Positions 1 to 32,683 of a stretch of DNA of 32,683 nt are shown piece by piece. Both the position numbers and the translations under genes were made by a program. The notes below the pieces were generated by a model, which saw only the letters and a list, made by a program, of their open reading frames with translations, did no database searches and had not been told where the DNA came from. Source of the stretch: a virus; the IMG/VR virus record IMGVR_UViG_3300031774_000076, positions 1 through 32,683 of that record. One strand, 5' to 3'. The stretch's first letter is position 1. The number at the start of each line of letters is the position of its first letter.

Positions 1-127
1 ATTTCTCCTGAGACAAGAGCTTTAACAGCTTGAAAATCTACAGACGTTGCAGTGGTGTCATTTAGAAGACCACTTAAACCAAGCGCATTAACCGCAGCAA
101 ACAGTTCCGAATTAGGAACACCTTGAT
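1..127. repeat. Direct terminal repeat, left copy (circular-contig overlap)
   Basis: Bases 1-127 are identical to 32557-32683. Joining the two copies restores one continuous reading frame for the major capsid protein, so the sequence is a closed circle of 32,556 bp. The length 127 equals a common assembler k-mer size, so this is most simply an assembly overlap. It does not show where the packaged DNA ends lie. Confidence 0.95.
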
Positions 128-590
128 TGCGTAATTCTACTTGGGCTTTGATGATTTTAGCCATATTAAGGTTAGTTCCTGCACCACCAACTGCCGTACC
201 GACTGTGGTAGTTAATGGCGTAGACGCATCCATAGCATCAATTACTAACTGGTCACATCTTCGACCCAAAGCACCAGCAATAGTATTTGCTAGTTCTTGT
301 TTCTCGTCAAAGTTGACATCTTTCGCATCGAACATATCAGTATATTCGGGAGCGTTCCAGTTGGTTAATGTTGCTGTTTTAAACTCATGCGTCACATCCA
401 TTGGTGTTACCAAGTCAGATGTAGACTTTTGGTTAGCAAGACCTTTACCCATACGACGAAATTTATATGTGTCACCAATCACATTGTTGCGCTGAGTAAC
501 CGCTGGCTTGAGCATACCCATGCCTTGATAAGCCTGTTTTACCATGCTATCAAATTCGGTTACGGCAACACTTGATAGTGTTTTACTCAT
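1..590 (-). CDS. Major capsid protein, N-terminal part (gene continues at 32556-32301)
   Basis: This is the first 196 codons of the shell protein. It starts at the ATG at 590, preceded on the minus strand by an AGGGGA ribosome binding site. The frame is open to base 1 and continues without a break at 32556, ending at 32301, for 281 aa in total. The N-terminus begins MSKTLSSVAV and contains KQAYQGMGMLKPAV and VGDTYKF-like segments, as in short-tailed phage capsid proteins of the non-HK97-annotated 'phage capsid protein' group. The gene follows the scaffold gene and precedes a small capsid-adjacent protein and the tail adaptor, which is the T7 gene 9-10-11 order. It is shorter than T7 gp10A (345 aa). 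Identity rests on position plus sequence character; the exact family was not tested. Confidence 0.85.
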   Translation of the reverse strand, partial: MSKTLSSVAVTEFDSMVKQAYQGMGMLKPAVTQRNNVIGDTYKFRRMGKGLANQKSTSDLVTPMDVTHEFKTATLTNWNAPEYTDMFDAKDVNFDEKQELANTIAGALGRRCDQLVIDAMDASTPLTTTVGTAVGGAGTNLNMAKIIKAQVELRNQGVPNSELFAAVNALGLSGLLNDTTATSVDFQAVKALVSGE

Positions 591-650
591 AACAATCCCC
601 TGAAAAGGTTTCAGTTAAAAAAAGTTTTTTTCAAGGTTTGTGCTAAGTAT

Positions 651-688
651 CCCAGTAATGAGGTTAGCTACCAACCTAAATTACTGGG
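651..688. promoter_or_regulatory. Long hairpin between scaffold and capsid genes
   Basis: CCCAGTAAT (651-659) pairs with ATTACTGGG (680-688). Inside it AGGTT (661-665) pairs with AACCT (673-677), giving about 14 bp around a 7-nt loop with a small internal bulge. The minus-strand transcript crosses it about 60 nt before the capsid start. No U-tract follows, so it is not a classical terminator. An mRNA-stabilising or processing element for capsid mRNA is the likelier role (inference). An A7-G-T7 palindrome lies at 617-631, nearer the capsid ribosome binding site. Confidence 0.6.
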
Positions 689-737
689 CGAAGAATCGGT
701 ATCCAGTTTGCCGATTATAACTTAAAAAATAGCAGTA

Positions 738-1484
738 TCAACCAATTATTTGTACATTTGGCACATTTCCACCGTATTCCTGCATCATGCGCTGTACTTT
801 TTGTTCATGCGCCTGACTGACAGAGCGCAACATTTGTCCATCGTCAGTGGTTTTAAACATCTCTGCTTCAATGTCTTCCCATGTAATTCCTGTAGGGCTT
901 TCACCACCTTCTATTGGTAGTCGTGCTGGGGCCATTGCCTCTTTACACAACTCTACTAGCTCGATGTTTTCAGCCGTTTTGACTAATTCTCTAGCTCTTT
1001 CATACTTTTCTGATGATAAGTTGTTGCGTAAAAACCCTTCTGCTATTTTAACTCGTTGCCCTGCGTCATTTCCTAGCTTAGAAAACTCTTCTTCTTGACT
1101 AACTTCTTCAGCTATTTGCGATTGTGTTAATAGCAACTCCCATGCTTCGTCATGCGCTTCTTGTGACATATTCGTTTTATCAGCAAACTGCCCCAGCGCG
1201 TCGTATAACGCATCTTCTTCCATAACGTTTTCGGGTTTAGAGTAACCATCTTTAGGTTTTCCAGTAAAACCACCAAACTTTGACAACAACTCAGGATACG
1301 CTTTAGCTTGCTCTGCAACAGACTTGTACTTATCAGATTTGTACCACTCTGGAATATCGCCTGTGCCTTTAACCCCTTCGCTTAAATAATATTCACCCTC
1401 TCCTAGTTCTGGTGCTGCCTGACCTAGCAGAGTATCGCTTTGTTCTGTCGTTTCGACAGCTTCTTCAACGGTCTGCTCTTCCAT
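738..1484 (-). CDS. Capsid assembly scaffolding protein (T7 gp9-like position)
   Basis: This 248-aa, strongly acidic protein has a Glu/Thr-rich N-terminus (MEEQTVEEAVETTEQ) followed by a segment with IPEWYKSDKYKSVAEQAKAY and FGGFTGKPKDGY. That pattern is typical of podovirus scaffold proteins (T7 gp9 is 307 aa). The rest is predicted mostly helical. It lies between the portal cluster and the capsid gene, the standard scaffold position. The protein is expected to fill the procapsid interior and leave before or during packaging. The start at 1484 follows a GGGAG Shine-Dalgarno and lies 3 nt after the upstream stop. The call rests on composition, motif pattern and gene order. Confidence 0.8.
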   Translation of the reverse strand: MEEQTVEEAVETTEQSDTLLGQAAPELGEGEYYLSEGVKGTGDIPEWYKSDKYKSVAEQAKAYPELLSKFGGFTGKPKDGYSKPENVMEEDALYDALGQFADKTNMSQEAHDEAWELLLTQSQIAEEVSQEEEFSKLGNDAGQRVKIAEGFLRNNLSSEKYERARELVKTAENIELVELCKEAMAPARLPIEGGESPTGITWEDIEAEMFKTTDDGQMLRSVSQAHEQKVQRMMQEYGGNVPNVQIIG

Positions 1485-1487
1485 AGT

Positions 1488-1811
1488 TTACTCCCAAGGT
1501 AAATGAATAATCTTTCGGTGCTTGCCTAATGGCTGATGCTTTAACAAAATTTCGCATAACTTACGTTTTCCGTTTTTAACGGCAAGCATATTTACATCAA
1601 TCCACTCGACATGAACATCTTTCTGATAACAGCGAAACGCTCTAAACTTGTGTACATATTCAAACTTGTCAAACTTGTATTCATTGGCTAATAACTCTAA
1701 CCAATCATAATCAAACCCTATAGATTCTAAATAATCGGGTTTGTATGTAGCACTTTCATCAGGGAATATTTTTTCAACGGTTTTTTTCTTTCTTCGTTTT
1801 GTTTCCGTCAT
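1488..1811 (-). CDS. Hypothetical protein between Bbp19-like and scaffold genes
   Basis: This 107-aa protein has a basic N-terminus (MTETKRRKKKTVEKIF) followed by a mixed aromatic and charged core. No signal peptide or membrane segment is visible and I do not recognise the family. The start ATG at 1811 overlaps the stop of the upstream gene by 4 nt (ATGA), and the stop lies 3 nt before the scaffold start, so it is translationally coupled within the head-assembly genes. A minor role in head assembly is possible from position only. Confidence 0.75.
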   Translation of the reverse strand: MTETKRRKKKTVEKIFPDESATYKPDYLESIGFDYDWLELLANEYKFDKFEYVHKFRAFRCYQKDVHVEWIDVNMLAVKNGKRKLCEILLKHQPLGKHRKIIHLPWE

Positions 1812-2092
1812 AGCACTTCAGCCTGTTGTAGTTGATTAGCAATAAACTTGACCACACCTGTTTCTCCATTGTGGTATGCAGCTTCATAGTTGACGTTAGA
1901 GCTTCCAAAACTTGTATCGTTATTCCATAAGAATCGTTTAGTCAGGTCTTCTAAAACCCTTTCGCCATCTTTTGATTGGAATAAACGGTGATATGCTTGC
2001 GCTAATTCAGCCGCTTCCCTGCGTCTTTCTGCGTTTTGATGGTTTGCCCCCTGCGAATCTAAAGAGGTTTTATCAATGTCTGTCCATGTCAT
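1808..2092 (-). CDS. Bbp19-like small phage protein
   Basis: This is a 94-aa protein if it starts at the ATG at 2092, which overlaps the portal stop codon as ATGA. The frame is open further upstream to 2224, but that extension is Arg/Ser-rich, lies inside the portal gene and is unlikely to be used. The core AYHRLFQSKDGERVLEDL, then TSFGSSNVNYEAAYHNGE and VVKFI, resembles the Bbp19-like domain that follows the portal gene in Bordetella phage BPP-1 and related podoviruses. The function in that family is unknown to me. The position next to portal and scaffold suggests a head or connector role. Confidence 0.7.
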   Translation of the reverse strand: MTWTDIDKTSLDSQGANHQNAERRREAAELAQAYHRLFQSKDGERVLEDLTKRFLWNNDTSFGSSNVNYEAAYHNGETGVVKFIANQLQQAEVL

Positions 2093-3660
2093 TGCATTTG
2101 CATTGGTTGTTGTGCTGCTTCTGCCCCAGCTTGCGTAGCTTCTGCTCCTGCTTGTATAACAGCCGCTTTTTCTGCTGGCCCTCTTACTAATTCTGATGGC
2201 ATACCTGTTTTCTGTGCCGCCCATGTGCCAAAGTCTTCTGTTTTAAACGCCATCATTGCTTGGTTTGGCCCTGCGGTTTGCAATACAAATGCAACCGCTT
2301 GTTGAACTGATAGCAAATCCTCTCCATCCTGCGCTTTTGCCAATGGTGAAAGGAATTTTAACTCTACATCGCGCCCATCTAGCTGCAACGGTCTTATTAA
2401 CCCTCTCCGCGACAGGATAAATACACAACGTTTAATAATAGGAATAAGAACTTCTGTCTGTAATCGACCAAACGCACTACCAATTCGCTTTGCTAACTCT
2501 CGTGATTCTAACGCCACTTCTGTAGCTGAACGAACTGGCCCTGTCGGATCACGCAAATCGTTAAATAACGTTTTCTTGATAGACGTTTGTAACTCATTAA
2601 TCTCAAATTGCGCCAAACTTAAATTAGTTCCTGTGTCTAATCGCTGAATGGACGGATTATTAGTGTTGTTAGAACCAACTGGAATAACAATGCCAGCCGA
2701 TATTTCAATATTGTATGGATTAGTCACACCGTCATCCGTTGCGGTGTACATTCCTGCCAAATCAATTGCCGCTTTTTGTAAAACAAACTCTTTTGCCTTG
2801 TTTAATGAGCGAACATCAGGTAGTGCTTGTAGTGCTGGCCCTCTTCCTCTGATTTCACCTGATACTTTTGAGTATCGACCTGTCACCCAAGGTGATGAGG
2901 TTCCATAATCTTGCGTCCAGCTTATGTGGTCTTCGTCTTTAAGCCATACACACCCGTAATAAGTCTTTGTTTCGGGCATATACACCACACCTTCTGCCAC
3001 TTCTACGTCATCATTAGGTGAGTTTTTGATTAAATCAGCACATTTTTGTGATGGTTTAAAACCAACCCAGTGTCTTTCTAGGTTTCTCGCTTTTAATTTA
3101 AACCTTCGCCAATGTGTTTCAATGCTTCCAAACGGGCCTTCTTCATACGCTAAACCTTTTTGCGGAATAGCGTTAAATACCAAAGGCATATTATCGTCAT
3201 CTTCCTCATCAACCCTTAACGTGCCTGTGCCTACCAATAACTCCAAGGCTAACTCAAAAAACTGCGTAGCAAAGTTGCTTCTGTTTATATAATCAAACAC
3301 AATAACCGCTTGTTCTTCAAGGCTTGCCCGTACTTGTTCTTCTGAAACGTCTACTTCTGGGGAGTTTAATAGCTGTAATACTTGATTAGATGGAGCAAAT
3401 GTAACCCAACGCGTCCAAATAGGTGCAATGTTTTCCTGCAACTTAGACGCACCTTGCTGGATAGCTTCTAATGCTGTCGAGTCAAAGATTTTTTCCATCT
3501 TGTTCTGCCCCTGACGATTGTTGTCGAACAGGTTTCGATTAGGCAGAAAATACTCGTAAACATCTTCTAATAAACTATGCCAATACATGGTTGTTTCAAA
3601 CGCTTTAGCTTCCCTGCGTTTGAGGTCATTTAATGAGCCTAGCTCTTTAGGAAGTTTCAT
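2089..3660 (-). CDS. Portal protein (head-tail connector, T7 gp8-like)
   Basis: At 523 aa it is close to T7 gp8 (536 aa). The N-terminus carries a podoviral connector signature: an aromatic cluster with YEYFLPNRNLF, then FDSTALEAIQQGASKLQ and a PIWTRWVTF segment. In this family the protein forms a 12-subunit ring at one vertex, through which DNA is packaged and ejected and to which tail adaptors bind. The C-terminus is Ala/Gln-rich (AEATQAGAEAAQQPMQMQ), common for portal barrels. The start at 3660 overlaps the upstream stop as ATGA, and the stop overlaps the Bbp19-like start. The order large terminase, two small genes, portal supports the call. Confidence 0.92.
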   Translation of the reverse strand: MKLPKELGSLNDLKRREAKAFETTMYWHSLLEDVYEYFLPNRNLFDNNRQGQNKMEKIFDSTALEAIQQGASKLQENIAPIWTRWVTFAPSNQVLQLLNSPEVDVSEEQVRASLEEQAVIVFDYINRSNFATQFFELALELLVGTGTLRVDEEDDDNMPLVFNAIPQKGLAYEEGPFGSIETHWRRFKLKARNLERHWVGFKPSQKCADLIKNSPNDDVEVAEGVVYMPETKTYYGCVWLKDEDHISWTQDYGTSSPWVTGRYSKVSGEIRGRGPALQALPDVRSLNKAKEFVLQKAAIDLAGMYTATDDGVTNPYNIEISAGIVIPVGSNNTNNPSIQRLDTGTNLSLAQFEINELQTSIKKTLFNDLRDPTGPVRSATEVALESRELAKRIGSAFGRLQTEVLIPIIKRCVFILSRRGLIRPLQLDGRDVELKFLSPLAKAQDGEDLLSVQQAVAFVLQTAGPNQAMMAFKTEDFGTWAAQKTGMPSELVRGPAEKAAVIQAGAEATQAGAEAAQQPMQMQ

Positions 3661-3947
3661 GCTTGACGATTACCACTTGGGACATTAATAGATCCACCAC
3701 CAAACATCGATGGCAAACTGTATGATCTATTTTTAATTGGCCCTGCTTTTCGGGTTGATTTAGCGCCCATAGGCGTTGCCGACGCAAGCATAGACCGTGT
3801 TCCCAATCCTCCTCTAGCTACCGCTTTAAGACGCTTCTCTTCTTCTTCAATCTCTTTATCTAATGACGCTTTCTGTCTGGCGGTCATTGCTAGTTCTTCA
3901 GCAGTTGGCTCTGGCGGTTTAGGGGCTTTTGGTTTCATAAATCCCAT
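3657..3947 (-). CDS. Small Pro/Lys-rich protein upstream of portal
   Basis: This 96-aa protein has the N-terminus MGFMKPKAPKPPEPTAEE, a short charged helix (DKEIEEEEKRLKAVARGG) and a Gly/Ser-rich tail. Short proteins beginning with a KPKAPKPP-like string are common near portal or capsid genes of podoviruses, but I know of no assigned function. The start at 3947 is preceded by GAGGAAG at good spacing; a second ATG at residue 4 is less well placed. It overlaps the gene upstream by 29 nt and the portal start by 4 nt (ATGA). Confidence 0.75.
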   Translation of the reverse strand: MGFMKPKAPKPPEPTAEELAMTARQKASLDKEIEEEEKRLKAVARGGLGTRSMLASATPMGAKSTRKAGPIKNRSYSLPSMFGGGSINVPSGNRQA

Positions 3948-4278
3948 TATGCTTCCTCACATATTTATATAACTGATAGGGCGTTAATATAAACGGATTG
4001 TCAATTCCTAACAACTGTTTTGCCAATCCAGTACAGGTATTGAGCATAAACAGACTCTTAACAGGCGGTCTTTGCTCAAATTTTAACAATTTATAGGACT
4101 TGCCTATTATAAGATTCTTCCATAAAGCTAATTCTACCTTGTCATGCTGTCGTGATACAACCATATACACGCCTTTCTCAGGCTTTACTATAAAACAATG
4201 CCGTATCTCCTTGTTTAAAAAGCGACTCCACCAATGCCCATCATCATCTGTAAAAAAAATATATAGCTCAGAAGACAT
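3919..4278 (-). CDS. Conserved podovirus protein with possible permuted papain-like fold
   Basis: This 119-aa protein lies between the large terminase and portal genes. It has a conserved-looking first His (RHCFIV, H27) and a later Cys at the start of a hydrophobic helix (NTCTGLAKQLLGI, C82), then LTPYQLYKYV. His before Cys, with the Cys heading a helix, is the arrangement of circularly permuted NlpC/P60 or LRAT-like papain folds. I infer a possible peptidase, amidase or structural remnant; no enzyme activity is shown. It overlaps the terminase stop by 11 nt, so it belongs to the packaging/portal group. Confidence 0.7.
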   Translation of the reverse strand: MSSELYIFFTDDDGHWWSRFLNKEIRHCFIVKPEKGVYMVVSRQHDKVELALWKNLIIGKSYKLLKFEQRPPVKSLFMLNTCTGLAKQLLGIDNPFILTPYQLYKYVRKHNGIYETKSP

Positions 4279-5722
4279 TAACAGCTACTTTTGCGGTAAC
4301 AGGTTTGGTAAATCCACTCCTTCTCAGGGCTTGACGGCCTTCTCCTTCACCTTGTAAAGCATATTCAAGTGCTTCTACAGGGTGTGAGTATTCATTTTTA
4401 TCAGGTTCATCAGTATATCGTTCATTTGATACCTGTACTCTACGATAACAGAAGCCACCTTGTAGACCTTTACGGATCATTGAGGCTTTTGGTAGTACAG
4501 TAAAGCGTGGTTTACCATCCATACACATCTCTTTCATAGGCACTTCTAGTGCAGCCCTACGCTTTAGAGGGTCATTAGACTGCGTAGGATGACAGGGTAT
4601 TCCTGCTGCACGAATTATTTGGAATGGTGTATCAGAATTAGCCTGATTTTTATTATTACCTGACGGGTCACCCCAACCTTTAAACGTACAGTTAGGGTAA
4701 TGTTCTTCAATGTAGCGTTTTAACGTAGGCGCAAAGTCTACAGCACCACTATCCGTACACACCAGTTCATCAAAACAAACCCATCGTCCTATAGGTGTAC
4801 GTTGAATAAAGGCACAGGCTGGTGTTCGTCCAAAGTCAAAGCCTAAAACAATAGGAATGTCTTTATCTGGTTTAAAATCTAAGTGCTGACAGTGTACTGA
4901 ATCAGTATACATGGGGTGTACAGGTTTACCATTGGATACAAAGCCGTATTCGTTTGCCAGATTAACCTTTATCCAATCATTATCCTTACCGTTCATACCC
5001 CTTTTGTAGTAATCAGATGGTAGGTTTATCAGGTTTTCGGCATTATCATTTAACTTCCAACGCTCACCATCTTTAAAAACACCACCAGCCTGACGATAAA
5101 ACGCCCATCCTTCGGGCCTTTCTATCTCAGCAATCTTAAAATACCAATGATCTTCATCAGGTGCGTTAGTATCACCAATAATGCCATGATGCGTGGGTCT
5201 ACCACCTTCCTTATTCGATGGGTATCTACCATGTCTCAGGTCTAACATATCCAAAACAGCCTTGGAATGCTCCTTAACCTCGTTTAACCATACCCATGTA
5301 GTCTGTATACCCCTAGCCTTCTTAACGTGTTCTGGTCTATCAAAGGCTATAAATACAACGTCACAATGTACTTGTGTGCCATCCTCTAAATTAAACCGCA
5401 AAAAGTGTGTAGGGGGTTCCTTATTGCCCTGCTTGAAGTCTCCTAACTCACCATGTATCTCCAACCAATCCTTAATCGTAGTAGAAAATAACTCACTATA
5501 CGTGTTCCTAGCTGCTATAATACGAGATAAGCGTACACCATAATTCTTATGGTCTTGTTGCATTACAGGCTCTTGTTCGCACATCAAATCAAAGAGTTTA
5601 AGAATACATTGAACAGTCTTACCAGAACCTAATGGCCCCATGATAAAAGAGTTCCTTGACCGACAATCATTAAAGTCCTGCAAGACAGCACCTTGAGGCA
5701 TAAGATTATATTCTACATTCAT
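4268..5722 (-). CDS. terL: Terminase large subunit (packaging ATPase and nuclease)
   Basis: This 484-aa protein is the motor that pumps DNA through the portal and cuts it. A Walker A motif GPLGSGKT is at residues 29-36, and a Walker B-like segment TWVWLNEVKE lies near residue 145, with the acidic pair replaced by N-E. The C-terminal RNase H-like nuclease shows IVLGFDFGRTPACAF (first Asp), then FKGWGDPSGNN and HPVEALEYAL with further acidic residues. The start at 5722 overlaps the upstream stop by 4 nt (ATGA). The family of TerL usually predicts the packaging strategy, but I cannot place it without a tree. Confidence 0.93.
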   Translation of the reverse strand: MNVEYNLMPQGAVLQDFNDCRSRNSFIMGPLGSGKTVQCILKLFDLMCEQEPVMQQDHKNYGVRLSRIIAARNTYSELFSTTIKDWLEIHGELGDFKQGNKEPPTHFLRFNLEDGTQVHCDVVFIAFDRPEHVKKARGIQTTWVWLNEVKEHSKAVLDMLDLRHGRYPSNKEGGRPTHHGIIGDTNAPDEDHWYFKIAEIERPEGWAFYRQAGGVFKDGERWKLNDNAENLINLPSDYYKRGMNGKDNDWIKVNLANEYGFVSNGKPVHPMYTDSVHCQHLDFKPDKDIPIVLGFDFGRTPACAFIQRTPIGRWVCFDELVCTDSGAVDFAPTLKRYIEEHYPNCTFKGWGDPSGNNKNQANSDTPFQIIRAAGIPCHPTQSNDPLKRRAALEVPMKEMCMDGKPRFTVLPKASMIRKGLQGGFCYRRVQVSNERYTDEPDKNEYSHPVEALEYALQGEGEGRQALRRSGFTKPVTAKVAVNVF

Positions 5723-5931
5723 TCAATATCACCCTTCCTAACCAAACGTAACTTGGGGCCTTCTAAAAACGCATCAACCTCATCAATGTAAACCTGTGAC
5801 GGAAACGTAATCGTTACACTGCATAAACAAGCAGAACACGTATATACCGATATATGATCTACATTGCGACTGTCATCTCTATAATCAATCCAACCATCAC
5901 CAGTATCCTCGTGACAGACATAACATCTCAC
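5719..5931 (-). CDS. Small zinc-ribbon-like protein
   Basis: This 70-aa protein starts at a GTG (5931) that overlaps the upstream stop as GTGA. It has two CxxC knuckles, C3-x2-C6 and C32-x2-C35 (plus C37), about 26 residues apart, as in a zinc ribbon. The C-terminal part is charged with no membrane segment. It lies between a tiny basic protein and the large terminase and is coupled to both by 4-nt overlaps. A nucleic-acid-binding or packaging accessory role is a guess from these features. Confidence 0.72.
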   Translation of the reverse strand: MRCYVCHEDTGDGWIDYRDDSRNVDHISVYTCSACLCSVTITFPSQVYIDEVDAFLEGPKLRLVRKGDIE

Positions 5932-6077
5932 TTCTTAAATATCCTGTCGTAATTGGCCCTAAAAGCCTCTCTCCCTGCCTTTGTGTTCTTTCGGGCATGA
6001 CTACCTTTCCCACCATTCTTCTCAGGGAAATGGCGTTCTATGTCCTTCTTAGGCAGTTTGTGGATATGACCTTTCAT
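5928..6077 (-). CDS. Tiny basic protein (49 aa) in packaging operon
   Basis: This 49-aa frame begins MKGHIHKLPKKDIERHF and ends RANYDRIFKK; it is rich in Lys, Arg and His. Both ends are coupled: its ATG overlaps the small terminase stop (ATGA at 6074-6077) and its TGA overlaps the GTG start of the next gene (GTGA at 5928-5931). It fills an otherwise empty 140-nt gap exactly, which supports it as a real gene. The function is unknown; the basic composition suits DNA or RNA binding. Confidence 0.7.
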   Translation of the reverse strand: MKGHIHKLPKKDIERHFPEKNGGKGSHARKNTKAGREAFRANYDRIFKK

Positions 6078-6490
6078 TTAATTTTTTTTTGAGGTGGAGG
6101 TATATATATATGTGTGTCGCGGCCCTCGATGGGGGGTGCCTCCTCTAAAGCCGTGCTATCACTGGCCTGTAGCCCGACCGCACCCCTGCCATTAATGACC
6201 TTTTCGGGCGCTGCATCGTATCTTTTGCGTATCACTGAGACTGTCAGGCCATCATCGGACTTGACTTCCACCGCCTTGAGTTTGGGGGTGACGAATTCCC
6301 CCACTGCTACCCATGCAGCCAAGGCGCTCTTATGATCCTCTATCGCATCGGATTCAATAGCCATCTGATCGATTGAGTGAGCGCGTTCCGCAGCTTTTAT
6401 TATGGGATCGAATTGTTCCCCGAACATATCTTGCAAACGCTTCAACAAAAACGCTTTCTGTTTGTTGGGAGATCCTAAACGAGACGGCAT
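6074..6490 (-). CDS. Putative terminase small subunit
   Basis: This 138-aa protein starts at ATG 6490; the open frame reaches 6544 only through a TTG. The N-terminus MPSRLGSPNKQKAFLLKRLQ is followed by FGEQFDPIIKAAERAH, then WVAVGEFVTPKLKAVEV, and ends in a Pro/Lys tail. The phrase '...EYVxPKLKAVEV' recurs in small terminase candidates of podoviruses. It is the first gene of the late leftward block, two genes before the large terminase, which is the usual location. Small terminases recognise phage DNA and load the motor. No strong Shine-Dalgarno is seen before 6490, so the exact start is uncertain. Confidence 0.7.
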   Translation of the reverse strand: MPSRLGSPNKQKAFLLKRLQDMFGEQFDPIIKAAERAHSIDQMAIESDAIEDHKSALAAWVAVGEFVTPKLKAVEVKSDDGLTVSVIRKRYDAAPEKVINGRGAVGLQASDSTALEEAPPIEGRDTHIYIPPPQKKIK

Positions 6491-6523
6491 AAGAGAACAC
6501 TTTGTAAATAAGACAATAAAGCT

Positions 6524-6551
6524 ATTATATTTTTCTGCACACAAAACACAA
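6524..6551 (-). promoter_or_regulatory. Candidate sigma70 promoter for the leftward late block
   Basis: On the minus strand TTGTGT (6551-6546), a 16-nt spacer and a perfect TATAAT (6529-6524) lie upstream of the small terminase start at 6490. Transcription would begin near 6517. A second possibility, TTGCAA-16-TATATA, lies further upstream. No phage RNA polymerase is encoded, so host sigma70 use is expected, perhaps with an unidentified activator. Confidence 0.5.
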
Positions 6552-6578
6552 CTAAATGCGTCATATATAAATAAATCA

Positions 6579-6607
6579 TTGACACTTGCAAAGATAAAGA
6601 TTATATT
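6579..6607 (+). promoter_or_regulatory. Strong candidate sigma70 promoter for rightward early block
   Basis: TTGACA (6579-6584) is a perfect -35 box, followed by a 17-nt spacer and TATATT (6602-6607), one mismatch from TATAAT. It lies 36 nt upstream of the first rightward gene. It is the best consensus match I noticed in the genome and fits immediate-early expression of the antirestriction gene. Confidence 0.72.
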
Positions 6608-6642
6608 CGTATTTCATTCATTAGATAAAAGAGAAATTCGAC

Positions 6643-6816
6643 ATGCACATTATAGTTAACATCAAAAACAACTACGGCACTCGTGCCATTTATCCAGTAT
6701 GCGCCAAAGCCCGAAACTTTGCTGCCATTGCTGGCACTGTCACCCTCACTGACTCAGCGATAAGAAATATTAAATTGCTGGGTTACACCATCAATGTCGA
6801 AACTCAAACCATTTAA
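6643..6816 (+). CDS. Small conserved phage protein upstream of ArdC-type gene
   Basis: This 57-aa protein begins MHIIVNIKNNYGTRAIYPVC and continues with FAAIAGTVTLTDSAIRNIKLLGY, a compact mix of strand and helix. Short proteins with the pattern 'NYG.RA.YPVC...FA.IAGT.TLT...I..IK.LGY' occur in other phages and plasmids in my recollection, with no known function. It is the first gene after the strong early promoter and lies 22 nt before the ArdC-type gene. Its 25-nt leader nearly duplicates the leader of that gene. Confidence 0.75.
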   Translation: MHIIVNIKNNYGTRAIYPVCAKARNFAAIAGTVTLTDSAIRNIKLLGYTINVETQTI

Positions 6817-6838
6817 TTAGATAAAAGGATAATTAGAC

Positions 6839-7741
6839 ATGAAAAAGAAATTTAAAAAGAAAGGCGGTGGCGTTACTGACACTGCGGTAATCATGCAGAC
6901 CATCACCGATACGGTTATCAATAACCTTGAGCAATGTACTGGTAAATGGAGCAAACCTTGGAAAAGCATTGCAGACGGTTCAGCGCCTTATAACGCCATC
7001 ACTGGCCGACCTTATCAAGGCATTAATTGGCTTATTTTGGCATCAGCGCCCTACCGGTCACCCGTTTGGCTATCCTACAAACAAGCTCAAGATTTAGGTG
7101 GTTACGTCAAGAAAGGCGAGAAAGCAACGGGCATCACACTCTTTAAGATCATCGAGAAGGAGACTGTTAAGTCTGACGGCACAAAAGAAAAGAACGCCTT
7201 CCCATTACTTCGCGGATTCCCAGTATACAACGCTGAACAGTGCGAGAATCTCGACAAGCTAAAAGTGCGCGAGATTGTTAAAACTGATGTATGCAACGGC
7301 AACGCTAACGTTCTCTCTCAACTCCTCAATATTGACTTACAACATGGCGGTGATAGAGCGTGTTACATTCCATCTATCGATACGATCAAAATGCCCCATC
7401 TGCAAGCGTTCAAAACTGAGTCACATTACGAATCTACTCTCTTGCATGAGATCATACACTGGACGGGATCAAAAGACCGTTTAGCACGTTTAAAGAGCGC
7501 CCGTTTTGGCTCTCACTCATACGCCTATGAAGAACTAGTAGCAGAACTAGGGAGCGCAATGGCTGGCTCTGTTTTGGGTCTACCCTATGAAGGGCTGCAA
7601 CACGACGAATACATCGATAGCTGGCTCTCCGTCCTCAAGGGTGATACCAAGTTTATCGTGGACGCTGCCAAAGATGCCAAGAAAGCGCTGGACTACATTC
7701 TAGAAAATGTTGATATAAATCAGTTGGAAATTGCAGCATAA
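6839..7741 (+). CDS. ArdC-type antirestriction protein with zinc-peptidase domain
   Basis: This 300-aa protein has an ArdC-type N-terminal ssDNA-binding domain, including KWSKPWK, NAITGRPYQGINWLIL and YVKKGEKATGITLFK (about residues 15-120). A C-terminal metallopeptidase domain follows, with HEIIHWTG (H203-E204-H207) and the downstream YAYEELVAELGSA supplying a third Glu ligand. ArdC proteins from plasmids protect incoming DNA from restriction, and the peptidase domain is found in polyvalent proteins that enter with DNA. Placement second in the earliest rightward operon fits a role against host restriction just after entry. The start follows AAGGATAATTAGAC. A GC-rich hairpin follows the stop. 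Confidence 0.9.
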   Translation: MKKKFKKKGGGVTDTAVIMQTITDTVINNLEQCTGKWSKPWKSIADGSAPYNAITGRPYQGINWLILASAPYRSPVWLSYKQAQDLGGYVKKGEKATGITLFKIIEKETVKSDGTKEKNAFPLLRGFPVYNAEQCENLDKLKVREIVKTDVCNGNANVLSQLLNIDLQHGGDRACYIPSIDTIKMPHLQAFKTESHYESTLLHEIIHWTGSKDRLARLKSARFGSHSYAYEELVAELGSAMAGSVLGLPYEGLQHDEYIDSWLSVLKGDTKFIVDAAKDAKKALDYILENVDINQLEIAA

Positions 7742-7757
7742 ACTAAACACAAAACAC

Positions 7758-7775
7758 GACCCCCATATGGGGGTC
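7758..7775. promoter_or_regulatory. Perfect 18-bp GC-rich palindrome after the ArdC-type gene
   Basis: GACCCCCATATGGGGGTC reads the same on both strands. In the transcript it would form a GC hairpin between the ArdC-type stop (7741) and the next ribosome binding site (AGGAG). No U-tract follows, so an mRNA 3'-end stabiliser, attenuator or processing site is likelier than a classical terminator. It is the first of several intergenic hairpins in this operon. Confidence 0.65.
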
Positions 7776-7800
7776 AAACATTACTTAGGAGATTTACACC

Positions 7801-8067
7801 ATGACTAAAATAACAACTTTAGTAAACGAAATAGAGCAGCTCACTGACATTAACGATCATACTGGCGCTGTTTTAAAATTAGCCGAACATCTACAAGCTA
7901 TTCATTATGTCAGAGAACTACTTGACATTGACTCTGCGCATAACGCTATGGGGCATATGATCCCAACTTTAGCTAATCGCAGAACCGACATCAGAAACAA
8001 TTTAATTGAAATTATTGCCCGTCAAATCACATCTGATGAAAACATATTAATTCGATCTGCGTTCTAG
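7801..8067 (+). CDS. Hypothetical helical protein, early block
   Basis: This 88-aa protein is almost entirely helical, with hydrophobic residues at heptad-like spacing (MTKITTLVNEIEQLTDIND, LAEHLQAIHYVRELLDI). There is no membrane segment, cysteine or recognisable motif. The start follows AGGAG at 9-nt spacing. It lies between two GC-rich hairpins in the rightward early operon. A small host-takeover or anti-defence factor would fit the position, but nothing in the sequence shows a function. Confidence 0.75.
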   Translation: MTKITTLVNEIEQLTDINDHTGAVLKLAEHLQAIHYVRELLDIDSAHNAMGHMIPTLANRRTDIRNNLIEIIARQITSDENILIRSAF

Positions 8068-8076
8068 CTGACGATT

Positions 8077-8114
8077 GAGGGTGGTTCCCTCATGAAAAGC
8101 CCCATACGGGGCTT
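8077..8114. promoter_or_regulatory. Tandem intergenic hairpins in early operon
   Basis: Two hairpins stand side by side: GAGGG(TGGTT)CCCTC at 8077-8091 and AAGCCCC(ATAC)GGGGCTT at 8097-8114. They lie between the 88-aa gene and the papain-like gene, just before the latter's ribosome binding site. Neither has a U-tract. Confidence 0.6.
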
Positions 8115-8142
8115 ACTAGATAACCAAACAAAAGGATACAAG

Positions 8143-8637
8143 ATGAAATATTACGACACTACAGAATTGAGCAAAGCTATACGACCTTGTAAGTCTTTCA
8201 AAGATGATTGCGTAATCAGGGCCATAACTTACGCTACAACGTTTTTTGTTAGACCCGATGCTAAAAATCTGTCTGCTTCATATCTAAACTGGCGAAATGT
8301 ATCTCAGCTCCAACTAAAATATGAATCGGTTTTCTGCGAGTTGATGGAATACGCTCATGATTGTGGCGCGTTTCCAAACCACGACAAAGTATGGCAGTCC
8401 TATCTTCCGTCAACTGGATGCATAGATCAACCTTATCACGGCTCTTTTGTTCGCCAACGCTGCCCACGAACCCCAGACGGCAAACTAATAAAACTGAGAG
8501 ACTGGGATTTTGACGGCATAGCCATTGTTAAAAATAGCGGTCATCTTACGTGCGTTAAACATGGCGTTTTGTATGATGACTTTGATTGCCGATATCGACC
8601 CGTCAATTCCTACTGGCAATTGGTAACTAACTGTTAA
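8143..8637 (+). CDS. Putative papain-like (NlpC/P60-like) phage protein
   Basis: This 164-aa protein starts at ATG 8143 behind AAAAGGATACAAG; the frame is open to 8092, but that part spans a hairpin. It shows DDCVIRAITYAT near the N-terminus (C23), then GHLTCVKHGVLYDDF (H134, D145/D146) and RPVNSYWQL at the C-terminus. Cys at a helix start followed far downstream by His in a strand and an Asp matches the order of papain-like folds. The 'DCV.RA...' and '...YW.V' ends recur in small phage proteins of this type. Candidate activities are cleavage of a host protein or peptidoglycan. Function is unproven. Confidence 0.65.
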   Translation: MKYYDTTELSKAIRPCKSFKDDCVIRAITYATTFFVRPDAKNLSASYLNWRNVSQLQLKYESVFCELMEYAHDCGAFPNHDKVWQSYLPSTGCIDQPYHGSFVRQRCPRTPDGKLIKLRDWDFDGIAIVKNSGHLTCVKHGVLYDDFDCRYRPVNSYWQLVTNC

Positions 8638-8644
8638 AGAACGG

Positions 8645-8660
8645 GGGGGCGCAAGCCCCC
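8645..8660. promoter_or_regulatory. GC-rich GNRA-loop hairpin after papain-like gene
   Basis: GGGGGC(GCAA)GCCCCC is a 6-bp all-GC stem closed by a GCAA tetraloop, starting 8 nt after the upstream stop and about 14 nt before the AAGGAA ribosome binding site of the next gene. It lacks a U-tract and matches the placement of the hairpins at 7758 and 8097. Confidence 0.65.
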
Positions 8661-8680
8661 TAAACATAAGGAATTATAAC

Positions 8681-8842
8681 ATGAAAACACTACGAAAAAT
8701 ACACGGTTTTATGACAGGACAACTGCCGATTATTGAGCTATCAGGTTATGAAGTTTTAGGTTCTATTATCGCTGTGCAATTGCTGTTTTTTCTTTTAGCA
8801 GCTATGCTCTTCATACTTCCCTGTCTAGATGGGATTTGTTAG
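8681..8842 (+). CDS. Small single-span membrane protein (53 aa)
   Basis: This 53-aa frame begins MKTLRKIHGFMTGQLP and carries one hydrophobic stretch, VLGSIIAVQLLFFLLAAMLF (residues about 26-45), then a short tail with two Cys. A good AAGGAA site precedes it, with ATG at 8681. It is the last gene of the rightward early block, followed by a hairpin with T-rich sequence. It could be a superinfection-exclusion or membrane-acting early protein; the function is unknown. Confidence 0.68.
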   Translation: MKTLRKIHGFMTGQLPIIELSGYEVLGSIIAVQLLFFLLAAMLFILPCLDGIC

Positions 8843-8872
8843 GCAACGGTTTTCCTATCCGTCATGACACGC

Positions 8873-8917
8873 TGCTGGTGGCGTGGCCTAATCACCAGCA
8901 ATCATTTGTTTTATTTC
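8873..8917 (+). terminator. Candidate terminator of rightward early block
   Basis: TGCTGGTG (8873-8880) pairs with CACCAGCA (8893-8900) around a 12-nt loop and is followed on the plus strand by T-rich sequence (ATCATTTGTTTTATTTC). It lies 30 nt after the last rightward gene and overlaps the 3' end of the converging leftward gene. The minus-strand direction has no U-tract. Confidence 0.5.
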
Positions 8918-9328
8918 TGCGGCCCAATCTTTAACCTCTACCTCCTCGACCTTCACATCTACCAAAGTAAAATGCTCGACAGAATAATGGCAAAGAATCT
9001 CGACATCTTCGTAGTCTCTCCGATTGTCTCCCGTCCTCCCTCCAACAGCTATAAAATCAGGTTTAACAGCAAAATCTATAAACCCCACAGCATCAGTCCA
9101 CTGAACGAGAAAAACGCTTGTAACGCCCGTGCAATCGCTCAGAGATAATGCTTTCTCCCTCTTGCTAACACTGCATATCATTGTGGGGTATTTTTTAATC
9201 GAGTTATTACGACATCTCACCTCGCATAATGATATAACTCGCCCATGTCTTGACAGTGCAAAATCCAGTCTGTACGACAATGGCAGTTTGAAGTAATCGC
9301 ACTGCCATATTTTTGCAACCGACGACAT
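8888..9328 (-). CDS. PD-(D/E)XK nuclease-like protein
   Basis: This is a 146-aa protein if it starts at ATG 9328, behind GAAGGTGAGG; a longer frame to 9394 lies inside the SSB-like gene and lacks a ribosome binding site. The segment LDFALSRHGRVISLCEVRCR gives D22 and E36-x-R38, a variant of the D...(D/E)xK nuclease core. It is followed by MICSVSKREKALSL and VFLVQWTDAVGFID, a layout I recall from phage proteins with this fold. The motif Lys is replaced by Arg, so activity is uncertain. It is last in the leftward recombination block, where a junction resolvase or end-processing nuclease would make sense. Confidence 0.6.
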   Translation of the reverse strand: MSSVAKIWQCDYFKLPLSYRLDFALSRHGRVISLCEVRCRNNSIKKYPTMICSVSKREKALSLSDCTGVTSVFLVQWTDAVGFIDFAVKPDFIAVGGRTGDNRRDYEDVEILCHYSVEHFTLVDVKVEEVEVKDWAAEIKQMIAGD

Positions 9329-9374
9329 GACCTCACCTTCTTTCGACAGGTCTTCAGAGGTCTCATATAACGGC

Positions 9375-9770
9375 CTAGAATGGAATCGGGTCATCTTTAA
9401 AATCTTGCTCTTCAGCTTGCTCTAACTCTTCTGGAGATACCTTATAATCGTTGATCCAATCGGTAGCGTCTTTTTTCTGAACGGGCTTTTCTTTCTTAGC
9501 TTCAGTGACGTTCACACGCTCCCTTCCTTCTTGCCAAGTGATCGTAAAATTACCAACAATCGGGGCATACGCTTTTTGTCCTGCTGCGCTGGCCTCGCGC
9601 TCTTGCTCTGTCTGAGTGTGCGCAACGAAACCATGATTACCAAAATTGGATAGCTCTGCATCGGGATCAACTCGTAGGGTCAAATCCAACCACCGTCCTT
9701 TTTTCCCGTGATAAATTCTTTCCGCATCAATCTTATCTAAATTGATATTAAGTTTTAGTCTTTGCTGCAT
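9375..9770 (-). CDS. Single-stranded DNA-binding protein-like
   Basis: This 131-aa protein has a short N-terminal strand-rich domain (LKLNINLDKIDAERIYHGKK, WLDLTLRV) and a long charged linker. It ends in an acidic hydrophobic tip, DFKDDPIPF, nearly the DDDIPF tip by which bacterial SSBs recruit repair and replication partners. The neighbours, a YqaJ-type exonuclease upstream and an ERF-family annealing protein, strengthen the call. The start overlaps the exonuclease stop by 23 nt; an AGGAG lies directly against the ATG with no spacer, so translation may depend on coupling. The OB fold itself cannot be verified by eye. Confidence 0.72.
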   Translation of the reverse strand: MQQRLKLNINLDKIDAERIYHGKKGRWLDLTLRVDPDAELSNFGNHGFVAHTQTEQEREASAAGQKAYAPIVGNFTITWQEGRERVNVTEAKKEKPVQKKDATDWINDYKVSPEELEQAEEQDFKDDPIPF

Positions 9771-10362
9771 CTCCTAACCTCTCTATTTCACTAACTAAAT
9801 TTGAACAAAAAACGTCAAGCTCATTTTCCAATGCTCCAATTAGCTTTTCATCCCTCTCGACCGTAACAAGCAAGGGTGGCAAATCAGGGTGATAACTCAA
9901 GAAATCCCAACACGTAAATCCCGTTACTAACATACACCCCTGCACTTGTTGAATATACTTTGTCGGCAGCTTGCCGTCTCGCAAATACTGGACATGAGTC
10001 TTAGCGGCTGGACATTTAATTTCTAATCCTTTCTGCCCAACTAGGCCGTCAGGACTGCACCCAAAATGTCTATTTGAGTGCAGCACAAAACCACATTCAA
10101 TCACATCAACGTTACAAAATAATTCATAGAATATTTTAGCTTCGGGTTCTAGCTCTGTACCTCTCGCCATCGCATCAGTCACATGAAAGGTGGTGGACTT
10201 CCTTGTCCACCGTTCGGCAAGCAGTTCATTAAAATATCCCTCACTCTGCGCAGATGGTTTGCCAGTTGTTGTGATGATCTTGTCAAACCGACTAGCTGAC
10301 GGAACACCACGCCTTAATCTCAACCATTCTTCAGTGCCTTGATCACAATCAAGAATTATCAT
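9748..10362 (-). CDS. YqaJ/lambda-type 5'-3' exonuclease
   Basis: This is a 204-aa protein from ATG 10362, which has an AGAAGG site; an upstream ATG at 10392 is possible. The YqaJ recombinase motifs are clear: EEWLRLRRGVPSASRF near the N-terminus, RGTELEPEA (residues 68-76), CSPDG with D105, LEIKCP with E114 and K116, then a Gln-rich helix with QQVQGCMLV. The family resects one strand of dsDNA ends and hands the overhang to a single-strand annealing protein, here the ERF-like protein two genes upstream. Recombination of this kind can produce concatemers for packaging. Confidence 0.9.
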   Translation of the reverse strand: MIILDCDQGTEEWLRLRRGVPSASRFDKIITTTGKPSAQSEGYFNELLAERWTRKSTTFHVTDAMARGTELEPEAKIFYELFCNVDVIECGFVLHSNRHFGCSPDGLVGQKGLEIKCPAAKTHVQYLRDGKLPTKYIQQVQGCMLVTGFTCWDFLSYHPDLPPLLVTVERDEKLIGALENELDVFCSNLVSEIERLGDAAKTKT

Positions 10363-10618
10363 AACTATACCTTCTGCCTTCTTCTTCTCCATAAAACTGT
10401 GGTAGCCATGCTTTTAATTGATAGATTTTTATTAACCGTTGTTGAACTTTTGCATATTCGCAGCTAATTTTAGCAATTTCTTTTTCCGTTACATTTTCCG
10501 CGATGTTAATACCAACAGTAGATGAATCCATCCACATTTCAGCTTGACCTATCGCCTCTGCTGCCAACATAGCTGCGGCTTGTCTTGCAGTTAATTTGAC
10601 TCCGTAACATTTAATCAT
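10349..10618 (-). CDS. Hypothetical protein between ERF and exonuclease genes
   Basis: This 89-aa protein begins MIKCYGVKLTARQAAAML and looks all-helical, without membrane segment or known motif. It is coupled on both sides: its start overlaps the ERF stop by 4 nt and its end overlaps the exonuclease gene by 14 nt. Its position between the annealing protein and the exonuclease suggests an accessory role in recombination, which the sequence does not otherwise show. Confidence 0.72.
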   Translation of the reverse strand: MIKCYGVKLTARQAAAMLAAEAIGQAEMWMDSSTVGINIAENVTEKEIAKISCEYAKVQQRLIKIYQLKAWLPQFYGEEEGRRYSYDNS

Positions 10619-11208
10619 TTTTTGTCTACATTAAATGTATTTTCCCAATGCTTGTATTGCTCTAACGTCATCGATGACACAGAGCTAACCTTGTAGTATT
10701 CGCAAAATTTCTCGTCATCCCTGTCATTATCTTTTAGCCATTTTTTAATCTTATTGACTTGCGTTCTATATAGAATTGGTGGGTGTTGCGCTGGCACATC
10801 TTCAATACTCGACTCATTACGCAGCATAAGGCTTTCGGCATCGTCATCGACTTGCGGAATTCCCGTGATACTTGCAAGGGCATAACGTCTGGCATATGTT
10901 ATCGCTGCCCCTGCTGCTTGTGCGTCTTGCTTTGTAAGCGGCAGCACAAACTCATTCTCTATCCACTCGCCCGAAATATGCATCAATCTAGTACATACAC
11001 CGACACCATGCTCATCGCTAATAGGAAACTGACAAAAACTAAAACCGTGTTTCGCCAACGGTTCTTTAATCGTTTTAAGCACAGCCGTCAAATCAGCATA
11101 GTTGGATTTATAAAATGGATTTTGGGAATCTTTAACTGCACCACCCATTTCTTTTTGTGCTTCCTTCAACGCTGCTGCCAACGCTTTAATCGAATTAGAT
11201 GTCTTCAT
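10615..11208 (-). CDS. erf: ERF-family single-strand annealing protein
   Basis: This is a 197-aa protein from ATG 11208, preceded by GGAGGAGATTGCAG; further upstream start codons lie in the preceding gene. ERF signatures are present: FYKSNYADLTAVLKTIKEPL, the central GFSFCQFPI and VCTRLMHISGEWIE, and the hallmark QAAGAAITYARRYAL with ASITGIPQVDDD. The family (P22 Erf, BPP-1 homologues) forms rings on ssDNA and promotes annealing, circularisation of incoming linear DNA and recombination. It works with the YqaJ-type exonuclease and SSB-like protein of the same operon. The C-terminal 50 residues are less conserved and helical. Confidence 0.9.
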   Translation of the reverse strand: MKTSNSIKALAAALKEAQKEMGGAVKDSQNPFYKSNYADLTAVLKTIKEPLAKHGFSFCQFPISDEHGVGVCTRLMHISGEWIENEFVLPLTKQDAQAAGAAITYARRYALASITGIPQVDDDAESLMLRNESSIEDVPAQHPPILYRTQVNKIKKWLKDNDRDDEKFCEYYKVSSVSSMTLEQYKHWENTFNVDKK

Positions 11209-11482
11209 CTGCAATCTCCTCCGCTTCAACATATTGCGCAAATTTACTTTCTCGCGTTTTCAAAAACGCAACGTGAGTCCAAAAATCTTCACACTGTTGC
11301 TTGGCGTACACTTCCGCGTACCCGTCATAATATTCTTTAGACTGATCCGCTAACGCACGATAATGATTCGATGCGTCACATTCGCCACGCTCTCGATCAT
11401 TTAAAGTAGTGAAGTCTTCCTTGGGCAATCCTAGCAACTTCTCAATTGCATCAGCGATTGGCATTTCTGTCCATTGTCTCAT
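11195..11482 (-). CDS. Hypothetical first gene of leftward recombination block
   Basis: This is a 95-aa protein from ATG 11482 (MRQWTEMPIADAIEKLLGLP), which has AGGAGATACGAG before it; the frame is open further to 11575, but that extension runs through the promoter region. It is acidic and helical, ending AEEIADEDI, with several aromatic residues and one C-E-C-like spacing that does not form a zinc site. It overlaps the ERF gene by 14 nt. I do not recognise the family. As first gene from the leftward early promoter it could be a modulator of host functions or recombination. Confidence 0.7.
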   Translation of the reverse strand: MRQWTEMPIADAIEKLLGLPKEDFTTLNDRERGECDASNHYRALADQSKEYYDGYAEVYAKQQCEDFWTHVAFLKTRESKFAQYVEAEEIADEDI

Positions 11483-11509
11483 CTCGTATCTCCTAGTTTT
11501 TTGTGATTG

Positions 11510-11521
11510 ACAGTTAACTGT
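11510..11521. promoter_or_regulatory. Operator-like palindrome over the leftward -10 box
   Basis: ACAGTTAACTGT is a perfect 12-bp palindrome overlapping the candidate leftward -10 box at 11517-11522. A dimeric repressor bound here would block the recombination operon. The HTH protein at 11588 is the obvious candidate ligand (inference). Confidence 0.55.
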
Positions 11522-11545
11522 ACCACACGCATTTGCAATTCGCAA
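11517..11545 (-). promoter_or_regulatory. Candidate leftward promoter of recombination block
   Basis: On the minus strand TTGCGA (11545-11540), 17 nt, TACAGT (11522-11517), about 35 nt upstream of the first leftward start at 11482. The -35 element overlaps the space between the boxes of the rightward promoter, so the two face apart in a back-to-back arrangement. Confidence 0.5.
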
Positions 11546-11561
11546 CCCCGTCATGTAAAGT
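11533..11561 (+). promoter_or_regulatory. Candidate rightward promoter of regulation/replication block
   Basis: TTGCAA (11533-11538), a 17-nt spacer and TAAAGT (11556-11561) lie 26 nt before the HTH gene. Together with the leftward promoter the shared core TTGCAATTCGCAA forms an imperfect inverted repeat, so both -35 boxes sit within one short segment. Confidence 0.5.
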
Positions 11562-11573
11562 TCCATGTGGAAC
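11560..11573. promoter_or_regulatory. Operator-like inverted repeat at rightward start site
   Basis: GTTCCA-TG-TGGAAC is a 6-bp inverted repeat around a 2-nt centre. It spans the end of the -10 box and the expected start point of the rightward promoter. It probably serves autoregulation of the HTH gene immediately downstream (inference). Confidence 0.55.
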
Positions 11574-11587
11574 AAGAGGAATGCATT

Positions 11588-11842
11588 ATGGATATCAACA
11601 AATCGCTAGATCATTTTATGAGGGAAACGGGAATGAGCCAAGCTACATTGATGAGGGCATCGGGGTTGGATCAATCAACTATTTCTTTGATAAGGAACAA
11701 TCACCGAACACCATCACTTCAATCAGTGTCTATGCTTGCTGCTGCGTTTGAAGTACCTGTTTCAGAATTTATTAGAGTAGGAGAAACACATGGAAAAACC
11801 ACAGTATTACGCGGTGATACCCGCTTCCGTCAGATATTGTAA
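11588..11842 (+). CDS. Cro/CI-type HTH transcriptional regulator (XRE family)
   Basis: This 84-aa protein starts at ATG 11588 behind AGAGGAATGCATT. The helix-turn-helix covers residues about 15-60, with GMSQATLMRASGLDQSTISL as helices 2-3 and then RTPSLQSVSMLAAAFEVPVS, the standard XRE ending. There is no dimerisation or cleavage domain, so it is Cro-sized. It is the first gene of the rightward block, next to two operator-like palindromes, so it probably represses one or both early promoters. Its 3' end overlaps the replication initiator gene by 53 nt, meaning its last 17 codons are read in two frames. No opposing CI-like gene or integrase is present. Confidence 0.88.
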   Translation: MDINKSLDHFMRETGMSQATLMRASGLDQSTISLIRNNHRTPSLQSVSMLAAAFEVPVSEFIRVGETHGKTTVLRGDTRFRQIL

Positions 11843-12434
11843 AGAGTGTTCTGCTAACGCTAAATTGCTTTATGGTGAGGTATCAGCACTGACCAACAAG
11901 TATGGTTTTTGTTTCGCCAGCAATCAGCATTTTGCAAATCTTTATGACGTTAGGACAGAGGCGGTCAGCCGTTGGATTTCACAATTGAAAAACGCTGGTC
12001 ATATTGGCGTGACTTCGATCAAGGTGAGTGCGTCCAGTAATGTACGAGAACGTCGAATAACGATTGTAGTGGATGCGCCAAAAGACAAGGGGGGTATCGA
12101 TTCCGCGCAAAGACCCCATGCGAAAAAAGTCAAAACCTATAATAGTAAAGAAACTAATACTAAACTTAGTAAGGGTTTTCGCAAACCCACACTTACAGAA
12201 GTTGAGGAATATGTTTCGACAAGAGAAGTAGATATTAGCGCAACGAAGTTTTTAAATTATTATGATTCAAATGGATGGCGCGTTGGCAAAACTAAAATGA
12301 GCGATTGGAAAGCTGCTGTCAGAACGTGGGTAGAAAATGAAAAAAAGAGGATAGACGATGGAACACGTAACGAAAGTATTAGAAAGACGAGTATTATCGA
12401 CCGACTCAAAGACCGATCATGGGCTGGTAAGTGA
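11790..12434 (+). CDS. O-like replication initiator with winged-helix N-terminus
   Basis: This 214-aa protein starts at ATG 11790 behind TAGGAGAAACAC, inside the end of the HTH gene. The N-terminal domain (YAVIPASVRYCKECSANAKL, ASNQHFANLYDV, then SRWISQLKNAGHI) is a helix-turn-helix of the type found in phage O-like initiators and RepA-like proteins. After a basic linker, the C-terminal part has FLNYYDSNGWRVG and KMSDWKAAVRTW, a module common in phage replication proteins. It would bind the origin, probably within or near this gene, and recruit the loader encoded next. I did not find clear iterons, so the origin position remains open. Confidence 0.83.
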   Translation: MEKPQYYAVIPASVRYCKECSANAKLLYGEVSALTNKYGFCFASNQHFANLYDVRTEAVSRWISQLKNAGHIGVTSIKVSASSNVRERRITIVVDAPKDKGGIDSAQRPHAKKVKTYNSKETNTKLSKGFRKPTLTEVEEYVSTREVDISATKFLNYYDSNGWRVGKTKMSDWKAAVRTWVENEKKRIDDGTRNESIRKTSIIDRLKDRSWAGK

Positions 12435-12780
12435 TGAGCAAATCAACACAATAAATAGAGTGTTTGGAATTCTTGAAGTCAATTACTCTAACCAATTCTT
12501 TGCCGCTTTTCCCAACAAAGAAAAGGTTGATATGGCTAAGAAATTGTGGGCCAGCAAGTTATCCAAATATCCAAGTGATGTTATTTTAAAAGGCACAAAC
12601 TATATTCTTGAGAACGAACAGTATCTCCCTACGGTTAAACACATCATAGAAGCCTGTAAATCGCTGTATACCGTTAAGAAACTACACCAGCCATACCAAC
12701 CTATAGGTATCGATCACACGCTGTCTGACGAAGATATAACGGCTAACTTGCAATCGTTAAAAGAACTGTTGCTACAATAA
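12358..12780 (+). CDS. Lambda P-like helicase loader candidate
   Basis: This 140-aa protein starts at ATG 12358 behind AGAGGATAGACG, overlapping the initiator gene by 77 nt. The core INTINRVFGILEVNY, FAAFPNKEKVDMAKKLWA, then ILKGTNYILENEQYLPTVKHI resembles the helical P/loader domain of lambda-like phages: a first helix with INRVF, a Trp helix, and a 'G...L....YLPT...' segment. Such proteins carry host DnaB helicase to the origin. The neighbour order, initiator then loader, matches lambda O-P. Shorter than lambda P (233 aa), so a reduced form is possible. Confidence 0.7.
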   Translation: MEHVTKVLERRVLSTDSKTDHGLVSDEQINTINRVFGILEVNYSNQFFAAFPNKEKVDMAKKLWASKLSKYPSDVILKGTNYILENEQYLPTVKHIIEACKSLYTVKKLHQPYQPIGIDHTLSDEDITANLQSLKELLLQ

Positions 12781-12795
12781 TAATCAGGAGTGTTC

Positions 12796-13116
12796 ATGTC
12801 TTGTGCAAAACTTAAACGATCTTTAGATGATAAAGCCAAACAATTAAGAAACTATGGGGGTGTCCAAATTACCAGTTCGATGGTTGGATTTTATATGGTT
12901 GGTGATCGACAATATGACTCTGCTACTCCCAAAGCGTTTAGAACTAACTTCGATAGATTTCTCAAAAAACAAATGCATAAAAAGGGATATAGCCCCCCAC
13001 TGCAAAGAGGGTGGGTTAATTTGGATGAAGTATATGGATATTACGATGATGTTTGCGAGTATACGGGATTACCGCAATCACTTATTTTCGATGAGGAAAA
13101 AAAAGTAGTGAGGTGA
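12796..13116 (+). CDS. Hypothetical protein in replication block
   Basis: This 106-aa protein starts at ATG 12796 with AGGAG 5 nt before it; a GTG at 12790 overlaps that site and is less likely. It is basic and rich in aromatic residues (GFYMVGDRQYDSATPKAF, WVNLDEVYGYYDDVCEY). I see no catalytic or zinc motif. It lies 15 nt after the loader gene and 3 nt before the NinB-like gene, so it is part of the same transcript. A recombination or replication accessory role is suggested only by position. Confidence 0.72.
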   Translation: MSCAKLKRSLDDKAKQLRNYGGVQITSSMVGFYMVGDRQYDSATPKAFRTNFDRFLKKQMHKKGYSPPLQRGWVNLDEVYGYYDDVCEYTGLPQSLIFDEEKKVVR

Positions 13117-13119
13117 TTT

Positions 13120-13545
13120 ATGGGCGAGATGTGGTTTGTTGGAAATGAGCTAGGTAAAAAGGAATTTAAAAAACACGTTGATGTTTTGTTTGAGAAGCAT
13201 AAACAAGTAACGTTTCGTTGGAACACTGGGAAAACCAGAACCACCAAACAACAAGCAGCAATGCAAGTATATTTTAGAGAAGCAGCAAAGATTTTAAACG
13301 AGCATGGGATATACCAACAAACAACAAGTCGTTTTCAAAGCACCACACTTGAAGTGCCTTGGACTGAACATAGTTTTAAAGAGTTTTGGCGGTCTATCCA
13401 GATTACTATGTTTAACATTAAATCAACTAAAGATTTGCAGAGCGAACAAGTGTCTCAAGTTTACGATGTAATAAACAAAGGTATATCAGAAAGAGTAGGA
13501 CTGCATATCCCCTTTCCACATAAGGAATTAGTAAATGAAACGTGA
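13120..13545 (+). CDS. NinB-like recombination protein
   Basis: This 141-aa protein contains KTRTTKQQAAMQVYFREAAK near residue 40, comparable to the RSLDQNRKLW region of lambda NinB (Orf), and later EVPWTEHSFKEFWRSIQI and ERVGLHIPFPH. The 'KTRT..QN.A...YF' and 'GLH.PFP' pair marks a phage protein group often placed with NinB or left unnamed. Lambda Orf is a recombination mediator that helps load the annealing protein, replacing RecFOR. The next gene is an HNH protein like NinG, so a small nin-like region is plausible. Confidence 0.65.
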   Translation: MGEMWFVGNELGKKEFKKHVDVLFEKHKQVTFRWNTGKTRTTKQQAAMQVYFREAAKILNEHGIYQQTTSRFQSTTLEVPWTEHSFKEFWRSIQITMFNIKSTKDLQSEQVSQVYDVINKGISERVGLHIPFPHKELVNET

Positions 13546-13918
13546 AGCGTGTGACCAATGGATGTCTAAAGTTGTTAGATTAAAAGCCAAACATACGTGT
13601 GAAGCCTGTGGAAACATGGATAGGCAGATGCACAACTGTCATGTCTTTTCTAGGAGCCGAAAAGCTACACGATGGAGCCTGTACAATACTCTTTGTATGT
13701 GTTCATACTGCCATATGCACTATACAGGAAACCCTATTGAGTTTACTCAATTCCTAAACAAATATTTAGGGCCAGCGCATCTTGAAATACTACAAGAAAA
13801 AAGTAATGCGCTAATGAAAACCACTAAAGCGTTGCGTAAAGAAATAGGCCAACACTATAAAGAAGAATATAAAAAGTTAGAAGCTAATCCAGACTATGAA
13901 CCTGTAAGCTGGAACTAA
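13535..13918 (+). CDS. HNH/NinG-like nuclease
   Basis: This 127-aa protein has C22-x2-C25 and C56-x2-C59 knuckles flanking NCHVFSRSRKATRWS with H36, a conserved N51 and final H60. This is the HNH fold stabilised by a structural zinc site. Candidates are a NinG/Rap-like structure-specific nuclease or a packaging-associated HNH protein; the nin-like neighbour favours the former. The C-terminal third is a Lys-rich helix. It overlaps the NinB-like gene by 11 nt and ends one base before the converging leftward block. Confidence 0.8.
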   Translation: MKREACDQWMSKVVRLKAKHTCEACGNMDRQMHNCHVFSRSRKATRWSLYNTLCMCSYCHMHYTGNPIEFTQFLNKYLGPAHLEILQEKSNALMKTTKALRKEIGQHYKEEYKKLEANPDYEPVSWN

Positions 13919-13987
13919 TTACTTTTTGTTTTTCTTTTTAGGTGGTCTGCCTTTTTTTGTACCGTATGTTCCTTTTCCTTGAGGCAT
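13919..13987 (-). CDS. Tiny basic protein MPQGKGTYG-type (22 aa)
   Basis: This 22-aa frame begins MPQGKGTYGTKKGRPP and ends in a Lys run. Its ATG overlaps the stop of the gene before it (TAATG at 13985-13989), and its stop abuts the stop of the rightward HNH gene. I recall very similar mini-proteins with 'GKGTYG..GRPPKK' in aquatic phages, which is why I annotate a frame this short. The composition suits nucleic-acid binding; the function is unknown. It is the last gene of the leftward late block. Confidence 0.6.
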   Translation of the reverse strand: MPQGKGTYGTKKGRPPKKKNKK

Positions 13988-14118
13988 TATTTTTTCATCC
14001 TTTTTTTAAATCCACGTTTCATATTAGCATATGCTTCTGGAGTAATAGTTGATTTCTTTTTACTCCTGCTAATACCTTTCTTTTTTCGTTGATTCATATT
14101 GTAGTACAAACCTTTCAT
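13987..14118 (-). CDS. Tiny basic protein (43 aa)
   Basis: This 43-aa frame begins MKGLYYNMNQRKKKGISR, carries TPEAYANMKRGFKKR and is about one third Lys/Arg. It starts 3 nt after the upstream stop, and its TAA overlaps the next ATG as TAATG. The AYANMKRGFKKR segment could form a basic amphipathic helix. It resembles other tiny late-end phage proteins but I cannot name a family. Confidence 0.62.
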   Translation of the reverse strand: MKGLYYNMNQRKKKGISRSKKKSTITPEAYANMKRGFKKRMKK

Positions 14119-14121
14119 ATA

Positions 14122-14385
14122 TCACCACTTTGTTCTGTTTGCCCAATACGCAGCAGACATTTTACCACGCGCTATATTCTTACGATGCCTAGCTTTAAAC
14201 GAACGTGAACGTGCCGTATTTTGTCTATCACCTGTTACACCTTGTTGCCCAAATCGAATAGTCTTTTGTTTACCACCATCACTAGCCACAACAACATGGC
14301 TTTTTGTTGGATGATTTGGTGTGCGTTTAGGCTTGTTAACCCCCGATACACCAATTCGTTTTAATAAACTTTTCTTTTCTGCCAT
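14122..14385 (-). CDS. Conserved basic phage protein (KARH...AAYWANR family)
   Basis: This 87-aa protein reads GVNKPKRTPNHPTKSHVVV, then KTIRFGQQGV, SFKARHRKNIARGKMSAAYW and ends ANRTKW. This string of motifs is, in my recollection, widespread in cyanophages and pelagiphages as a protein of unknown function, possibly virion- or DNA-associated because it is strongly basic. Its ATG overlaps the stop of a 7-codon leader frame (TAATG at 14383-14387). It begins the small-basic-protein tail of the late block. Confidence 0.75.
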   Translation of the reverse strand: MAEKKSLLKRIGVSGVNKPKRTPNHPTKSHVVVASDGGKQKTIRFGQQGVTGDRQNTARSRSFKARHRKNIARGKMSAAYWANRTKW

Positions 14386-14408
14386 TACATGATACCTTTA
14401 CCAAGCAT
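14385..14408 (-). CDS. Seven-codon leader frame (MLGKGIM)
   Basis: An excellent GGAGGG site (14420-14415) lies 6 nt before ATG 14408, yet the frame has only seven sense codons and ends TAATG, its last A starting the ATG of the 87-aa gene. It could be a leader peptide that delivers ribosomes to the downstream start by termination-reinitiation, or a genuine microprotein. The evidence is the ribosome site and the overlap geometry only. Confidence 0.4.
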   Translation of the reverse strand: MLGKGIM

Positions 14409-14427
14409 ATTATTCCCTCCATTGATT

Positions 14428-14447
14428 GCCCCTTCGGGGGCTTTTTT
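14428..14447 (+). terminator. Rho-independent terminator for rightward block
   Basis: GCCCC(TTCG)GGGGC followed at once by TTTTTT on the plus strand is a textbook intrinsic terminator with a UUCG loop. It lies about 510 nt past the HNH gene, inside the leftward late block. Rightward transcripts reaching it would be antisense to the small basic genes. In the leftward direction no U-tract follows the stem. Confidence 0.8.
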
Positions 14448-14874
14448 ATTGGTACTTTCCATAACGAATCATGTTAGTTAATTCTTCTGCACGTTTACCA
14501 ACCTGTGATGCCCACCTAGATTTCATAAACTCATTAGCAGCAAGGTGGTAATCTCTGTCATGCATAGCTTGCAAGGCGTTAGTAAACTTTCGTAATACTG
14601 TTTGTCCAAGGTTAAAACTTATATCAATCATAGCATCTCTGCGTACATCATCAAGGTTATTAAACCACTCATACTCGTCAGATAACTCACCAATAACTCT
14701 GAATATATCATTCATTAGCATCTGGTCTATTTCACCATCGGTAAGTCCTATACCGGAATCTGATATGTTGCGTCCAACACCAATTGTTTCAAATCCATTA
14801 GAGCATTTATAAACGTGTTTTCGTACACCTTCATGTTTGCGTAACATTATTTTAAGTTGATTAAAACGTGTCAT
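14446..14874 (-). CDS. Endolysin, T4-type lysozyme (GH24)
   Basis: This 142-aa protein aligns with T4 lysozyme at HEGVRKHVYKCSNGFETIGVG: E15 corresponds to catalytic E11 and T30 to T26, while the position of D20 is Cys (C24). A Cys at this site retains activity in T4 mutants and is seen in other phage members as I recall. RRDAMIDISFNLG and ASQVGKRAEELTNMI complete the fold. There is no signal peptide, so export needs the holin encoded just upstream, whose stop overlaps this start as ATGA. It cleaves peptidoglycan between MurNAc and GlcNAc. Confidence 0.9.
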   Translation of the reverse strand: MTRFNQLKIMLRKHEGVRKHVYKCSNGFETIGVGRNISDSGIGLTDGEIDQMLMNDIFRVIGELSDEYEWFNNLDDVRRDAMIDISFNLGQTVLRKFTNALQAMHDRDYHLAANEFMKSRWASQVGKRAEELTNMIRYGKYQ

Positions 14875-15242
14875 TTGCCAACACCTTTTATTCGCTCATA
14901 ACTTCTACCGCCCGACAATCCCAACATACCCAAAAGAATGGGCATCATAACTGACGCATCAGCTTGAGGAATGACCACACCAAATCCGGCTGCAATTGGC
15001 GATACTAGAAAATTAATTGCTAACGCAAGTACGCAAACATAACCGCAAAGTGGTCTCCAAGACGCTTGAAACCAGTTGCCCTTTGCATCAGCTTTTAACA
15101 CTTCTATCTGCGCCATCATTATTTCTTGATGGTGTCGTTCAGATAGCGTAGCTATGTCATGAGCCAGCTTTGCTTTCTCATCAGCATCAGGAATAAACTT
15201 ATCTAACAATCCTGCTACTGGGCCTATCAATGCTTGCAACAT
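14871..15242 (-). CDS. Holin (GTA/3TM-type)
   Basis: This 123-aa protein has an N-terminal LIGPVAGLLDKFIPDADEKA segment, a central helical EIMMAQIEVLKADAKGNWFQ stretch and then hydrophobic segments WRPLCGYVCVLALAINFLV (about 62-80) and VMMPILLGMLGLSG (about 98-111), ending in Lys/Arg. This layout, including 'WRP..G' before the first span, matches the GTA_holin_3TM family. It precedes the lysozyme gene, overlapping by 4 nt. Holins open the inner membrane at a set time for endolysin release. Start follows GGAGAGTAAG. Confidence 0.85.
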   Translation of the reverse strand: MLQALIGPVAGLLDKFIPDADEKAKLAHDIATLSERHHQEIMMAQIEVLKADAKGNWFQASWRPLCGYVCVLALAINFLVSPIAAGFGVVIPQADASVMMPILLGMLGLSGGRSYERIKGVGK

Positions 15243-15243
15243 C

Positions 15244-15687
15244 TTACTCTCCCTTTGCTACTTGTAAGAAATCCATTACTGCCACAAGAATAGAAAACAA
15301 TGTAGCTGTAGCACCGCCCATCCATTTAAACCATTTCATAACTTGATTGGCTATTGCTTCATCTGATTGTTTTTTTGCACGTTCTTCTGCGGCTCTTACT
15401 TTTTTACACTGACTTTGAAACTTTAACCAATCGTCATATAAGTTAGGTCTGCCAGCATATATCATCCATTCTCTTATCCATTCTTCTTGCTTGCGAAGTT
15501 TCTCTAACTCCATAAAGTTTTGCAGTTCTGTCTTTCTTCCTTTCTTTTTACTGCGCCTTGCAATTAAACTTTTACAATTAAAGTATGTAGCACACGATTC
15601 GCTTACGTCATAAAACTCCCTGCCATTTTGCAAGGCTGATTTAATTGTAGCAAATGCTTGGTTTGCTTGTTGTATTTCTTCAAGCAC
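15244..15687 (-). CDS. Membrane-anchored helical protein in lysis cassette
   Basis: This 147-aa protein starts at GTG 15687. Residues about 55-120 form a charged helix (ELEKLRKQEEWIREWM, RPNLYDDWLKFQ, VRAAEERAKKQSDEA), followed by one hydrophobic span, MKWFKWMGGATATLFSILVA, near the C-terminus. A long helix with a membrane anchor next to holin and lysozyme recalls a spanin, but the anchor is C-terminal rather than N-terminal, so a minor virion or lysis-timing protein is also possible. The 'GRP.LY.D...FQ' motif is seen in other podoviruses in my recollection. Confidence 0.68.
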   Translation of the reverse strand: MLEEIQQANQAFATIKSALQNGREFYDVSESCATYFNCKSLIARRSKKKGRKTELQNFMELEKLRKQEEWIREWMIYAGRPNLYDDWLKFQSQCKKVRAAEERAKKQSDEAIANQVMKWFKWMGGATATLFSILVAVMDFLQVAKGE

Positions 15688-15688
15688 A

Positions 15689-16006
15689 CTACTTTCTACT
15701 CATGTATGCAGTTGCCCCAAAGTACGCACCACACACACTCGCCTGTGCAATATAAAATAAACCTAAAAGGTCAGACAATGCATTAACTCTGGAGTCAGGC
15801 ATTATAGGTGACATAAGGAATATAGAAAATAAAACCATAGAAGCCATAGCAACCCACGCCATTCGTTTTTGTGAATCGGCTTTTTCTTCTCTTAGTTCTA
15901 GTTCTACCAGTTGTTGATGACGTTCTATTTCTTCGTCTGTTACTGTGCCATCTTGGTCTAAATCGTACTTTGCGTACTTACTGGTTATTTGTAATTGTTT
16001 TGGCAT
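15689..16006 (-). CDS. Two-span membrane protein with an EF-hand loop
   Basis: This is a 105-aa protein from ATG 16006, at good spacing from GAGG; an ATG at 16012 adds two residues. Residues 15-26, DLDQDGTVTDEE, fit the EF-hand loop exactly (D at 1, 3 and 5, G at 6, V at 8, E at 12). After a charged helix come two hydrophobic segments, MAWVAMASMVLFSIFLM and LLGLFYIAQASVCGAYFG. It could bind Ca2+ or just use the loop as a cap. The position among lysis genes suggests a holin, antiholin or membrane partner. The upstream gene overlaps it by about 29 nt. Confidence 0.72.
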   Translation of the reverse strand: MPKQLQITSKYAKYDLDQDGTVTDEEIERHQQLVELELREEKADSQKRMAWVAMASMVLFSIFLMSPIMPDSRVNALSDLLGLFYIAQASVCGAYFGATAYMSRK

Positions 16007-16202
16007 ATCCATCTACCTCAACTTTGTTAGGGTCAACAAAGGCTGGTCTACAAAACGCTAATGCTGGCTTATAGTTTTCCTCTCGTTTAGTTAAAACTCT
16101 TGCTATGTGTACGCATTGTTTTTGATTAATAAAATAATTAGCCACACGCTCACTATCATCAGGCGTTAGCTGCACAATCAAAGCAAAGACGATAATCTCC
16201 AT
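15978..16202 (-). CDS. Small hypothetical protein with hydrophobic N-terminus
   Basis: This 74-aa protein begins MEIIVFALIVQLTPDDSERV, a short hydrophobic leader that could be a weak signal or a beta strand. It continues with CVHIARVLTKREENYKPAL and CRPAFVDPNK. The start follows the stop of the previous gene directly, and its end overlaps the EF-hand gene. There is no match I recognise. It may be another small lysis or envelope-associated protein, judged by position. Confidence 0.6.
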   Translation of the reverse strand: MEIIVFALIVQLTPDDSERVANYFINQKQCVHIARVLTKREENYKPALAFCRPAFVDPNKVEVDGYAKTITNNQ

Positions 16203-16571
16203 TCACTCTATTTCTATCCATTCTTTTGCAGACTCATCCCATTGATAAAGTTTGTCATCATCAGGCATGGGGGTGGGTGGTTCCCACAAACAAGTTTCTT
16301 CGTTTAGCGTCCAGCTTGTGAAAGGTTTAGGCGCATAAAAAGCATCTCGCCCAGTGTCGTATGTATATCCAACACCAGCAAAGTTTTTTCTTAATCCATC
16401 TTCACCTGATAGTTCATTAGAGTTAGGTTTGTAATGAACACCCCCTCTCGTGTTATAAGATGTTTGCACCCACTTAACACCCGTTTCTTTTGGCAAAGAA
16501 TTTATAAAGTCTTGTTCAGCAACAATAACTTCAAGAACTTTTCTGCTTTTAACTTTTGCAAAATGACTCAT
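16203..16571 (-). CDS. Tail-fibre-cassette protein of aquatic phage type
   Basis: This 122-aa protein reads MSHFAKVKSRKVLEVIVAEQ, DFINSLP, KWVQTSYNTRGGVHY, LRKNFAGVGYTYD, then FYAPKPFTSWTLNEE and PPTPMPDDDKLYQW. This exact order of short motifs is frequent in cyanophage and other aquatic phage proteins of unknown function near structural genes. It may be a virion surface or fibre accessory. The start overlaps the adhesin stop as ATGA, indicating co-translation with the glycine-rich protein. Confidence 0.75.
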   Translation of the reverse strand: MSHFAKVKSRKVLEVIVAEQDFINSLPKETGVKWVQTSYNTRGGVHYKPNSNELSGEDGLRKNFAGVGYTYDTGRDAFYAPKPFTSWTLNEETCLWEPPTPMPDDDKLYQWDESAKEWIEIE

Positions 16572-17389
16572 GTGCTGTAAGTTCCGCTGCTATTAAATGT
16601 ATGATAAGTATAACCACCAGACGATGTTACTGTGCCACCACTTCCTATTTGTGCGCCTTCATATCGAAGAATAACAATTCCTGACCCACCGGCTACACCA
16701 GCCCCACCTCTTGCTGTACCCCCACCTCCAGTATTTGCAGTCCCTCCTCCACCAGACCCAGCATTAGAGTCTAGCCCACCATTTGCAGAACCATCAGCAC
16801 CGCCACCTCCTGCATAAAACGCACCCAAAGACTTCCAATTAATTCCGTTTCCTCCAGCCCCTGCTGAATAACTTACGGATGTCTGTCCAGCTTGACCAGC
16901 ACCACCGCCACCGCCACCACCAAAAAATGCTCCTGCTGGATTTTGACCGCTTCCACCATTGTTTCCCTGACCCGATGTGCCCAGCCCTCCAGCCCCTCCG
17001 TTTCCTCCAGAGCCGCCCCCCGAACCGCCATCTCGCCCTTCACTTACAGAATCTTGGCTAAAAGAATAACCACCCCCACCACCGCCTCCGACAGTAGTAA
17101 CATTAGTTATTTCGGATGCTTCTAACTTAGATGTCGTGCCATCTGAACCTGTCGAATTTCCACTGTTTTTTGCACCCCCTGCCCCAACGGTAACAGTAAT
17201 GTTAAATCCTGACGCAATGCCTTCTAAAGTGTTTTGCAAAAGACCGCCACCGCCACCGCCGCCTCCTTGAAACTGTCCGCCACAACCACCGCCCCCAGCC
17301 ACAACAAGATATTCAATGTTATAGCCCGATGCCCCACCACCTCTGGGAATAGACGAAAAAATTGATGCGTTAAAGTGGGCGAGTGTCAT
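16568..17389 (-). CDS. Glycine-rich tail adhesin 1
   Basis: This 273-aa protein is dominated by runs of Gly with Ser, Asn and Ala (for example GGGGCGGQFQGGGGGGGG), with only scattered aromatic residues. It begins after a short N-terminal segment with YNIEYLVVAGGGG and ends with IVILRYEG and GYTYHTFNSSGTYS. Repeated glycine stretches between strand-like ends are the hallmark of phage adhesins of the S16 gp38 type, where polyglycine-II helices pack into a sandwich that displays receptor-binding loops. It lies in the fibre cassette and overlaps both neighbours by 4 nt. It likely recognises the host surface. Confidence 0.75.
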   Translation of the reverse strand: MTLAHFNASIFSSIPRGGGASGYNIEYLVVAGGGGCGGQFQGGGGGGGGLLQNTLEGIASGFNITVTVGAGGAKNSGNSTGSDGTTSKLEASEITNVTTVGGGGGGGYSFSQDSVSEGRDGGSGGGSGGNGGAGGLGTSGQGNNGGSGQNPAGAFFGGGGGGGAGQAGQTSVSYSAGAGGNGINWKSLGAFYAGGGGADGSANGGLDSNAGSGGGGTANTGGGGTARGGAGVAGGSGIVILRYEGAQIGSGGTVTSSGGYTYHTFNSSGTYST

Positions 17390-17658
17390 GCGATTAATGC
17401 AAAAATGTTAGATGCAGTCGTTGACGTAGACTTAACCCTCGTCACACCGCAGATAAAATAAAAATTATCAGGCACAGGAACAGTAATTGTGTCACCGTTT
17501 TTGGTAATAACAACAATGTTTCCAGCCGTCCCGATGTACAGCCCAATCGCTGTATTTCCTGTTCCTACGTTGTCTGAACCGTCACTAGGGGTAACGGATA
17601 CCCATGTGCTTACGGCACCGTTTAAACTAGCTCCTACGCCCTCATACGGATTACTCAT
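17386..17658 (-). CDS. Spike-base-like protein (Rcc01079-type)
   Basis: This 90-aa, strand-rich protein has TAIGLYIGTAGNIVVITKNGD, then ITVPVPDNFYFICGVTRVKS and TTASNIFALIA. The order 'LYVG.AG...V....GDT.TF..VP......V.RV..TGTTA..I.AL' is that of the spike base protein of Rhodobacter gene transfer agents (Rcc01079 family), which anchors head spikes. Here it lies in the tail-fibre cassette, so it may form the base on which an adhesin sits. It overlaps the next two genes by 4 nt each. Confidence 0.65.
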   Translation of the reverse strand: MSNPYEGVGASLNGAVSTWVSVTPSDGSDNVGTGNTAIGLYIGTAGNIVVITKNGDTITVPVPDNFYFICGVTRVKSTSTTASNIFALIA

Positions 17659-17933
17659 TTCGTGGACTCCCTTCGTAAAATCAATAAAACTTCTTTAACG
17701 TCTAATTTGGTTTCTCTCGTAACCTCTTCGATTCGCTCAGTCTTACTAGCAAGACGGATAACTTCGTCTTCTAATGTGTCTATTTTTTCCTCATGCTTCT
17801 CAAGCGTTTTGTGGTTTCTGTCAATGTCATCTGTGTTACTTTCTGCCGTTGCACTTAAAGTCGCATAACTAAAGATTGTTGCTGCTGCTACCGTTGCAAC
17901 AGGAAGTACATTGGTTAACATTTTCATATCCAT
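17655..17933 (-). CDS. Membrane-anchored coiled-coil protein
   Basis: This is a 92-aa protein from ATG 17933, whose A is the last base of the tailspike stop (TAATG); a longer frame to 17948 lies inside the spike gene. An N-terminal hydrophobic segment (LTNVLPVATVAAATIFSYAT) is followed by about 55 residues of charged heptads (NHKTLEKHEEKIDTLEDEVI, then KTERIEEVTRETKLDVKE). This resembles an i-spanin (Rz-like) or a small virion protein. It lies some 2.4 kb from the lysozyme, so a spanin role is only a possibility. Confidence 0.65.
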   Translation of the reverse strand: MDMKMLTNVLPVATVAAATIFSYATLSATAESNTDDIDRNHKTLEKHEEKIDTLEDEVIRLASKTERIEEVTRETKLDVKEVLLILRRESTK

Positions 17934-19789
17934 TACTTCGCCACCCATCCTGTGTTAGATGCTCCAGATTCTTTAACGTACAAACACGTATTAGACCCAC
18001 CATTATTCCTGTGCCATACACTACCAATACCAGCAACTACGACTGATTCTGGCGTACCAGCACCAGAGCCTTCATAGAATATTGGAAACAACGTAAAGTC
18101 TAGTTGCGTAATATTGTCAGTGCGATAGTTATCTTTGACTATACCTGTGCTTGCGTAAGTCTCTGCCGTAGCACTTTGAGCTATCCAATACGTTTTATAA
18201 CTGCTACCGACTACGTTGGTAATTGTTAAACCTTGCACCTGATAAAAAGAAATAACCCCTCGATTAGATGATGTATCACCCGACCCTTTTGTGTCGTAAG
18301 TCTTGATGTTGTCGATGATTACTCCGACAGAATCCTGTGCGTACACGCCAGCCTGATAGGTTTCATAAAACATACAATTAGCGACAGTAATAGAACGGCT
18401 ATCAAATATCTCTACCCCATAACTTTTAGCTTGTTTGACAGTAAGATTGTTTAAAATAATATTGCCTGTTCTATGTAGCTCTACTGCATCAATCTCATTG
18501 GTATCGGTTAAGAAATTATTGACGTTGATATCGTGTAAACAATACCTCACAACTGGCGTACCACCTGAGTTGCCCACAGGCGCATCTTCAGAAATAAATT
18601 TAATGTTGTTTCCGCTGAGAGAATAAATTGGGAATGAACCGTTAAACCCTGCGGCTGATGCACCATCAATATTTATCCAGCCATCAGCAGTAAATAACGT
18701 GCCGCTTACTGCTTCACCTAAATCAACTGTTACCATTCGCACCGTAACATTGGCTGTACCAGTTGGCGCAACATTTATTGTTTCATCCGCTGCGGTAACA
18801 TTAGCCGCTGCCCTAGTCCAACTCAATGTGTTTTCTGCGCGTAACCCATACCCACAGTTAATAGCTTTACAGTTTGCTAGTGATGAATTTCTCTGTGGAG
18901 CGTGTAACCTGAAACCCATGTTTGAGCAATTTAATGCTTCGCAGTTTGTAACTAGCGCACCAGCGTTATAAGCAAACGTAAAACCATTACCAAATGAATT
19001 ACCATTGGCTGTGCAGTTAGTCATTTTTAACTGTGGTGCAAGACAGTAAAACCCGTTGTCATAATTCCAATCGTGCGCCTCACATCCATCCATAACAACA
19101 TTAGACGAGCCGATGTAATAACCTGTTGCACTAGCGTTAACTGCATTATCCGTGAGCATCGTGTAGTCACAAGCGATAGACATTCCTCTGGGTGTTCCAG
19201 TGTTGCCGTTAGCATTCCAGCTATCAGCGTTAAATACAGTGCAATTCTCAATTCTGTTTTGTTCAAGATTAGTAAAACCTGTTCGCGTTCCATCGAATAC
19301 AAACCCAGACCAACCATCTTTAAAGTAACAATTCTTTATTTGACTTCGGCTAGAGTATTTAAAATAAATACCACCAATACCTTTATTAGTAGTTGTTACC
19401 GCACCATCTGCTACGGCTGTTGACCGCTTACCATGAAAGCCAATATTCTCAACTATCATCGAATCGTTGCCGCTTGCTGCATTATCTTGATAGGCTTGGT
19501 TAATCAAGATAGACGTATTCAATGTTGTAAGTGTTACTGCTGCGTCATCACCACCTTCTTTTAAAATAGATGCTTCAACACCATCGCCAAAAAAATGTGT
19601 GGATGATTTAATTCTCAGGCTAGTGTCAATTCGATACGTTCCTGCTGGAAGATATACACGCCCTGCTTGGTCTAGTGCTAATTGAATAGCAGCACTATCA
19701 TCAGTCGTACCGTTTCCTACCGCACCAAAATCTTTAACATTAGCTGGTGCGCCAAAAATCATTCTGTTATGCGCTTCGGTTAGTGCCAT
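17933..19789 (-). CDS. Tailspike with pectate-lyase-type beta-helix
   Basis: This 618-aa protein has FGAPANVKDFGAVGNGTTDD near the N-terminus and then VYLPAGTYRI, the entry to a right-handed parallel beta-helix of the Pectate_lyase_3 type. Repeated strand motifs with IKNCYFKDG, IENCTVFNA, VMDGCEAHDW and MTNCTANGN give helical rungs to about residue 520. The C-terminus ends GSNTCLYVKESGASNTGWVAK-like, as in many phage spikes. Such spikes bind or degrade surface polysaccharide. The N-terminal virion-binding part is short, so it may attach through the fibre or spike-base protein. Confidence 0.86.
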   Translation of the reverse strand: MALTEAHNRMIFGAPANVKDFGAVGNGTTDDSAAIQLALDQAGRVYLPAGTYRIDTSLRIKSSTHFFGDGVEASILKEGGDDAAVTLTTLNTSILINQAYQDNAASGNDSMIVENIGFHGKRSTAVADGAVTTTNKGIGGIYFKYSSRSQIKNCYFKDGWSGFVFDGTRTGFTNLEQNRIENCTVFNADSWNANGNTGTPRGMSIACDYTMLTDNAVNASATGYYIGSSNVVMDGCEAHDWNYDNGFYCLAPQLKMTNCTANGNSFGNGFTFAYNAGALVTNCEALNCSNMGFRLHAPQRNSSLANCKAINCGYGLRAENTLSWTRAAANVTAADETINVAPTGTANVTVRMVTVDLGEAVSGTLFTADGWINIDGASAAGFNGSFPIYSLSGNNIKFISEDAPVGNSGGTPVVRYCLHDINVNNFLTDTNEIDAVELHRTGNIILNNLTVKQAKSYGVEIFDSRSITVANCMFYETYQAGVYAQDSVGVIIDNIKTYDTKGSGDTSSNRGVISFYQVQGLTITNVVGSSYKTYWIAQSATAETYASTGIVKDNYRTDNITQLDFTLFPIFYEGSGAGTPESVVVAGIGSVWHRNNGGSNTCLYVKESGASNTGWVAK

Positions 19790-19791
19790 AA

Positions 19792-20112
19792 CTAGCTTCC
19801 CAAGGTTGGTTTCTTGTCTGGAAAATCAGCGGTGCTGGGCCAATTTCTTAACTCTTGACGATATGTTTTCAGCTTATCTTTGTCTGGATAATCGTCTACA
19901 AGATAAAGCGTATCCGTTCTATCAAGTTCAGTATTTCTCCACATCTTTGCTTCTTGTTGTTCTTGTTCTGCAAGCTCTTTTGACGAAAGTGTTAAAGGTT
20001 CAACTTTTTCAATAACCTTATCTGGATAAATCTTTTTAAAAAAATCAAGCTCACCAAGAGCAGCCGGATTAATTACTGTCCCATTACTTTCTTTAATTAC
20101 ATATGCTGTCAT
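19792..20112 (-). CDS. Tail assembly chaperone-like protein
   Basis: This 106-aa protein begins MTAYVIKESNGTVINPAA and later has AKMWRNTELDRTDTLYLVDD and LKTYRQELRNWPSTADFPD. 'WRN.EL..TD......DYP.....YRQ.LR.WP....FP' is the signature of the phage tail assembly chaperone family (Phage_tail_APC-like) that accompanies fibre and spike genes. The protein probably helps fold or attach the adjacent adhesin or spike and may not be in the virion. Its start follows AAGGAGATAAAT, a strong site. Confidence 0.75.
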   Translation of the reverse strand: MTAYVIKESNGTVINPAALGELDFFKKIYPDKVIEKVEPLTLSSKELAEQEQQEAKMWRNTELDRTDTLYLVDDYPDKDKLKTYRQELRNWPSTADFPDKKPTLGS

Positions 20113-20122
20113 ATTTATCTCC

Positions 20123-20944
20123 TTACGTTACCGTCAAATACATAACAACAATTAAACCATTGCCACCAGAGCCACCACAGCCAACAATTGAATTGTTAAT
20201 TGCTGCTCTAATTGAACCTCCTCCACCTCCAATTCCACCGTTTCCTCCTGCCATTTGTTGATTATAAGAAGCAGAAAAAACTCCACCTCCACCAGACAGA
20301 AAACCGCCTTGCAATGGCCCGTCCAACCCTGATGCCGCAACGCTAGAGTACCCACTGTAATTTCTACCTCTTGGCCCACCTCCACCTAACACTCCATATG
20401 ACCAGCCCATAAACGGAGACTGAGCGTCACTTGCTCCACCTCCATAATATCCAGCCATATTGTATGTGGAGGTAGAAGCACCACCATCACCAGCATCGCC
20501 TGTTCCATAAACGCCTACAGAACCACCGCCTCCACCGTCAAAGCCTCCAGCCCCACCAGCATTATTTACATCACCACCAGAAGCCGTGCCGCCTGTACCA
20601 CCAGCCGAACCTTGACCGCCCTGCCCACCATTTGCCGTTAACGATGATGAGCCATCAGTAGCCGTAGTGTTTCCTCCTGCTAAAGCAGACGAATTATAAT
20701 TACCATTGCCTCCTCCACCGACTACAAATGTCCAGTTTGTGCTTGTACTTATAGTGACAGCTTTTCTGGAATATCCTCCACCGCCTCCAGCACCCCTACC
20801 ATTATTTCCAAAGCCACTGCCTCCGCCACCTCCTCCGATACAGTGTATAATCGCTGTACCATTTAATGGGGGTGTCCATGTCTGCGATACCGTTATTGGT
20901 ATTGTTGGTGGTGGTGTTGAATTAGTTGCTCCTAAAACTGCCAT
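20123..20944 (-). CDS. Glycine-rich tail adhesin 2
   Basis: This 273-aa protein opens with MAVLGATNSTPPPTIPITVS and a strand segment (QTWTPPLNGTAIIHCIGGGG). It then alternates Gly runs with short polar loops and ends GGNGLIVVMYLTVT. It equals the other glycine-rich protein in length, and both close with a G-x-[IL]-V-[IV] strand after a Gly tract, but the intervening loops differ. I read it as a second polyglycine-sandwich receptor binder. Start follows GAGGATTAAATA; the tail chaperone gene begins 10 nt after its stop. Confidence 0.75.
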   Translation of the reverse strand: MAVLGATNSTPPPTIPITVSQTWTPPLNGTAIIHCIGGGGGGSGFGNNGRGAGGGGGYSRKAVTISTSTNWTFVVGGGGNGNYNSSALAGGNTTATDGSSSLTANGGQGGQGSAGGTGGTASGGDVNNAGGAGGFDGGGGGSVGVYGTGDAGDGGASTSTYNMAGYYGGGASDAQSPFMGWSYGVLGGGGPRGRNYSGYSSVAASGLDGPLQGGFLSGGGGVFSASYNQQMAGGNGGIGGGGGSIRAAINNSIVGCGGSGGNGLIVVMYLTVT

Positions 20945-20954
20945 TATTTAATCC

Positions 20955-22262
20955 TCACAACGATGCCCAACCGATAGTGTCATCCACATAAACTAACTGG
21001 ACGGCATTACCAGACGGCAATGTTCCGTCCGATGCTGCTGAATCGATTGGGCTAGAATTTCTTGCAACTGTAACCGTAGCTGCTCCAACATTTTTAATAA
21101 TTACTGTATTGCCAACATTACCGCCAGCAACATTGGCTGTAGGTAACGTGACCGTAAAAGGTGTTGATGCGTGATTGCAGATAATCTGGTCTTTATGGAC
21201 TAATTGATAGGTTGTGGTTTTAACAGCCCATTCGTTATATGCACCACCTACGGTAGCAAATCCAAGCGTCCCAGACCCATCCGTAGTTTGTAAAACCTGA
21301 CCACTTGAGCCAACCGCTGCTGGTAGCGTCAATGTATAAGATGTAGTCGTTGCAGCGGCTTGTAATGCTGCGTACTGTCCTCCAGATGAATCTTGGAGTC
21401 TTAGGTCACCTTGGGCCGTAATGTCCACCTGACCTGATGTAACTGCTGTAAATGACGGTGATGCATCTACATTAACTGTTACATTCCCTGACGTACCACC
21501 ACCATTAAGATTAGTGCCAGCCGTAACGCCTGATATACCTTCAAGGGTTGTAACATTTCCGATAAACTTTCTAACTTCAATACCAGAATTTAAGGGTGGT
21601 GCTTCAGTAAATGTTAAGGTTGTTCCAGATACAGAGTAAGTTGCTACAGCTTGCATTACGCCATCAATTGAAATTTGCAAAAACTCTTTAGCCGTAATCG
21701 TGTCAGTCAATGTAAACGCTGTTGTTGAACCATTGCCTGTAAACGTATCAATGTTTAAAACTGTAAACGTGCTATTTGCCCCAGAATAGGCAACCGCTTC
21801 TACAGCACCAGTTGATGTAAAGCCAGCCAACTTACCAGCCCTATCTGCTGCTTTAGGCAACTCCATACTAATTGTATTTATATCAGCAAGTGGTCTTCTT
21901 ATAGACCGTTGCCCATTTGTCTGTTCTTCCTGTAACGCTATGTATAGTTTGTCAAAGTCACCATTTACATCTAATGCTAAAAAGTCACCACTGTTTTGAT
22001 AGTTGGTTGTTCTAGCAATCGGCATATCTAAATAAATAGAAATAACATCGCCAGTTGTTGCACCCACTACAAGCGTTACATTACCGCCATAGCTTCCTAT
22101 TCCAGATAGTGTATAATCATTACTACCACCTAGCGTTAGCGTTGTACCATTCTTTAATACAACAATGTCTGACTCAGCTAGAGCAGTAAACGTATAGGCA
22201 AAGACCGTCTGACCGCTAGTAGCAGTGTAGTCGTTCCTTGTAGTTGCGGCTGTAACTGTCAT
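20955..22262 (-). CDS. Tail fibre protein with T7 gp17-like N-terminus
   Basis: In this 435-aa protein, residues 1-120 include DYTATSGQTVFAYTFTALAE, an IVVLKNGTTLTLG strand, ISIYLDMPIARTTNYQNSGD and DFDKLYIALQE, the marks of the T7 tail-fibre N-terminal domain that docks on the adaptor/nozzle. The middle holds repeats of strand-turn type (FTGNGSTTAFTLTDTITAKE, then LTFTEAPPLNSG). The C-terminus is YQLVHKDQIICNH with TVTLPTANVAGGN, resembling phage fibre tips. T7 gp17 is 553 aa. The glycine-rich adhesin genes downstream may supply the true receptor-binding tips (inference). Confidence 0.88.
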   Translation of the reverse strand: MTVTAATTRNDYTATSGQTVFAYTFTALAESDIVVLKNGTTLTLGGSNDYTLSGIGSYGGNVTLVVGATTGDVISIYLDMPIARTTNYQNSGDFLALDVNGDFDKLYIALQEEQTNGQRSIRRPLADINTISMELPKAADRAGKLAGFTSTGAVEAVAYSGANSTFTVLNIDTFTGNGSTTAFTLTDTITAKEFLQISIDGVMQAVATYSVSGTTLTFTEAPPLNSGIEVRKFIGNVTTLEGISGVTAGTNLNGGGTSGNVTVNVDASPSFTAVTSGQVDITAQGDLRLQDSSGGQYAALQAAATTTSYTLTLPAAVGSSGQVLQTTDGSGTLGFATVGGAYNEWAVKTTTYQLVHKDQIICNHASTPFTVTLPTANVAGGNVGNTVIIKNVGAATVTVARNSSPIDSAASDGTLPSGNAVQLVYVDDTIGWASL

Positions 22263-22289
22263 GTTATTACCTCAATTATCTTGATTATA

Positions 22290-25200
22290 TCACTCATATT
22301 TCTCTAAAGTCTTCAAAAACTTCTCGTTGGCTTTAGTCGTTAATCTAAATATTTGCTGGTCTATACGTGCCAATGCATCACGTTTTTGGTTAGCTGACAT
22401 GGTTAAATGTTCGTAAATTTTGTTGCGCCTTTGATTTAACGATTTAAGCTGCTTGCGTGTTGCAAGGATTGTCCTATGCGTTCTGAACATAATTATGTTT
22501 TTTTCTTTAAACGCTTTTCGTTTTTTAGGTGTGGTTAATTTTGCATAGCCGCTTTTAAATTGTTGCGCTTCTTTCGCTAAATCGTAAAACTCTGTTGTAG
22601 CATTTGCCCTGTTGCCCGTAGGGTCTGACATTGTAAACGCCCTTATCAATGGCGCATCTCTGTCAAAGCCACCTATTTGCTTGACACTTGGTTTTGCTGC
22701 TAGGCGCTCATTATTATAATCACGCACTTGATCTAATATAAAATCTCCTGCGTCCGTTAAATAATAAGCTGATGTTGCAAATGTTCCTCTCAATAAATGA
22801 TCTACTTCTGCTGGTGCTACCTCAAATTTTTCGCCAATAAACTTTGCTGTTTCTGATGTTGTTTTTGTTACCCTCATTTCTGGGGGTAAATTTTCCATCC
22901 ATTGCGGATAAATATTTTGTTGCCTAAAAAAGTCACGATTATTTTGTAGCTCAAGAACTGTTTGTAGCAGTGGCGGCAATATACTTTGAGCGTCATATAC
23001 TGGGCTTACTGATTTAGCCATACTTGCAAACATTTCAGACAACGGTTTTTGTAATTCGCTTTTGCCTTCTGTGTAATCCCATATCATTAACCTTTCAATT
23101 ACACTTCCAAAAATATAACCAATAGTAAATGGTTTAGGGTATCGCACCCAGACATCATCTACTTTAACGCAATAAAACAAATCTTTCTGAAATTGAGGAA
23201 TGTTTAAATATTCTTCCCTATCGTCCTCTGACGCACCATACAAATATGACATAGTAATAACCATCTGTGGCACTGTTACGGTAGCCGTACCCCACATAAT
23301 TAACGTTTTAGGATTTGATTTGGCAAATCTAAATAATTTGTCGCTTCCCTGCAAAGCTGCATTAAAAAAGGGTAGATATTTATTAAATTGTTTTGATCTT
23401 GTACCACCTCTTGCAAAATCAATTGACACATCTCTAGCTTCAAATGCTGCCCGTTGATCGGTTTTGCCTTTGCGTTTTGCAGCATTAAATACTGCTAGTC
23501 GAACACCCTGCTCTATAACCATGCTCATATCATTAGGCAAATTAATTGGGTTTTTTAAATATCGTGCTAACTTGCCGTCTTTAGAAATAAGCTCTTCATA
23601 GGCTTGTTTCATTCCGTCATCAGTAAGATACATTTTATTATTAAATGCACCGCCCGATTCTTCCCATTGTTTATACAGCTCGTCTTTTTTAATTCGTGAT
23701 AACAAACCTCGCGGAATGTCCATAATTCTCATATCAGACTGTATAAACGCGCCATGCACATCACGCAAAAAGTTTCGCGCCATAAACTCAGGTACTATCG
23801 TTGCGCCTGTTCTAAGTATTTCTGCTGGTTTTCTTGCGGCTGCTTCTAACAACCACATTAGACCTGTTAATTCTTGCGTTGATACATTTTCAAATGCTTT
23901 TGCTAAATGTTTATTTACTTTGTAAAACTTGTTTTGCCCATTAACTTTAACCCGTATTAACTGAGGACTTTGCACTTCGGCTGGCTGCGTGATTGTTTCG
24001 TCACCTTTTTTCATTGTTCGCATACGGGGGCGAGATGTTTCTACAAACTCTGGAACATAATCGGCTAAAGCAATAATTTGTTGGGCAATACGGTTTTGAA
24101 AGGACAAATCGGTTATTGCAAATACGTTTTTCATTATTGATTCAATAGGGTCTTTTATATCTAACTCTGAACCTTTTATTGGTTTTAATACTGTCTTTTC
24201 GCTTTTGTTTGCGAATGTTGTTGATGTGTCTCTAAAGCCATCTTCTTCAAACAACGCCTCACCATCTTCAGTCAAACGTATTCTATTAAATGGAACATAA
24301 TTTTTATTTTCAGACGTAATGGTGTCAAACGTTTCTTGCGATATAAGACCGCTAGACAACATTTGCTCTAAGATTCGTGTCTGGTAATCGTAAATGCGCT
24401 GCGCTGCAAACTCTAATTGTTGTAATTTATCGCCATACTTTTGTTGCAAACGAGCTAAATCTTGTGCTGTCTTTTCTTTTTGTTCATCGCTAATTTCAAT
24501 TTTTGGCTTGCCATCAGCATCTTTTCTTTCTGCTAACTCAATGTATCGCTGTGCTATAAGGTAATCGTTTAAGTCTTTTTTTCGGGCTTCTTTGTTTGGC
24601 TCTACGCCCATTACTTGAGAATCCCAATCATCAAGTATTGTTTTTAATCCTTCACCCGTTTCTATTACGTTTCCATCTTCATCAAATTTAACCGTTCTAT
24701 ACTCGATAGACTGTTTAGCCATTCCTGTTACGCCACGCCACACCCTTACCGTTGTTTCTAACGTAGTGTTTGCGCCACGGCTTGTTGCTAATTTTGCAAG
24801 ATCAACAATAGACCCTAAATCATCAAACCATTGATAGTACCAACCTTTAAATGTGCTTTGCTCTTCCGCTATAGGAGGTGGTTCGGTGATGGCTTCTTGT
24901 TGTGTGTTTTGTTCTGGTGTGCCTGTTAACTGTAATGTATCAAATAGTAAATCTCTAACCTCATTTTGCTCAACCTCAACCGTTTCGTCTGTGGTCTCAA
25001 CATCTTCTGGCTCGATAACTGCTCCATCTGAATCTACTTCCTGATCTAACACGGCTTGTGCTTCTGGTGTTATTTCACCCGTGTCTATTTCTTGAATTGT
25101 TGTACCATCTACCTCCAGCGCTTCATTGGCTAAATCCTCTGTTTGTTGTTCTGATAAACTCCTTAATATATTTTCTGCTTGTTCCGTTGTCATGTTGGTT

Positions 25201-26498
25201 TTTTGGAGTTGATTAGCAACAATATTTGTTGCCGCACTTGTACCGCGCATTGTAGCAATTAACCCAGCTTCTAATAATAACTGCTCTGCGTCAGGCACAA
25301 TACCATCCAGCACATCTTGAACCGTATAGCCGTCTTTAAGCGCTAAATCCACAGATTCACGCAACACATCTGCAATTCGTTCTTCCCCTAATTCAAGCAA
25401 CATACCATTCCAACCCACCTGACTTAACATTTTTGTCATAGTCGCGTTAGGTTGTATTGCTTTATAGGCTTTTAATAAATTAATTTTAAGATTGTCAGGC
25501 AGTTTGTCGGCTAGTGTTACTGTGCTATTGGCTAGTTTTTGCTTAAACCCCTGAGTAACACCTGATTTAGATAGTTTGTTGGCTATTGCAAACCCTGATA
25601 ACTCTGCGGCTACTTCTGAACTAACATAACCAAATGCTCGCATTGCGCTGATTGCTTGGTTTTCTTTGTTGGCATTAACAATCCACTGTCCTTTGTCGGT
25701 TATTTCCCACTCACCATTAAGACGAATATTTTGATATTGTTTATATCCTTGTCCATACGGAGTTCCTGCAAGTGCAGCAGCTTGCAACGCACCACGCTTA
25801 ATTAACTCTTTCCCTGTGGTTTCAATACCTAGTTCAACAGCTTCTTGTCCTGTTGCTGCTAATACTTTACCAGCACCAAATCCTGTCAATGCAAACTCGC
25901 CTAAAAACGCTGGTATTTCTTGCCCAAAATAACGAAACTTTCCACCAAAGGTAAAGCCTCTTGCTTGCATTTCAAGCATTTGTTTAAAATATTCTTTAAG
26001 CTGCTGTTGGTCTTGTGGTGTTACTTCTTGATTGTTTTTAAGTTTTAATGACGTTGCTAAAATATTAGCCGCCCTAATGCCTTCTTCACCTGTACTTATA
26101 AACGGTAATTTAAAACCACCAACCGTTGTGCTATTTGTGTATTTGCCTACTTCGCCCCATGTAATAGGATTGTCTATCAATGCGTTGGCTTTGTCACTTC
26201 CAAACATTTTTGCATACAACTTACGTGCATCGTCTTGCTGTTTTTGTCTGTCTTTTACAATGTCTGCTGCTTCTTTATTTTTTACTTGATCGGTAACAGC
26301 TCTGTTAATAACATTTTGGTTTTGTTGTATAACAGGTGGGGGTGTTAACTTAGGCGTTTTAATTGGTGGTGCAGCTTCCGTTGGCATTTCATTGTCTAGT
26401 TGAGAAAACAAAAACTCAATATCTTCGCCTGTCGGGGGCACATCCCCTTCAACATCTAGGGTTCTTCCTTGATCGTCTGTAAGGCGATATGTTGGCAT
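22290..26498 (-). CDS. Large internal virion protein (gp16 position) with LPD38-like region
   Basis: This is a 1402-aa protein (T7 gp16 is 1318 aa). The N-terminus has YRLTDDQGRTLDVEGDVP; residues about 90-430 are Ala/Gly-rich helices, then comes an acidic linker near 480-540. Residues about 870-1170 show ILRTGATIVPEFMARNFLRD, FFNAALQGSDKLFRFAKSNP and a hydrophobic TATVTVPQMVITMSYLYG, resembling the large polyvalent protein-associated domain 38. I see no lytic transglycosylase domain as in T7 gp16. It is probably ejected with the DNA to form a channel across the envelope. The start overlaps the upstream stop (TAATG). Confidence 0.85.
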   Translation of the reverse strand: MPTYRLTDDQGRTLDVEGDVPPTGEDIEFLFSQLDNEMPTEAAPPIKTPKLTPPPVIQQNQNVINRAVTDQVKNKEAADIVKDRQKQQDDARKLYAKMFGSDKANALIDNPITWGEVGKYTNSTTVGGFKLPFISTGEEGIRAANILATSLKLKNNQEVTPQDQQQLKEYFKQMLEMQARGFTFGGKFRYFGQEIPAFLGEFALTGFGAGKVLAATGQEAVELGIETTGKELIKRGALQAAALAGTPYGQGYKQYQNIRLNGEWEITDKGQWIVNANKENQAISAMRAFGYVSSEVAAELSGFAIANKLSKSGVTQGFKQKLANSTVTLADKLPDNLKINLLKAYKAIQPNATMTKMLSQVGWNGMLLELGEERIADVLRESVDLALKDGYTVQDVLDGIVPDAEQLLLEAGLIATMRGTSAATNIVANQLQKTNMTTEQAENILRSLSEQQTEDLANEALEVDGTTIQEIDTGEITPEAQAVLDQEVDSDGAVIEPEDVETTDETVEVEQNEVRDLLFDTLQLTGTPEQNTQQEAITEPPPIAEEQSTFKGWYYQWFDDLGSIVDLAKLATSRGANTTLETTVRVWRGVTGMAKQSIEYRTVKFDEDGNVIETGEGLKTILDDWDSQVMGVEPNKEARKKDLNDYLIAQRYIELAERKDADGKPKIEISDEQKEKTAQDLARLQQKYGDKLQQLEFAAQRIYDYQTRILEQMLSSGLISQETFDTITSENKNYVPFNRIRLTEDGEALFEEDGFRDTSTTFANKSEKTVLKPIKGSELDIKDPIESIMKNVFAITDLSFQNRIAQQIIALADYVPEFVETSRPRMRTMKKGDETITQPAEVQSPQLIRVKVNGQNKFYKVNKHLAKAFENVSTQELTGLMWLLEAAARKPAEILRTGATIVPEFMARNFLRDVHGAFIQSDMRIMDIPRGLLSRIKKDELYKQWEESGGAFNNKMYLTDDGMKQAYEELISKDGKLARYLKNPINLPNDMSMVIEQGVRLAVFNAAKRKGKTDQRAAFEARDVSIDFARGGTRSKQFNKYLPFFNAALQGSDKLFRFAKSNPKTLIMWGTATVTVPQMVITMSYLYGASEDDREEYLNIPQFQKDLFYCVKVDDVWVRYPKPFTIGYIFGSVIERLMIWDYTEGKSELQKPLSEMFASMAKSVSPVYDAQSILPPLLQTVLELQNNRDFFRQQNIYPQWMENLPPEMRVTKTTSETAKFIGEKFEVAPAEVDHLLRGTFATSAYYLTDAGDFILDQVRDYNNERLAAKPSVKQIGGFDRDAPLIRAFTMSDPTGNRANATTEFYDLAKEAQQFKSGYAKLTTPKKRKAFKEKNIIMFRTHRTILATRKQLKSLNQRRNKIYEHLTMSANQKRDALARIDQQIFRLTTKANEKFLKTLEKYE

Positions 26499-28411
26499 TA
26501 TTCAGGCACTGTTTTTACTGTGTACTTGTTGCCACTTGGCGCTACGCGTGTTACTACATTTGATTCGACAGACTCCTCGCTTCCTCTAAGCGTCTTTCTT
26601 AATTCGTTTCTTTTTACGTCCGTTTCTGCTTCACGCTCTGTGCGCTGTTTTTCTAAAACCGCTAGTCTTTGTTTAGGGCGCTTTATGCCAAAAACGCCTG
26701 TGGTTTTTACTTGTTCTTCTTCTGGAAATTGTAGTAATACAAACTCCTCAATCAATTTATTGTTTTTGTCTTCATCTAACTCTTGTTGATTAATAAGTTG
26801 TCGATATAAAATTTCGTTATATAAATTTGAAAGTGCTTTGTCCCTATTTTCTGTGTCTATTGAAATTTCGTTTTGATCCTTATCAAACTGATTAAACGTG
26901 TTTACCAGAATTTGCGATTTATCTTTTGGATCAAGTTTTTGGTTTTGAATAATCGTTACCCCATCCTCAAAGGTTGAGCTAAATTCTATTAACGCTCCAG
27001 CTTTTTTAGCTGCTGTTAATGTTGTCAATTGATTATATAATTTATATCGTTGGTCTGACGTAATTCCCTCCCTTGTTAAAATGTCTTTTTCTATTGCTTG
27101 TACGTTTCTTAAATACTCCTCACTATCAACACTATGTTCGTGGTTTGAATTAACCAATGCAATAGCGCTTAAAATTTCTCCTGCCGCAAGCGAATTATTT
27201 TCTAGGTTAGATCGATCGTATTTTCTGCTTAAATACGTTTGCAAATTGCTTTTTTGCTCGCCTGTTATTTCTTGGTTAAACTCCATTGTGTCTAAATAAT
27301 CTTGCTGTTCACTAAAGGTTTCTAACTCACTTATATCGCCATCACCTGACAAAACATTGCTAATCAAGCCATCATAAGTTGCTTGGTTAGCTAGTCGGTC
27401 TTCTAATCTATTTTTGTCTAGTTCTTGTTTTCGTTCTGTTTCATATCGCGTTAATCGTTCCTCCATTTGTTTTGTAATATCAGCCGTTTGTTCTTTAGTC
27501 ACAGGAATCGTACTGTCATCGCCTTTTAAGTTATCCTGCATTTGTTCTGTAAATTGCACTTTTTTGCGTTCAGCAATAACCGCTTTCGCACGTTGTATCA
27601 TATCCGCTTCTGTTTCATCGCCTTGCGGTTGTAATTGTTTTTCAAACTCTGCTATCTGGGTAACCGAATAAGCATCAAAATTAAAGTTGTCTATAACGGC
27701 TTGCGCTGTTCCTGTCTTTATATACCCAAGCCCTTCATACAGCCTAATGTCTTCTAAAGGGCCGTCAGTGTTCCACGTACCTTTTTCAGCATTCCATCCC
27801 AATAGTCCTAATGCTTGTGCTGTTTCGCCTTTTCTCACAGCTTCTTCTATAGTTGTCCTTACCTCTCCCAAATTTTCTAGTGCTAACGCAGCAGCCTTTT
27901 TTTCTGTTTCAGTGCGTTGTTTGTTAAAAATTGTTGAATATTTCTGCTCTTTAGCAAGGTACAACGTTTGTTGTATAGACGGTTGTAACTCAGGGGGTAT
28001 GTTTGCCGTTAAAGCGTCTAGTGCTATTTGTGTGTTTTGCTCAAACAATTGAGAATCTCTGTCATACTTTCTTGCATTTTCATTAATTATTTTAAACGCA
28101 TCGGCTGTTACACCATTAACATACTCACTTTCTACAACGCGATTAAATTCTTTTGCACCCCAGACAAACGCATTGCGCTTTTCAATAGTGTCATACGTTG
28201 TTTTTCCTGATTCATCTATTGTTTTAGCCTTTTGAACCGCTGCAACAGCGTCTTTTCGGGCGTTGCTGTTTGCATTAGCTTGACCAATGCTAACTGCTAA
28301 TTCCCCTACTTCATCGGCTCGACCCACAATAGCTTTCAATCTATCTGCTGCTGATGTGTCTACACCTGTAGGTTGGAATCGACCAAAAAATTGTATTGGT
28401 TCTCGTGCCAT
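26498..28411 (-). CDS. Internal virion protein (gp15 position)
   Basis: This 637-aa (T7 gp15 is 747), helical, Gln/Glu/Lys-rich protein begins MAREPIQFFGRFQPTGVDTS and runs through long charged helices such as IGQANANSNARKDAVAAVQK. The C-terminus is strongly charged (KQRLAVLEKQRTEREAETD). Position between a gp14-sized gene and a gp16-sized gene, plus size and helical character, identifies it as the middle ejection protein, which lines the channel through the periplasm in T7-type phages. I saw no enzymatic motif. Confidence 0.8.
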   Translation of the reverse strand: MAREPIQFFGRFQPTGVDTSAADRLKAIVGRADEVGELAVSIGQANANSNARKDAVAAVQKAKTIDESGKTTYDTIEKRNAFVWGAKEFNRVVESEYVNGVTADAFKIINENARKYDRDSQLFEQNTQIALDALTANIPPELQPSIQQTLYLAKEQKYSTIFNKQRTETEKKAAALALENLGEVRTTIEEAVRKGETAQALGLLGWNAEKGTWNTDGPLEDIRLYEGLGYIKTGTAQAVIDNFNFDAYSVTQIAEFEKQLQPQGDETEADMIQRAKAVIAERKKVQFTEQMQDNLKGDDSTIPVTKEQTADITKQMEERLTRYETERKQELDKNRLEDRLANQATYDGLISNVLSGDGDISELETFSEQQDYLDTMEFNQEITGEQKSNLQTYLSRKYDRSNLENNSLAAGEILSAIALVNSNHEHSVDSEEYLRNVQAIEKDILTREGITSDQRYKLYNQLTTLTAAKKAGALIEFSSTFEDGVTIIQNQKLDPKDKSQILVNTFNQFDKDQNEISIDTENRDKALSNLYNEILYRQLINQQELDEDKNNKLIEEFVLLQFPEEEQVKTTGVFGIKRPKQRLAVLEKQRTEREAETDVKRNELRKTLRGSEESVESNVVTRVAPSGNKYTVKTVPE

Positions 28412-28417
28412 TTACTT

Positions 28418-28840
28418 TTACTCTTTTTGAAATGCAGGATTTGAGGCTAATTGCGTAGCCCCTTTTAGCAAGGTTGATTGTGCTTGAATATTGGCTGTTT
28501 TTCTCGCCATTGTTCCTTGCCTTCGCAATTGATCGCGTTTCAATCGGTCACTTAATTTAATCATCCCTTCACTTAAACTAATGTTTTCGGCTGATGACAA
28601 AGCAATTGATGCTGGTGTTCCTTCCGCTGCAATTCCACTTCTTGCCAACGCTTCTGTACTTGCCGCTAAAAGACGGTTACGTTCTTGAGCGCGTGTTAAT
28701 TCTTCCGCTTGTGCAGCAATGCGCTCTTCTTCTGCTTGCCTTCTAAATTCGGCTTCTTGAGCCTTGCCCATAGCTCGTTGACCTTGATAGCCCTGATATG
28801 TTGAGGCTACCGTTAACGCTGCAATTACCCAATCAATCAT
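28418..28840 (-). CDS. Internal virion protein (gp14 position)
   Basis: This 140-aa (T7 gp14 is 196) protein has an N-terminal hydrophobic helix (MIDWVIAALTVASTYQGYQG) and an Ala/Arg/Glu-rich helix with EAEFRRQAEEERIAAQAEEL, LLAASTEALARSGIAAEGTP and SIALSSAENI. The '...ARSGI...GTP......E' motif is usual for gp14-like ejection proteins of short-tailed phages, which form the outer-membrane part of the channel. The gene lies 11 nt after the nozzle gene and 6 nt before the gp15-like gene. Confidence 0.82.
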   Translation of the reverse strand: MIDWVIAALTVASTYQGYQGQRAMGKAQEAEFRRQAEEERIAAQAEELTRAQERNRLLAASTEALARSGIAAEGTPASIALSSAENISLSEGMIKLSDRLKRDQLRRQGTMARKTANIQAQSTLLKGATQLASNPAFQKE

Positions 28841-28851
28841 TTACTTTACCT

Positions 28852-31428
28852 CTATGATGATTCCACTTCGTATTCAATTGCTTGTATTTGGAATGGCATT
28901 GAATTAGGCACAGTAATAACAGGCACTACATTAATGCCCCATCCATTGCCGCCATTGTTGTCTTGTATAACATCTGTGCGTGGTGTAATAACCGTTCCAA
29001 CAGGACTTGTTGCTGCAAGACTAAACTGCCTGTTAGGAACAGGATTACCGTCAATGTAAATTCCAGCACTTTCATAAACACGCAAATTCATACGACAAAT
29101 CTTTTTCTCTCGCATGACATTATCACCACTACCTATAGTGGTATTTATAGGCATAGGCTCAATTGTTGGTGTAAATGGAAACCCTACCTCAACACAATCT
29201 ATGCCTGTAATTTCATCGTTAGTTAATGTTATCTCTCCATTAGATACTGTTTTTTCACCAATGTTCACGCGACCTACAATAACACCATCTGTGGTTTTAC
29301 CACCAACTACTTGTAGTTTACAACCGTTATAAATATCTAATGTTGTAATAGTATTTAAACTGCTATCTTGAAAATATGCACCATCAAGCATACGGTCATA
29401 ATTCCACTTTTCTATATTCCATCGATATCCTGCACCTGTTTGGAATCGTTTAGCAACCTGATACATTTCGTTTTGCACTACCACACAACTTTGTATAGCC
29501 GATGTGTTAGTTGCATCATCTATATTTGCTGCCGCTTTTATCGAGGTAAATCCATTTATATCTTGTGAACGAACCGTGTTTAATATAGACGCTGTACCAT
29601 CTGTATTAACTATAAATACCCAATTAGCATCCTCTGATGACGTGCCTGACAATACCGATATGTCTACAGGCGTTTTTATTAAATGGCTAGACAGAACGCT
29701 TATATCTTCTGATGTATATGCATCCTCATTAAAACTAAACACATACTGTCGGATAGACTGACCGTTTTGATCTACAAATAATGACGCACCATCCGTTGAT
29801 ATTATTTCTACTGGCAATGAACCATGCTGCGTTTGACTTACAATAGACACGGTACTGGGTGTATTATTTTCTACAACAAACTCTGCTCCTCTTGTAAATA
29901 CTTGCAACCCTCTATCGGAGTTAATATTTACAATTGATGTAAGGTTTTTAGATGTAAGCGTAAGAAACATTCCTTCATCGTCTGCGCCATCTTCAAAAAA
30001 GAAATCAAAAAACGACCCTGACTTAGACGCAAACAAACTTTGTGATTTAGACTTAGTGCCACCCAACCACAAACGCCCAGCATGAAAAGCGCCCATTTTG
30101 GGGTAACCCCGTGTTGTTGACCATACATCTTCTTTGCGTGGCGAACCATTTGCTGTTTTAACAAACCCTAATGTTTTGCTTGCTGTACCCGATGTAGGAA
30201 AACCCGAATACAATTCAAAATCTTTTGTTGATTCTCCAGAAATTGTTATATCAAATACTGCGCTACTAACGTAGGCTACCGTAACACCTGTTTGACCAAA
30301 TACCGGCATTTCTTGTAGATTTTTCTGCAAATTAAAAACCGTTGAACTTTGTTGATCAGCCCCAGCTACACCAGCAAATGTAATATTCTTGCTCAATACA
30401 CCCTCAATATCTATTTGATAAGTATCCCCTGCAACAAAACTATTAAAAGTTAATCGCTGCACATCATCAACAGGCGTAGGGCTTTGGCTGTCGTTATAAT
30501 CGTATTGTGGGACGTTTAGGTACGGAATGTCATCCAGAGCAAACGAATTATAATTAGAACTACCATCATTTATAATGCGTTTAGATGCATGGTTTTCGTG
30601 AAACAACAACATAACCTGTTCGGTTTGACAATGGCGTACATCCATTATCTCTGTTTCTGTGTAGTCCATAATTAAATCAGCACTATGTAACGTAGTATCA
30701 CCACACAAATAAATTGCCATATTACCTTCCGTCAACACACATAAATACTGACGGTCATGCTCAACAGCAAAATCAAACATTTTTACTGCATTAGTTGTTT
30801 CAGTGCCAATAGCTTTTTCAGTTTGTAAATTAAACTCTGCAAGGTTTATTGTTTGTGAACCTAAATCACCTGTACTATCCCCAGACCTTACTAAACGCCA
30901 ATATCGTTTAGCCAACGTCACACGTTTTCTAAATGTTAGTTCGGTGTTGTTTACAGCAAACGTTTCCGCTGTAGTCCAAGCTGCATTATCTGTTGAATAC
31001 TGCAATTTAAGATTACATACCGTTGCTGATACAGTAACCGTTTTAATTTTGCGTATGTCTAAAAATAATATTTCATCTGGTGATGCGCCAATATCATAAT
31101 GCGCTACAACAAAATCAGGTTGACCAGATGTGCCACCTGTACCTATTACATTCGTTGTTGTGTTAGTCGCTAAATTACCATCGTTAATATTACCAGCCGT
31201 ACCACCACTAGGCATTGTAGGGGTTGTCGTATTTCGTATAAGCGGCAATATACCTTCGCCTACTACTGACGTACCAGCCCTGCGTTTTAAACCGCCCTGC
31301 GGCACAATAACAACATTCTCTGCTGTAGAGGTTCCTGCGTAATATTGGTTTAAATCAGTACGACCTTTTAACAACGGTGACAATTCACCGCTGGCAAAGC
31401 TAGTTTGTATGAATCTTGACTTAGCCAT
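28852..31428 (-). CDS. Tail nozzle protein (T7 gp12-like)
   Basis: This 858-aa (T7 gp12 is 794) protein starts MAKSRFIQTSFASGELSPLL, followed by RTDLNQYYAGTSTAENVVIV and PQGGLKRRAGT, the classic start of podovirus tail tubular protein B. The rest is strand-rich with repeated propeller-like blades (VLTEGNMAIYLCGDT, AFHAGRLWLGGTKSKS). It forms the distal hexameric nozzle of the short tail and carries fibres. The start ATG immediately follows the TAA of the adaptor gene (31429-31431), with GAGGCGCTAA as ribosome site. Confidence 0.9.
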   Translation of the reverse strand: MAKSRFIQTSFASGELSPLLKGRTDLNQYYAGTSTAENVVIVPQGGLKRRAGTSVVGEGILPLIRNTTTPTMPSGGTAGNINDGNLATNTTTNVIGTGGTSGQPDFVVAHYDIGASPDEILFLDIRKIKTVTVSATVCNLKLQYSTDNAAWTTAETFAVNNTELTFRKRVTLAKRYWRLVRSGDSTGDLGSQTINLAEFNLQTEKAIGTETTNAVKMFDFAVEHDRQYLCVLTEGNMAIYLCGDTTLHSADLIMDYTETEIMDVRHCQTEQVMLLFHENHASKRIINDGSSNYNSFALDDIPYLNVPQYDYNDSQSPTPVDDVQRLTFNSFVAGDTYQIDIEGVLSKNITFAGVAGADQQSSTVFNLQKNLQEMPVFGQTGVTVAYVSSAVFDITISGESTKDFELYSGFPTSGTASKTLGFVKTANGSPRKEDVWSTTRGYPKMGAFHAGRLWLGGTKSKSQSLFASKSGSFFDFFFEDGADDEGMFLTLTSKNLTSIVNINSDRGLQVFTRGAEFVVENNTPSTVSIVSQTQHGSLPVEIISTDGASLFVDQNGQSIRQYVFSFNEDAYTSEDISVLSSHLIKTPVDISVLSGTSSEDANWVFIVNTDGTASILNTVRSQDINGFTSIKAAANIDDATNTSAIQSCVVVQNEMYQVAKRFQTGAGYRWNIEKWNYDRMLDGAYFQDSSLNTITTLDIYNGCKLQVVGGKTTDGVIVGRVNIGEKTVSNGEITLTNDEITGIDCVEVGFPFTPTIEPMPINTTIGSGDNVMREKKICRMNLRVYESAGIYIDGNPVPNRQFSLAATSPVGTVITPRTDVIQDNNGGNGWGINVVPVITVPNSMPFQIQAIEYEVESS

Positions 31429-31986
31429 TTAGCGCCTCACGGCAATAAACGGTTGGCTTCTCAGTGGTTCGGTAGGATGTTGCTGGGAGTCAGTAAATCG
31501 CGCCATACGAGATGCGTTTATATACTTTCCTGCATTGTCTTCTGCTGATGCCGCACTGTCTCGTATAGACGTAGCAAAGTCCATTGCCAATGCATATTCA
31601 ATCATTTTAGCAAAATAAACAGGAAACTCGCCTTCTGGCACATTAGCGGTGTAATCAATGTACAACGACCCATTATAGTTACAATGTAGTTTGTCACTAT
31701 AAATTTGATATGGTATCGCTTGGTTTACATTTATTAGGGTGAGCAAGTCTGTTGGCAACTGATAAATCTGCCGCCATTCGTTACCTATTGGTGTGTCAAC
31801 TGTTAATGCTAACTGCGCCTTACGCCTAGCAAATCCCCATCTAAACTTAGACAGTTCGTTTTGCACAATATTGTCGTAAAGGTTATTAGCAACCGTTTCT
31901 GCGCGAGAGTTCCCACTTAAAGAAGTGACAGGCAAATCACCAATCAATATAAGTGCATTGGAGATTAGTTTAATCTTCTCTGCCAT
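31429..31986 (-). CDS. Tail adaptor (T7 gp11-like tubular protein A)
   Basis: This 185-aa (T7 gp11 is 196) protein begins KLISNALILIGDLPVTSLSG, then AETVANNLYDNIVQNELS, RWGFARRKAQLAL and WRQIYQLPTDLLTL, the four-part signature of the tail tubular A family. Twelve copies join portal and nozzle and help keep packaged DNA in the head. It follows the capsid and its small neighbour, and precedes the nozzle gene. AGAGGC before the ATG gives good initiation; a GC hairpin lies just upstream. Confidence 0.9.
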   Translation of the reverse strand: MAEKIKLISNALILIGDLPVTSLSGNSRAETVANNLYDNIVQNELSKFRWGFARRKAQLALTVDTPIGNEWRQIYQLPTDLLTLINVNQAIPYQIYSDKLHCNYNGSLYIDYTANVPEGEFPVYFAKMIEYALAMDFATSIRDSAASAEDNAGKYINASRMARFTDSQQHPTEPLRSQPFIAVRR

Positions 31987-32004
31987 CAGAAGCCTCTTTA
32001 GAAA

Positions 32005-32020
32005 GGGGGCTTTCGCCCCC
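32005..32020 (-). terminator. GNRA hairpin after the capsid unit, possible attenuator
   Basis: On the minus strand GGGGGC(GAAA)GCCCCC is followed by TTTCT, a short U-tract. It lies between the small capsid-adjacent gene and the tail adaptor gene. A partial terminator here would raise capsid mRNA over tail mRNA, as the T7 T-phi terminator does after gene 10. The U-tract is short, so leakage is expected. Confidence 0.55.
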
Positions 32021-32025
32021 GATCT

Positions 32026-32289
32026 TTAAGCAGTTATAACTATGCCAGCACCCATTACAACAGTTGTACCGTTGTTGGATTCGACATAACTAATACGTCC
32101 AGTTGGCGTACTTCCAGTTGTACCAATGATAATCATTGCATCGCCAGCGTTTAACTCATCTTTCGCACTAGCAAAGTAATTAGTATCAGCAGTAACAGTT
32201 GAAGTTGCATCAGCAGTTGAATACTGCCACGTTGCACCACCTGTACCAGATCCACCTATTCGGCATAAGCCATCTCTTGAAAAAGCCAT
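32026..32289 (-). CDS. Small capsid-adjacent protein, possible head decoration
   Basis: This 87-aa, Thr/Gly/Ala-rich, strand-like protein begins MAFSRDGLCRIGGSGTGGAT, followed by WQYSTADATSTVTADTNYFA, a turn with LNAGDAMIIIG and then SYVESNNGTTVVMGAG. Small proteins of this pattern ('MAFS...L.R.G....G...W.Y...D....V....YF..A...L..GD') sit directly after capsid genes in several short-tailed phages. Decoration, head-fibre or cement roles are possible, but undetermined. AGGAGGTG before the ATG predicts very high expression, fitting a multi-copy virion protein. Confidence 0.7.
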   Translation of the reverse strand: MAFSRDGLCRIGGSGTGGATWQYSTADATSTVTADTNYFASAKDELNAGDAMIIIGTTGSTPTGRISYVESNNGTTVVMGAGIVITA

Positions 32290-32300
32290 GTTTACACCTC

Positions 32301-32683
32301 CTATGCGGTCTGCGTATATTGGACTTTTACCAAACCACCTTCATCGCGTACAACAGAGCCAGCTTTTAATGCTCCGTTACACAACCATGAAGTTCGTTCA
32401 GCAATCCAGTTAACTTCAGTCTTCATGTCAATACCAATCGCAAGCCCTACGGCTGGACGTTGGAAGAACCATGAATCCACTACGTTAGCTGCAACCGTCA
32501 AACCGCCTTCAGTCCTGTCTTCAAGAATAATAAATTTGAAACCAACCAATGTGTCGATTTCTCCTGAGACAAGAGCTTTAACAGCTTGAAAATCTACAGA
32601 CGTTGCAGTGGTGTCATTTAGAAGACCACTTAAACCAAGCGCATTAACCGCAGCAAACAGTTCCGAATTAGGAACACCTTGAT
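32301..32683 (-). CDS. Major capsid protein, C-terminal part (joins 590-1)
   Basis: The capsid frame enters from base 1, continues at 32556 and ends at the stop 32301-32303. Bases 32557-32683 only repeat 1-127 and hold the same codons. The join reads VSGEIDTLVGFKFIILED without interruption. Further on come NVVDSWFFQRPAVGLAIGID and WIAERTSWLCNGALKAGSVV, ending LVKVQYTQTA, a typical capsid C-terminus in which helix alternates with strand. It precedes the small capsid-adjacent gene by 11 nt. Confidence 0.85.
   Translation of the reverse strand, partial: QGVPNSELFAAVNALGLSGLLNDTTATSVDFQAVKALVSGEIDTLVGFKFIILEDRTEGGLTVAANVVDSWFFQRPAVGLAIGIDMKTEVNWIAERTSWLCNGALKAGSVVRDEGGLVKVQYTQTA
32557..32683. 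repeat. Direct terminal repeat, right copy
   Basis: This is identical to bases 1-127. It should be removed once when circularising the sequence. Read coverage would show whether the repeat is real at packaged ends. Confidence 0.95.

Follow-up and report, generated by a model that had tools for sequence, protein, structure and literature searches.

Between its terminase and recombination operons, a podovirus genome recovered as a single viral record carries a compact block of five genes that runs on the strand opposite to both and includes a homologue of the plasmid anti-restriction protein ArdC. The question raised by this locus is whether the block is a counter-defence cassette, and if so, whether the small genes around ArdC share in that function or serve the phage in some other way.

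The phage genome and the layout of its cassette

The DNA analysed (the window) is the whole of IMG/VR record IMGVR_UViG_3300031774_000076, 32,683 bases in length. Because its first and last 127 nt are identical (1–127 and 32557–32683), it is most likely the circularised, complete genome of a podovirus of 32,556 bp, although assemblers commonly use a word length of 127 as well. The window encodes a head-tail connector (portal; PF12236, 5.9e-78), and other genes were recognised by family match as ERF, YqaJ, a PDDEXK nuclease, a Cro/CI-type HTH protein and a phage lysozyme; a NinG-like nuclease is also encoded. The large terminase (TerL) is encoded by the ORF at 4268–5722, which has 51% identity to BcepC6B TerL and returned no match in a Pfam search. 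No integrase was recognised among the window ORFs, and no phage RNA polymerase was recognised in the window. A search with terL found matches on 431 viral contigs, and the 80 of these that were retained were 86–100% identical; the phage is hence placed by terL similarity in a large group of marine podoviruses. One phage of this group that carries ArdC at the same position (contig L210, DAOUSV010000002.1) was binned with a Piscirickettsiaceae MAG, which is a weak hint as to the host and too thin to name one.

The features of the cassette are listed in Table 1. All five genes have a Shine–Dalgarno-like sequence and codon-usage scores above those of nearly all out-of-frame windows of equal length. 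The preliminary description had called four of them (ArdC and the proteins of 88, 164 and 53 residues), and all four were recovered at the same positions with codon scores in the coding range. An alternative start for the 164-residue protein at 8092 (giving 181 residues) was rejected, as the longer frame would span the intergenic hairpin and the start at 8143 has AAAGGA upstream. The leaders of the 57-residue protein gene (6621–6642) and of ardC (6817–6838) are almost identical (TTAGATAAAAG...GACATG).

Table 1. Features of the cassette, with positions in the window.
Feature	Position	Strand	Properties
Sigma70-like promoter, TTGACA-N17-TATATT	6579..6607	+	11/12 consensus match
57-aa gene P0005, first in unit	6643..6816	+	Full-length homologues in other phages
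ArdC homologue P0001, 300 aa	6839..7741	+	ArdC-N 18-130, MPTase-PolyVal 159-278
GC-rich hairpin directly 3' of ArdC	7758..7775	+	7-bp stem, 4-nt loop, without U tract; -15.2 kcal/mol, z -3.9
88-aa protein P0003	7801..8067	+	Codon score in coding range
GC-rich hairpin, 88-aa/164-aa gap	8097..8114	+	z -2.8
164-aa protein P0002	8143..8637	+	phrog_3754 family; Cys23-His134-Asp145
GC-rich hairpin, 164-aa/53-aa gap	8645..8660	+	-16.0 kcal/mol, z -3.4
53-aa single-span membrane protein P0004	8681..8842	+	19-residue hydropathy maximum 2.73
Candidate weak terminator	8873..8900	+	9-bp stem then U-rich stretch (to 8916); -12.9 kcal/mol, z only -1.1

The promoter had been described as the strongest of the sequence and as lying directly before ArdC. 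It is indeed the top site of the + strand, but it is equalled by a − strand site at 741, and the gene of the 57-residue protein lies between it and ardC. When the local 161 bases were shuffled, a score of 11 was reached in 0.8% of cases. Across 22 relatives, the highest-scoring site ahead of the cassette averaged 9.6 of 12, compared with 8.6 in shuffles. The cassette thus appears to have a promoter of its own, in the sense of a consensus match from which activity is predicted.

All three hairpins in the gaps between the cassette genes have 4-base loops and lack a U tract on the sense strand, and only five distinct perfect hairpins of such strength occur in the whole window. A similar GC-rich hairpin with a 4-base loop is found at 32005–32020, in the gap (31987–32025) upstream of a − strand gene (31429–31986). 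Hairpin density in the cassettes of relatives, a count that includes some true terminators with T runs, is 0.28 per kb compared with 0.055 per kb in the rest of those loci, an approximately fivefold difference. An Rfam search gave no match. The gap hairpins may stabilise or process the cassette transcript. The candidate terminator overlaps the end of the convergent PDDEXK gene.

The ArdC homologue

On sequence grounds P0001 can be assigned to the ArdC family with certainty. It matches PF08401 (ArdC-N; 1.4e-30, 106.5 bits against a cut-off of 22.6), PF18818 (zincin-like MPTase-PolyVal; 2.3e-39) and phrog_7245, an ‘anti-restriction protein’ family (2.5e-69), and a phmmer search of the PDB aligned residues 18–292 with ArdC of plasmid R388 (6i89/6sna) at 2.4e-47. 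The HEIIHW motif comprises residues 203–208, and H203, E204, H207, E231, E232 and Y258 align with H201, E202, H205, E228, E229 and Y255 of R388 ArdC, in which H201, H205 and E229 are the metal ligands and E202 is the base, with E228 and Y255 close by (PMC7213743). The earlier identification of an ArdC-type protein with a HEIIHW peptidase is therefore upheld.

P0001 resembles the ArdC proteins of R388 and pSa in its two domains, its size of ∼300 residues and its HExxH motif, paired Glu residues of the glutamate helix and downstream Tyr, and differs from R388 ArdC in a Lys/Gly-rich N-terminal extension. R388 ArdC prefers single-stranded DNA, which it shielded against HhaI, and is required in the recipient for passage of the HsdRMS system; the E229A variant is still functional, showing that the peptidase is dispensable for anti-restriction (PMC7213743). 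Transfer of this function to the phage is not automatic, because R388 ArdC belongs to a conjugative plasmid and protects incoming conjugative single-stranded DNA, whereas the window protein belongs to a tailed phage that, judging from its genes, would inject double-stranded DNA. The peptidase residues are conserved in the ArdC proteins compared from the same position in related phages, and as they are kept despite being dispensable in R388, a second role for ArdC is suggested.

Among the ArdC proteins of phrog_7245, those of Pelagibacter phage HTVC011P (gp02), Roseobacter phage CRP-804 (gp1) and Caulobacter phage phiCbK have 33–39% identity to P0001 over most of the protein. The closest homologues (49–53% identity) are encoded by uncultured phages (L214–L217), and identity is lower (45%) to the ArdC proteins at the same position in the podovirus group of the window phage itself. 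ArdC opens a + strand block in L214, L215 and L216, in which small genes and replication genes come after it; it lies ahead of a DNA polymerase in L214 and is followed in the L215 block by a primase-helicase, the polymerase and helicase names being read off translations. A single clade of the same-position ArdC proteins together with that of L226 was not rejected by the AU test (p 0.18). An AU test that seemed to reject a single origin (p 4e-6) did so through omission of the nested L226 sequence, and independent acquisitions are therefore not claimed. An ArdC-like region was also found within a 3145-codon open frame (L016, 1249–10683, + strand), a giant protein of the polyvalent type.

The cassette is probably transcribed early, soon after infection. 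This timing is invisible in the sequence itself and is proposed because of the positions of ArdC homologues in other phages: in CRP-804 it is the first gene, before those of the integrase and RNA polymerase, and in HTVC011P it is the second, before that of the integrase. In both, ArdC is thus among the first genes, whereas in the window it lies between the terminase and recombination operons. As no phage RNA polymerase was recognised, early genes are not set apart from others by a sigma70 promoter.

The 164-residue protein and its small neighbours

P0002 matches phrog_3754 (2.8e-9) and has no match to any named family, peptidases included, in Pfam or NCBIfam; 37 members of its family likewise gave no significant Pfam match. 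By way of Geobacillus phage GBK2, the family extends to Lak, Butyrivibrio, Sinorhizobium and gut phages. It is present on at least 400 viral contigs, as counted in a scan with a closer subset of the family, the family-wide alignments (A1 and A2) being too diverse. An alignment of 37 members shows D22, R26, G125, H134, G141 and D145 to be invariant and C23 to be present in all but one (36/37). Hence, the Cys-His-Asp arrangement, first noted for its resemblance to papain-like folds, is conserved across the family and is not a chance pattern. In one family member (L141, 4007–4381, + strand) the conserved Cys is replaced by Tyr (GDYTVRA).

AlphaFold2 models were obtained for P0002 (pLDDT 80.2, pTM 0.77) and for a relative, L131 (pLDDT 95.6, pTM 0.88). 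In the model of P0002, C23 lies in helix 20–36, H134 starts strand 134–139 and D145 follows strand 142–144, so that the predicted order of elements, from Cys at the start of a helix through His to Asp, is that of papain-like enzymes. Neither model had a match in the PDB at E<=0.001. For L131, Josephin-2 (6pgv) was first in the Foldseek PDB list at a non-significant score (E 0.2, probability 0.63, TM 0.48/0.41), and Tae4, MCF, TssM and PatoxP are among the 19 matches that follow. In Josephin-2, Tae4 and TssM, as in the family, Cys stands at a helix start and is followed by His at a strand start and then by Asp, but they have no sequence match to it and the fold similarity has an E value of 0.2. 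A search of BFVD added ∼20 phage proteins with a probability near 1, nearly all uncharacterised. Structure prediction thus bears out the order of elements expected of a papain-like protein and gives no significant match to a known structure; P0002 is probably, though not provenly, a papain-fold (josephin-like) cysteine enzyme.

P0002 shares with phrog_3754 and GBK2_35 the spacing of Cys, His and Asp, the DC..R motif and the G...H......G...D motif. It differs from these proteins by an insert that follows the Cys helix, and identity to them is only ∼20–34%. It also lies alongside ArdC, outside the conserved neighbourhood of the family, which in the best-sampled branch (L132–L205) consists downstream of proteins of 157, 77 and 270 residues (phrog_21718, 22984 and 16490) that are uncharacterised. 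Because that branch sits in such a neighbourhood, there is no general tie between the family and anti-defence loci, and no member was present in the other ArdC-bearing loci examined. The proposal that two peptidases in one operon are unusual agrees with the latter result, but this is weak evidence because the ArdC peptidase was dispensable in the one published test (PMC7213743). No relevant paper was found on the function of josephin-like phage proteins.

Homologues matching the 57-residue protein over its full length are encoded by Roseobacter phage CRP-1, Pelagibacter phage HTVC024P, MW202496 and contigs L037 and L212. Its gene lies immediately upstream of ardC in L212, an unrelated phage, and, in CRP-1 and HTVC024P, near the start of the genome. 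In MW202496 (L209, 2790–4027), likewise unrelated, it is part of a block of small genes that points away from terL and towards a converging Holliday junction resolvase gene, and the layout around it is the same as in the window. The 88-residue protein appears to be lineage-specific, as a search of viral contigs, family libraries and cultured phages gave only identical copies in L002/L003/L036; matches in Pfam and PADLOC (MEIOC and JetC) were below the cut-off and were taken as helical noise. The hydropathy profile of the 53-residue protein agrees with its earlier designation as a membrane protein. No homologues of it were found in viral contigs or family libraries beyond near-identical contigs. 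Proteins of 50–64 residues with a hydrophobic span are present in 16 of 23 cassettes of relatives and have no detectable sequence match to that of the window.

The variable slot and the role of the cassette

In relatives recovered with terL, the gene order is recombination genes (YqaJ and an ssb-like gene), an opposite-strand block, and then terS, terL and the portal gene. These flanks are kept in 23 relatives (terS/terL, and YqaJ/ssb-like where the contig reaches that far), whereas the content of the cassette between them differs. The 23 cassettes, which are partly sequenced, yielded 176 predicted proteins, a count that takes in some + strand genes beside the block. These proteins group into 97 families, mostly confined to a single contig. 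The slot is hence a hypervariable accessory locus, of varying content between conserved flanks, whose genes are exchanged among phages. It resembles phage morons and anti-defence islands in its fixed position, variable content, own promoter and orientation opposite to its neighbours, and differs from them in that it was never empty in the relatives seen.

ArdC is encoded in the slot of L055/L057, L068, L095, L097 and L210, and further in L218–L225 and L237, some of which are earlier contigs under new ids. In two relatives (L062 and L065) a C5 cytosine methyltransferase takes its place (PF00145, 7.2e-9 for L062). The block thus behaves like a counter-defence or accessory locus, in support of the preliminary description. 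No anti-restriction gene was recognised in 16 of the 23 cassettes, which carry mostly small genes of unassigned function, and a winged-helix gene (HTH_39) is frequent in the slot. A family of proteins of ∼250 residues, apparently phrog_2554, occurs both in the cassette slot and, in other phages, immediately after ArdC (L051 4339–5097, L061, L115, L212 4496–5197, L215 3119–3919, L009 and L010).

We consider it fairly probable that 6579–8900 is a separately transcribed, exchanged accessory cassette in which ArdC shields phage DNA from restriction. Host RNA polymerase would read the cassette from its own promoter soon after infection, and ArdC, by homology with the R388 protein, would bind single-stranded DNA and protect phage DNA intermediates from host restriction enzymes. 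The zincin domain may have a protein target, but the anti-restriction effect of the plasmid protein does not depend on it. The 57-residue protein would be a recurrent companion of early regions, the 164-residue protein probably a small cysteine hydrolase with a papain (josephin-like) fold that modifies a host protein, and the proteins of 88 and 53 residues lineage-specific accessory proteins. Counter-restriction through ArdC appears well grounded, and the recurrence of ArdC or a C5 methyltransferase in the same slot of relatives supports it, the protection itself being argued from homology. A broader proposal, in which the 164-residue family consists of josephin-like enzymes that cleave or deconjugate a host protein against defence and the slot is a general counter-defence island in which more such genes could be picked out by position, is quite improbable.

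The cassette could instead serve host takeover, the ArdC peptidase and the 164-residue enzyme cleaving or modifying host regulators of transcription, SOS or proteolysis rather than countering restriction. The full retention of peptidase residues that R388 anti-restriction does not need points to such another use, as do the lack of an assigned function for most cassette genes and the proposal that ArdC-like peptidases of jumbo phages cleave host proteins (PMC7824862). The C5 methyltransferases in the slot of two relatives suit restriction evasion better, and R388 ArdC left HhaI uncleaved and had one pull-down partner (PMC7213743); we regard takeover as unlikely. Since the ArdC-N domain binds single strands (PMC7213743, PMC5512222) and the cassette adjoins ERF, YqaJ and the PDDEXK nuclease, ArdC might also be a phage single-strand binding protein that aids ERF/YqaJ and has no anti-restriction role. 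Against such a replication or recombination accessory, ArdC runs on the other strand behind a promoter of its own and is missing from the majority of relatives in which YqaJ is retained; this reading is highly improbable. Small one-span membrane proteins often serve in exclusion, and their presence in so many of the relatives' cassettes, with the Cro/CI-type HTH gene of the window, would fit a lysogeny-related or selfish moron that acts, for example, in superinfection exclusion and offers the incoming phage no counter-defence. That no integrase was recognised among the window ORFs and that ArdC recurs early in the genomes of other marine podoviruses argue against it, and it has the slimmest chance of these alternatives.

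On the preferred reading, of an exchanged accessory cassette with a protective ArdC, ArdC itself is an ordinary, well-supported further example of a known protein. Nothing beyond ArdC is yet tied to anti-defence, and the proteins of 57, 88, 164 and 53 residues are candidates only; the cassette is nevertheless a good place to seek new phage means of counter-defence. If this reading is correct, a fixed position in the genomes of abundant marine podoviruses, the group represented by the 431 terL contigs, would serve as a listing of genes for counter-restriction and host takeover, and a broad family of phage proteins that lacks annotation would gain a testable enzyme prediction centred on Cys23, His134 and Asp145.
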